Shown here: in pieces, positions 1 to 44,844 of the stretch | Numbering within the stretch: the first letter of the stretch is position 1 | Layout of the letters: every line of letters starts with the position of its first letter | DNA from: Fidelibacterota bacterium | GTDB taxonomy: Bacteria > Pseudomonadota > Alphaproteobacteria > Rhodospirillales > Rhodospirillaceae | Direction: 5' to 3' | DNA length: 44,844 nucleotides | Assembly (NCBI GenBank): GCA_947475295.1 | Contig: CANJLF010000021.1 | Coordinates: 1-44,844, forward strand | The notes under the pieces: model-generated | What the model was told of the DNA's origin: nothing | The model's input: the letters and a program-made list of their open reading frames with translations, nothing else | Database searches by the model: none | Translations under genes and position numbers: made by a program

Positions 1-71
1 CCGTGAGACAGCGGAAAATAAGGCGCGATACGGCGCATCTGCGCCTCTGAAAGCATAAACAGATCGTCCAT
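1..71 (-). CDS. IS5-type transposase, 5' end only (runs off the window)
   Basis: The minus strand from the ATG at 71 encodes 23 residues beginning MDDLFMLSEAQMRRI and continuing APYFPLSHG. This matches the N-terminus I know from IS5-family transposases, where MxDLFxLSEAQMxRI..YFPLSHG is very conserved. A GGAGG ribosome-binding site lies about 7 bases upstream of the ATG. The rest of the gene, including the DDE catalytic domain, is outside the window, so I cannot say whether the element is intact. The family call rests on the N-terminal motif and on the neighbouring terminal-repeat-like sequence. Confidence 0.85.
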   Translation of the reverse strand, partial: MDDLFMLSEAQMRRIAPYFPLSH

Positions 72-149
72 GGCGACACCTCCGTGTGCGTCGCCATTGA
101 ATCAATCGATCACTCAGCTCGCAAGAGATTTAATGGGTCCTGACCCTAG
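1..149 (-). mobile_element. IS5-type insertion sequence, one end
   Basis: The transposase start is preceded by about 75 bases of non-coding DNA that ends in GGGTCAGGACCC (minus strand, about 134-145), typical in position and style for an IS5-group terminal inverted repeat. The repeat is flanked by CTA at 146-148, which also serves as the comF stop codon. A TA target duplication, common for IS427-like members, would fit but cannot be verified without the other end. The exact element boundary is an inference. Confidence 0.65.
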
Positions 150-904
150 CTAAATGCAGCGCCCGACGTAGGCACACGCGCCAACACCAACGCATCTACC
201 GCCGAGGCGCCGGCCATGAGAAGCGTCTTCGCACAAGCGTCGGCGGTGGCGCCGGTGGTCAAAACATCATCGATCAGCAACACGCGCTTGCCCGCAATTT
301 GAGCGGGACGCTGCACAGCGAAAGCTTTGGCGACATTGCGCCGTCGTGCGACGCGGTCGAGCCGCCCCTGGCTGGGCGTAGCTTTGATACGCACGAGGGC
401 ATCGGGCACGGCAGGTTTGCCAGATAATTTAGCCAGCGCATTGGTGAGTAGTGCCGCCTGATTGTAGGTGCGCATGAGCAAACGCCAGCGATGCAAGGGC
501 ACGGGCACGATAACATCGCAGCGCGCGATGAGTTCGGCACCAGCCCGCCGCAGCCAGCGCGCGAGATGCACGGTTGCATCAGTGCGGTCGGCATGTTTGA
601 GTTTCAAAACCAGCGCACGGCTGTCGGCATTGTAGACAAAAGCGGCCCGCGCGCGTTCAAAAGCCGGACGGTCGGTAAGGCAAGCGCCGCAAACGAGATC
701 GCCGATCACAGCGCCTTCAAAGGGAATACCGCAGTGCTCGCAGCACGGCGGGGTGATGAAGGTAAAGCGCGAGAAACAATCGGCGCAGAGACTGCCGGGC
801 CTGTCTACCACCGCATTGCAGTTCAGGCATTGCGGCGGCAACAGCGAGTCCAGAAACAATCGCGCAGTGGTTCTGGCTATGTGCGCGGCAGTGGCGAGTG
901 GCAT
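146..904 (-). CDS. comF: ComF family protein (phosphoribosyltransferase-like, double zinc ribbon)
   Basis: This 252-residue protein has the ComF layout. An N-terminal double zinc ribbon carries CLNC, CADC, CEHC and CGAC pairs in roughly the first 75 residues. A phosphoribosyltransferase-like domain follows, with the PRPP-binding motif VLLIDDVLTTGAT near the C-terminus. ComF proteins are linked to DNA uptake and single-stranded DNA handling in competent bacteria; in alphaproteobacteria the role is mostly unproven. I chose the ATG at 904 because AGGAG lies just upstream and the longer reading frame overlaps the divergent methyltransferase gene. The stop codon sits at the junction with the IS5-type element, so the last few residues may have been changed by the insertion. 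The catalytic and zinc motifs are complete. Confidence 0.9.
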   Translation of the reverse strand: MPLATAAHIARTTARLFLDSLLPPQCLNCNAVVDRPGSLCADCFSRFTFITPPCCEHCGIPFEGAVIGDLVCGACLTDRPAFERARAAFVYNADSRALVLKLKHADRTDATVHLARWLRRAGAELIARCDVIVPVPLHRWRLLMRTYNQAALLTNALAKLSGKPAVPDALVRIKATPSQGRLDRVARRRNVAKAFAVQRPAQIAGKRVLLIDDVLTTGATADACAKTLLMAGASAVDALVLARVPTSGAAFS

Positions 905-954
905 GACTCTCTCTCCTGCTTCAAAGAGCCTGCTGAAAGTGCCATAAGAAGACC

Positions 955-1893
955 ATGGCGGACAATATGCAGGTGTTTGACCGGGACTTAGTGCGGCGGC
1001 GGCGCGACCGCGCGGCATCTGGCATAGCTGAGAACGATTTTCTGCTGCGCGAAGCCGCAGTACGGCTGACCGACCGCCTGCTGGACGTGACGCGCGATTT
1101 TCCCATGGCCTTGGATCTGGGTTGCCATACCGGACAGATCGCCCAGGCTCTTGGATCGTCGCCGAAGATCGTCACCCTGATCCAATCGGACTTTTCTCCC
1201 GGCATGGCGAAACTCGCCCGCCGCACCACCGGACGCGCGACGATCATCGCCGATGAAGAAATGCTGCCCATCGCCGACGGCGCGCTTGATTTGGTGCTCA
1301 GCAATCTCTCGCTGCATTGGGTCAACGATCTGCCGGGCACCCTCGCCCAAATCCGGTGCAGCCTTAAACCCGACGGCCTATTCCTCGCAACCATGTTCGG
1401 CGGCGAGACTCTGCGCGAACTGCGCACGGCACTTTTGGAAGCCGAAGCCGAAACCACCGGCGGCGTCGCGCCGCGCGTGTCGCCCTTCACCGATGTGCGT
1501 GATGCCGGCAACTTGCTGACGCGGGCGGGCTTTGCCCTGCCGGTCGTGGATGCCGACACCATCACCGTGACCTACGGCGATATGTTCAAGCTCATGGGCG
1601 ACTTGCGAGCCATGGCCGAGACCAACGCCGTGCTTGAGCGCCGAAAAATTCCCACGCGCCGCGAGACTTTCCTCAGGGCCGCCGAAATCTACCGTGAACA
1701 TTTCAGCGATAGCCGCGGCCGTCTGACGGCGACATTCCAGGTCCTGACCTTGACGGCCTGGGCGCCGCACGCCTCGCAGCAGAAACCGCTTCGTCCCGGC
1801 AGCGCCACGGCACGCCTCGCCGATGTCTTGAAAACCCAGGAAGTCGAACTGGGCGACACAACAGGACTTCCGAAAGACAAGAAATCGCGATGA
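955..1893 (+). CDS. Class I SAM-dependent methyltransferase, BioC/NDUFAF5-like
   Basis: The 312-residue protein has a Rossmann-type methyltransferase domain. Motif I is ALDLGCHTGQIAQAL (about residues 52-66), an acidic QSDFSPGMA strand end follows, and LDLVLSNLSLHWVNDLPG is the motif IV/post region. The N-terminal FDRDLVRRRRDRAA is characteristic of the alphaproteobacterial and mitochondrial NDUFAF5 group (human NDUFAF5 hydroxylates an arginine of a complex I subunit) and of BioC-like proteins. The substrate cannot be read from the sequence. It is divergent from comF, with 50 bases between starts, and overlaps sfsA by four bases (ATGA), so translation is probably coupled. An internal ATG at 967 is an alternative start. 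Confidence 0.85.
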   Translation: MADNMQVFDRDLVRRRRDRAASGIAENDFLLREAAVRLTDRLLDVTRDFPMALDLGCHTGQIAQALGSSPKIVTLIQSDFSPGMAKLARRTTGRATIIADEEMLPIADGALDLVLSNLSLHWVNDLPGTLAQIRCSLKPDGLFLATMFGGETLRELRTALLEAEAETTGGVAPRVSPFTDVRDAGNLLTRAGFALPVVDADTITVTYGDMFKLMGDLRAMAETNAVLERRKIPTRRETFLRAAEIYREHFSDSRGRLTATFQVLTLTAWAPHASQQKPLRPGSATARLADVLKTQEVELGDTTGLPKDKKSR

Positions 1894-2621
1894 AGTTTCC
1901 TTCTCCCTTGATCGAAGGCGTGCTCGTCAACCGCTACAAAAGATTCTTCGCCGACGTGCGTTTGCCGACGGGCGAAGTCGTGACGGCGCACTGCGCCAAC
2001 TCCGGTTCCATGCTGTCGGTGAAGGAGCCCGGCGCGCGCGTATGGCTGTCGCCCGCTGCCAACCCCGAACGCAAGCTGCGCTACACCTGGGAAATCATCG
2101 AGATCGCCGGCGGCCTGGTGGGCATCAACACGGCCCACCCCAATCTCCTGGTGGCCGAGGCCATCGCCGCCGGGCAGATCGCTGAGCTGAAGGGCTATGC
2201 GTCCCTCAAGCGGGAGCAGAAATACGGCAAGAACTCGCGCATCGATATTCTGCTGGAAAGCCCCGGCCCAAACGATCCAGAGAGGCCGCCCTGTTACGTC
2301 GAGGTCAAAAACGTCACCCTGAAACGGGTGCTTGAGCCCGACCACCCCGCCGAATTTCCCGATTCGGTCACCGACCGAGGCGCCAAGCACTTGATAGAAA
2401 TGACGGATATGGTCAAAGCCGGGGCCCGGGCGGTGATGGTTTATCTTGTCCAGCGCGGCGATTGCCGGCGGTTTACGGTCGCCGGCGATCTCGATCCCGC
2501 CTACGCCAAAGGATTAACAGCCGCCATGGCCGAGGGGGTAGAGGCGGTCTGTTATGGTTGTGAGGTGACCCTCGATGGTATAACCATCGCCAAGCCGTTG
2601 ACGATGGATTTACCTAAATAA
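1890..2621 (+). CDS. sfsA: DNA/RNA nuclease SfsA (sugar fermentation stimulation protein)
   Basis: The 243-residue protein matches SfsA over its full length. The start KFPSPLIEGVLVNRYKRFFA, the GEVVTAHCANSGSML segment, and the C-terminal nuclease-like core with YVEVKNVTL and FPDSVTDRGAKH are all present. SfsA proteins have an N-terminal OB fold and a PD-(D/E)XK-like domain. The E. coli protein was first noted for stimulating maltose metabolism and binding DNA, and nuclease activity has been proposed. The start overlaps the preceding stop (ATGA), placing it in an operon with the methyltransferase. Nothing in the sequence is abnormal. Confidence 0.95.
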   Translation: MKFPSPLIEGVLVNRYKRFFADVRLPTGEVVTAHCANSGSMLSVKEPGARVWLSPAANPERKLRYTWEIIEIAGGLVGINTAHPNLLVAEAIAAGQIAELKGYASLKREQKYGKNSRIDILLESPGPNDPERPPCYVEVKNVTLKRVLEPDHPAEFPDSVTDRGAKHLIEMTDMVKAGARAVMVYLVQRGDCRRFTVAGDLDPAYAKGLTAAMAEGVEAVCYGCEVTLDGITIAKPLTMDLPK

Positions 2622-2670
2622 GACCATAAGTAAGAGCCTAGTACCTGACACAGCATTTGAAAAATTGGCG

Positions 2671-3492
2671 ATGAGAGAAGCAGCTTTAAAACGTCCCCGC
2701 GATGTCGAGATCCACGGCCCCGAAGCCTTTGTCGCCATGCGCAAGGCCGGACGGCTGACCGCAGAGATGCTGGATTACATCGCGCCGTTTGTGCAGCCGG
2801 GCGTCACCACCGGCGAAATTGACCGCCTCTGCCTTGAGTTCCATAAAGCCCACAACGCCATTCCCGGGCCTCTGAACTATCGCGGCTTCCCGAAATCCAT
2901 CTGCACGTCGATCAACCATGTGGTCTGCCACGGCATTCCCGGCGACCGCCTCTTGAAGGACGGCGACATCGTCAACATCGACGTCTCGCCGATTGTCGAC
3001 GGCTGGTTCGGCGATTCAAGCCGCATGTTCTTCGTGGGCGACGTAAAGATCAAAGCCCGCAAGCTGGTGGAAGTCACCTACGAAGCCATGATGCGCGGTA
3101 TCGCCTCCGTGAAGCCGGGCGCCACTTTGGGCGATGTCGGTTACGCTATTCAAAGCTTCGCCGAGAGCCACCGCTTTTCGGTGGTGCGCGATTTCTGCGG
3201 CCACGGCATCGGGCGCGTGTTCCACCAGTCGCCCAACGTCATGCACTTCGGCGAACCGGGCGAAGGCATGATCCTGGAAGCCGGCATGATCTTCACCATC
3301 GAGCCGATGATCAACGCCGGCCGCTACGAGACCAAAATCCTCGACGACGGCTGGACGGCCGTGACCCGTGACAAGTCGCTCTCGGCCCAGTTCGAACATA
3401 CGGTGGGCGTGACCGAGACGGGTGTGGAGATTTTCACGACCTCGCCCAAGGGTTACAATTGTCCGCCCTATAACTCTCCCAGCGCGGAATAA
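2671..3492 (+). CDS. map: Type I methionine aminopeptidase
   Basis: The enzyme removes the N-terminal methionine from nascent proteins in the cytosol. The 273-residue protein shows the pita-bread fold residues. The substrate-gating His is at 87 (VVCHGIP). The metal ligands are Asp104 (NIDVSP), Asp115 (GDSSRMF), His178 (GHGIGR), Glu211 (FTIEP) and Glu242 (QFEHTV). I start at the ATG at 2671. A TTG two codons upstream (2665) is possible, but neither has a convincing ribosome-binding site. It lies 50 bases after sfsA, probably in the same transcription unit. It is convergent with the NHL protein gene, only 10 bases away. Confidence 0.96.
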   Translation: MREAALKRPRDVEIHGPEAFVAMRKAGRLTAEMLDYIAPFVQPGVTTGEIDRLCLEFHKAHNAIPGPLNYRGFPKSICTSINHVVCHGIPGDRLLKDGDIVNIDVSPIVDGWFGDSSRMFFVGDVKIKARKLVEVTYEAMMRGIASVKPGATLGDVGYAIQSFAESHRFSVVRDFCGHGIGRVFHQSPNVMHFGEPGEGMILEAGMIFTIEPMINAGRYETKILDDGWTAVTRDKSLSAQFEHTVGVTETGVEIFTTSPKGYNCPPYNSPSAE

Positions 3493-3502
3493 ACGCCGAT
3501 CC

Positions 3503-4561
3503 CTATTTGGTGAAGCGTTCGAGTTCCCGCCGACGCACGACCGCGCCCAACAGCGCCCCATTGTAGAAGCTGATCGCCTCCGCGCCGCTTGGATCGTTGG
3601 TGGTGGCCTCGGTATCGGGAATGAAGGCCGTGATCTCGCCGGTCGTGGCACTGCCGATCCGTATACCCTTTTTCCAACCTGGATTGCGATCACCGCCGGA
3701 TTCGGAATCGGTCACATACATCGTGCCGTCCTTGGCGATCATGATGCCGCTGGGCCGGCCCCACTGCTTCCATACCGCGATCAGGCCGCCGTCCTGGTCG
3801 AACACCGAGATGCGGTTGTTGCCCCGGTCACAGACAAACAAATGCTCTTGTGCATCGAAGGCAAGGCAATGGGGGATTTTCACCTGGCCCGGCGCGGTAC
3901 CGCCGGTGACGATGGTCTTGATGAAAGCGCCGTCTTTGGTGAACTTGCTGATGCGGTTGGCGATCTCGCCGTCATGGCCTTCGGCGATAAAGATCTCGCC
4001 CTTGCTATTGATGATGACTGCGGTGGGTTGAGTGAAAAGCCCCTTATCCGGTGTGCCGGCGACGCCTGCGCGCCCCAGCGCCATCAGCTGTTTTCCACCC
4101 TTGTCGTATTTCAGAACCTGGCTGCCTAGACCGGGCGGTGTTCCGCCGGTGGTGGTTCCGGCGCCCGCGGCGTCGGTGAACCAGATGTCGCCGTTGGACT
4201 CCATGAAGTAGCCGTGGGGAAAAGCGAACAGGCCAACGCCCCAGGTCTTCACGACCTGACCGCTCGCATTAAAAACCAGAACCGGCGGCTCTTTGCGGCC
4301 AACGCAGGAATTCTCGAAACAGCGGTGCGACACGTAGAGCAAGCCATCGGGACCCGGCAGCGCTCCGACCACCGCGCCCCATGGCATGCCGGCGGGCAGC
4401 TTGGCCCAATCGATGGTGCGCGCCGGATAGGGATTAGGAAGGCCGTCGCCCACAGGCTTTGGGTTGGCCTCGCCTTGCCGGATGGTCTGGGCAAAAGACC
4501 CGGCGCCGAAGAACATGAATACGGCAGCAAATGTAATGCGTGCGAATACAGGAATAGCCAT
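3503..4561 (-). CDS. Exported NHL-repeat beta-propeller protein
   Basis: The 352-residue protein begins with a signal peptide (hydrophobic stretch to about residue 23, cleavage near GSFA-QT). The rest forms repeated NHL-type blades, for example FPHGYFMESNGDIWFTDA, QPTAVIINSKGEIFIAEG, IPHCLAFDAQEHLFVCDR and RPSGIMIAKDGTMYVTDS. Such six-bladed propellers bind ligands or partners; some relatives act as peptidyl-alpha-hydroxyglycine amidating lyases, but I see no proof of that activity here. It is divergent from the cytochrome c gene with about 100 bases between starts, and a second NHL protein lies at 7949. The likely location is the periplasm. The function is not known. Confidence 0.85.
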   Translation of the reverse strand: MAIPVFARITFAAVFMFFGAGSFAQTIRQGEANPKPVGDGLPNPYPARTIDWAKLPAGMPWGAVVGALPGPDGLLYVSHRCFENSCVGRKEPPVLVFNASGQVVKTWGVGLFAFPHGYFMESNGDIWFTDAAGAGTTTGGTPPGLGSQVLKYDKGGKQLMALGRAGVAGTPDKGLFTQPTAVIINSKGEIFIAEGHDGEIANRISKFTKDGAFIKTIVTGGTAPGQVKIPHCLAFDAQEHLFVCDRGNNRISVFDQDGGLIAVWKQWGRPSGIMIAKDGTMYVTDSESGGDRNPGWKKGIRIGSATTGEITAFIPDTEATTNDPSGAEAISFYNGALLGAVVRRRELERFTK

Positions 4562-4662
4562 GGCGTCCCCCCAGATTTAGGCGGGCTCCAGGATATCATA
4601 GCGGTCGCCCCGGCAGGCTATTTGATGTAGCCTGATGCGCGTTTTTTGTGTTGGGGGGAGCT

Positions 4663-5685
4663 ATGAAGAAGCTAGTCGCAGTCGCGCTTGTTGCGGGATT
4701 TGCTGCGTGGTCAGCGTCGCAAACGGTTGTTCTCAGCGCTGATGATGGACCACCGCCATGGGCCTGGGGATTTACGACACCGATGCCCGCAAACACGCCG
4801 CCCCCCACTGCCGCGCCTGCAACGCCCGCACCCGCTCCGGACCCGACGCTGCACAAAATTCCGGGCTCCAAGTTCTCTTTCACGACGGCGCAGATCAACA
4901 GCCGCACAGCCCCTGCGGACTGGATTCCCGAAGATCATCCGGTCATGCCCGACATCGTCGCACATGGCCGCGAGGCAGCGGATCCGCAAATTTATGCCTG
5001 CGCCCTGTGCCATATGCCCAACGGTAAGGGCCGTCCGGAAAACGCCGCCGTCACCGGATTGACCTATGAGTACATCATGCAGCAGCTGATGGACTTCAAG
5101 AACGGTCACCGCAAGACGTCGGACAACCGGAAAACCAATACCGCGCTCATGGAAGGCTTTGCCAAGTCCATGACACGCGAGGAAATGGAGGCCTCCGCCA
5201 AATACTTCGCATCGATTCCGGCGACGCCGTGGATCAAAGTAATGGAAAGCCAAACCGTGCCCAAGACCTTCACGCGCGGCGGTGTCTTCTTTGCCATCAC
5301 CGGGCCACAAGCCGGCTCGGAGCCCCTGGGCAACCGCATTATCGAAACCCCGATTAGCGAAGAGGCCTTCGAAACGCGCAATCCGCGCTCCGGCTTTATT
5401 GCCTATGTGCCGGTCGGCAGCCTGAAAAAGGGCGAAGCCTTGGTGAAAACCGGCGGCGGCAAGGTGACCGCTTGCACGACCTGTCACGGCTTGGACTTAC
5501 GCGGCTTAGGGCCTGTGCCGCGCCTTGCGGGACGTTCGCCCAGCTACCTTGCGCGCCAGCTTTATGACATGCAGCAGGGTAATCGTTCTGGGGCATGGAC
5601 GCCGCTTATGGCTTCGGTCGTCGCCGCTATGACCCCCGATGACATGCTAGAAGTTTCCGCATATTTGGCGTCGCTGACACCATAG
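4663..5685 (+). CDS. Two-haem c-type cytochrome, periplasmic
   Basis: The 340-residue protein has an N-terminal signal peptide, a proline/alanine-rich linker (about residues 43-65) and two haem-binding CXXCH motifs: CALCH in the first half and CTTCH in the second. The spacing, with one cytochrome c domain in each half and ...YIMQQLMDFKNG / YLARQLYDMQQG after each haem, is like cytochrome c4-type diheme proteins. It would carry electrons in the periplasm. I start at ATG 4663, which has GGGGGAG five bases upstream, rather than GTG 4648. The neighbours (NHL proteins and a Tat-exported enolase-like protein) suggest a role in a periplasmic oxidation pathway, which is an inference. Confidence 0.88.
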   Translation: MKKLVAVALVAGFAAWSASQTVVLSADDGPPPWAWGFTTPMPANTPPPTAAPATPAPAPDPTLHKIPGSKFSFTTAQINSRTAPADWIPEDHPVMPDIVAHGREAADPQIYACALCHMPNGKGRPENAAVTGLTYEYIMQQLMDFKNGHRKTSDNRKTNTALMEGFAKSMTREEMEASAKYFASIPATPWIKVMESQTVPKTFTRGGVFFAITGPQAGSEPLGNRIIETPISEEAFETRNPRSGFIAYVPVGSLKKGEALVKTGGGKVTACTTCHGLDLRGLGPVPRLAGRSPSYLARQLYDMQQGNRSGAWTPLMASVVAAMTPDDMLEVSAYLASLTP

Positions 5686-5718
5686 CAGATACGCACAACG
5701 ACAACACGCGAGGGGACC

Positions 5719-7161
5719 ATGGAAAAATTGAAACTCCTGAGCCGACGCAACATGATCAAACTCGCCAGCGGTGGTGTCACCGGAGCAGCGGCGCTCAACG
5801 CGCTTCGGCTTGCAGGCGGCGGCGCGCTCGCCAGCTTCGTCGCCGGTTTGCCAGATCCGGTACAGGCTGCGCAGTCGGCGACGCTGAAAGGCGGTATGCC
5901 GCGCCTGAAGATCACCGACATTAAAGTTTTCCTGACGGTGGTCAACAACACGCATATGTGCAACGTCAAGGTCTACACGAGCGAGCCGGGTCTGTATGGC
6001 ATCGGCCACGCCGACCACGCCGAGCGCGTGTGGATCGAGAAGGAATACATTGAAAAATTCCTGAAGCCCGCCGTCGTGGGCCGTTATTGCGACGAAATCG
6101 AAGACATCTGGCAGATGGCCTGGGTCGCGCCTTACTGGCGCAGCAGCGTCGATTCCAATAACGCCATGAGCGCCATCGATAGTGCCCTGTGGGATATTTT
6201 CGGCAAACGCGCGGGCGTGCCGGTCTGCAATTTCTTCGGCGGCAAGGTGCGTCCGAAAATACCGATGTTTGCCAACGTCGGCGGCGCGAGCCTTCAACAG
6301 CAGGAAGAGAACGCACAGAAATTGATTGCCGACGGTTATCAATTCCTGCGCGTCGCCGCCGTGGGAAAAGTCGGCAGACGTCCGGTCGATCCTGCGTTCG
6401 CCAATTTGCGCGGCCAAGGCAACCTGCCGGGCGGCGGCGGGCAAGGCGCGCCCGGGTTTGGCGAGCGCGGTCCGATCTACGTCAACCGTATCAGAGAGGG
6501 CGAGTACATCACGGATCAGGTGGAATCACTCGAGCACTTACGCAACAAGATCGGCTTCAACATCGACATGCTGGCCGAAGCCGACGCCATGATGTCTCCG
6601 GCAAACGGCATTGTGCTTTCCAAAGCTTTGGAACCCTTTCGCCTGTTCTGGCTCGAAGAAGCTTTCGGCTCCGAAGATATCGCCTGGCACGAACAGCTGC
6701 GCCAGGTCAGCGCCACACCCATTGCCTTGGGTGAAGTTTTCGTCAGCCAGCACGAGTGGCTGCCGCTGGTGAACCGCCGTTTGATGGATTTCATGCGCAT
6801 GCATGTTTCGGCCTGCGGCGGCTTGAGCCATGCGCGCAAAGTGGCGGCATTGTGCGAGTTCAACGGCGTCAAAACCTCCTGGCACGGTCCGCCAAACGTC
6901 TCGCCCGTGGGCCACGCGGTCAACATGCATCTCGATCTCGCCCTTCCCAATTTTGGTCTCGGCGAAGGCGCGCCGTTCAATCAGACTCTGCAGGATCTAT
7001 TTCCGGGTATTCCGGAACGCCACAACGGCTTCACGTTCCCGAATGACCGTCCGGGGCTTGGTATCGACATCGACGAAAAAGTCGCGGCCAAACTCGCAGC
7101 GACGACGCCGGGCTCGGATCGCGGTACGCGCTGTTACGACGGTTCACCCTGCAAGCCATAA
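5719..7161 (+). CDS. Enolase-superfamily (mandelate racemase/ManD-RspA-like) protein with Tat signal
   Basis: The 480-residue protein starts with a twin-arginine signal (SRRNMIK followed by a hydrophobic stretch to about residue 50). Then come the capping domain and the barrel of the enolase superfamily. SAIDSALWDIFGKRAGVP is the typical pre-barrel signature. Candidate Mg2+ ligands are Asp283 (NIDML), Glu313 (FWLEE) and Glu339 (ALGEVF), and the C-terminal SWHGPPNVSPVG places a His at 389 as in mannonate dehydratase-like members. The His that follows the first metal ligand in ManD is Leu285 here, so classical mannonate dehydratase activity is doubtful. It probably dehydrates or racemises an acid sugar or related carboxylate in the periplasm. 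It follows the cytochrome gene by 33 bases. Confidence 0.85.
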   Translation: MEKLKLLSRRNMIKLASGGVTGAAALNALRLAGGGALASFVAGLPDPVQAAQSATLKGGMPRLKITDIKVFLTVVNNTHMCNVKVYTSEPGLYGIGHADHAERVWIEKEYIEKFLKPAVVGRYCDEIEDIWQMAWVAPYWRSSVDSNNAMSAIDSALWDIFGKRAGVPVCNFFGGKVRPKIPMFANVGGASLQQQEENAQKLIADGYQFLRVAAVGKVGRRPVDPAFANLRGQGNLPGGGGQGAPGFGERGPIYVNRIREGEYITDQVESLEHLRNKIGFNIDMLAEADAMMSPANGIVLSKALEPFRLFWLEEAFGSEDIAWHEQLRQVSATPIALGEVFVSQHEWLPLVNRRLMDFMRMHVSACGGLSHARKVAALCEFNGVKTSWHGPPNVSPVGHAVNMHLDLALPNFGLGEGAPFNQTLQDLFPGIPERHNGFTFPNDRPGLGIDIDEKVAAKLAATTPGSDRGTRCYDGSPCKP

Positions 7162-7167
7162 AAGGCC

Positions 7168-7890
7168 ATGGGACAAAAGGATTTAGGCGAAGCCTCTGCC
7201 CTCTTCGCGGTGCCGGCCGACAAGCCCGACTATCACGGCCACCGCGACCGCTTGCGCGCGCGGTTTCTGGCTAATGCGGAAAGCCTGCCCGATTATGAGC
7301 TGCTTGAACTCTTGTTGTTCGCGGCAATTCCCCGGCGCGATACCAAGCCCATCGCCAAAGCGCTTCTCAAGCGCTTTGGCAGCTTCGGCGAGGTGATTTC
7401 CGCAAGCCCGGACGATCTTAAAGACATAGAGGGCATCGGCGACAGCGCGGCCGTGGTCCTGAAGGCCGTGCAAGCCGCGGCCCAGCGCCTTCTGCAAACC
7501 AAAGTTAAATCCGGGCCGGTGATTTCAACCTGGAACGATCTCATCGCCTACTGCACGGCGCAGATGGCCTATCAGCCCATCGAGCAATTCCGGGCGCTCT
7601 ATCTCGACCGCAAGAACAAGCTGATTCTCGATGAAGCCCAGCAACAGGGCACCGTCGACCATACGCCGGTCTATCCCCGTGAAGTGGTGAAACGCGCGCT
7701 GGAGCTGAATGCCAGCGCTTTAATAGTCGTGCACAATCATCCAAGCGGCGATCCCAAACCTTCACGCGCCGACATCGAGATGACGCGCAAGATCAAAGAG
7801 GCCGCGGCGGCAGTGAACATCACGCTGCACGACCATGTGATCGTCAGTCGCGGCGGGCACGTGTCGTTCAGAACCGAAGGGCTGATATAG
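7168..7890 (+). CDS. radC: RadC family protein (JAB/MPN domain)
   Basis: The 240-residue protein has the RadC architecture. A helix-hairpin-helix region ([18 protein letters not shown], about residues 90-107) is followed by a JAMM-type metal-binding domain with [20 protein letters not shown], giving the His-x-His...Ser...Asp pattern. Despite its name, a direct role in DNA repair has been questioned; RadC proteins are common near mobile DNA and in competence regulons. It starts six bases after the enolase-like gene, so it is probably co-transcribed with it, an odd functional pairing. The length is normal for the family. Confidence 0.95.
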
Positions 7891-7948
7891 CGTTGCGGCG
7901 CATACTGATATATGATGCCCCTCTGCATTGGCATCTCGGGAGGGAACA

Positions 7949-9214
7949 ATGAGCAACCGTAAGAATTCGCGACTTTATCGCAATTTTTTAATAGGTGCAG
8001 GATTTGCAGCGCTTCTGGCCGGTCTGATGGCTGCACAGTCCGGATTAAAGAACAGCGCCGCTGCCGCAGCTGCCGGCGCGGCGGTTCAGGCGCCGCGCTT
8101 CGAAGTTGATCCGCTCTGGCCGAAGCCCCTGCCGAACCACTGGATCCTGGGTTCCGCCATCGGCGTCTGGGTCGACACCGACGACCACGTATGGATCATC
8201 CATCGCAGCTCCGCGACGTTGGCCGCCAACGAAAAGACGCTTGAAACGAAGCAGGGTGAATGCTGCGCCGGCGCGCCGCCCGTGCTCGAGTTCGATCAAG
8301 CTGGCAATCTGCTGCGGCATTGGGGCGGGCCCGGCGAGGGCTATGATTGGCCCGAGTCCAATCACGGCATTTTTATCGACTACAAGGGCAACGTCTGGAT
8401 CGGCGGCAACGGCGGCGGTGACTCTCAGATTCTGAAGTTCACCAAGGACGGCAAGTTCCTTATGCAGGTCGGCAAGAAAAATGCGCGCCGCAAGCCAGGC
8501 GCGGTAGCGGGCGGCAACGAAGGCGACGTCAACGGTTTTGTCGGCGGCAGCAACGACGAAGTGAGCTTCGGCCGTGTTGCCAAGATCTTTGTCGACCAAA
8601 AGGAGAATGAGGCCTACATCGCAGACGGCTATCTCAATAAGCGTGTGGCCGTTATTGACGCCGACACCGGCAAGATGAAGCGTTGGTGGGGCGCTTACGG
8701 CAATAGGCCGGATGATACGCCGCTGGCGGCCTACGATCCGGCAATGCCTCCGGCGCAGCAATTCCGCAACCCGGTGCACTGCGCCGATCTTTCGGTCGAC
8801 CGGCTGCTATACGTCTGTGACCGCGTCGGCGACCGGATGCAGGTGTTTACGCCCGAAGGCAAGTTCGTGAAGGAAGAGTTTTACGAGAAAAATACACTAA
8901 ACGCGGGCTCCGTCTGGGACATCGCATTCTCCAAGGATCCGCAACAGCGGTTTATCTTCATGGCGGACGGCGTGAACGAGAAGGTCAAGATCATCGATCG
9001 CCAAACGCTGAAGGAGATAACGACTTTCGGCGACGGCGGCCGCCAACCCGGGCAGTTCTTCGGCGTGCATAGCATCGCCATCGATTCCAAGGGCAATCTC
9101 TATACGACCGAGACCTACGAGGGAAAGCGGCTCCAGCGGTTCAACTATAAGGGTCTCGCGCCTGTGACCAGGTTGAACCAAGGCATGGAAGGTCTCTGGC
9201 CTGCGTCCAAATAA
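7949..9214 (+). CDS. Exported NHL-repeat beta-propeller protein
   Basis: The 421-residue protein has an N-terminal signal or anchor segment (FLIGAGFAALLAGLMAA) and then the FEVDPLWPKPLPNHWILG start typical of a family of bacterial exported propellers. Blades follow, such as SNHGIFIDYKGNVWIGGN, ILKFTKDGKFLMQVGK, ADGYLNKRVAVIDADTGKMK and VHSIAIDSKGNLYTTETY. The start at ATG 7949 is preceded by GGGAGGGAAC. It is not closely similar by eye to the other NHL protein at 3503-4561 apart from the repeat type. The function is unknown; partner binding or catalysis in the periplasm are both possible. A strong hairpin follows the stop codon. Confidence 0.82.
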   Translation: MSNRKNSRLYRNFLIGAGFAALLAGLMAAQSGLKNSAAAAAAGAAVQAPRFEVDPLWPKPLPNHWILGSAIGVWVDTDDHVWIIHRSSATLAANEKTLETKQGECCAGAPPVLEFDQAGNLLRHWGGPGEGYDWPESNHGIFIDYKGNVWIGGNGGGDSQILKFTKDGKFLMQVGKKNARRKPGAVAGGNEGDVNGFVGGSNDEVSFGRVAKIFVDQKENEAYIADGYLNKRVAVIDADTGKMKRWWGAYGNRPDDTPLAAYDPAMPPAQQFRNPVHCADLSVDRLLYVCDRVGDRMQVFTPEGKFVKEEFYEKNTLNAGSVWDIAFSKDPQQRFIFMADGVNEKVKIIDRQTLKEITTFGDGGRQPGQFFGVHSIAIDSKGNLYTTETYEGKRLQRFNYKGLAPVTRLNQGMEGLWPASK

Positions 9215-9230
9215 GTCGCCGCGTTTCATC

Positions 9231-9272
9231 CTAGCCGGCAGGGTTTTACTCTGCCGGCTAGTTCTGTTTTTG
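9231..9272 (+). terminator. Rho-independent terminator-like hairpin
   Basis: A perfect 11-base inverted repeat, CTAGCCGGCAG at 9231-9241 and CTGCCGGCTAG at 9251-9261, encloses a 9-base loop. It is followed by TTCTGTTTTT. This would end transcription after the NHL gene. It overlaps the reading frame that leads into the HupE-like gene. Confidence 0.75.
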
Positions 9273-10565
9273 GCGGTCGCCGCGCTCTGGACGGTGCCTA
9301 TTCTTGCCCACGACATCCCGATGGATGTGACGGTACGGGCCTTCGTCAAGCCCGAGGGACACACTCTGCGCCTTCTGCTGCGTATGCCGCTCAAAGCTAT
9401 GACGGACGCCGAATATGCACGCCGCGAACGGGATTTTGTGGATCTTGCGCGCGTCGATCAATCTCTGCGCGACGCCGCAAAGATCGCACTGGTTGACAAC
9501 ATCTCCCTCTACGAGGGCGACGCTTTACTTGCACCTCCCACGATCGTCGAAACGCGCATGTCGCTGGAATCGGACACATCGTTCGCCGCCTACGACAAAG
9601 CCCTGGCGCACGTTACTGGTCCGCCGCTGTCCGCGGAGGCAACGATCTTCTGGGAGCAGGGACTTCTTGACGTCCTCCTCGAATATCCCATCCAATCTGA
9701 TCGATCGAATTTTTCCATCAAAGCGGACCTCGATCGGCTGGCGCTCAAGGTTGTTACTTCGCTTCACTTCCTCCCGCCCGGCGGGGTCGACCGTGCCTAC
9801 GAACTCGAGAACAACGCGGGCCTGGTTAGGCTTGATCCCCGATGGACCCAGGCCGCCGCGCGATTTATCGACCTCGGATTCCTTCACATCCTCGATGGCA
9901 CGGATCATCTGTTATTCCTGCTCTGCCTCGTTATCCCATTCCGGCGCGCACGCACTGTCATTCCGATCGTCACGGCATTTGCCGTAGCACATTCGGTCAC
10001 GCTCATCGCCTCGGCGTTCAACTTCGGCCATGATGCTCTATGGTTCCCGCCGCTGATCGAGACGCTGATCGCGATGTCCATCATCTACATGGCGCTTGAG
10101 AACATTGTCGCACCACAGATGCGGCTGCGTTGGATCATCACTTTCGTCTTTGGTCTCGTGCACGGATTCGGGTTTTCTTTCGGCCTTCAGCACACGCTTC
10201 AGTTCGCGGGATCGCATCTGCTGACCTCGCTGATTGCGTTCAATGTCGGCATCGAACTCGGCCAACTGCTTGTGCTGGCGGTGCTTATCCCCATCCTGGA
10301 CGTCCTATTCTGCTACGTCGTCGCCGAACGCCTGGGAACGGTCATCCTGTCAGCCATCGTCGCCCATACGGCTTGGCACTGGATGATCGAGCGGTTCGAT
10401 GTGCTGCGGCAGTTCCCGTGGCCGGAGCTCTCTTTCACGCTTGCCGCCGCCATGGACTGGCTCATCGCTTTCGTGGCGATAGCGGCGGGTATCTGGTTGG
10501 TGAGTCTCACCCGGGGGCGCGCGAGCGCATCGCCCGCGGACGAGGCGGAGGATCTGAAGCGCTAA
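9270..10565 (+). CDS. HupE/UreJ-like integral membrane protein
   Basis: The protein has an exported N-terminal domain of about 200 residues beginning HDIPMDVTVRAFVKPEGH. A membrane domain follows with the HupE/UreJ_2 hallmarks: FLHILDGTDHLLFLLCL, TAFAVAHSVTLIAS, FVFGLVHGFGFSFGL and AFNVGIELGQLLVL, with about six to seven membrane spans and several in-membrane histidines. HupE-like proteins are metal (Ni2+) permeases, but this long subfamily is not characterised. The start is uncertain: 9270 is a TTG that leaves an abnormal signal peptide. The frame stays open upstream to 9177 with no ATG or GTG, and would supply a better n-region (GRVLLCRLVLFLAVAALW). It converges with the SDR gene. Confidence 0.75.
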   Translation: MAVAALWTVPILAHDIPMDVTVRAFVKPEGHTLRLLLRMPLKAMTDAEYARRERDFVDLARVDQSLRDAAKIALVDNISLYEGDALLAPPTIVETRMSLESDTSFAAYDKALAHVTGPPLSAEATIFWEQGLLDVLLEYPIQSDRSNFSIKADLDRLALKVVTSLHFLPPGGVDRAYELENNAGLVRLDPRWTQAAARFIDLGFLHILDGTDHLLFLLCLVIPFRRARTVIPIVTAFAVAHSVTLIASAFNFGHDALWFPPLIETLIAMSIIYMALENIVAPQMRLRWIITFVFGLVHGFGFSFGLQHTLQFAGSHLLTSLIAFNVGIELGQLLVLAVLIPILDVLFCYVVAERLGTVILSAIVAHTAWHWMIERFDVLRQFPWPELSFTLAAAMDWLIAFVAIAAGIWLVSLTRGRASASPADEAEDLKR

Positions 10566-10569
10566 GCCT

Positions 10570-11334
10570 TCATTCGGCTGTCCACCCGCCGTCGATGATC
10601 ATGCTTGTTCCGGTCATCAGCGCCGACGCATCAGAGGCCAGAAACACCACCGCGCCCATGAGGTCTTCGACCTTGCCCAAACGGCCAATTTTGATCTTTG
10701 AAAGCACGGAGGCCATGAAGGCTTTGTCTTCCAACATCGGCCGGGTCAGCGCCGTCTCGGTGAAGGTCGGGGCAATGGTATTGGAGCGAATGCCGTGCGG
10801 TGCGAGTTCCAGCGCCAGGGCTTTGTTCAGACCCTCAAGGCCCCACTTCGACGCGCAGTAAAGCGTGCGGCCCGGTCCGCCGATGTGGCCCATCTGCGAG
10901 CCCATATGAATAATCGATCCGGCAATGCGCTCGGCGAGCATGCGCTGCGCCGCGGCCTTCGCGACGAAATAGGCGCTTTTGAGGTTGAGACCCAGCACCG
11001 CGTCATAGTCGGCCTCGCTGACGTCCGTGATCGGTTTCGGACGATTGGTGCCGGCGTTGTTCACCAGAATATGGAATGCGGGTTGCGCCGAGAAGAAAGC
11101 CTCCACGGCCTGCACATCACTCACATCGAGCACCGCTGCTTCGGCCTTGCCACCTGTGGCGCGAATCTCCTTGGCATTGGCTTCGACCTCGCTCTTGGTG
11201 CGCGCCACGAGGAAGACGTGAGCGCCGGCCTCGGCCAGGGCCGCCGCCATGCCGGCGCCGATGCCGCGCCCTGCCCCGGTCACGAGAGCGCGCCGTCCAT
11301 TAAGTCTAAAGCTGGGGGTGCGGGGCAGCGTCAT
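10570..11334 (-). CDS. SDR family NAD(P)-dependent oxidoreductase
   Basis: The 254-residue protein is a classical short-chain dehydrogenase/reductase. The nucleotide-binding glycine motif is VTGAGRGIGAGMA, the structural NNAG motif is present, and the catalytic Tyr and Lys sit in LYCASK, with a Ser upstream in HMGSQMG. The C-terminus ALMTGTSMIIDGGWTAE is typical. I start at ATG 11334, four bases after the stop of the HisD-like gene, so the two form an operon. Together they may oxidise a polyol or sulfonated polyol through an aldehyde or keto intermediate; this is an inference from the pairing. The substrate cannot be read from the sequence. Confidence 0.9.
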   Translation of the reverse strand: MTLPRTPSFRLNGRRALVTGAGRGIGAGMAAALAEAGAHVFLVARTKSEVEANAKEIRATGGKAEAAVLDVSDVQAVEAFFSAQPAFHILVNNAGTNRPKPITDVSEADYDAVLGLNLKSAYFVAKAAAQRMLAERIAGSIIHMGSQMGHIGGPGRTLYCASKWGLEGLNKALALELAPHGIRSNTIAPTFTETALTRPMLEDKAFMASVLSKIKIGRLGKVEDLMGAVVFLASDASALMTGTSMIIDGGWTAE

Positions 11335-11338
11335 AGGG

Positions 11339-12652
11339 TCAGACCGCCTCCGCTTTGCCGGCGTAAGGCACGTTGCGCCCACCATAACGGCGTACGCGGA
11401 TATTGGCCTGCTCGCCGTGACCGGAGAATCCTTCCAGCGCGCAGAGCCGCGAACAGTATTCGCCGATCATGGCCGAAGCCTTGTCGGTCAGGACGCGCTG
11501 GTAGGTACAGGTCTTTAAGAACTTGCCGACCCACAGTCCGCCGGTATAACGCGCGGCCTTGCGCGTCGGCAGTGTGTGATTGGTGCCGATCACTTTGTCG
11601 CCGAAGCTGACATTGGTGCGTGCGCCCAGGAACAACGCGCCGTAGTTGGTCATGTGCTTCAGGAAATAGTCCGGATCGCGGGTCATGACCTGAACGTGTT
11701 CGGAGGCAATCTCGTCGGCGATCTTGACCATTTCGGCTTCGCTCTCGGCAACGATGACTTCACCGAAGTCCTTCCATGACTCGCGCGCGATTCCGGCGGT
11801 GGGCAAAATGGTCAGCAGACGGTCAACCTCGGCCATGGTGGCGCGCGCGAGCTTCTCCGAGGTCGTCAGCAGAATCGCCGGGCTGTCGGGGCCGTGTTCC
11901 GCCTGCCCCAATAGATCCGTTGCGCAAAGCTCGCCGTCGACGCTGTCGTCGGCGATGACCAGCGTCTCAGTAGGGCCGGCAAACAGATCGATGCCCACCC
12001 GTCCGAACAATTGGCGCTTGGCTTCGGCGACATAGGCGTTGCCGGGACCGACCAACATATCGACGGCCTTGATGGATTGGGTGCCGAGCGCCATGGCGCC
12101 GACGGCCTGGATTCCGCCAAGAGCATAAATCTCGTCGGCGCCGGCCAAAGCTTGCGCCGCGACGATGGCCGGCGCGGCCTTGCCGTGAAACGGCGGCGCG
12201 CAGGTGACGACGCGCGGAACGCCCGCGACCTTGGCCGTAATCACCGACATATGGGCCGAGGCCAGCAGCGGATACTTGCCGCCCGGTACATAGCAGCCCG
12301 CCGAATTGACCGGCAGATTCTTGTGGCCGAGCACGACGCCCGGCAGGGTTTCGACTTCAACGTCCTTGATGCTCTCGCGTTGGATGCGCGCGAAATTCCG
12401 CACCTGGGTTTGCGCGAACTCGATATCCTTGAAGTCCTGTTTGGAGAGTTGATCGATGCAGTCTTGAATCTCGGCTTTGGACAACCGGTAATCTTTGCGA
12501 TCCCAGTTGTCGAACTTCACCGACAGTTCATGGACCGCCACGTCGCCGCGTGTGCCGATGTCGGCGAGAATGCCTTCAACGGTGTCGCGCACCTTACGGT
12601 CGGTTTCCGCCGTGGCGCCGGCGCTGGCGCCCTGCTTAAGCCAAATAGCCAT
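11339..12652 (-). CDS. Histidinol dehydrogenase family protein, probably a catabolic paralogue
   Basis: The 437-residue protein keeps the HisD fold and catalytic set: Glu318-His319 (ASEHVQV), and metal ligands Gln250, His253 (GQAEHGPDS), Asp352 and His412 (GFSGHGEQ). True biosynthetic HisD usually has PEHLE at the catalytic pair and a different C-terminal substrate loop. The SEHVQV form, the TYQRV segment and the pairing with an SDR rather than his genes point to the paralogue group that includes sulfopropanediol 3-dehydrogenase (HpsN). I therefore give no gene symbol. A GGAGGG site precedes the ATG. If no other hisD exists in the genome, a biosynthetic role would need reconsideration. Confidence 0.85.
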
Positions 12653-13080
12653 TCAAAGCCCTCCACCCAAACTCTTTGAATACCTTTATCCACGCTATAC
12701 CATTCGCGATGAAGGCGAAAGTCTAAGCCATACACACGCTCTAGTAGAGGGGTCGTTCTGTCTGCTGTGAGTTCGCTAAACAGCGTGAAACCTCTTGCTC
12801 TTGCTCTTGCTCTACTAGAGCAATCCCCGTGCCAGCCGCGCAGACTAAATAAGTCATTGATAAGTAATAGTTATTATTTCGAGATATGAAGTTGTTTTTA
12901 AGATAGCGCTATAAAGTTGTGATCCCCATTATTATTTAGCAAAAATGTGTCGGCAGCGATCAAAGCTCCTGTGTGGTTAGGTATGTCATTGATCCAAAGG
13001 GGATTATTTGCCCAATCCAAGAGTTGTCTTTAGCGTCTCTGCCGCCTATACATTTTGCCTAACCTTTAGGATCGCACCGC
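12653..13080. other. 428-bp AT-rich divergent intergenic region
   Basis: The region lies between the minus-strand HisD-like gene and purB. It holds a 12-base inverted repeat (GCTCTAGTAGAG at 12738-12749 and its complement at 12810-12821), three direct TTGCTC-type units at 12795-12812, an AT-rich stretch at about 12845-12950, and a sigma-70-like promoter before purB. I see no coding sequence or RNA gene in it. Confidence 0.6.
13024..13052 (+). promoter_or_regulatory. Sigma-70-like promoter of purB
   Basis: TTGTCT at 13024-13029 and TATACA at 13047-13052 are separated by 17 bases and lie just upstream of the purB start. This is read by eye and not tested. Confidence 0.5.
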
Positions 13081-14379
13081 ATGATCCCGCGCTATGCCCG
13101 GCCCGCCATGACCAAGATCTGGGAGCCGGATAATCGGTTCCGCATCTGGTTCGAAATCGAAGCTCACGCCTGCGACGCCCAGGTTCAACTGGGTGTCATC
13201 CCCGCCGCAGCCGCCAAGGCGGTCTGGCAGCGCGGCAAGTGGGACATCGAGCGCATCGACGAGATCGAGCGCGAAACCAAGCACGACGTCATCGCCTTCC
13301 TGACCAACCTCGCGGAGTACGTCGGGCCGGAAGCACGCTTTGTCCACCAGGGCATGACCTCATCGGACGTGCTCGACACCTGCCTCTCGGCCCAGCTGGT
13401 GCAGGCGGCCGATATCCTCTTGAAGGACATCGACGAGCTTCTGGCGGCCCTGAAGCGCCGCGCGCTTGAGTACAAAATGACCGTCGCCATGGGCCGCAGC
13501 CACGGCATTCATGCCGAGCCGGTGACCCTTGGCCTCAAGTTCGCCAGCTTCTATGCCGAGTTCGTGCGCAACCGTGAACGGCTGACGGCTGCGCGCAAAG
13601 ATATCGCAACTTGCGCCATCTCGGGTGCCGTGGGCACCTTCGCCAACATCGACCCCTTCGTCGAAACCTATGTCGCCGAGAAAATGGGCCTGCAGGTGGA
13701 GCTGGTCTCAACTCAGGTGATTCCACGCGACCGCCACGCCCAGTATTTCGCCACCTTGGGCGTCATCGCCAGTTCCATTGAGCGTCTCGCCACGGAGATC
13801 CGCCACTTGCAGCGCACGGAAGTACGCGAGGCCGAGGAATACTTCTCGCCCGGGCAAAAAGGCTCGTCGGCCATGCCCCATAAACGCAATCCGGTGTTGA
13901 CGGAAAATCTCACCGGTTTGGCGCGCATGGTGCGCGGTTACGTCATTCCGGCCATGGAAAACGTGGCGTTGTGGCACGAGCGCGACATTTCGCATTCCTC
14001 GGTCGAACGCTTCATCGGCCCCGACGCCACCATCACCCTGGATTTCGCGCTGGCGCGCGCGACCAGCGTTATCGACAAGCTGGTGATCTATCCCGACGCC
14101 GTGGCCCGCAATCTCAATTTGATGGGCGGTCTGGTGTTCTCGCAGCGCATCCTCTTGGCCCTGACCCAAGCCGGCGTCAGCCGCGAAGACTCATATTTCT
14201 ACGTTCAGCGCAACGCCATGAAGGTCTGGAACGACGGCGGACAATTGCTCGACCACCTTAAGGCCGACAAAGACGTGACCGCGAAGATTCCGGCCAAGGA
14301 CCTGGAAGGCCTATTCGACATGGGCTATCACACCAAACATGTCGATACGATTTTTAAGCGGGTCTTTGGCGACAGCTAA
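13081..14379 (+). CDS. purB: Adenylosuccinate lyase
   Basis: The enzyme catalyses two steps of purine synthesis: SAICAR to AICAR plus fumarate, and adenylosuccinate to AMP plus fumarate. The 432-residue protein carries the fumarase/aspartase superfamily signature GSSAMPHKRNP (about residue 261 onward), the HQGMTSSDVLDT segment with the Thr-Ser pair, and the MGRSHGIHAEP segment with the catalytic-acid His. It stands alone upstream of the rest of the purine block but in the same orientation as purC, purS, purQ and purL. It converges with the DUF1476 gene, 13 bases away. The start at ATG 13081 gives the family N-terminus MIPRYARPAMTKIW. Confidence 0.97.
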   Translation: MIPRYARPAMTKIWEPDNRFRIWFEIEAHACDAQVQLGVIPAAAAKAVWQRGKWDIERIDEIERETKHDVIAFLTNLAEYVGPEARFVHQGMTSSDVLDTCLSAQLVQAADILLKDIDELLAALKRRALEYKMTVAMGRSHGIHAEPVTLGLKFASFYAEFVRNRERLTAARKDIATCAISGAVGTFANIDPFVETYVAEKMGLQVELVSTQVIPRDRHAQYFATLGVIASSIERLATEIRHLQRTEVREAEEYFSPGQKGSSAMPHKRNPVLTENLTGLARMVRGYVIPAMENVALWHERDISHSSVERFIGPDATITLDFALARATSVIDKLVIYPDAVARNLNLMGGLVFSQRILLALTQAGVSREDSYFYVQRNAMKVWNDGGQLLDHLKADKDVTAKIPAKDLEGLFDMGYHTKHVDTIFKRVFGDS

Positions 14380-14392
14380 GAAGAACCAACAG

Positions 14393-14734
14393 CTAAGGGG
14401 CAGGTTTGTTCTTTTCCGCGGCGATCTGTTGGGCAGCGATGGCATAGCACTCGCGCAAGGCCCGGATGAGTTCGTCGTCGGCCAGTACGACATTGCCGAA
14501 ACTAAAATCGGCGGTCACTTTGCCCAGCATGTCGTCATCGCCGAGTTTTTCAAAGTTTGTGTCGACTACGGCCGTGGCATAAGGCTCAAGCGCCGCAGCG
14601 GAATAGCCCAGCTTACGCCCCGCCCATTGGCCGAACAGCTTGTCGCGGCGTGACCGGAGCCGGAATTCCTCGTCCTGCTCCATGACGAGTTTGCGCTCAA
14701 GGGCATCTTCGTACCGCTGAAACGGGTCGCTCAT
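14393..14734 (-). CDS. DUF1476 protein, F1-ATPase zeta-subunit-type inhibitor
   Basis: The 113-residue protein begins MSDPFQRYEDALERKLVMEQ and is rich in charged helices. It matches the DUF1476 family, whose characterised member in Paracoccus denitrificans is the zeta subunit, a natural inhibitor of the F1FO-ATPase in alphaproteobacteria. The N-terminal helix is the inhibitory part in that model. The start at ATG 14734 was chosen because it gives the conserved N-terminus; the longer open frame upstream has no family similarity. The family is largely restricted to alphaproteobacteria, so this gene supports the taxonomic call. Confidence 0.88.
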   Translation of the reverse strand: MSDPFQRYEDALERKLVMEQDEEFRLRSRRDKLFGQWAGRKLGYSAAALEPYATAVVDTNFEKLGDDDMLGKVTADFSFGNVVLADDELIRALRECYAIAAQQIAAEKNKPAP

Positions 14735-14835
14735 GAAATCCTCGATGCCAGCGGTTTTCGCGAAGTAACAATACCGCGATGTCTTAGAGCCCCGCAACTG
14801 GCGCGGATGGGCCCGGCGCACTAAGTTGGGGATCC

Positions 14836-15606
14836 ATGTGCACCGTCGTCATCCTTCGCCGCCCGGGCCACGCTTGGCCGCTGCTTCTCGGCGCCAATCG
14901 CGACGAGATGCTGAACCGTCCGTGGAAACCGCCTGCCCGCCACTGGCCCGACCGCGCCGACGTAGTGGCCGGTCTGGACGAACTGGCCGGCGGCACCTGG
15001 ATGGGCCTAAACGAAAGCGGGGTCATGGCGTGTATCCTGAACCGGCATGGCTCCCTCGGCCGAGCACCCGGCAAACGGAGCCGCGGTGAACTGGTGCTAG
15101 AGGCCCTCGATCGTACCGATGCCAACGACGCCGCCGGCGCGCTGCGCGGCATCAATCCGGCGGCCTACCGGCCTTTCAACATGCTGATCGCCGACAACCG
15201 CGATGCCTGGTGGCTGGCGCTGACCGATATGCGCACACCGATGCGCATGGAGCGGATTCCCGAAGGGCTGTCGATGTTCACGGCCTATGACCGCAACGAC
15301 CGCCAAGATCCCCGCATCGCTACCTACCTGCCCCGGTTCCAAACCGCACCCGCGCCCGATCCCGACGTCAACGACTGGAAAGCCTGGCAGGCGCTGCTGT
15401 CCTCCACCGAAGCCGACGGCACCCCGCGTGCCATGAGTTTCCGCACGCCAAGCGGCTTCGGCACCTCGTCGTCGGCGCTCATGGCGCTCCCCTCGGCCGA
15501 GGCCGCCTTTGGGCCCGACAAAAAGCGCCCGGTCTGGCTTTTCGCCGGCGGCGCGCCTGATAGCACCGCATTCGCCCCCGTTCAGTTAGGTCATAGTGTT
15601 AACTAA
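14836..15606 (+). CDS. NRDE family protein
   Basis: The 256-residue protein starts MCTVVILRRPGHAWPLLLGA and has the name-giving NRDE motif (ANRDEMLNRPW) at about residues 28-38, followed by GGTWMGLNESGV. These proteins (Pfam NRDE, related to TANGO2) resemble N-terminal nucleophile hydrolases, and Cys2 is the likely nucleophile if so. The biochemical function is not established; eukaryotic relatives affect Golgi organisation or haem trafficking. It is flanked by the DUF1476 gene (divergent) and purC (downstream, 254 bases away). Confidence 0.9.
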   Translation: MCTVVILRRPGHAWPLLLGANRDEMLNRPWKPPARHWPDRADVVAGLDELAGGTWMGLNESGVMACILNRHGSLGRAPGKRSRGELVLEALDRTDANDAAGALRGINPAAYRPFNMLIADNRDAWWLALTDMRTPMRMERIPEGLSMFTAYDRNDRQDPRIATYLPRFQTAPAPDPDVNDWKAWQALLSSTEADGTPRAMSFRTPSGFGTSSSALMALPSAEAAFGPDKKRPVWLFAGGAPDSTAFAPVQLGHSVN

Positions 15607-15770
15607 TCGAGATATGCGCTTTCAGGCGCACTTTCCTAAGTATTGCCGACCTTCAAGCCTGCCGGGCTCCCGAGTCTGCGCCTTTCGAGCCTGTGGATAT
15701 CCCCGGGACCCCTCGCCCAGCTATACATTAGGCCGGTTTTCCGCGATTCCTGACTGCCCGGACACGCTCG

Positions 15771-15799
15771 TTGTGGCTGATGCTGCCGCCTGCTATATC
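15771..15799 (+). promoter_or_regulatory. Sigma-70-like promoter upstream of purC
   Basis: TTGTGG at 15771-15776 and TATATC at 15794-15799 have a 17-base spacer and would give a leader of about 55 bases before purC. Read by eye only. Confidence 0.45.
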
Positions 15800-15860
15800 G
15801 ACCCCTATACCGCTCTGAAAACCCGCGCGATTTGCGTCGTTAATTTGTTAGGAATCCTTC

Positions 15861-16628
15861 ATGGCGCGCCGCAAGCAAATCTACGAAGGCAAGGCCAAAG
15901 TCTTGTTCGAAGGCCCCGAGCCGGGAACGCTGGTGCAGTATTTCAAGGACGACGCCACCGCCTTCAATAATAAGAAAAAAGGCACCATCACCGGCAAGGG
16001 CGTGCTTAACAACCGCATCTCGGAATACCTGATGATGCGCCTGGAAGAGATCGGCATCCCGACCCACTTCGTGCGCCGCCTGAACATGCGCGAGCAGCTC
16101 GTAAAAGAAGTCGAGATCATCCCGATCGAAGTCGTGGTGCGCAACATAGCTGCCGGCTCGATTTCGACACGCTTCGCCATTCCCGAAGGCACCCGCCTGC
16201 CCCGTTGCATCGTCGAGTACTATTATAAGAACGACGAGTTCAACGATCCGATGGTTTCGGAAGAGCACATCACCGGTTTCGGCTGGGCGGCGATCCATGA
16301 GATCGACGAGATGTTGAATATGTCTTTGCGCGTCAACGACTACCTGACCGGGCTGTTCCTCGGCATCGGCATCAAATTGGTCGACTTCAAGGTCGAGTTT
16401 GGGCGCCTCTATCACGAGAACGGCGACGTGCAGGTGGTGCTGGCCGACGAACTGTCGCCCGACAACATGCGCCTGTGGGATTTCAAGACCAACGAGAAGA
16501 TGGACAAGGACCGCTTCCGCCGCGATCTCGGCCGCGTCGAAGAGGCCTATCAGGAAGTCGCCCGACGCCTTGGGATTCTGCCCGAGAGTGGCCCGACCGA
16601 CGTTAAAGGTCCGTCCACGCTGCAATAA
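15861..16628 (+). CDS. purC: Phosphoribosylaminoimidazole-succinocarboxamide synthase
   Basis: PurC joins CAIR and aspartate to form SAICAR using ATP. The 255-residue protein has the standard start [20 protein letters not shown], the [14 protein letters not shown] motif, and [10 protein letters not shown] and [12 protein letters not shown] near the active site. It is the first gene of a tight cluster purC-purS-purQ-purL-bolA, followed by purS after 17 bases. Its length and motifs are normal. Confidence 0.97.
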
Positions 16629-16645
16629 AGATTGAGGAGCGTTCG

Positions 16646-16891
16646 TTGAAAGCTAAAGTCCACATCACCCTCAAGAACGGCGTGCTCGATCCGCAGGGCA
16701 AGGCCGTAGAACACGCCCTGCACGGCTTAGGGTTTCCCGACGTCGGCGGCGTGCGCCAGGGCAAGTACATAGAAGTCGATCTGCCGAAGCAGAAAGATAA
16801 AACCCAGGCCAAAGCCGACGTTGAGAAGATGTGCAAAGCGCTCTTAGCCAACACGGTTATCGAGAACTTCAGCGTCGAGGTGGTGGACTAG
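16646..16891 (+). CDS. purS: FGAM synthase subunit PurS
   Basis: The 81-residue protein ([20 protein letters not shown]...) is the small subunit that bridges PurL and PurQ in the three-part formylglycinamidine ribonucleotide synthase. Translation starts at TTG 16646, with GAGGAG about eight bases upstream and no ATG that would keep the conserved N-terminus. The use of TTG may lower expression relative to its neighbours. PurQ follows after four bases. Confidence 0.95.
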
Positions 16892-16895
16892 TTTA

Positions 16896-17588
16896 ATGCG
16901 TGCCGCCGTTATCGTCTTTCCGGGCTCCAACTGCGACCGCGACATCGCCGTAGCCCTTGAACAAAGCATCGGTAAACCCACCACCATGATCTGGCACCAG
17001 GATACGGACATACCGTCCGACCTGGACTTGATCGTCGTGCCCGGTGGTTTTTCCTACGGCGACTACTTGCGCTGCGGCGCCATGGCGGCTCACTCGCCGG
17101 TCATGCGCGAGGTCAAACGCCGCGCCGAAAAGGGCATGCGTGTTCTGGCGGTCTGCAACGGCTTTCAAATCGTCACCGAAGCCGGCCTTTTGCCCGGCGT
17201 GCTAATGCGCAACCGCGGGCTCAAGTACGTCTGTAAGGATGTGCACTTGCGGGTCGAGGATTCGCAAAGCGCCTTCACCGCCAAATATAAAGTCGGCGAC
17301 GTGCTGCGCATTCCCATCGGCCACGCCGAGGGCAACTATTTCGCCGACGAAGCAACACTAAAACAACTTGAAGACGAAGGCCGCGTGGCTTTTCGCTACT
17401 GCACGACCAAGGGCGAGATCACCGACGACGCCAATCCCAACGGCTCGCAGCGCAATATCGCCGGCGTATTAAATAAGGCGCGCACGGTTCTGGGCATGAT
17501 GCCGCACCCGGAACGCCTGGCCGACAAAAAGCTCGGCGGCACCGACGGCCGCGCTATGTTTGAAGCCCTGGTGGAGACACTCGCGTGA
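16896..17588 (+). CDS. purQ: FGAM synthase glutaminase subunit PurQ
   Basis: PurQ is the class I glutamine amidotransferase that supplies ammonia to PurL. In this 230-residue protein the nucleophile Cys lies in [10 protein letters not shown], preceded by the oxyanion strand [13 protein letters not shown]. The C-terminal GMMPHPERL gives the His and Glu of the triad. The stop overlaps the purL GTG start (GTGA), so translation is probably coupled. Confidence 0.97.
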
Positions 17589-19795
17589 ACCACGCCCCCG
17601 CCAAGCGCATCACGCCGGAAGATATTAAAACTCACGGCCTTTCAGACGACGAATATAAGAAGGTCTTGGAAGTCCTGGGTGGGCGCGAGCCCAATATGGT
17701 GGAGCTGGGAATCTTTTCCGTCATGTGGTCGGAACATTGCTCCTACAAATCCTCGAAGAAGTGGCTGAAGACCCTGCCCACCAAGGCATCATGGGTGATC
17801 TGCGGGCCCGGCGAGAATGCGGGCGTCATCGACATCGGCGAGGGCTTGGCCGCCATTTTCAAAATGGAAAGCCATAACCACCCCTCCTTCATCGAGCCCT
17901 ATCAGGGCGCGGCCACGGGCGTTGGCGGTATTTTGCGCGACGTCTTCACCATGGGTGCCCGTCCCATCGCCAATATGAATGCGCTGCGCTTCGGCGACCC
18001 GAAACATCCCAAGACCAAACATCTGGTGGCGGGCGTGGTATCTGGCATCGGCGGTTACGGCAATTGCGTCGGCGTTCCCACCGTCGGCGGCGAAGTCAAT
18101 TTCCACCCCAGCTACAACGGAAACATCCTGGTCAACGCCATGACTGTGGGTTTGGCGCAGAAGGACAAGATTTTCTATTCGGCCGCCGCGGGCGCTGGAA
18201 ATCCTGTTGTCTATGTCGGCTCCAAGACCGGGCGCGACGGTATCCATGGCGCGACCATGGCCTCGACCGAATTCGATGCCAATTCCGAGGACAAGCGCCC
18301 AACGGTTCAAGTCGGTGATCCGTTCACCGAGAAGCTTTTGATCGAAGCCTGCATGGAGCTGATGGCAACCGACGCCATCCAATCGATCCAAGACATGGGC
18401 GCCGCCGGTCTCACCAGCTCGTCCTTCGAGATGGCCTCCAAGGGCGGTATGGGTGTCGAGCTCAACATGAACGCGGTGCCCCAACGCGAAGAAGGCATGA
18501 CGCCCTACGAGATGATGCTCTCCGAAAGCCAGGAGCGCATGCTCATTATCCTGAAGCCGGGCAAAGAGGAGCTCGCGCGCAAGATCTTCGAGAAATGGGA
18601 ATTGGATTTTGCCGTCATCGGTCACCTCACCGATACCGGCCGCATGGTGCTAAAGTTCCACGGCGAGACGGTCTGCGATCTGCCCATCGATCCCCTCGCC
18701 CAGGCTTCGCCGGAATACGACCGCCCCTGGTTGGCCTCGACCAAACAACCGGTCGTAGCGGCGAAAGACGTAAAGAACGTGCCCTGGCGAGATGCGCTGA
18801 AGACGCTGATGGGCTGCCCGGATGTCGCCAGCCGCCGCTGGGTCTGGGAACAATACGATCACATGGTGATGATGGACACGGTCCAACGCCCCGGCGGCGA
18901 TGCGGCGGTTGTGCGTATTCACGGCTCCAACCGCGCGCTCGCCATTTCCACCGACTGCACGCCACGTTATGTGAAAGCCAATCCGTTTGAGGGCGGCAAA
19001 CAGGCCGTGGCCGAGACCTGGCGCAACATCACGGCGGTGGGCGCGCGGCCGCTGGCCATCACCGACAATCTCAACTTCGGCAATCCGCAGAAGCCGGAGA
19101 TCATGGGCCAGATCGTCGAAGCCATTCAGGGCATAGGCGACGCCTGCGTGGCGCTGGACTATCCGGTCATCTCCGGCAACGTCTCGCTCTATAATGAGAC
19201 CGACGGCAAACCCATCCTGCCAACTCCTGCGATTGGCGGCGTCGGCCTGCTCGACAACCTCGACCAGATGACGACGCTAGCCTTTAAGGCCGAAGGCGAA
19301 GCGATTCTTTTGCTCGGGCAAAAAGATGACGCGGGCTGGCTCGGCCAGTCGCTATACTTGCGCGAAGTCTGCTTTGAGGAAAAAGGCGCGCCGCCGCCGG
19401 TCGACCTCGCCCACGAACGTAAAGTCGGCGACTATGTGCGCGGGCTTATTCACAGCGGCAAGATCACGGCCTGCCACGACCTCTCCGACGGCGGCCTTAT
19501 GGTGGCTCTCACGGAAATGGCGCTGGCCGGAAATCTCGGCTGCCGTTTGGAGAATATCGCAGCGCCCTTGCATGCCGCACTGTTTGGCGAGGACCAGGGG
19601 CGTTACATTGTCACCGTCAAGGCGGCAGACGCCGTTGCGACGCTGGAGGCCACGAAGGCCGCCGGTGTGCCGGCGAAACAGATCGGCGCCGTCGGCGGAT
19701 CAGCGATCTTCCTCGGCGGCGAGAGTGTTGAACTGGAAGCCTTGCGCAAATTGCACGAAGGCTGGTTCCCGGCCTATATGGCCACCGCAACTTAA
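17585..19795 (+). CDS. purL: FGAM synthase large subunit PurL
   Basis: The 736-residue protein is the small-type PurL, which works with PurS and PurQ to convert FGAR to FGAM with ATP and ammonia. The N-terminal [14 protein letters not shown], the KMESHNHPS motif and repeated AIR-synthase-like domains (for example [14 protein letters not shown] and [12 protein letters not shown]) are present. It begins at a GTG overlapping the purQ stop. Length and domains are normal. BolA follows after 14 bases. Confidence 0.97.
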
Positions 19796-19809
19796 AAGGA
19801 CACGCCGTC

Positions 19810-20040
19810 ATGGGTATGGCTGCAGCCGATATTGAAGCCCTGATCAAAGAGGCTTTCCCCGACGCCGAGGTCTCCATCAATGACCTGGCCGGCGACGGCG
19901 ATCACTATGCCGCGACCGTGGTCTCCAGCGCGTTTGCGGGCAAATCTCGCGTCCAGCAGCACCAGATGGTCTATGCCGCCTTGAAGGGCAAAATGGGCGG
20001 CGAACTGCACGCCTTGGCGCTCACCACCACCGCGCGCTAA
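19810..20040 (+). CDS. BolA family protein
   Basis: The 76-residue protein ([23 protein letters not shown]...) has the BolA/YrbA-like fold with [27 protein letters not shown], including the conserved RVQQHQMVY helix-turn region. BolA proteins pair with CGFS glutaredoxins to handle [2Fe-2S] clusters. The grxD gene follows 103 bases downstream, matching that partnership. It sits in the purine operon, as is common in alphaproteobacteria. Confidence 0.94.
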
Positions 20041-20074
20041 GTCCCTGAAATAACATGGAGTCTTTGCTGCTCTC

Positions 20075-20102
20075 TTGTGCTTTGACCTGATCGGCTTATA
20101 TT
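20075..20102 (+). promoter_or_regulatory. Possible promoter upstream of grxD
   Basis: TTGTGC at 20075-20080 and TATATT at 20097-20102 are separated by 16 bases. This would let grxD be expressed independently of the purine operon. Read by eye only. Confidence 0.4.
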
Positions 20103-20143
20103 CCGCCCATAGGTGCTAGAGCCCTTCAACAACGAGGACATTT

Positions 20144-20470
20144 ATGACCACTGCCATCGACACCATCAAAAAAGACATCGCCGAGAACGACGTCGTCCTG
20201 TTCATGAAAGGCACGCCCGTAGCACCCATGTGCGGCTTCTCCGCCGCCGTGGTGCAGGTGCTGACCCATGCCGGCGTGAAGTTCAAAGGCGTGAACGTGC
20301 TGGCCGACAACGAGATTCGCCAAGGCATCAAGGACTTTTCCAACTGGCCGACGATCCCCCAGCTTTACGTTAAGGGCGAATTCGTCGGCGGCTGCGACAT
20401 TGTGCGCGAAATGGCCGAAGCCGGCGAGTTGGAAACCCTGTTCAAGGAAAAGCAGGTCGCGACGGCGTAA
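20144..20470 (+). CDS. grxD: Monothiol glutaredoxin, Grx4 family
   Basis: The 108-residue protein has the CGFS active site (residues 30-33 in [10 protein letters not shown]), the glutathione-binding [13 protein letters not shown] strand and GGCDIVREM. Grx4-type proteins carry or transfer [2Fe-2S] clusters and work with BolA, encoded just upstream. It ends the plus-strand purine/Fe-S block and is followed by a strong bidirectional hairpin. Confidence 0.96.
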
Positions 20471-20489
20471 AGGCGTCACTTAGTCGCCA

Positions 20490-20529
20490 AACGTAAAACG
20501 GGGCTCTTTTGGGAGCCCCGTTTTACGTT
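20490..20529. terminator. Bidirectional terminator between grxD and rpsD
   Basis: Arms at 20490-20506 and 20513-20529 are perfectly complementary (17 bases) around a six-base loop. The outer stem has AAAAC/GTTTT, giving U-rich 3' flanks on both strands. It sits between convergent genes, so it probably ends both transcripts. Confidence 0.85.
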
Positions 20530-20547
20530 CGGTATGTTCGGCGCTGA

Positions 20548-21162
20548 TTAGCGCGAGTAGAACTCGATCACGAGGTTCGGTTCCATCTGGACGGGGTACG
20601 GCACATCCTTCAGGCCCGGCACGCGCTTCAGCGCGCCGATGAACTTCGCGTGATCGATTTCGATGTAATCGGGCACGTCGCGTTCGGCGGATTCAGAGGC
20701 TTCCTTCAGGGTCGCCAGTTCCTTGGACTTGGGGCGCACGGCAAGGGCGTCGCCGACCTTCACCATGAACGACGGCACGGTGACGCGCTTGCCGTTCACG
20801 GTCATGTGACCGTGACTGACGAATTGGCGCGCGGCGAACACCGTGGGTACCAGCTTCATGCGGTAGACGATGGCGTCCAGGCGGCTTTCCAGGATGCCCA
20901 CCAGGTTTTCGCCGCTGTCGCCTTTGCGGCGCAGCGCTTCGGCGTAGTACTTGCGGAACTGACGCTCGGAGATGTTGCCGTAGTAGCCCTTGAGCTTCTG
21001 TTTGGCCATCAACTGCACGCCGTAGTCGGACGGCTTCTTGCGGCGCTGGCCGTGCTGGCCGGGACCGTATTCGCGCTTGTTGATGGGAGATTTGGCGCGG
21101 CCCCAGAGATTGACCTGGAGACGGCGGTCGATCTTGTACTTAGACTCAGTACGTTTAGTCAT
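20548..21162 (-). CDS. rpsD: 30S ribosomal protein S4
   Basis: The 204-residue protein ([20 protein letters not shown]...) is the primary rRNA-binding protein that helps nucleate assembly of the small subunit. The S4 RNA-binding domain is seen in [20 protein letters not shown] and [15 protein letters not shown]. The start at ATG 21162 is preceded by AAGGA. As usual in alphaproteobacteria it stands alone, outside the alpha operon. Confidence 0.97.
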
Positions 21163-21282
21163 TTCGCATCCTTATATTTTTTGTCCCGGTAGTCCGTCGC
21201 AAACCGTTGCGCGGCGATGAGGAAGCCCGCTGGATTGGTCCAGTCGGTGCCGCCACATGCGTTCCCGGAAATAAGCCGGGGC

Positions 21283-21310
21283 ATCATAGGGATGGGGGTG
21301 GTGAAGTCAA
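21283..21310 (-). promoter_or_regulatory. Promoter of rpsD
   Basis: On the minus strand TTGACT (21310-21305) and TATGAT (21288-21283) have a 16-base spacer. The transcript would carry a leader of about 110 bases with a possible CCCCGGCTT/AATAAGCCGGGG-type hairpin, where S4 feedback could act; that regulation is speculation. Confidence 0.55.
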
Positions 21311-21361
21311 TGCGGCATAAGGGCCGCAATTCTCGATATATTATAACTCTATATCAATAGG

Positions 21362-22198
21362 TTAGACCTTATCGACCTTATATCCCGGCTGGCGTTTGGG
21401 ACGGTCTTCGCGCCGGCCATAGCGTAGTTCCTTGATGATTCCGTGCAAAGTGCGCACTTCCTGGACCGTCAATTCGGCCCGCTGCAGCATGTTGCGGATG
21501 TTTACGACCATGCTGGGACGCTTCTCGTCATTGCGCAGAAAGCCGCAGAGATCTAGTTCCTCCTCAAGATGATCGAACAGTTCCTGCAGCAGTTCCTTGG
21601 TGACGGGCATGGTCTTGTTATAGGTCGTGACGGCGTCGGGGCCGTCGTAACCCGCCTGGAACCATTCGTAGCCCACCACCAGCACGGCCTGGGCGAGGTT
21701 GAGCGAGGAATGCTCCGGGTTCATGGGCACCTCCACCAGAACATTAGCGAGGCCGAGTTCATGGTTGGTGAGGCCGATGCGTTCGCGCCCGAAGAGAAGG
21801 CCCAAGCGCTGCGCGGCGGCGCCGCGTGTGCGCATGTCGCCGGCGGCGGCGCGGGCGGTCATGACCGTCTTGACCATCTCGCGGCGGCGCGCGGTGGTGG
21901 CGTAGACGCACTCAAGATCGGCGATGGCGTCTTCGACCTTTGTGAACTTCTGGGCTTTTTCGAGAATGGCGTCGGCGCCCGACGATGCGCCGCGGGCCTT
22001 TTCGCTTAGCCAATCTTCCTTGGGGTCCACCAGGCGCAGATCGTTAAGGCCGCAGTTCATCATGGCCCGCGCCGTGGTGCCGATGTTCTCGCCCAGCTGC
22101 GGCTCAACCAGAATCACGGCGGGCGGATTGGCGCCGGGCTTCGCCGGCAGCCGCGCCTTGTCGGCATATGACGTAGCTTGTGTGCGTCCCAGAGTCAT
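21362..22198 (-). CDS. trmJ: tRNA (cytidine/uridine-2'-O)-methyltransferase TrmJ-like
   Basis: The 278-residue protein is a SPOUT methyltransferase. The N-terminal PAVILVEPQLGENIGTTARA is the TrmH/TrmJ motif 1. LLFGRERIGLTNHEL and MNPEHSSLNLAQAVLVVGYE form motifs 2 and 3 at the knot. The extra C-terminal helical region is like TrmJ, which methylates the 2'-OH of nucleotide 32 in tRNAs. I start at ATG 22198; upstream codons have no similarity. It is transcribed toward rpsD but separated from it by about 200 bases. Confidence 0.9.
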   Translation of the reverse strand: MTLGRTQATSYADKARLPAKPGANPPAVILVEPQLGENIGTTARAMMNCGLNDLRLVDPKEDWLSEKARGASSGADAILEKAQKFTKVEDAIADLECVYATTARRREMVKTVMTARAAAGDMRTRGAAAQRLGLLFGRERIGLTNHELGLANVLVEVPMNPEHSSLNLAQAVLVVGYEWFQAGYDGPDAVTTYNKTMPVTKELLQELFDHLEEELDLCGFLRNDEKRPSMVVNIRNMLQRAELTVQEVRTLHGIIKELRYGRREDRPKRQPGYKVDKV

Positions 22199-22450
22199 GA
22201 CGGCAACGTCACGGAGCTGACACCTTCTTGGTGTAAGGCGGGCGAACGCTGCCGTCCGCAGCGTACATTTCGTCGAAAGCCACCCGCGTGCTCTCCTAAA
22301 CACTTACATACCTATACAAAGCATATCCCGTGCCAAGTCCAAGAACCTAGATATTCTATGGCTTTGGGACAGGATCGTGGGGGCATGCGCCTAATTTTTG
22401 GGCGTCCTGCAAATTTCTTATACGGAGGGCGCCACCGTGAGGTTAGGAGC

Positions 22451-22861
22451 CTAAACCAAGCTATCCATGATGAAATCGGCCATATCGGCGGGCTTGAGCT
22501 TGGGGACCTTGGAATCGCGGCCTTCCATGGTGCGCTTGATGACAAGGTTGGCCTCGACCTTGCGCTGCTCCAATTTGACGATGTCCTTGGCGCCTTTGAT
22601 CTTGGGATAGTACAGCGGATCGAGCACTTTCTGCCGTTCCGAGAGCCGGGTCAGCAGCGCCAATTGATCCAGGCCCGTAACCGGGCGCGCCCCGGCCAAT
22701 TCCCAGTCCTTGTGACCGGCATAGCCTTCGTCATTCAGGGTTTGAACGGCGTCCTTGGGCTCCTCGTCCGTGAAGCCGGCTTTATACAAGTGCTTGCTGA
22801 CGCCGACGTCGGAGCCCCATTCCTTCATGAGCGGACTGAAGGCGATATAGATCGAGGACAT
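22451..22861 (-). CDS. Conserved-looking hypothetical protein, 136 aa
   Basis: I do not recognise this protein. It is soluble, mixed charge, without signal peptide or membrane span. It begins SSIYIAFSPLMKEWGSDVGV and has a KHLYKAGFTDEEPKDAVQTL segment, and it is lysine-rich toward the C-terminus. The codon use and GC at third positions look like the neighbouring housekeeping genes, so I believe it is real. It lies between trmJ and a small gene with an in-frame stop, all on the minus strand. I cannot assign a function. Confidence 0.7.
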   Translation of the reverse strand: MSSIYIAFSPLMKEWGSDVGVSKHLYKAGFTDEEPKDAVQTLNDEGYAGHKDWELAGARPVTGLDQLALLTRLSERQKVLDPLYYPKIKGAKDIVKLEQRKVEANLVIKRTMEGRDSKVPKLKPADMADFIMDSLV

Positions 22862-22953
22862 GGCCAGTGCCTTTCAAAGGGGCCGTTTACTTCGTACCCC
22901 TTGGTACTGACAAGTCCGCCGCAAAAGTGCAAGAGCGTAAGAGTTCAATCGGC

Positions 22954-23250
22954 CTAGTCGACCTTCACATTGACCGGCTTTGGAACCTTCACAATGCGGC
23001 GCTGATCCTCGATTTCCTGAACGCCGCGGATATGTGCCACCACCCGTTTTCAGATGCCGGCGATTTCCTGCTCATTGATTTCCATATAGGCGTTGACGTG
23101 GCGCTCGGCCTGCACCACGGCATCCTTGCCGTAACAGGCGCGCATAAAACGCGCGAGCGTGACCGTATTGAAGTAAAGCGCATCCTTATCGGAGTCTGAG
23201 CGCATCGCCTTACATGTCGAAAGCGACACATCTTGCGTATCGTGGGTCAT
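22954..23250 (-). pseudogene. Small hypothetical gene interrupted by an in-frame TGA
   Basis: From ATG 23250 (GAGG upstream) the frame encodes 66 residues, MTHDTQDVSL...INEQEIAGI, then a TGA at 23052-23050. The same frame continues without further stops for 32 residues (KRVVAHIRGVQEIEDQRRIV then KVPKPVNVKVD) to a TAG at 22954. The downstream segment reads as a sensible charged protein, so the TGA probably replaces a sense codon, for instance TGG for Trp. I do not recognise the protein. It could be a recent pseudogene, a sequencing or assembly error, or a readthrough gene. Neighbouring genes use TGA as a normal stop, so the genetic code is standard. Confidence 0.6.
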
Positions 23251-23395
23251 CGTTCTGCCTCGAGTACTGCGAGCCCAAATCCCTTCCCCAGCGCGCCATA
23301 AACGCACGGGGGCGCTCGCGGTTGCAACTAACCGTGGCAAGAACATGGGAAAGTTCGCGCGGGTAGTGCGCCGCAACTCTCGCGCAGCACGGGAA

Positions 23396-25051
23396 TTATT
23401 GCGCCTTTGCGTAGGCGTCGCGCAGGCCGACGGTGCGGTTGAACACCAAGCCGGCGTCGGAATCGCGGCAGAAATATCCTAGGCGCTCGAACTGTACGGT
23501 TTCACCGACCTTGGCATTGGCAAGTTCGGGTTCCAGCTTGGCCTCGACGATTTCCAGCGAGTTGGGATTGAGATCCTGCACCGGATCGCCGTCGGCGCCG
23601 GGATCGGGACGCGTGAACAGCGGATTGTAAAGACGTACTTCGGCTTTCACCGCGTGAGCCGCAGACACCCAGTGCATGGTCGCTTTGACCTTGCGGCCGT
23701 CGGGCGCATTGCCGCCTTTGGTGGCCGGGTCGTAGGTGCAGCGCAGTTCAATCACATTGCCCGCCGCGTCCTTCACGGCCTCGCGGCAGGTGATGAAGTA
23801 GGCGTAGCGCAGACGCACTTCGGTGCCGGGCGAGAGACGAAAGAACTTCTTGGGCGGGTTTTCCATGAAATCGTCCTGCTCGATGTAGAGCTCACGGCTG
23901 AACGGCACCTTACGGGTTCCGGCGGCAGGGTCTTCGGGATTATTGACCGCTTCCAGCTCTTCGCCCTGCCCTTCCGGATAATTCTCGATGACGATCTTCA
24001 ACGGGCGCAGCACGGCCATATAACGCGGAGCGGCTTTGTTCAGGTACTCGCGCACGGCGGCATCGAACATGGCGATATCGACAACACTATTCGCCCGAGC
24101 GATGCCTGCGCGCTTTACGAAATCCAGCAGCGCGGCCGGCGGCACGCCACGGCGGCGCAGGCCCGCCAGGGTCGGCATGCGCGGATCGTCCCAGCCCTTG
24201 ACGTGCTTGTCGCGCACGAACTGGGTCAAGTGGCGCTTGGAGAGAATGGTGTAGGTGATGTTAAGGCGCGCGAACTCGGTCTGCTTGGGAAATGCGGGTA
24301 CCGGGAGATTGGCCAGCAGCCATTCGTACAACGGTTTGTGATCCTCAAACTCCAGCGAACACAGCGAGTGCGTCACATGCTCAATGGCATCCGACTGTCC
24401 ATGGGCAAAATCGTAGTTGGGATAGATGCACCAAGCATCGCCGGTACGCTGATGATGGGCATGCAGGATGCGGTAGATCACCGGATCGCGCAGATTTATG
24501 TTGCCCGCGGTCATGTCGATCTTTGCCCGCAATACGCGGGCGCCGTTGGGAAACTCGCCTTTGCGCATGCGGCGGAAGAGATCGAGGTTTTCCTCAACCG
24601 AACGTGCGCGGAACGGGCTGTTGGTGCCGGGCGCGGTCAGAGTGCCGCGGCTGATGCGGATTGCGTCGGCGGTCTGATCGTCGACGTAGGCCAGACCCTT
24701 CTCGATCAGGTGCTCTGCCCAGACATAGAGCGTGTCGAAATAGTCCGAGGCGTAATACAGGTGATCGCCCCAGTCGAAACCCAGCCAACGCACATCGGCC
24801 TGAATGGAATCGATGTACTCCTGCTCTTCTTTGACTGGATTGGTGTCGTCGAACCGCAAATGGCAACGTCCGCCGAATTCCTTGGCGATGCCGAAGTTGA
24901 TGTAAATCGCCTTGGCGTGGCCGATGTGCAGATAGCCGTTGGGCTCGGGCGGAAAGCGCGTGATAACGCTCTTATGGCGACCCTCCGCCAGATCGCTTTC
25001 GACCAAGCTCCAGAGAAAGTTACCAACAGGCGCAGCGGCTTCTTCAGACAT
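23396..25051 (-). CDS. glnS: Glutamine--tRNA ligase
   Basis: The 551-residue protein is a class I aminoacyl-tRNA synthetase of the GlnRS type. The HIGH-like motif is in [15 protein letters not shown] (about residues 34-48) and the KMSKS counterpart is YTILSKRHL. GlnRS-specific blocks such as [32 protein letters not shown] and [15 protein letters not shown] are present. The C-terminal anticodon-binding beta barrels are complete. Many alphaproteobacteria lack GlnRS and make Gln-tRNA by the GatCAB amidotransferase route, so its presence suggests a lineage that acquired glnS. It lies 20 bases downstream of nadE. Confidence 0.97.
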
Positions 25052-25071
25052 GTCGTTTCCTAGGCAGATAC

Positions 25072-26742
25072 TTACTGGGCCGAGCCGTCGCCCAGAAAAC
25101 CGTTGGTGATGGGATAGCGGTAATCGCGGCCAAAAGCGATATGGGTGATTTTCACGCCCGGCGGCGCCTGGCGGCGCTTGTACTCGGCCGTTTTCAACAT
25201 GTTATAGACCCGGCGTACAACCGCCTCATCGAAGCCCTTGGCGGCGACGGCGGCGATGCCCAATTGGCCTTCGATCAGACCTTTAAGGATACCGTCGAGG
25301 ATTTCATAAGCCGGCAGCGTGTCCTGGTCTTTCTGATTGGGCTTCAGCTCGGCCGTCGGCGGTTTGGTGATGACGCGCTCGGGCATCACGGCGCCGGACG
25401 GGCCCAGCGCGCCCGCGGGCTTATGGGCGTTGCGCCACCGGCAGACGGCAAAGACCGTGGTCTTATAGACGTCCTTCAGCACGGCATAGCCGCCGCACAT
25501 GTCGCCGTAGAGCGTGGCGTAGCCGGTACTCATTTCACTTTTGTTGCCGGTGGACAGCACCATCTTGCCGAACTTGTTGGATAACGCCATGAGCGTGACG
25601 CCGCGCGCGCGTGACTGAAGGTTTTCTTCGGTGATATCCGCATCCCGTCCGACGAAAAGTGGCGCGAGCATATTGCTGTAGGCTTGCATGGCGGGGCCGA
25701 TATCGATCTCGTCAAGCCGCACGCCGAGAAGCTTAGCAACCGCCGCAGCATCTTCCAGGCTATCGTCCGACGTGTAAGGCGACGGCATCATGACGCAGTG
25801 GACCCTGTCGGGCCCCAAAGCATCTGCGGCAACGGCGGCGGCCAGCGCGCTGTCGATGCCGCCGGACAGTCCCAGCACCACGCCGGGAAAATGGTTCTTG
25901 GTGACATAGTCGCGCAACGCCAGAACCATAGCCTGATATACGTTCTCTAGACGCTCGCCCGGCGCGGCGAGTTTTTCACCGGCGCAATGCCAGCCGTGGA
26001 CTTTGCGGGTCCAGGTGGTGAGCGCGATATCACTGCTCCACCAGGGCTGCTGAACCGCCAAGGTGCGGTCGACGTTAAGCACAAACGATCCGCCGTCGAA
26101 AGCCAGATCGTCCTGGCCGCCGACTTGGTTGACATAGATGAGCGGCAAGTCGATTTCAGTGACGCGCGCGACGGCATGGGTCACGCGCACATCGGGTTTG
26201 TCGAGTTCATAAGGCGAGCCGTTGGGCACGATCAGCAGTTCAGCGCCGGACTCGGCCAAGGTCTCGGCCACATCCTCGAACCACATGTCCTCACAGATCA
26301 TGACGCCGAGGCGCACACCACGGAACACCATAGGCCCCGGCACGGGACCGGCGGCGAACACGCGGTATTCGTCGAAGACGCCGTAATTGGGCAGATGGTG
26401 CTTGAATCGTGTGCTTGCGATCTTGCCGCCGTCCAGCAGCAACACTGCGTTGTAGGTCTCGTCATTATCGCGCCAGGGCGCTCCAACCAACATGCCCGGC
26501 CCGCCATCGGCGGTGGTTGCGGCGAGGTCTTTGACCGCCGCAGCAACGGCATCGAGGAATGATGCACGGTAAACCAGATCTTCGGGCGGATAACCGCTGA
26601 CCACCAGCTCGGAAAACACCACCAGATCGGCGCCGGCAGCGGCGGCTTCAGCGCGAGCGGCCTTGATCAAAGCTACATTGCCGGCGACGTCGCCAACCGT
26701 GGGGTTGACCTGCGCCAGAGCGATCTTGAGAACGTCAGCCAT
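25072..26742 (-). CDS. nadE: Glutamine-dependent NAD+ synthetase
   Basis: The 556-residue protein has two domains. The N-terminal nitrilase-like glutaminase ([18 protein letters not shown]) carries the triad Glu ([16 protein letters not shown]), Lys ([13 protein letters not shown]) and Cys ([10 protein letters not shown]). The C-terminal ammonia-dependent synthetase has the ATP-pyrophosphatase motif [16 protein letters not shown]. It amidates deamido-NAD+ to NAD+ using glutamine. I start at ATG 26742; the longer frame upstream overlaps the DAHP synthase stop region and lacks similarity. It is transcribed after the class II DAHP synthase gene (26-base gap) and before glnS. Confidence 0.96.
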
Positions 26743-26768
26743 GGAAGACGCCAGTCCTATGCTCGCGC

Positions 26769-28181
26769 TTATTGCGCGGCGGTGATGCGCGCGTCCTTGC
26801 CGTGTTGAACCCGCTCGTCCTTCAGCGCTTCGGCGATGAGGAACGCCAGTTCCAAAGCCTGCGATGCATTGAGGCGCGGATCGCAATGGGTGTGATAGCG
26901 GTCGCCGAGGCTAGCTTCGGACACGGACTGGGTGCCGCCGACGCATTCGGTGACGTCTTGGCCGGTCATCTCGAAATGTACGCCGCCGGGATGCGTGCCT
27001 TCGGCGCGGTGGACGGCGAAGAAGGAACGCACTTCGGCAAGGATATTATCGAAGCGGCGGGTCTTGTAGCCGGTCGAGCTTTTGACCGTATTGGCGTGCA
27101 TGGGATCGCAGACCCACACGACTTTGCGCCCCTCGCGCGTGATCGCGCGCAGCAGCGTCGGCAGATGTTCGGTGACGCGCTCGGCGCCCATGCGGCTGAT
27201 GAGCGTCAAGCGGCCCGCTTCATTCTGCGGGTTCAAGGCATCGCACAGCGCCAACACCTCATCGGGCGTGGTCTTGGGACCGATCTTGACGCCGACCGGG
27301 TTCTGAATGCCGCGCATGAATTCCACATGGGCGTGGTCGGGCTGGCGCGTGCGTTCGCCCAGCCACAGCATGTGGGCCGAACAGCCGTACCACTGGCCGG
27401 TGGTGGAATCGTTGCGGGTCAGCGCTTCCTCGTAAGGCAGCAGCAGCGCTTCGTGGGAGGTGTAGAACTCGGTTTCGCGGATCTGCGGCACGGTTTCGCC
27501 CGTCAGGCCGCAGGCTTCCATGAATTCCAAAGTTTCTTGGATGCGGTCGGCGAAGCGGCTGTACTTTTCCGCCGTGGCGGCATCGGCCATGAAACCCAGT
27601 GTCCACTGGTGGACTTTGTGCAGATCGGCGTAGCCGCCCTGTGCAAAGGCACGCAGCAGGTTGAGCGTGGCGGCGGACTGGTTGTAAGCCTGCACCATGC
27701 GCTGCGGATCGGGCACGCGCGCGGCAGCGGTGAACTCCATGCCATTGATGTTGTCGCCGCGATAGGACGGCAGCGTCACGCCGCCGATGGTTTCATCGGG
27801 CGCGGAACGCGGCTTGGCGAACTGGCCCGCCATTCGGCCGACTTTGACAATCGGCAGCGCGCCGCCAAAGGTCAGCACCACCGCCATTTGCAGCATGACG
27901 CGGAAGGTATCGCGGATGTTGTCGGGGTGGAATTCGGCGAAGCTTTCCGCACAGTCGCCGCCCTGGAGCAAGAAAGCCTTGCCCTCGGAGACTTTGGCTA
28001 ACGCAGCCTTCAGCCGGCGCGCTTCGCCCGCGAACACCAACGGCGGATAACTGCGCAACTGCTTTTCCACAGCCGTCAGCGCGCCCTGGTCCGGATACTC
28101 CGGAACCTGGACGATGGGTTTTGTCCGCCAGCTCTCCCGGCTCCATTTGCCGGTTTCGAGCCGTGATGTGGGGGCCGCCAT
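26769..28181 (-). CDS. Class II 3-deoxy-7-phosphoheptulonate synthase (DAHP synthase)
   Basis: The 470-residue protein matches plant-type (class II) DAHP synthases along its length. [17 protein letters not shown] contains the metal-ligand Cys. [12 protein letters not shown] carries the metal-ligand His, [18 protein letters not shown] a conserved acidic stretch, and [19 protein letters not shown] closes the barrel. It condenses PEP with erythrose 4-phosphate, the first step of the shikimate pathway. The start has GAGG upstream. It is the usual form in many alphaproteobacteria. A 9-base inverted repeat about 75 bases upstream of the start could be regulatory. Confidence 0.96.
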
Positions 28182-28257
28182 GGCGCGCCTCGTCTCAAAG
28201 CCGGGCCAAAACCCGGAAGGTTAAAGAAAGGAACGAACCCTATAATAACTCAAGAGC

Positions 28258-28287
28258 GGGTTTTCCAGTGCAAAAGCCGGAAAACCC
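28258..28287 (-). promoter_or_regulatory. Inverted repeat in the DAHP synthase leader
   Basis: GGGTTTTCC at 28258-28266 and GGAAAACCC at 28279-28287 form a perfect 9-base inverted repeat with a 12-base loop, upstream of the class II DAHP synthase gene. It may be a hairpin in the leader or an operator. No leader peptide is evident. Confidence 0.35.
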
Positions 28288-28410
28288 TCAAAAACCCGAG
28301 GAAAACCGCGGATTCCAGTGTTTTCGGGAGCCGTCCCGGCCATAGCCCTAGTTCGGGCGGCGGTGGGCGGAAAACAAGGGCTGCAGACTGGGCCTTAGCG
28401 TTTGCCCGCT

Positions 28411-28722
28411 TTAACGTTTATCCGGCGGGGTGGTCCGCAAGCGGGCCGACAGGGCGACGATCTCCGCGACCGTATAGGACAAGTGCACGCGCGTGGTGGA
28501 CGCCGGCCGCTTAACGACCGATAGGCCGGGACGCCATTCGGTGGCGGGGCGGATCGGGCGCGGCACAAAACCGCCGCCGCAGTTGGGACAAACATTGTCG
28601 AGCTTGGTCTCGACGCAGTCGACACAGAAGGTGCATTCGTAACTGCAGATGCAGGCTTCAGTCGCGTGGGGCGGAAGGTCTTTGTCGCAGTATTCGCAGT
28701 TGGGACGAAGTTCCAGCGCCAT
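28411..28722 (-). CDS. DUF1272 zinc-ribbon protein
   Basis: The 103-residue protein begins with the DUF1272 core: CEYC, then ACICSYECTFCVDC and CPNC, a series of Cys pairs that probably bind zinc, ending GGGFVPRPIRP. The family usually has about 60-80 residues; here a tail of about 40 residues (ATEWRPGLSVVKRPAST...) follows the core. The ATG has GGAGG upstream, and the stop of gor lies eight bases before it, so it is probably translated from the same message as gor. The function of the family is unknown. Confidence 0.85.
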   Translation of the reverse strand: MALELRPNCEYCDKDLPPHATEACICSYECTFCVDCVETKLDNVCPNCGGGFVPRPIRPATEWRPGLSVVKRPASTTRVHLSYTVAEIVALSARLRTTPPDKR

Positions 28723-28730
28723 GGGACCTC

Positions 28731-30107
28731 CTACTGCTCCGCCGCCGCCGGGTCCTTTTCCGGGACCGGGTCGCGCATGGTGACAAATTCCTCGGCGGCG
28801 GTGGGATGAATGCCGACGGTTGAGTCGAACTGGGCCTTGGTGGCGCCGCACTTCAGCGCGACCGCCAGACCTTGGATGATCTCGGGCGCGTCCTCGCCGA
28901 CCATATGGCAGCCGAGAACTCTGTCGGTCGCCTTGTCCACCACAAGCTTCATCATGGTGCGTTCGTCGCGGCCCGAGAGCGTATGCTTCATGGGGCGGAA
29001 GCGGGAAATGAATAGACGCACCTTGTGCGACGTGCGCGCCTCGGCTTCGGTGAGGCCCACCGCAGCCACCGGCGGCTGGCTGAAAACCGCCGAGGCGATA
29101 TTCGTGTAATCCAGCGCCATGGGATTTTTGTTGAAGAAGGTCTCGGCAAACATGCGGCCTTCATTGATGGCCACGGGCGTGAGATTGATGCGGTCGGTGA
29201 CATCACCGACGGCGAAAATGCTCTCGACGCTGGAGCGGTTCCATTCGTCCACCTGAACGGCGCCTTTTTTATTCAGTTTCACGCCGGCTTCAGGCAAGCC
29301 AATGCCGCTGGTATTAGGCATGCGGCCAGTGGCGTACATCACACAATCGGCGATGATCTCCTCGCCCAGGTCGAACATCACTGAATAGCCGGCGGCGGTT
29401 TTTTCGATGGACCGGATCAAGCAGTCGCGATGGATCTTAATGCCGGTTTTTTCCAGCTCCTCGGCCAAGGTCGCGCGCACATCCTGGTCAAAGCCGCGCA
29501 GCAAGTGGCCGGACCGTATGATCAAATCGACTTCGGAGCCCAGCGCATTAAAAATGCCTGCGAACTCGACGGCGATGTAGCCGCCGCCGACGATGACGAT
29601 ACGCTGCGGCCGCTTGGGCAAATCCAGCGCTTCGTTGGAGGAGATGACGTGCTCCTTGCCGGGGAAGTCGGGGATCGCCGGCCAGCCGCCCACGGCCACC
29701 AGGATTTTGTCGGCGGTGATCGCCTTGCCGTTCACTTCGACGGTGTGGGCATCAGTCAGCTTTCCGCGCCCGTCCATCAACGTCGCCCCGACATCGCGCA
29801 ACATACGGCGATAGATGCCTTCCAGCCGCTCCAGTTCCTTGTCCTTGGCGGCGATCATAGCGCCCCAGTCGTGGGCGGCACCCTGCACGCTCCAGCCGAA
29901 ACCGACCGCGTCCTCGAAATGCTGCGCGAAATGCGAGCCCATGACCAGCAGCTTCTTGGGCACGCAACCGCGCATGACGCAGGTGCCGCCGTAGCGGCTT
30001 TCCTCGATCACCGCGACCTTGGCGCCGTATTTTCCGGCGAGGCGCGAGGCGCGCACACCGCCGGAGCCAGCGCCGATGGTGATGAGATCGTAATCGTACT
30101 TGCTCAT
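28731..30107 (-). CDS. gor: Glutathione-disulfide reductase
   Basis: The 458-residue flavoprotein reduces oxidised glutathione with NADPH. The FAD motif is TIGAGSGGVRASRLA, the redox disulfide is Cys43 and Cys48 in GGTCVMRGCVPKK, and the second Rossmann motif is IVIVGGGYIAVEFAG. The C-terminal CGATKAQFDSTVGIHPTAAEE provides the catalytic His-Glu of the partner subunit. It follows glmS by three bases, so the order glmU-glmS-gor-DUF1272 reads as one minus-strand transcript. Confidence 0.95.
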   Translation of the reverse strand: MSKYDYDLITIGAGSGGVRASRLAGKYGAKVAVIEESRYGGTCVMRGCVPKKLLVMGSHFAQHFEDAVGFGWSVQGAAHDWGAMIAAKDKELERLEGIYRRMLRDVGATLMDGRGKLTDAHTVEVNGKAITADKILVAVGGWPAIPDFPGKEHVISSNEALDLPKRPQRIVIVGGGYIAVEFAGIFNALGSEVDLIIRSGHLLRGFDQDVRATLAEELEKTGIKIHRDCLIRSIEKTAAGYSVMFDLGEEIIADCVMYATGRMPNTSGIGLPEAGVKLNKKGAVQVDEWNRSSVESIFAVGDVTDRINLTPVAINEGRMFAETFFNKNPMALDYTNIASAVFSQPPVAAVGLTEAEARTSHKVRLFISRFRPMKHTLSGRDERTMMKLVVDKATDRVLGCHMVGEDAPEIIQGLAVALKCGATKAQFDSTVGIHPTAAEEFVTMRDPVPEKDPAAAEQ

Positions 30108-30110
30108 GAC

Positions 30111-31933
<1,823 letters not shown>

Positions 31934-31934
<1 letters not shown>

Positions 31935-33346
31935 TATTCTTTGGCTTTCTCTTTCTCGACTCTAGCTTGTAGAACTTTCTTGAGTTCCGTTCTGTATTCT
32001 CGGTACCAGGCTGCGAACCCCTCACGTACTTCCTGGCGCGCGGAATTGATCGCCAGCGCATTGGCCGGCACGTCCTTCCTCACCACCGCCCCTGCCCCGG
32101 TCATGGCGCCGTCGCCGATCTTCACCGGCGCAACGAGCACGGTGTTGGAGCCGATCGATGCGCCGGCGCCGATATCGGTATGGGACTTGGTGAAGCCGTC
32201 GTAATTGGCGGTGATGGTGCCGGCGCCGATATTGGCCTTGGCGCCGACGCGCGCATCGCCGACGTAGGACAGATGGTTGACCTTGGCGCCGTCTTCAAGA
32301 TGCGCGTTCTTGATTTCGACGAAATTGCCCACATGGGCGTCTTTGCCGACGACGGCCCCGGGACGCAGCCGCGCATAGGGACCGATCACGGCACCCGCCG
32401 AAATATGCGCGCCTTCCAAATGGCAGAAAGCCTTGATCGTGACGTTGTCGTCGACCACGACCCCAGGACCGAAGACCGCGAAGGGTCCGATCTCGACATC
32501 GCGGCCGATTTTGGTATCTGCGGAGAGAAAGACCGTCTCGGGCGCAACCAGCGTGGCGCCGTTTTCCATGGCGCGGCGGCGCAAACGCCGCTGGAAAATC
32601 GCCTCGGCTTCGGCCAGTTCGATGCGGCTGTTGATGCCAAGCAGTTCTTCGGTATCGCCTTCCACCACGGCGCAACCCAGTCCGGCCTTGCGCGCGAAGC
32701 CGACGATGTCGGTGAGATAGTATTCGCCCTTGGCATTGTTGGGCCGCACATCGGCCAGCAAGTCCCACAGTTCCTTGGCGTCGGCCAGCATGATGCCTGA
32801 ATTGCACAGGCGTACTTCGCGCTCGGCGGGCGTTGCGTCCTTGGCTTCGACAATGCGTTCCAGACCGCTCGCGCCGACAATCAGGCGGCCGTAGGCGGCG
32901 GGATCTTGGGGCGAGAAGCCCAGCACCACGACGGACGGTTTTTGGCCGTTCTTGTTTTCGCGCAGCCGCGCGGCGCGCATCTTGCGCAAAGTCTCCGGCG
33001 CAACGAAGGGGGTGTCGCCGTAAGCAATCAGGATGTCGCCCTTGAACGCCGCTAAAGCATCCTTGGCTTGCAGCACGGCATGGCCGGTGCCGAGCCGGTC
33101 TTTCTGCATGACGCAGACGCTGGGCGCCACCGCCTTGGCCACGGCGTCCATATCCGGCCCTATCACCACCACCACCGGCGCGATCTCGGCTTCAGCCAGG
33201 GTGCCCAGCACGTGCGCGACCATGGGCCGGCCGGCAATGGCATGCATGACCTTGGGCAAGGCCGAGCGCATGCGGCTGCCGATACCGGCGGCCAACACGA
33301 TTGCCGCCGTCGGTGCGGCCGTGGGAGGTGACTGATCTGAGGCCAT
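31934..33346 (-). CDS. glmU: Bifunctional UDP-GlcNAc pyrophosphorylase / GlcN-1-P acetyltransferase
   Basis: The 470-residue protein has an N-terminal uridyltransferase domain (AIVLAAGIGSRMRSALPKVM, then RLGTGHAV). A left-handed beta helix of hexapeptide repeats follows from about residue 250 (for example DTKIGRDVEIGPFAVFGPG and HVGNFVEIKNAHL), ending in the acetyltransferase site. It catalyses the last two steps to UDP-GlcNAc. It is the first gene of the minus-strand glmU-glmS-gor unit and lies next to the tRNA-Val integration site. Confidence 0.97.
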
Positions 33347-33744
33347 ATAGTGTCGGGGGCTTTTCGCAGGCGTTAGGGCGGCTCAAGACTGACGTTTCGG
33401 GATTATTGTAAGCCTTTTCAAGCGGAAAGCGAAAATGGCATGGCCTTGGGGCAGGATAAAGGCCGAGTTACGCCTGGGTGTGAGGTGGGGTGTGAGGCTG
33501 GGGTGCGCCGCAGGCCGCCCAAAAATGCTACTCCGGACCCCTCAAAAAACGGTGGGTAAAGCGGAGGATATTGGGGAATGGGCACCGAAGGCTCTGTCCC
33601 CCCGCCGCAAACCCGGCCCATAAGGGCCTATAGGCTGGCGCCCGCGCAGTTGACAGGTTTGGGGCCGGACTTTAAGAACCCAGGCTTCGTACCAATGGCC
33701 TCGTTTCCGAGGCTTCTTTTCGGCCTTCCTTTTGGAACCCGAAC
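33347..33744. other. 398-bp intergenic region between glmU and tRNA-Val
   Basis: I see no supported gene here. The stretch has G-rich direct repeats (GGGTGTGAGG / GGGTGTGAGGC at about 33477-33499) and short open frames on both strands without recognisable features. It should hold the promoters for glmU (minus strand) and the tRNA (plus strand), but I could not pick out a convincing -35/-10 pair. Confidence 0.4.
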
Positions 33745-33819
33745 GGGCGGTTAGCTCAGCGGTAGAGCACACCCTTCACACGGGTGGGGTCACAAGTTCA
33801 ATCCTTGTACCGCCCACCA
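33745..33819 (+). tRNA. tRNA-Val (anticodon CAC)
   Basis: The 75-base gene folds into a full cloverleaf. The acceptor stem GGGCGGT pairs with ACCGCCC, the D stem GCTC pairs with GAGC, the anticodon stem CACCC pairs with GGGTG around the loop TTCACAC (anticodon CAC, valine), and the T stem ACAAG pairs with CTTGT around TTCAATC. The CCA end is encoded. The 3' 47 bases recur at 35934 and, with one inserted base, at 44486, marking this gene as an integration target. Confidence 0.96.
33772..33818 (+). repeat. Attachment-site core, copy 1 (within tRNA-Val)
   Basis: This 47-base segment runs from the anticodon stem (CCCTTCACACGGGTGGGG) to the ACC of the 3' end. Copy 2 at 35934-35980 differs at two positions; copy 3 at 44486-44533 differs at about four and has one inserted base. 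The copies are in direct orientation, as expected for attL/attR-type sites of elements that integrate at tRNA 3' ends. Confidence 0.88.
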
Positions 33820-33842
33820 TTCTCCCAATGACCTCGAAAGCC

Positions 33843-33931
33843 GCGGAAAGCGCGGGTTTTGGCGCGTTAACACCATGATCCCTGGAACCCGGAATCAAGC
33901 CTCAAAATGCGGTGTTGGGGGCGCGGGTTAC
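33843..33931 (+). repeat. Left-end repeat S, copy 1 (89 bp)
   Basis: Identical to 36005-36093 except for one base (C versus G in AACAC[C/G]ATGATC). It begins GCGGAAAGCGCGGGTTTTGG and ends GGGGGCGCGGGTTAC. A GCGCGGGTT 9-mer lies near each end (33850-33858 and 33921-33929). It starts 24 bases after the tRNA end in both modules and is absent after the third tRNA copy, so it belongs to the element and not to the original tRNA flank. Confidence 0.9.
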
Positions 33932-33993
33932 GTGCGAATTACTCGGAAAACCCCTCACACACAAACGTAAGCGATATTTCGCCTAATCCTGCA

Positions 33994-35481
33994 TCACAAA
34001 GAAATTGATTCTCGAACGAGCTGCGCCAAGTCAGTCCGCAATTTACCGGAAATATTGCGGCCTATACTTGTGTTAATAATATTTTCCTGCTCCCGTGGGT
34101 CTTTCTGTAAGTCGTACAGCTCGTCGTATTCAGGATACATATTCCAGTGAACATATTTGTGATGATCTGTTCGAATGGATTTGTAGTCGGCATCAAGAAC
34201 CCATGGGAAGGGTAAATCATCGCTAAAGTTCTCTATTAAAACGGACGAGCGTTTTTCGGCCTTCCCATAACCTTTTGCTAACAATGGCACGAACGACCTC
34301 CCCTGAACGTGGCTTCCGATCGTAGCCTTACCAAAATGCAGGATCGACGGCGCGATATCTATCATTGAGACAAGCGAGCTCACTAACATTCCAGGCTCAA
34401 TTGCGGTGGGATATCTCACAAGCAACGGAGACCGAATAGACTCTTCGTAAGGAAGACGCCTTTCAACACTTAAGCCATGCTCGCCGAAGAAATATCCATT
34501 GTCGCTAGTAAAGATAATCACAGTATTCTCCAGCGTACCGGCTTCCTCTAGTGCCGCCAGAATTCGCCCAACGCTCTCGTCGACCGAAAGAATCATTTCA
34601 GCTCGATCGCGAATGCTTTGCTCGCTTGTGCCGGGATCAAGGATGGGTCCGAACTCCTTCATTATTTCCGGAGAATTCTTTCTTTCTAAGAATTTCCGCA
34701 CCATAACGCTGCCAAGCGTCCCCTCCATCGCTGATTTACTAATCTGCGAGCGCGGGAAGACTTCGTTCTTGTAAAGATCCTTATGTCTGTCCGCTGGGAT
34801 GTATCGATTGCCATACTCCGTATCTACAGATCCGTCGTTTCTCTGAATGGCATCAGGGTGAACGGCTTTGTGAGCGAGGTGAAGAAAGTATGGGCGTGAA
34901 CCATTTCTTTGATCGCTAATGAACTTCAAAGCTCTATCCGTCAAAATATCAGTGACGTATCCCTTAACTGTATCAAGCCTTCCATTCTCGAATATTTTGG
35001 GATCCATAATCTTTCCTTGCCCCGGAAAGCTCACCCAATAGTCGAAGCCGGGCCGTTGTGTGGGATCATTTCCCATATGCCATTTTCCGACATGAGCCGT
35101 CTTGTAGCCCGCACGCTGAAGCTCTTGAGGAAATGTTTTTAAAATATGACTCAAAGCATCACGACTAGCGTTGTTATAAACGCCATGCCGCGCGGTGTGC
35201 TGCCCCGTAAGAATGCACGCGCGATTTGGTGAACATAATGGAGTCGCGTGAAACGCTCTTGAGAATGTTGCACCTTCTCTTACTAACCGATCAATGTTCG
35301 GTGTTTTGAGATATGGGTGTCCGGCGGCACTAAATTCGTCCCACCTAAGATCGTCTACTAAAATCAAAATTATGTTCGGCGGCGCGGTCTTTGCTTGAGT
35401 TGCCAATACCCTCGTTGACCGGTTTGCGGCCAGGGCTACACCACCTGCACCGACCAAACTCAACGCCCTTCTTCGATTCAT
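33994..35481 (-). CDS. Sulfatase (formylglycine-dependent, alkaline-phosphatase fold), exported
   Basis: The 495-residue protein starts with a Tat-like signal (MNRRRALSLVGAGGVALA). It has the sulfatase core: the metal-binding PNIILILVDDLRWDEF, Cys83 in CSPNRACILTG (the CxPxR site converted to formylglycine), HVGKWHMG, and IIFTSDNGYFFGEHG with the second metal pair. The site has Asn where Ser, Thr or Ala is most usual, but CxPxR is kept. It would hydrolyse a sulfate ester outside the cytoplasm; the substrate is unknown. I prefer ATG 35481, with GGAG upstream, over GTG 35505. No formylglycine-generating enzyme is encoded in the window. Its base composition suggests transfer. Confidence 0.9.
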   Translation of the reverse strand: MNRRRALSLVGAGGVALAANRSTRVLATQAKTAPPNIILILVDDLRWDEFSAAGHPYLKTPNIDRLVREGATFSRAFHATPLCSPNRACILTGQHTARHGVYNNASRDALSHILKTFPQELQRAGYKTAHVGKWHMGNDPTQRPGFDYWVSFPGQGKIMDPKIFENGRLDTVKGYVTDILTDRALKFISDQRNGSRPYFLHLAHKAVHPDAIQRNDGSVDTEYGNRYIPADRHKDLYKNEVFPRSQISKSAMEGTLGSVMVRKFLERKNSPEIMKEFGPILDPGTSEQSIRDRAEMILSVDESVGRILAALEEAGTLENTVIIFTSDNGYFFGEHGLSVERRLPYEESIRSPLLVRYPTAIEPGMLVSSLVSMIDIAPSILHFGKATIGSHVQGRSFVPLLAKGYGKAEKRSSVLIENFSDDLPFPWVLDADYKSIRTDHHKYVHWNMYPEYDELYDLQKDPREQENIINTSIGRNISGKLRTDLAQLVRESISL

Positions 35482-35757
35482 AAAAACAACTCCAATGAAG
35501 CTCACCCAATCAGTGATCCATCGTGAGGCATGCTACGCAAAACGGCAATAGCGGAAAGGGCATTCATAGGAAGAGATCGTTGCCAAGCTGCGGCAAGTTG
35601 ATGTTTTCACTACAGCCTGACAGATAAGGCACCCGCCAGTTGAAGCGCTGCCTTAGGCTCCCGCCCGCCAACTTCTGTTGCGCAAAACTTTTCACCATTG
35701 CAAAGCTTCGTCTACATCACTCTAACGCGCAGCTAGACCTATCCATGGTTCAAGTAA

Positions 35758-35980
35758 TTCGCGGGTTCCTCTCGGGTTACAGGTTCTAGATTTCCAGGGA
35801 GTTCAGCAGAATTTCGAATATTGCGCCGGATTCCACATCATTGCGACGTCGGGCCCCGCGCGAAACGCGGAATTCCGCATCACTGCGGTGAAATCCACGG
35901 CTCCCTAAGCAATTGGCGAACATGGCAATTTCGCCCTTCACACGGGTGGGGTCACAAGTTCAATCCATGCACCGCCCACC
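35758..35980 (+). repeat. Right-end repeat R, copy 1 (includes tRNA-Val 3' fragment)
   Basis: It aligns over its full length with 44310-44533, with about 14 differences by eye and one single-base indel. It begins TTCGCGGGTTCCTCTCG and ends with the 47-base tRNA-Val copy. Inside it a 16-mer, ATTCCACATCATTGCG at 35830 and ATTCCGCATCACTGCG at 35872, is directly repeated at a 42-base interval, and GCGGAATTCCGC is a 12-base palindrome. Confidence 0.9.
35934..35980 (+). repeat. Attachment-site core, copy 2 (partial tRNA-Val)
   Basis: The tRNA-Val 3' segment is repeated with two substitutions that break the T stem (CTTGT becomes CATGC). The 5' half of a tRNA is absent, so this is a remnant and not a gene. 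Confidence 0.88.
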
Positions 35981-36004
35981 GGTTCCATAAAGATCTCGAG
36001 ATCG

Positions 36005-36093
36005 GCGGAAAGCGCGGGTTTTGGCGCGTTAACACGATGATCCCTGGAACCCGGAATCAAGCCTCAAAATGCGGTGTTGGGGGCGCGGGTTAC
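36005..36093 (+). repeat. Left-end repeat S, copy 2 (89 bp)
   Basis: 88 of 89 bases match 33843-33931. Like copy 1 it lies 24 bases after the end of the tRNA-Val segment. Confidence 0.9.
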
Positions 36094-36214
36094 TCGCGGG
36101 GGACTTGGAGAGATGATCGGCCGAGCCCGACAGACTTTTCACATGCTTGCAGACCGCCCAAGGCCCCCCTTTAAGAAGGTGGCCTTGAACGGTTTCCGCA
36201 TCAGCAGTGTCAGG

Positions 36215-37816
36215 CTATTTTTTTGGTTCCGTGCAAACAAAATTCTCGGCCACATTGGTGTCGCCGGCACCTTTGTAGCGCGCCATTTGCGGATAGGGGC
36301 AGAGCGGACGCGTCATCTTCACGCCGGCGCTCTGCTTGTCATCGACATACTTTGTCGCAACAACCTGTGTGGGTACGATCCCCTTGTCCACCCATGCTTC
36401 AAGGGCCGGCAGCATATCGAAGGTATTCGGTCCGGGACCTCTGCGGCAGTGTCCCATGGCTGGCACCATGAACAAACGGTAGAAGCTATCGGTTTCCGCC
36501 TGGGCTTTTGCGGCACCGTGCTTTTTGCCCTGGTCCGCAACTACATTATCATAATAGTTGACGGAGTTTTGTGCGGGAATATCCGGATCGCCAAGGCCGT
36601 GATAGTGCATGATCTTGCCGCCACGGGCCTTGAATTTTTCGAGGTCAGGTTCTGATGCATTGAGGACGTATGCAATGGTCTGGCCCGGCACAACTTCCTT
36701 TTTCTCGACATAGTCGATGCTTTGTTTGGTCCATTTCCAGCTGTGGATGTCCCAGTTGGGATCGTCGAATACGAAGTATTTGAAGAATGGGAATCCCTGC
36801 CTACCGTGCTCACCGCCGTAGGGAAAATCGCTGGAGAGCGTGTTAGGCCAATTCTCCGCCTCACCGCCAAGATCGAAACCCGGATAATAGCCGGCCGGAA
36901 CACGGCTACCGGGGCCGGCGTAAAATTTCGTGACGGCCTGCACCTGCTCCGGCGACAGACATGTCTTCGCGGCCTGGCCGGGCTTGCACAGCATCGCTTC
37001 GGAGTTGAACTTGCAGGCGCGCGGATCGCTTATGATACCGTCCTTAATGCCGTCCTTGGCATCGCACGCCTCATTGAGCACCTTGCCTACAATCGGCGCG
37101 GTCCAGTCCGGCAGAATGGAGTTGGGACCTTTGTCATAGAGAACGGAGGCCAGGTACAAATGCCCACCGATGTAGTGATTGGTGGTGTTGTAGCCTGGGG
37201 CGCCAACGATGATGCCATCGTAATCCTCGGGATAGCGCTGAGCCTCCAGCATCCCTTGACGGCCACCCTGGGAGCAGCCGGTAAAATAAGACCGCGAAGG
37301 CGCCTTGCTGTAGAAAGCCTTAACAAACAACTTGGACTGCTCGGTCATCAGGTGAACGGCACGATACCCCCAATCGATAATTTTTTCCGGGTGTCTATAT
37401 GCAAAAGTCCCATCCGAGCCCCAGTGGCCGGTATTGGTATTCGCCACGGCGTAGCCGGCCCTCACCATTGTAGCCATCGCGCCGTAACTGATGGAGCCCG
37501 AAAATCCGCCATTGCCGACCCCGACAAATTTTCCGTTCCAGCCCGCGCTTGGCATCCAGACCTCATACTCGATGTCTGAATCGCTCGTCGGATGCGCCGC
37601 CACCGCGACGCGGCAGAAGGTCGGCATATTATCGAGAACGGTCCCATCGGCAGTCCTGTAAAGACCCGCCGCATTCGTTTGAACTGCGTGAACGTCAGAA
37701 TTGGGGGTCTTATAATCCCACAGCGCCTCGCACTCTATGGCCAGCGCCGGTGCAGCCAGCGCCGATGACGCCAATAGCACGGTGGAAAATGAAAAAATCA
37801 TTGACCTGCATTTCAT
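36215..37816 (-). CDS. Tannase / feruloyl esterase family protein, exported
   Basis: The 533-residue protein has a signal peptide (cleavage near residue 26, ALA-IE). It matches the tannase family (PF07519): nucleophile Ser182 in GCSQGGRQGM with the adjacent Cys181, Asp410 or Asp412 in HGLGDPDIPAQNS, and catalytic His456 followed by Cys457 in AMGHCRRGPG. The Cys181/Cys457 pair is the disulfide that joins Ser and His in this family. The calcium-loop-like CDAKDGIKDGIISDP lies in the lid. It would hydrolyse gallate, ferulate or similar aromatic esters in the periplasm or outside the cell. It is divergent from the TonB receptor gene, 781 bases away. Confidence 0.9.
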   Translation of the reverse strand: MKCRSMIFSFSTVLLASSALAAPALAIECEALWDYKTPNSDVHAVQTNAAGLYRTADGTVLDNMPTFCRVAVAAHPTSDSDIEYEVWMPSAGWNGKFVGVGNGGFSGSISYGAMATMVRAGYAVANTNTGHWGSDGTFAYRHPEKIIDWGYRAVHLMTEQSKLFVKAFYSKAPSRSYFTGCSQGGRQGMLEAQRYPEDYDGIIVGAPGYNTTNHYIGGHLYLASVLYDKGPNSILPDWTAPIVGKVLNEACDAKDGIKDGIISDPRACKFNSEAMLCKPGQAAKTCLSPEQVQAVTKFYAGPGSRVPAGYYPGFDLGGEAENWPNTLSSDFPYGGEHGRQGFPFFKYFVFDDPNWDIHSWKWTKQSIDYVEKKEVVPGQTIAYVLNASEPDLEKFKARGGKIMHYHGLGDPDIPAQNSVNYYDNVVADQGKKHGAAKAQAETDSFYRLFMVPAMGHCRRGPGPNTFDMLPALEAWVDKGIVPTQVVATKYVDDKQSAGVKMTRPLCPYPQMARYKGAGDTNVAENFVCTEPKK

Positions 37817-38597
37817 GAATTATCTCCCCGAAGACCATTGAGTGATGCACACATTTATCAAAGATACTGTTTACTCACACGTAAAATCATCAGCGCCGAC
37901 GGGATCATCGCGTCCGCGTTTTGCCATCTACGCGTTGGTCAGCAGGGTCAAGATAACGTCTGCAAAACCGATGGCGACGGTCGCCAGAGTAGGCGAAAGT
38001 GAATTCGGCATGTCCACTAGATGGAATGAGCTTATTTTATTGTAGAAGCGCGCGCTACCTGCCCCGACAATCTGGCCCCTCGCTCGAGGGCGTTGTTCCG
38101 GGCGCGTTCCGGGCGCGTTCCGGGCGCGTGCCGGGAGTATTCGAAGGCACATAAATGCGACCTCTTGGGCAGGTTCTAGCTCGCGAATTTTAGACCAAAA
38201 CCGAAATGGGGCCATGCGGCAGCGAGGATAAATAAACGGGAGAAGTGTGCCTTGATCTCGGGAAACAGGGATATCGGCGGGCTAGGAAACTCTTGTTCAT
38301 CGCGTACTGCCAGAAAATCCGGGAAAGTACCGCCCGAAGTTGCCAGGGACGGCCCTGACGGCTACAATGTTGCCCGAAACCGGGGTTCATCTGGGGAATG
38401 TCGGTTTATACGACGCCGGTGATTTTTTTGACCTTCGACCGTTTCCGGAATTTCCTAGGAAGTTTCTGGCGAGTGCGCGATGGCGGGCGTCAATTGACCG
38501 AACAGGCCCCTCATAAGTACGACCCGTCAAGTCCTGGAAGCTTCGGCGAAGCCCCGGCGGAATAGGAAATTTAGGTTCTAGAGCCATAAGGGTGCAA
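37817..38597. other. 781-bp divergent intergenic region, tannase / TonB receptor
   Basis: The region should hold the two divergent promoters. It contains an 11-base tandem repeat (38095-38136) and short open frames on both strands that I do not believe are genes. One minus-strand frame ends PTLATVAIGFADVILTLLTN (about 37928-38008) and might be a decayed fragment, but it has no recognisable identity. Confidence 0.5.
38095..38136 (+). repeat. 11-bp tandem repeat, three copies plus a partial one
   Basis: GTTCCGGGCGC occurs at 38095-38105, 38106-38116 and 38117-38127, followed by a degenerate GTGCCGGGA. The 11-base period is close to one helical turn, so it would place sites on one DNA face; it may be an operator array or simple slippage. 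Confidence 0.85.
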
Positions 38598-41288
38598 ATG
38601 ATTGGGGACAAAAAGCGAATCACGGTGTTGGCATGCGCGCTTAACGCCGCAGGAATCCCGCTCTGCCAGGCGGCCGACATAGGCCAGGGTGCGGCCTTCG
38701 AGGAGGTTGTGGTCACCGCACGCAAGCGCGAAGAAAATATCCAGGCCGTTCCCATCTCTATCACGGCTTTCACGGCCGAAGATCTGGAACGCAATAACGT
38801 CAAGACTTTGGCTGATCTGCGCTTGGTCACACCCTCGGTGCAGGTCCAGCCCGACACCTTTCGCCAAGACACTATCAATATCACCGTACGCGGGCTCAGA
38901 AATTTTCCCCGCAGCGGTATTCAATTCGATACTGCGACGGCGGTCTATATCAACGGGCTTTATTATGCGCGCACGTCAGGCCTAACGGCAGCGCTGATTG
39001 ACGTCGACAGCGTTCAGGTATTGAAGGGTCCGCAAGGCACGCTTGTCGGCCGCAACGCCACCGGCGGCGCGGTGCTATATACCACCCGCGAACCAGAAGA
39101 TAAATTCGGCGGTTACGTGACTCTGACCGCGGGTGACTACGGGCGCTATGAGACTCAGGCTGTGGTGAACGTGCCCTTGGGCGAAAAACTAGCTATGCGC
39201 GCGGCGTACTCTTATTCCGAGACCGCGGGGTATCTGAAAAATATTTACTTCGACCCCGCGACCGGTGAGCGCAATGACACGCCTGGAGCTGGCGCACGCA
39301 AAACAGCAATGCTCTTCTCGCTGAAATGGCTGCCGGATGATGTTTCTAAACTTGTTCTGCGCGGCGACTTCGACGCTGAACACTATACCGGATCGTCATA
39401 CCATCTCCTGAATTCCTTCGAGGGCACGCAACCGTCCACCGGGGCCATCGGCTCTAATATCCAGCCTGTGTCCCGTCCGTCGATCTGCAATATTCCCATG
39501 ACCTGCAATCAGGTCACCGATTTGCGCGGCCGCGTGATAGCGCCCTATTTCAGCGACGTCACCGCGCGCACCGTTAACACTGACCCGCGCTCTTACAATG
39601 CTCTGTTGAATTCCCTCGCGCGCCAGCAGGCGGGCAGCTTCTGGACTATCGACCAGGCCGAAAACAACTATAGCAGCGGGCACTTTCAATCAGTGTCTGG
39701 CACCTACGACCGAAGTTTCGGTAGTATTGGCATGAAATTGATGGGCGGCTATCGCTGGACCGACAGTCGCACGCTCTATTACAGCCGAGGGGCTCCGTAC
39801 GCGACCTTGCAAAACGAAGGGGCTGATCCCGACTACAATGCATACACCTCTGAATTGACATTCAACGGCAGTCTCCTCGATACCCAGCTCAATTGGACCG
39901 CCGGCGCCTTTTTCTTTGCCGAAAGCGTGTCGCAGCAGGGCAATCGGGACTATCTGTTTTCAACCAATCAGGTTCGCCCACAACCGGTATCCGGCCGCCA
40001 GATCACGCTGGCCGACACCACAGCAAATGCCGGCAAAAATACCAGTTACGCCGGTTATGGCCAGGCCACTTACAGCATTCGGCCCGATCTGCGTTTTACA
40101 GCCGGGGTGCGCTACTCGATCGATGAACGCAAGGCCCACATCGCTTCCTTTAGCACGCGGTTCCCGGCCACGGCGGCCACCACAGCGGCAATTCCAAACA
40201 GTGTTTTCAATCCTGGCACCTATGTCTTCAACGGCATCTCCTATCAGGGTTATTCGCGATCCTGCGCTCTTTCGGACGCCAATGGAGTCCTACGCCCCAT
40301 CGATGCCTGTTTCATTGACGTCAAGCGGACATTCCGCGATCCAACGTGGACGCTATCTCTGGACTATGACCTGTTTGACTCGACCATGGTCTATTTCACC
40401 TCGCGTCGCGGCTACAAATCCGGCGCGCTGAACAGCGGGGCCAACAACGCCGCCGTGGTAGTAGCGCAGCCGGAAAAAGTTCAAGACTATGAGATCGGCG
40501 TAAAGTCGGATTGGTCCATCGCCGGCATGCCGGTCCGCAGTAACTTTGCCGCCTACCTCACCACTTACAAAAATATCCAGGCGCAGGCTGGCCTGCCCTA
40601 CGTGATTTTTGCCACCGGCCCCAGCGGCGTGCCGTGTACGCAGGCCCTTTACAACGCGGGTCAGTGCACCGGCGCGTCCACGGAAAACGTCACACTCAAT
40701 GCCCGCGCTGCGCAGGTTTATGGCGGAGAGTGGGATGTAAAAGTCAAACCCGTCCCGGAATTGACGCTGTCGTGGAACGGAAGCTATGTGCATGCGAAGT
40801 ACACCGACTTCAGCTTCACCCCGCCGGCGGGATATCTGCAACCCGCAACCGGCGGCTCGCTCACGGGGCAGGCGTTTCCACTGCCCGCTTGGACGATGTC
40901 GGCGTCCGCAACTTATTCTGTCACCGGCGAACAGATCGGTTTGCCCGTTAGGGATTTAGCACTAACTGCCAGCGCCTATAATCAGAGCAATTATCGCACC
41001 GCCTTGGTCGGTTACAATCGGTCGCAACAGACATTGGGCTATACCTTGGCCAGTCTGCGTTTGGCAGTGCAGGACATCGCCAACACCAACGTTGATCTTA
41101 GTGCGAACGTTAGCAATCTTTTCAACACCAAGGCTTGTTACGCCGAGTTCGGCGGAACGGGCGGCGGCGGCGGCGTACTGGCGTCCACTCCCAACGCGAC
41201 CTTTGGCGTGCCCAACACGAGCGGCGTGGTGCAGTGCTATCCCCTGCCGCCACGCATGTTCGCTCTCAGCCTACGCTATGCGTTCTAG
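38598..41288 (+). CDS. TonB-dependent outer-membrane receptor
   Basis: The 896-residue protein has a signal peptide (to about residue 25, CQA-AD) and a TonB-box-like FEEVVVTARKREENIQAVPI. The plug domain includes NITVRGLRNFP, VDSVQVLKGPQGTLVGRNATGGAV and LYTTREP, and a large beta barrel ends in the aromatic FALSLRYAF. It resembles the receptor class often annotated as OMR or FecA-like in sphingomonads and related alphaproteobacteria, which take up plant-derived compounds as well as siderophores. Given the tannase and PQQ dehydrogenase neighbours, uptake of an aromatic or glycosidic substrate is a reasonable guess. ATG 38598 is preferred to GTG 38592. No anti-sigma/sigma pair is nearby. Confidence 0.93.
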   Translation: MIGDKKRITVLACALNAAGIPLCQAADIGQGAAFEEVVVTARKREENIQAVPISITAFTAEDLERNNVKTLADLRLVTPSVQVQPDTFRQDTINITVRGLRNFPRSGIQFDTATAVYINGLYYARTSGLTAALIDVDSVQVLKGPQGTLVGRNATGGAVLYTTREPEDKFGGYVTLTAGDYGRYETQAVVNVPLGEKLAMRAAYSYSETAGYLKNIYFDPATGERNDTPGAGARKTAMLFSLKWLPDDVSKLVLRGDFDAEHYTGSSYHLLNSFEGTQPSTGAIGSNIQPVSRPSICNIPMTCNQVTDLRGRVIAPYFSDVTARTVNTDPRSYNALLNSLARQQAGSFWTIDQAENNYSSGHFQSVSGTYDRSFGSIGMKLMGGYRWTDSRTLYYSRGAPYATLQNEGADPDYNAYTSELTFNGSLLDTQLNWTAGAFFFAESVSQQGNRDYLFSTNQVRPQPVSGRQITLADTTANAGKNTSYAGYGQATYSIRPDLRFTAGVRYSIDERKAHIASFSTRFPATAATTAAIPNSVFNPGTYVFNGISYQGYSRSCALSDANGVLRPIDACFIDVKRTFRDPTWTLSLDYDLFDSTMVYFTSRRGYKSGALNSGANNAAVVVAQPEKVQDYEIGVKSDWSIAGMPVRSNFAAYLTTYKNIQAQAGLPYVIFATGPSGVPCTQALYNAGQCTGASTENVTLNARAAQVYGGEWDVKVKPVPELTLSWNGSYVHAKYTDFSFTPPAGYLQPATGGSLTGQAFPLPAWTMSASATYSVTGEQIGLPVRDLALTASAYNQSNYRTALVGYNRSQQTLGYTLASLRLAVQDIANTNVDLSANVSNLFNTKACYAEFGGTGGGGGVLASTPNATFGVPNTSGVVQCYPLPPRMFALSLRYAF

Positions 41289-41299
41289 CCTACGTTAAA

Positions 41300-41336
41300 G
41301 CGGGGCCAGCACCAGTCCGAAGACTGGTGGGTCCCG
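41300..41336. terminator. Hairpin between convergent TonB receptor and PQQ dehydrogenase genes
   Basis: CACCAGTC (41310-41317) and GACTGGTG (41322-41329) form a perfect stem with loop CGAA. An outer GCGGGGCC/GGTCCCGC stem with one G-T pair extends it. There is no clear U-tract, so it may act as a transcript-end or stability hairpin and not as a classical terminator. Confidence 0.45.
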
Positions 41337-41353
41337 CCCCAGCACGGCCCGGC

Positions 41354-43519
41354 TTATCGTCTCTCTGGCAGAGCAAACACATATAGCTGATTGCCCGTCC
41401 TTGGATACAGAATGTCCTCGGCTATGGTGTCGGGCACGTTACGCGGGCTGCCTCCGCCTTGTCCGGTCGAGACGGCAATGTACTGCTTTCCGTTTGCCGT
41501 AAACGATACGGGAAAGCCCTGCACAGACGATCCAAGGCGCGTAGACCACAAATCTTTGCCGGTCCTTGTGTCGACTGCGCGGAACATACGGTCGAGGCTG
41601 CCCACAAATGAAACGCCCGAATCCGTGCTCAAAACCGCCGTGAGAAAGGGCGCGCGTTGTTCACGAGCCCAGACTTCTTTCATTGACCTGACGTCGTACG
41701 CGGCGAGCTTTCCCATCCGGCCGTCTTTTCCAGGCATTTCATAGAACTTCCGATCTATCGAGCCGCCCCTGCCATCCTCCTCAAGCGCCGGATCGTAACC
41801 CGTTTCGTCCATACAGCTCTGGCTGAGAGGGATTACGAGCAACTGCGACTTTGGATCGAAGCTCATGGCCTGCCAGTTGTGCCCGCCTTCGGTGCTGGGA
41901 CATACCGCAATCCAATCGCCGGCTTTCTGATTTATGATGTCATCGCGATATTTTGGCTCCCCAGTGACCGGATCAATCCGCTCAAAAATATTCTGGAATA
42001 CTGTCTCCGTGGACGCGATGTACTTACCGTTGGTGCGATCCAGCTTCCACAAGATGCCGACCTTGCCGACCGTAAACAATGTTTTACTGCCGTCGATATC
42101 GACAAGCACGCGTTCGTAGACCTCGTCCATATCGAGCGTCTCGCCAGGCGCATGTTGGAAGTACCACTCCAACTTCCCGTCTTCAGGTCGCAGCGCAAGG
42201 GTCGCACTTGTGTACAAGGCCTTGTCCGCCACCTTCATTCCGCGCGAGACCGCAAGATGTGGCTTCGGCTGCGCAACGCCCCAATACATGAGGTTCAATT
42301 CCGGGTCGTAGCTCCCGGTGATCCATGTTTCACCGCCGGCACGGAAGATATCTTTCAGGTTGTTCCATGTGTCGCCGCCCGGCGCGCCCTCCCGGGCTGT
42401 CGTGTAGAATTTCCACAATTCCTTGCCCGTATCGGGATCGTAGGCGCTGATAAAGCAGCCTGCGGCGCGATATTGCGCGCAGCCGCCCAGTCCCTGAACA
42501 ATTCGGCCGTTTGCGACCAGCGGGCCACTGGTGTTCAGATATCCCTGCGAGGGATCGGCGATTTGCGTTTGCCATTTCAGCTCGCCGTTTTTGGCGTCAA
42601 ACGCCACGAGACGCGCATCATTGGTCGCAAGGTATATCTTGTCCTTGTAGATGGCCATATTGCGTAAGGCCGTGCTCGACTGGGGCCCGAGCCGATTCTC
42701 CCAAATCAACTCGCCGTTTGTCGCGTTGAGGGCCTGAACGATATGCCCGCAATTCACAAGGTACATGATCCCGTTATGCACAAGCGGCGTCGGCTGATTG
42801 CGGCCGCCACCGACGCACTCGGTCATCGCCCACGCCCAGTTTAGCTGGAGTCCGCCCACATTTGCCGGCGTGATTTGCGGGAGCGTGGTGTGGCTCCAAG
42901 CTTGGTAATTGTTTCTTACCATCAGCCAGTCACCTGGATCAGGCTTACGAAGCATCGCGTCGGTGACCTCGACGTAGTTCTCGACAACGCCCTTAACAGT
43001 GAGTCCGGTGGCGCCGGTCAAGGGTCTTGCCCTGCGATTCTCGTCCGGAGCTTCGGGCGCAGCCCGACCCGCCGTTACACTCTCGGCAACCGTTGGCGCT
43101 GAGCCGCTGGTGTTCGCGCCAATGATGAGGGTCGATTGCGCCGTCAATTGGGCGGTACTGGCAGGAACCCTATTATGCTGCAGTATGTAGGCCGCGAGCG
43201 CGACATTCCCATCAGGACCTGCAGCGCCCGGGTTCGACATTGGCATCGTGGAAATTTTCTCCACGAGTTCCTGTGCAGTGCGCTGCCTCCATTTTGTCAT
43301 AAATGCGGATCCGGCGAGGGCAGGAGATTCGCTTTCCCCACCGCCGGACAAATCTGGGCGGTGGCAGCTTTGACAGAGGGCTTCATAGTGCTGGCGCCCG
43401 GCGGCAGCCTGCTGCGCTGTATAAGTATCCGGCGCGGGACCAACCCGTTTCGTCGCGTAAAATGCCGCGATGCCAACAAGAGCAATCCCTGCAACGCTTA
43501 AAGCTACGATTTTACGCAT
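41354..43519 (-). CDS. PQQ-dependent dehydrogenase with N-terminal cytochrome c domain
   Basis: The 721-residue protein has an N-terminal signal/anchor (about residues 1-22), a cytochrome c domain with haem motif CQSCH (49-53) and a possible Met ligand in TMPMSNPG. A quinoprotein beta-propeller follows from about residue 195 ([20 protein letters not shown]) with tryptophan-docking blades such as [25 protein letters not shown] and GKDLWSTR, and [19 protein letters not shown]. Known quinohaemoprotein alcohol dehydrogenases carry the cytochrome at the C-terminus; here it is at the N-terminus. It would oxidise an alcohol or sugar in the periplasm and pass electrons to its own haem. The start overlaps the upstream CHRD stop by one base (TGATG), so the two are translationally coupled. 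Confidence 0.9.
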
Positions 43520-43959
43520 CACCGCTTCTCCTCAATGAACAGCCAGCCCCACAAATTTCCGTCCGGCGCTGCTTTGCTTTGAATTTGAATGTACAGTTTA
43601 CTTTTGGCCAGCGCTTCGACTTGGGATGGCGATAGCTCTACCGACCCTGAGACGGTTCCGGCTACATCCTGCGTCACAGTCAAAGGAAACAGGACTGGAC
43701 CGACTACGCCGGTGACAGGACTCATGCGCACGTTGGCGGTGGTGGCGGCCGAGGTGAGTCCGGCGAACGTGCCTGTAATGGTAAGGCGTTGTCCCGCAAG
43801 TTCGGCTGTGGCGGCCCCTTTACCAGCGACCGTGCGTTGCAGGACGGCGTTGAGGGGCAGGCGCGAAAGCGCCGCTTTGTATTTTTGCGTTTGTTGCGCC
43901 AGGGATGATCCAGCAGACGCTACGATCATTAAAGCGGCAATTGCCTGTATGAGTCTCAT
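43519..43959 (-). CDS. CHRD domain protein, exported
   Basis: The 146-residue protein has a signal peptide ([20 protein letters not shown], cleavage near LAQ). It then has a CHRD-type beta domain, seen in [40 protein letters not shown] and [14 protein letters not shown] domains are found in chordin and many secreted bacterial proteins and have no settled function. It is the first gene of a two-gene operon with the PQQ dehydrogenase, so it may support that enzyme as a structural or ligand-binding partner. I chose ATG 43959 because it gives the signal peptide. Confidence 0.82.
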
Positions 43960-44309
43960 GGTTAGTCCGACCCTCGATTGGAATACAAACGTTGCTTCAG
44001 AAGAGATCAAGTTGCGGGGGAGTCATTGAAACGATAACGAGACGCAAGTTGTGGAGGACTATGCGTGCTGGCGGGGACTGTTCGGCTGACGACCGAACGA
44101 GAGCTCGCCTCCATTAAAGTTCCAAAAAACTGCAAAATTCAGCGATGCCGACCCCCCCCCTCTCACCAACACTATAAAATACGCGCCCTATAATGTCCAC
44201 TTCGCACGCGAATGTACGGATGTGGAGTTATTTTCCCAGCCGACGCCGCTCCGCCTTTGGCCCGCAGAGCAAAGTCTGATCACTTTACGGAATTAACCGG
44301 CCCGAATAT

Positions 44310-44533
44310 TTCGCGGGTTCCTCTCGAGTTACAGGTTCCAGATTTCCAGGGAGTTCAGCAGAATTTCGAATATTGCGCCGGATTCCACATCCTTGCGACT
44401 TCGGGCCCCGCGCAAAACGCGGAATTCCGCATCACTAGGGTGAAATCCACGGCTCCCTAAGCAATTGGCGAACATGGAACTTTTGCCCTTCACACGGGTG
44501 GGATCACACGTTCAATCCTTGGTACCGCCCACC
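44310..44533 (+). repeat. Right-end repeat R, copy 2 (includes tRNA-Val 3' fragment)
   Basis: Full-length match to 35758-35980. The 16-base direct repeat at a 42-base interval is kept (44382 and 44424), as is the GCGGAATTCCGC palindrome. Confidence 0.9.
44486..44533 (+). repeat. Attachment-site core, copy 3 (partial tRNA-Val)
   Basis: Third copy of the tRNA-Val 3' end, with about four substitutions and one inserted base; the T stem no longer pairs well. It is not followed by repeat S, so it marks the outer end of the array. Confidence 0.85.
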
Positions 44534-44563
44534 GTTTCAAATAAAAGCCTAAGAGGCGGAACC

Positions 44564-44844
44564 TGTACGGCGTCAGCGCCTATGAGACAGAATTGGGGTG
44601 GTGAATTAGGGAGGGTTTTGGTCTCAACGTAGTGACGGAGGAACGAAGATGAGATCAAAGCCCATGACCACGAAGGCGCCTGCTGAGCGGGTACTCAAGG
44701 ACATACGCCGGGCGACCCGGCGGCATTTTTCAGCCGAAGACAAGATACGCATCGTACTGGACGGCCTGCGCGGCGAGGACAGCATTGCCGAGTTGTGCCG
44801 CCGCGAAGGTATTGCCCAAAGCCTCTATTACGTCTGGTCGAAGG
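44564..44844 (+). mobile_element. IS3-type insertion sequence, left part (runs off the window)
   Basis: TGTACGGCGTCAGCGCC at 44564 begins with TG, as IS3-family ends do, and lies 85 bases before an IS3-type OrfA. The exact end is an inference because the other inverted repeat is outside the window. Confidence 0.6.
44649..44844 (+). CDS. IS3-family transposase OrfA, 5' part
   Basis: The 65 visible residues include FSAEDKIRIVLDGLRGEDSI, AELCRREGIAQSLYYVWSK, the helix-turn-helix of IS3-family OrfA proteins (HTH_Tnp_1 type). GGAGG lies about seven bases upstream of the ATG. The gene is cut by the window end, so I cannot see the frameshift to OrfB or the DDE domain. Confidence 0.9.
   Translation, partial: MRSKPMTTKAPAERVLKDIRRATRRHFSAEDKIRIVLDGLRGEDSIAELCRREGIAQSLYYVWSK

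Follow-up and report, generated by a model that had tools for sequence, protein, structure and literature searches.

Two unrelated gene sets are stacked in tandem beside tRNA-Val(CAC) in an uncultured bacterium (Table 1). The window analyzed is the entire contig C21, i.e., a stretch of 44,844 nucleotides ending at base 44844. ARAGORN finds tRNA-Val(CAC) as the sole tRNA gene of the window, and tRNA alone is matched by Rfam. Copies of its 3′ 47–48 nt delimit module 1 (2.1 kb) and module 2 (8.5 kb), each of which starts with a sequence S and closes with a sequence R. This arrangement of an intact tRNA-Val(CAC), two further 3′-end copies and modules with S and R ends had been described in a first-pass annotation and is confirmed by repeat finding; the shared block S is likewise real, but it spans about 112–123 nt instead of the 89 nt described, and R spans about 175–179 nt. 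Relatives of the upstream GlmU-like protein are found at 16 of 20 relatives’ loci in one comparison and at 9 of 20 in a second, in which several loci are other tRNA-Val types or fragments. Downstream of tRNA-Val, the 29 loci compared have next to nothing in common. As in an additive flexible island, several tRNA 3′ copies bound cargo that varies between relatives, the variation here being between species. The GC content is 0.49 and 0.567 in the modules versus 0.605 in positions 1–33744 of the window.

Table 1. Features of the tRNA-Val array and its upstream neighbor.
Feature	Position	Strand	Remarks
glmU-like gene, upstream neighbor of tRNA-Val, outside the array	31934..33346	-	Pfam hexapeptide and NTP-transferase
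Intact tRNA-Val(CAC)	33745..33819	+	ARAGORN; Rfam 65.4 bits
Core copy 0 (tRNA-Val 3′ 48 nt)	33772-33819	+	
S0, read as P′ arm	33820..33942	+	Repeat finding
Arm pair in S0	33922-33942	+	Second repeat with 2 changes
Module 1 sulfatase, 503 aa	33994..35505	-	PF00884, E 1.8e-57
R1, read as P arm	35755..35933	+	Repeat finding
Arm pair in R1	35760-35780	+	
Core copy 1 (tRNA-Val 3′ end)	35934..35981	+	Match 35934-35980, 96%, query 28-74
S1, read as P′ arm	35982..36104	+	Repeat finding
Arm pair in S1	36084-36104	+	Second repeat with 2 changes
Module 2 tannase/feruloyl esterase-like, 533 aa	36215..37816	-	PF07519, E 2.6e-117
Module 2 TonB-dependent receptor, 898 aa	38592..41288	+	PF00593, PF07715
Module 2 PQQ beta-propeller dehydrogenase-like with cytochrome c domain, 722 aa	41354..43522	-	PF01011, PF13442
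Module 2 CHRD-domain protein, 163 aa	43519..44010	-	PF07452, E 1.3e-9
R2, read as P arm	44307..44485	+	Repeat finding
Arm pair in R2	44312-44332	+	
Core copy 2 (tRNA-Val 3′ end)	44486..44533	+	94%, one inserted base

Pfam analysis of the five annotated cargo proteins reveals neither a recombinase nor transfer genes. The sulfatase of module 1 is arylsulfatase-like yet falls under the NCBIfam cut-offs, and Pfam supports the four-gene cargo of module 2, its earlier label “catabolic” being guessed from the names of the protein families. In tblastn searches with 64 integrases, no convincing recombinase remnant is found in either module, which, together with the Pfam results, bears out the earlier description of unrelated cargo without a recombinase. 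Between the sulfatase gene and R1, an apparent decayed N-terminus of an integrase (tblastn E 0.002) was rejected as a chance match of 39 residues with two stops; DNA comparison of this stretch yields matches of 23–30 nt only, and the second-best tblastn match has an E-value of 0.075. Relatives of the tannase and the sulfatase occur at other loci in congeners.

Together with the core, R forms a repeat of 215 nt at 93% (35755-35969 / 44307-44521), and the core with S forms one of 176 nt at 88% (33772-33947 / 35934-36109), the best portion of S covering 71 nt with one mismatch (33861-33931 / 36023-36093; matched in 0 of 100 shuffles). The longest identical runs between copies are 57 and 52 nt. 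An assembly artefact, in which separate pieces were joined via the tRNA-Val and S/R repeats, has in its favor that the genome (2,704,752 bases) is a draft of 43 contigs and that the junctions are repeats; however, overall divergence between the copies amounts to 7% and 12%, with at most 57 identical bases, and assemblers using longer words would separate them, leaving such a misjoin scarcely credible. The same repeats could provide the homology by which a single island, after att–att duplication, exchanged its cargo through homologous recombination via the shared ends. Such a swap is nevertheless very unlikely, given that identical runs of 57 and 52 nt are short for efficient homologous exchange and that the cargo borders are unlike those at the loci of the cargo relatives.

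S and R are tied to tRNA-Val, as had been supposed. All three strong R-core-S matches in this genome lie at the array (next best E 0.24), and among 317 genomes of the order, strong R matches are confined to the array and S to the array plus a site downstream of tRNA-Val in one congener, G001; S and R are thus ruled out as dispersed repeats. R is not found in G001, G015 or G007, and an R-like sequence in G051 is weak and missing from the R-only search results. A second genome with S-cargo-R, which would have shown the other cargo anticipated between these ends, is not found among the 317. The exact S and R patterns are unmatched in IMG/VR, the plasmid and phage collections return one matching record each, covering the tRNA core only, and the available text of the open-licence literature gives no account of these ends. 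Compared with 100 shuffles, the likeness of S to R is equaled by 0 (G001 S–R1), 1 (G001 S–R2) and 1 (S1–R1); it is less clear for S1–R2 (9/100) and S0–R2 (7/100), and that of S0–R1 is no better than shuffles (46/100).

A terminator-like hairpin in S0 and the presence of S behind the intact tRNA in G001 prompted the idea that S is merely the native tRNA-Val flank. This was rejected as the whole story because S also follows core copy 1 and ends in an arm pair, because the genes after S differ among G001, module 1 and module 2, and because three congeners, G018, G009 and G016, carry no S after tRNA-Val. These congeners lack R there as well (sequence: 0.5 kb in G009, 1.6 kb in G018), providing the relatives’ sites without S or R that had been anticipated. 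The hairpin is missing from the minimum-energy fold of S1, and four S/R stretches show no folding advantage over shuffles (z -0.97 to 0.58).

S and R each hold a pair of 9-bp direct repeats in the same orientation, with the consensus GCGGGTTAC-N2-GCGGGTTAC. The distance of the pair to the core is fixed, i.e., 103 bp after the core in S and 174 bp before the core in R; the corresponding distances in G001 and G015 are 103 and 101 bp. G001 and G015 carry the perfect repeat, from which each of the four pairs of the array shows 2–3 departures. In this genome, the arm pattern (≤2 mismatches) has four occurrences, one at each of the module ends from which it was derived and always on the + strand, against one occurrence of the control. 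Among the 317 genomes, the 15 arm-pair loci (≤1 mismatch) are fewer than the 25 of the reversed control. At five of the 15, a tRNA gene is present in the fetched stretch, in every case 46–208 bp 5′ of the pair and sharing its strand; R1 is a sixth locus. Exact arm-pair matches stand directly after a tRNA in 2 of 13 cases in the genome collection, and one of three in IMG/VR has an attP-like plan. We read the pairs as putative arm-type sites that a P4-type tyrosine integrase would contact through its arm-binding domain.

The same repeat-pair plan follows tRNA-Val in congener G006, where, on another contig, a pair precedes a tRNA-Val 3′ fragment. This fragment end adjoins an integrase with PF13356 arm-binding, PF22022 and PF00589 domains, which sits just inside the R end with arm repeats in its upstream region; G006 is the sole congener with an integrase found at an end of this kind. 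The two ends of the G006 element lie on different contigs, and its arms read GGGTAAC, not GGGTTAC. The anticipated separate element with the same ends and a tyrosine recombinase is thus matched in end plan and recombinase but not in arm sequence. On a phage contig, arm pairs flank a tRNA-like core on either side, and an integrase-like gene lies about 2 kb away.

Taken together, we favor as the probable explanation that two CIME-like islands without an integrase accreted at tRNA-Val, a hypervariable site. The 47–48-nt tRNA 3′ end would serve as the crossover core, with S as the P′ arm and R as the P arm of a tyrosine-integrase attachment site. In the order of events that we infer, an element integrating beside an integrated one would generate tRNA-S-cargo-R-core-S-cargo-R-core, in which the middle R-core-S has the plan of an attP. 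Since the integrase place inside R, as seen in G006, holds cargo here, the integrase may have been lost, replaced or never present in both modules.

A helper integrase was sought in a census of 110 entries from 18 of 19 genomes, from which entries resembling XerC/XerD and a few weak ones were left out. Of 64 integrase loci inspected (60 fetched, one on contig C34 of G006 and three of this genome), not one contains the array’s arm sequences, and no element combining these very S/R ends with an integrase is found in the loci and collections searched. This genome contains five PF00589 matches, two of which look like XerC and XerD. Another, near tRNA-Phe on contig C2, is truncated where the contig stops, its upstream region lying beyond the contig; on C27, the match is a short frame close to tRNA-Arg; and the P4-like integrase on C22 has no GGGTTAC or GGGTAAC in the 700 bp upstream. 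No arm match was found at these last three loci, and an integrase of this genome acting in trans was rejected on the sequence that they cover.

These searches bear on a working cassette system in trans, in which minimal modules (P′ arm, cargo, P arm) form around genus genes and an integrase on another element of the population adds or removes them at tRNA-Val. Several features would suit such a system: neither of the two complete modules has an integrase, one gene makes up the cargo of module 1, the ends S and R persist while the cargo changes, and relatives of the tannase and sulfatase reside elsewhere in congeners. There is also a published precedent in which unlinked functions of the host excise an island devoid of an integrase (PMC3191183, available excerpt). 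We nonetheless regard it as doubtful, given that the loci examined hold no integrase with these arms, that every arm pair deviates from the perfect repeat and that a second S-cargo-R genome was not found. That small tRNA-anchored cassettes, consisting of nothing but a P′ arm, genus-derived cargo (as little as one gene) and a P arm, pass between members of a freshwater genus and are stacked at tRNA-Val by the arm-binding integrase of another element is unlikely; if true, the tRNA-anchored array would act like an integron array with tRNA cores instead of attC. Mobilisation in trans by an integrase encoded elsewhere, as first proposed, stays a possibility: 0 of the 64 loci carry the arm sequences, and none of the four arm pairs is perfect. 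The modules are now probably of low mobility, moving at most when another element assists.

The array is a compact, fully bounded case from which the core, both arm regions with their fixed spacing and an arm sequence open to testing can be read. Therefore, it becomes possible to test directly whether integrase-less islands still move with the help of other elements. It also suggests a search rule: looking for arm pairs directly 3′ of tRNA genes should reveal islands that escape finders based on integrases.

Comparison with known systems, drawn from the available excerpts of the cited papers, places the array among tandem islands. An autonomous P4-type tRNA island has its own tyrosine integrase beside an end, and a Tycheposon, as defined in PMC10872708, a tyrosine recombinase at a tRNA; the array has neither. 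KplE1 intS-type tRNA-associated modules share arm-type sites beside the core that overlap the integrase promoter, as in G006, but they carry an integrase, unlike the modules here (PMC2951348). In fGI-2 of freshwater Methylophilaceae, repeated tRNA 3′ ends (20 nt) similarly mark an island of variable content in lake bacteria; however, the tRNA is tRNA-Lys, and the available text describes no S/R-like ends (PMC10872708). The microcin H47 island of E. coli, for which PCR showed excision by host-supplied functions, likewise bears att repeats while lacking its own recombinase, but it is single and not at tRNA-Val (PMC3191183). The Dehalococcoides ssrA islands are tandem, bounded by the RNA gene and 3′ direct repeats, and 15 of them lack an integration module and were suggested to be CIMEs; they resemble the array in tandem RNA-gene-bounded layout and metabolic cargo, and differ in their tmRNA target, serine (CcrB-like) recombinase and 20-bp repeats (PMC3146451). 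CIMEs lack integration and transfer genes, retain attL and attR and can stack in tandem at one site (PMC5704250). They typically lie beside an ICE or IME, whereas here both elements are integrase-less and a helper was not found. Consistent with CIMEs and accretion arrays, the array stacks in tandem with both attachment ends kept and neither integration nor transfer genes among its five annotated cargo proteins. The initial view of an undescribed system is hence not upheld: tandem islands bounded by RNA-gene 3′ copies, many without integration genes, are already published, and the tRNA-Val array is a clear, compact further case.

Downstream of the intact tRNA-Val gene its 3' end, the core of 47-48 nt, recurs twice, splitting the region there into two modules (Table). 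Each module opens with a sequence S (S0, S1) and closes with a sequence R (R1, R2): module 1 comprises S0, a sulfatase gene and R1, and module 2 comprises S1, genes for a tannase, a TonB receptor, a PQQ/cytochrome-c protein and a CHRD protein, and R2. R plus core (215 nt) is 93% alike between the modules and core plus S (176 nt) 88% alike; across a 71-nt part of S a single base differs between the copies, a match present in 0 of 100 shuffles. The window (44,844 bases) spans all of contig C21, which ends 311 bases after the last core. The terminal repeat there, in which we see a resemblance to how IS3-type insertion sequences begin, is probably why the assembly stops.

Table. Features of the array and of the adjoining contig end
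Feature	Position	Remark
tRNA-Val(CAC), intact	33745-33819	divergent from glmU-like gene
tRNA-Val 3' end, further copy	35934-35980	96%
tRNA-Val 3' end, last copy	44486-44533	94%, one inserted base
Contig-terminal repeat	44563-44844	also present in G004 (96% over 148 nt) and G069 (69%)

Two 9-bp direct repeats, spaced by one helical turn (11 bp), form a pair at the end of S and at the start of R. Searching the same genome with the pattern CGCGGGTTNCNNNCGGGTTAC, with up to two mismatches, gave four matches, one at each module end and each on the plus strand, versus one match for a control pattern. Because CGCGGGTTNCNNNCGGGTTAC was derived from these very ends, weight attaches to the lack of other matches, the shared orientation and the distances from the core: the pair starts 103 bp 3' of the core in both S0 and S1, and 174 bp 5' of the core in both R1 and R2. 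Each pair in the window has two to three departures from a perfect repeat; the congeners G001 and G015 have a perfect pair 103 and 101 bp 3' of tRNA-Val, respectively, and G007 has one with a single change 208 bp 3' of tRNA-Val. When S-R likeness was scored over 20 nt against 100 shuffles, it was reached by none for G001 S-R1, one each for G001 S-R2 and S1-R1, seven for S0-R2, nine for S1-R2 and 46 for S0-R1, so S0 alone shows nothing. Beside the S-like pair of G015 (L054, about 10080-10400), what appears by eye to be a small AlpA/Xis-like frame lies on the minus strand; no integrase is found among the frames listed as far as tRNA-Met.

A comparable plan recurs near an integrase or integrase-like gene. 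In the congener G006, GGGTAACGCATGGGTAAC lies 48 bp 3' of tRNA-Val on one contig and 149 bp 5' of a tRNA-Val 3' fragment on a second, where a 413-aa integrase with arm DNA-binding (PF13356), central (PF22022) and catalytic (PF00589) domains starts beside the pair; we infer that the two contigs are the two ends of one island. The first-pass annotation had anticipated a separate element with the same ends plus a tyrosine recombinase: the plan of the ends and an integrase are found in G006, but the repeat there is GGGTAACGCATGGGTAAC and the two ends lie on different contigs. A bacteriophage contig (L246, IMGVR_UViG_3300050513_000089) shows an attP-like layout at 3586-3860: GCGGGTTACGCGCGGGTTAC is followed after 118 bp by a fragment resembling a tRNA (20.6 bits with the Rfam tRNA model, below the gathering score of 29), and 46 bp beyond this by another pair that is less regular (GGGTTAC, GGTTAC) and oriented alike; an integrase-like gene lies about 2 kb away (PHROG integrase, E 5e-7; PF00589, E 4.7e-5, below the cut-off). 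It is the one contig with this plan among three IMG/VR contigs holding the exact pair, and the fetched stretches of the other two contain no tRNA. In the KplE1 prophage, according to the available part of the source, arm-type sites and the integrase promoter overlap in the attachment region beside a tRNA (PMC2951348). Given these parallels and the arm spacing, R-core-S in mid-window has the plan of an attP, and the S and R ends look like the arms of a predicted attachment site.

The first-pass annotation had also considered that S and R might be ordinary dispersed repeats, which the searches contradict, as strong matches are confined to the window locus and, for S, one tRNA-Val of G001. In the same genome, R-core-S has three strong matches, every one at the tRNA-Val locus. 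R finds some match at E ≤ 0.05 in 29 of 317 genomes of the order, those outside the window being 18-42 nt long with E ≥ 0.0016; S finds some match in 32 of the 317. Just one S match beyond the window is strong (85% over 136 nt); it lies directly 3' of an intact tRNA-Val in G001, and the remainder have E ≥ 5e-4. G001 matches the public contig CAISTS010000044.1 (uncultured bacterium isolate ErkenSummer_bin-3013). A search with R-core-S finds 64 of 148 relatives, in almost every case through the tRNA core alone. A genome of another genus, G051, carries a weak R-like sequence 5' of a tRNA-Val 3' fragment without the tRNA gene, which is absent from the matches of the R-only search of 317 genomes. 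There (L062, G051:C484, 10093-12652), fragment and R-like sequence border genes of unclear function, judged by eye to resemble HNH or ATPase genes; no integrase is obvious in the reading frames over the 2.5 kb that remain of the contig.

The pair with at most one mismatch is not enriched in number (15 loci in 317 genomes versus 25 for a reversed control). When the 15 pair loci were inspected for tRNA genes, the fetched stretches of five contained one. Three are tRNA-Val genes of the genus and two are tRNA-Lys genes of G054 and G069; each time the pair follows at 46-208 bp 3', on the tRNA's own strand. A further one of the 15 loci is R1. In G054 and G069, which belong to another genus, GTGGGTTACATGCGGGTTAC lies 46 bp 3' of tRNA-Lys(CTT) (L152, 9200-9219; L153, 9927-9946), in downstream sequence that is almost identical between them over several hundred bp. 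The exact pair occurs in 13 stretches of the genome collection: G001, one Mesorhizobium (92 bp 3' of tRNA-Gly) and 11 without a tRNA within 3 kb.

Empty sites in relatives had been proposed as support; in the stretches at hand from the congeners G018, G009 and G016, neither S nor R is present 3' of tRNA-Val. Across 29 tRNA-Val loci, five with less than 500 bp of downstream sequence, downstream genes are common to a few pairs only. Two G001 contigs share 134 bp at 99%, up to shortly beyond the tRNA 3' end; from there on they differ, and only one of them continues into S. This fits a site occupied in part of the population, or two tRNA-Val copies. In G018 (L057, 1309-1598), tRNA-Val is followed by 2.3 copies of a 125-bp unit whose end, GCGCCCACCA, resembles the 3' end of the tRNA. 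One similar ending lies about 110 bp 3' of tRNA-Val in G009 (L049) and G016 (L055); these units are possibly a miniature repeat family on the same site. In G007:C208 (L061, 3796-3983), the first 47 nt of tRNA-Val are kept and about 70 bp on stands a complete, different tRNA-Val(CAC), of the same type as that of G011, with its own upstream region and the arm pair after it. It looks as if an element had brought a whole replacement tRNA gene.

The modules carry no recombinase, as first noted: none is among the five cargo proteins, and no convincing remnant emerged when the modules were searched by tblastn with 64 integrases (best match E 0.002, 39 residues with two stops; the rest E ≥ 0.075). Five PF00589 matches occur in the same genome, none on the window contig. 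Of 110 rows in a genus integrase census, 64 loci were examined, among which only G006:C34 has a tRNA-Val 3' fragment plus such repeats just upstream; G006:C207 adjoins an intact tRNA-Val without repeats, and at G007:C137 a pair lies 361-373 bp upstream beside the apparent 3' part of another tRNA. The integrase that made the array was found neither in its own genome (a 2.70-Mb draft in 43 contigs, 97% complete) nor at the 64 census loci.

Relatives of two of the five cargo genes, tannase and sulfatase, were sought in whole genomes. Tannase relatives (92% in G018, 90% in G016, 77% in G009, 72% in G010, 64% in G001) lie on contigs other than those with tRNA-Val (that of G010 not being located). 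In the stretches fetched there, only the tannase part of module 2 is matched, with the likeness extending some 55-65 bp beyond the stop in G018 and G016, and S is not matched; two more distant paralogues occur in the same genome (C12, C13). For the sulfatase, a search of 314 genomes gave a single close relative (79%, in G016, adjoining an apparent transposase fragment), the third match being at 39%. Module 1 has a GC content of 0.49 and module 2 of 0.567, against 0.605 for window 1-33744. Given these other loci and the GC, the gene pool of the genus appears to be the source of at least two cargo genes, of which the sulfatase gene has an unusual composition.

In the likeliest scenario, tRNA-Val received one island and then another, both belonging to a single integrase family. 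Each would have been without an integrase already or would have lost it later; the place just inside R held by the integrase in G006 would here be taken by the sulfatase gene (module 1) or the CHRD gene (module 2). The imperfect cores (96%, and 94% with an inserted base) and the imperfection of every arm pair speak for low present mobility, judged from sequence. By analogy, the modules could possibly be mobilised in trans, since the integrase-less MccH47 island has been shown to be excised by host functions not linked to it, as the consulted part of that report states (PMC3191183).

The array had been put forward as a candidate for an undescribed system, which the literature does not support. 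In the portions of these sources available, Dehalococcoides is described as having islands arranged in tandem and delimited by an RNA gene and repeats of its 3' end; 15 of these islands have no integration module, and it was suggested that they are cis-mobilizable elements (CIMEs) (PMC3146451). CIME accretion has been reviewed as well (PMC5704250). The array shares with the Dehalococcoides islands the tandem order, the RNA-gene 3' repeats and the missing integration module. Likewise, freshwater Methylophilaceae have an additive island delimited by repeated tRNA 3' ends, at tRNA-Lys rather than tRNA-Val (PMC10872708, as far as its available text goes). The array is thus a well-bounded further example of a described island type, to which it adds two features: arm pairs that recur at fixed spacing in both modules, and a module consisting of a single gene.

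Follow-up and report, generated by a model that had tools for sequence, protein, structure and literature searches.

Two sets of metabolic genes, unrelated to each other, lie in succession at a single tRNA gene in this bacterium, enclosed by the same pair of ends, and the locus raises the question of how they came to be there. The window that we analysed is the whole of contig C21 (44,844 bp), from a source assembly of 2.70 Mb in 43 contigs that is 97% complete. The target gene, an intact tRNA-Val(CAC), adjoins glmU and glmS, and the glmU-tRNA-Val neighbourhood is kept in several relatives. ARAGORN and a repeat comparison bore out the initial annotation, which had described two direct copies of the 3' 47-48 bases of this tRNA behind the gene and two modules delimited by them (Table 1).

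Table 1. Features of the tRNA-Val locus (window positions)
Feature	Positions	Strand	Remarks
tRNA-Val(CAC), intact, target gene	33745..33819	+	ARAGORN
att copy 1, the tRNA 3' part from the anticodon stem	33772..33818	+	
S1, left end of module 1	33819..33947	+	
Sulfatase (PF00884), sole gene of module 1	33994..35505	-	reads inward from the R end
R1, right end of module 1	35755..35933	+	
att copy 2	35934..35980	+	
S2, left end of module 2	35981..36109	+	
Tannase/feruloyl esterase (PF07519), module 2	36215..37816	-	Pfam
TonB-dependent receptor, module 2	38592..41288	+	
PQQ dehydrogenase with cytochrome c domain, module 2	41354..43522	-	
CHRD-domain protein, module 2	43519..43959	-	
R2, right end of module 2	44307..44485	+	
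att copy 3, one base longer	44486..44533	+	
IS start, cut by the contig end	44563 (approx.)..44844	+	OrfA from 44649, HTH_Tnp_1

We observed that the two modules share both of their ends. A 179-bp sequence, R, precedes att copies 2 and 3, and a sequence of about 128 bp, S, follows copies 1 and 2. R together with the start of att is 93% identical over 215 nt (35755-35969 vs 44307-44521), and att together with S is 88% identical without gaps over 176 nt (33772-33947 vs 35934-36109), or 91% over 160 nt; given their length and identity, these repeats lie far beyond chance. The earlier description of modules that open with S and close with R is thus correct, except that S had been given as 89 bp long and is nearer 128 bp. 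Within the 2.70 Mb and 43 contigs of the own genome, R and S were found nowhere beyond this locus, and att was confined to this contig. This fits the proposal that the ends are fixed, tied to tRNA-Val and filled with unrelated cargo. It also speaks against ordinary dispersed repeats, since R and S proper were found neither dispersed in the own genome nor away from tRNA-Val in the family. The GC content of the modules is 0.49 (module 1) and 0.57 (module 2), compared to 0.605 at positions 1-33744.

Pfam confirmed that the cargo is unrelated, with one sulfatase gene in module 1 and a four-gene set in module 2. Neither module was found to encode an integrase, in agreement with the initial annotation: a six-frame search of the own genome with PF00589 gave no match on this contig, and tblastn of positions 33001-44844 with 19 integrase sequences, one of them present twice, returned only matches with E of at least 0.19, along with two of 12 residues each that fall on att itself. 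Ten further module ORFs of at least 117 aa outside the five cargo genes had no Pfam match (four of 105-120 aa were left out), and the longest ORFs in the gaps outside the cargo genes are short. Five genes of the own genome match PF00589, and they lie on contigs C1, C2 (two genes), C22 and C27; two of the five are Xer-like as judged from their sequences. The three non-Xer integrases adjoin a Thr-like tRNA fragment (C22; recognised by eye, as ARAGORN makes no call there), tRNA-Phe (C2) and tRNA-Arg (C27). Because they sit at other tRNAs or a tRNA fragment, no missing partner of the modules is evident among the integrases of the own genome.

The ends themselves carry a further regularity. Similarity between the copies of R and S ceases at short direct repeats, and the outer edges of both coincide with GGGTTAC-type doublets, which are direct, have a period of ~11 bp and lie on both sides of att. 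In S1, CGCGGGTT occurs at +32 and +103 after att, with the outer doublet at about 33921-33946; S terminates in repeats of the GCGGGTTAC type, at +103 and +114 relative to att, the second copy being degenerate in both S1 and S2. R opens with a GGGTTCC-GGGTTAC doublet ~155-175 bp before att (at about 35760-35780 in R1), in which GGGTTCC is followed by either GGGTTAC or GAGTTAC. Six of the seven occurrences of CGCGGGTT in the window, counting both strands, fall within R and S. By its sequence, R1-att-S2 (35755-36109) forms a single attP-like block. Arm-type sites on both sides of a core are the attP layout of arm-binding tyrosine integrases, and R-att-S reads as a putative attP of such an enzyme. 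The doublets that flank att are imperfect within the window, so that a scan for the strict form GGT(TAC/AAC/ACC) gave no match there; from these two observations, the putative arms of the window may be decaying.

We next consider related genomes, where the initial annotation had predicted other cargo between S and R at tRNA-Val. A DNA search of 73 family genomes matched 41, nearly all through the tRNA core alone, and recovered S outside the window only in G049, where it lies beside tRNA-Val. S is 84-86% identical between the window and G049, compared to 75.5% for glmS DNA, and is hence better conserved than core coding DNA. The G049 contig, a Lake Erken metagenome bin record (CAISTS010000044.1), carries a calcineurin-like phosphoesterase and a fragment that we read as SbcC-like beside S. 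Inspection of post-tRNA sequence added G054; in both genomes S adjoins tRNA-Val and the doublet has the same +103/+114 spacing. The G054 element encodes an HTH_17-like protein (below the Pfam cut-off), a protein of no named family and a CmcI-type methyltransferase, and a search of it for an integrase gave no match. It looks decayed, since S and the HTH_17-like gene are kept and no R was found in G054. In a third genome, G046, only the doublet is present, some 208 bp downstream of tRNA-Val.

Models of S and R, which contain their own strong hits by construction, were run against 317 order genomes. The S model returned 11 genomes at E ≤ 0.01, with strong hits in G000 (twice), G049 and G054. Among its weak hits (G287, G248, G184 and G267 left out), only that in G046 lies behind tRNA-Val with a doublet. 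We judged an S-like match directly after tRNA-Val in G042, where no doublet was seen, to be due to chance, and set aside one in G052 on C188, a contig without a tRNA. The R model returned four genomes: its members G000 and G064, and weakly G052 and G109; the R-like stretch of G052 is on C60, where no tRNA was found, and a second, weak R hit of G064 falls on its C24. G064 belongs to another genus. Independently of the model, its R is supported by its position beside a tRNA-Val 3' fragment and by single-sequence matches in a small database, at E = 0.0024 (R1) and E = 0.077 (R2). The cargo there is DUF6946 and an HNH protein that resembles defence effectors. A laxer R search, run on 11 genomes that included G049, G054 and G046, found no R in these three. 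The prediction of other cargo at tRNA-Val therefore holds for each end by itself, for S in G049 and G054 and for R in G064, with G046 contributing a doublet only. Plasmid, phage and viral sequences yielded nothing for R or S except one tRNA core match. An element that combines these R and S ends with a recombinase, as had also been anticipated, was found in none of the 73 family or 317 order genomes. The suggested mobilisation by an integrase encoded elsewhere is hypothetical, as the own non-Xer integrases also adjoin other tRNAs or a tRNA fragment and the contig stops shortly to the right of att copy 3.

We counted the doublets near integrases and in larger collections. Of 30 integrase genes related to that of G051, 9 have the form GGT(TAC/AAC/ACC), chosen after earlier results had been inspected, in the 400 bp upstream of the gene (12.8 kb examined), compared to none in the remaining 103.9 kb of these loci and one in 361 kb of other family DNA. 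These loci are 30 of the 43 matches to the G051 integrase, G051 itself included. The exact doublet pattern, written from the G046, G049 and G054 cases themselves, occurs at three places in the 73 family genomes, each behind tRNA-Val in one of these three genomes. With one mismatch allowed there are six places, compared to five for the reversed control, so only the three exact places carry weight. In a collection of 84,980 genomes, 2 of the 13 loci with an exact match lie near a tRNA, one of them being G049 itself, and we therefore rejected the doublet as a universal marker. Viral sequences gave three doublet loci, none with a tRNA, one of which has an integrase-like ORF about 5 kb away.

One tRNA-Val element in the family does carry an integrase. 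In G051, a doublet lies on both sides of att, next to the element's own integrase, which has Arm-DNA-bind_3, central and catalytic domains. The two sides of this element sit on two contigs, which we take to hold the opposite ends of a single element. The integrase gene of G051 sits immediately within the R side and points inward, the place and direction that the sulfatase has in module 1. The att repeat of G051 is only about 27 bp long, and close homologues of its integrase (E ≤ 1e-30) were absent from G046, G049, G054 and G064, with 33% in G000. On these two grounds we rejected it as helper of the modules and regard it as an analogue.

Signs of movement come from contig ends in relatives. G049 has a pair of contigs with 130 bp in common (the tRNA with 54 bp upstream and one further base), beyond which one continues into S and the other in the direction of glmS. 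A pair of contigs in G045 has an overlap of exactly 127 bp that stops immediately after the tRNA. We read these as apparent strain mixtures with and without elements, although a genome with two complete copies of the tRNA would give the same picture. The G049 bin thus fits a mixture of occupied and empty sites, as predicted for relatives. For the modules of the window, neither an excision product nor a moving copy was seen.

Taken together, we favour, as the somewhat more probable account, that the modules are separate integrative elements of the arm-integrase type that were stacked sequentially at tRNA-Val(CAC), with an integrase that was supplied in trans or lost, as follows from neither module encoding one. 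Each module would consist of cargo and a single attP divided into two halves, R and S, with the doublets presumably serving as arm sites. Circularisation of a module would rebuild R-att-S, and an arm-binding integrase of the P4 type (Arm-DNA-bind_3/DUF4102), our label for Arm-DNA-bind_3 integrase islands at tRNAs such as the G051 element, would recognise it. Site-specific recombination between the module att and the anticodon-to-3' segment of the tRNA would then restore the tRNA and leave an att copy on the far side, and the two modules would have entered the 3' end of the gene in succession. The integrase may have acted in trans, or may have been lost before or after the last insertion, and the modules would behave as CIME-like, att-bounded passengers. 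This account is favoured by an R-att-S block that is bounded by doublets and whose R and S recur beside tRNA-Val in relatives, by the doublets upstream of 9 of the 30 G051-related integrases and on both sides of the G051 att, and by the conservation of S beyond glmS and the deviating GC content of the modules. It is weakened by the near-equal reversed control, the missing R in the S carriers G049 and G054, the imperfect doublets, and the lack of observed excision and of an R and S element with an integrase. A dedicated family of integrase-free cargo cassettes is possible but doubtful. Its members would have nothing but a conserved two-armed attP (R-att-S) in common, would circulate among genera of this bacterial family and would enter tRNA-Val through P4-type integrases provided in trans, and any operon joined to this attP would become a mobile unit.

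Several other histories could produce such a locus. The modules might be remnants of autonomous integrative elements that, once inserted, lost the genes for integrase and transfer by deletion, so that nothing moves now. The partly degenerate doublets of the window point this way, as does G054, which keeps S and the HTH_17-like gene without an integrase match in the element and without R, and the path by which tandems usually arise includes the decay of ICEs or IMEs to CIMEs, as outlined in PMC5704250. However, no integrase remnant was found in either complete module, cargo extends nearly to both module ends, two neighbouring modules both keep R and S, and S exceeds core coding DNA in conservation; we consider pure decay unlikely. 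Equally, the modules might belong to a longer array or composite island, as passengers moved in cis by accretion with an integrase-bearing element of the same type past the contig end. An integrase may lie further right, since the contig stops at 44844 inside an IS that begins ~30 bp beyond att copy 3 (seven other partial copies of this IS are present in the genome, four of them at contig ends). The 30 bp between att copy 3 and the IS resemble S slightly, but this match is weak: scores as high were reached by 194 of 20,000 random 30-mers and 133 of 20,000 shuffles of the 30 bp themselves, and the unrelated sequence behind the tRNA in G064 has a higher score. Moreover, att was not found elsewhere in the own assembly, whose five PF00589 genes are all on other contigs, and such an array seems improbable to us. 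CorA and photolyase, tried as guides to the right chromosomal flank, were uninformative, both genes lying on contig C20 amid other genes.

A single island that was broken up at a later stage, when its ends were duplicated internally or its repeats recombined homologously, would account for the similarity of the ends, as repeats that are 93% (R1/R2) and 88-91% (S1/S2) alike could recombine. Its repetition is limited to att, R and S, however, and the cargoes are unrelated, which argues against the internal segmental duplication that the initial annotation had named as a counter-explanation. S1 and S2 also differ to the same order as S does between species, and the S end accompanies other cargo in other species. 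We regard this history as very improbable.

How do the modules compare with known systems? Integron cassette arrays consist of cassettes with attC sites, with the integron integrase next to the array; the repeats seen in the window are a tRNA-derived att with R and S, and PF00589 has no match on the contig up to 44844. The G051 element, a P4-type island, has the same tRNA-Val target and also has doublets on both sides of att, which are imperfect in the window. It differs in that G051 has its integrase beside R and a repeat of ~27 bp, compared to 47-48 bp in the modules, in which the defining Arm-DNA-bind_3 tyrosine integrase was not found. Tycheposons carry a tyrosine recombinase. They are tRNA-bound cargo elements, as introduced in part of PMC10872708, and the modules resemble them in their tRNA-bound cargo but have no PF00589 match on this contig. 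The same source describes fGI-2 of Ca. Methylopumilus, an additive flexible island of aquatic bacteria with repeated tRNA 3' ends and variable cargo; its passages on this island give a 20-bp tRNA-Lys repeat and mention no long conserved ends like R and S (PMC10872708). Repeats of tRNA 3' ends and variable cargo are common to both.

The ssrA islands of Dehalococcoides are closer in layout. In the account given in part of PMC3146451, they stand in tandem, split by direct repeats of the 3' end of a small-RNA gene, and 15 of them carry metabolic cargo without an integration module; their recombinase is of the serine type, their repeat at tmRNA is 20 bp long, and module-bearing islands are known (PMC3146451). 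The window modules are likewise tandem, split by small-RNA 3'-end repeats and loaded with metabolic cargo without an integration module. Their site is tRNA-Val with arm-type doublets, however, and no module-bearing partner was found. Insertion at tmRNA with the serine integrase module DsiB defines the ssrA islands, and the larger module ORFs belong to other families or to none. CIMEs, or cis-mobilizable elements, are linked to ICESt1 of Streptococcus thermophilus. They are att-bounded, lack integration and transfer genes, and become tandem by accretion in the 3' end of one gene, according to the portion of PMC5704250 that treats them. The modules resemble them in retaining attL and attR and in the absence of integration or transfer genes among what was found (five cargo genes and 10 ORFs by Pfam, PF00589 and tblastn). 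They differ in that no neighbouring ICE or IME was seen, that they hold just one gene or one catabolic set, with no remnants of an integrase, and that different cargo accompanies the S end in other species. CIMEs also descend from an ICE or IME and are moved by the integrase of an adjacent or related element; of such an origin, the window shows no integrase remnants and the related G054 element has the HTH_17-like gene below the Pfam cut-off, while the contig stops at 44844.

A limited open-access literature search found no description of integrase-free modules that share long two-armed att ends and change cargo across genera. The proposal of an undescribed system nevertheless goes too far, since CIMEs, integrase-less ssrA islands and additive tRNA islands already cover cargo that is bounded by att sites or tRNA repeats and has no integration genes of its own. 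In conclusion, the locus appears to be a small and well-preserved example of the helper-dependent genomic islands already known, and not an entirely new system. Such islands are hard to recognise when they lack an integrase, and attP arms that are conserved while the cargo changes offer a usable signature: R, S and doublets at fixed spacing. If mobilisation in trans is true, single metabolic operons, such as sulfatases or sets for the degradation of aromatic esters, could spread without any mobility gene.

The GGGTTAC doublet, the paired direct repeat with a period of ~11 bp at the outer edges of module ends R and S, was also observed behind other tRNAs. Two genomes from a different genus from the window's, G066 and G071 (loci L117 and L118), have 716 bp in common at 93% identity, spanning tRNA-Lys, the doublet and DNA to 556 bp past the tRNA. 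The doublet lies ~46 bp past tRNA-Lys with one mismatch to the pattern, and the genes differ beyond the common stretch. In Mesorhizobium sp. YM1C-6-2 (L163), tRNA-Gly is followed by an exact doublet, with an integrase gene ~5.5 kb past it.

At tRNA-Val in relatives, G046 (C208 ~3796-3960; L109/L113) has a broken tRNA-Val, a divergent intact tRNA-Val and an S-type doublet, in that order, as if the element had carried in a replacement tRNA. G010 has an integrase gene immediately after tRNA-Val (L046, 9894-11141) and, on a separate contig, a near-full tRNA-Val copy adjoining a photolyase gene (L045, 18564-18638). G019 and G020 (L047, L048) have two full tRNA-Val(CAC) genes, spaced 1 kb and 7 kb.

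Three integrase genes of the window's own genome, G000, adjoin other tRNA sequences, which suggests that further tRNA islands may exist there; two of the three are close to contig ends.

Integrase genes beside other tRNA sequences in G000
Feature	Contig:positions	Adjoins
Integrase gene	C2:9-776	tRNA-Phe
Integrase gene	C22:36266-37555	Thr-like tRNA fragment
Integrase gene	C27:27510-27980	tRNA-Arg

Within R (window 35755-35933), ATTCCNCATCANTGCG occurs twice as an internal direct repeat, judged by eye, and there is weak self-complementarity; these features perhaps mark accessory protein sites. Short 11-bp tandem repeats lie in an intergenic gap of module 2 (38095-38138). The R-ended cargo of G064, from another genus (L057, 10144-12600, minus strand), includes DUF6946 and an HNH protein, the latter matching candidate defence effectors, namely PDC-M68A and CBASS-type endonucleases.
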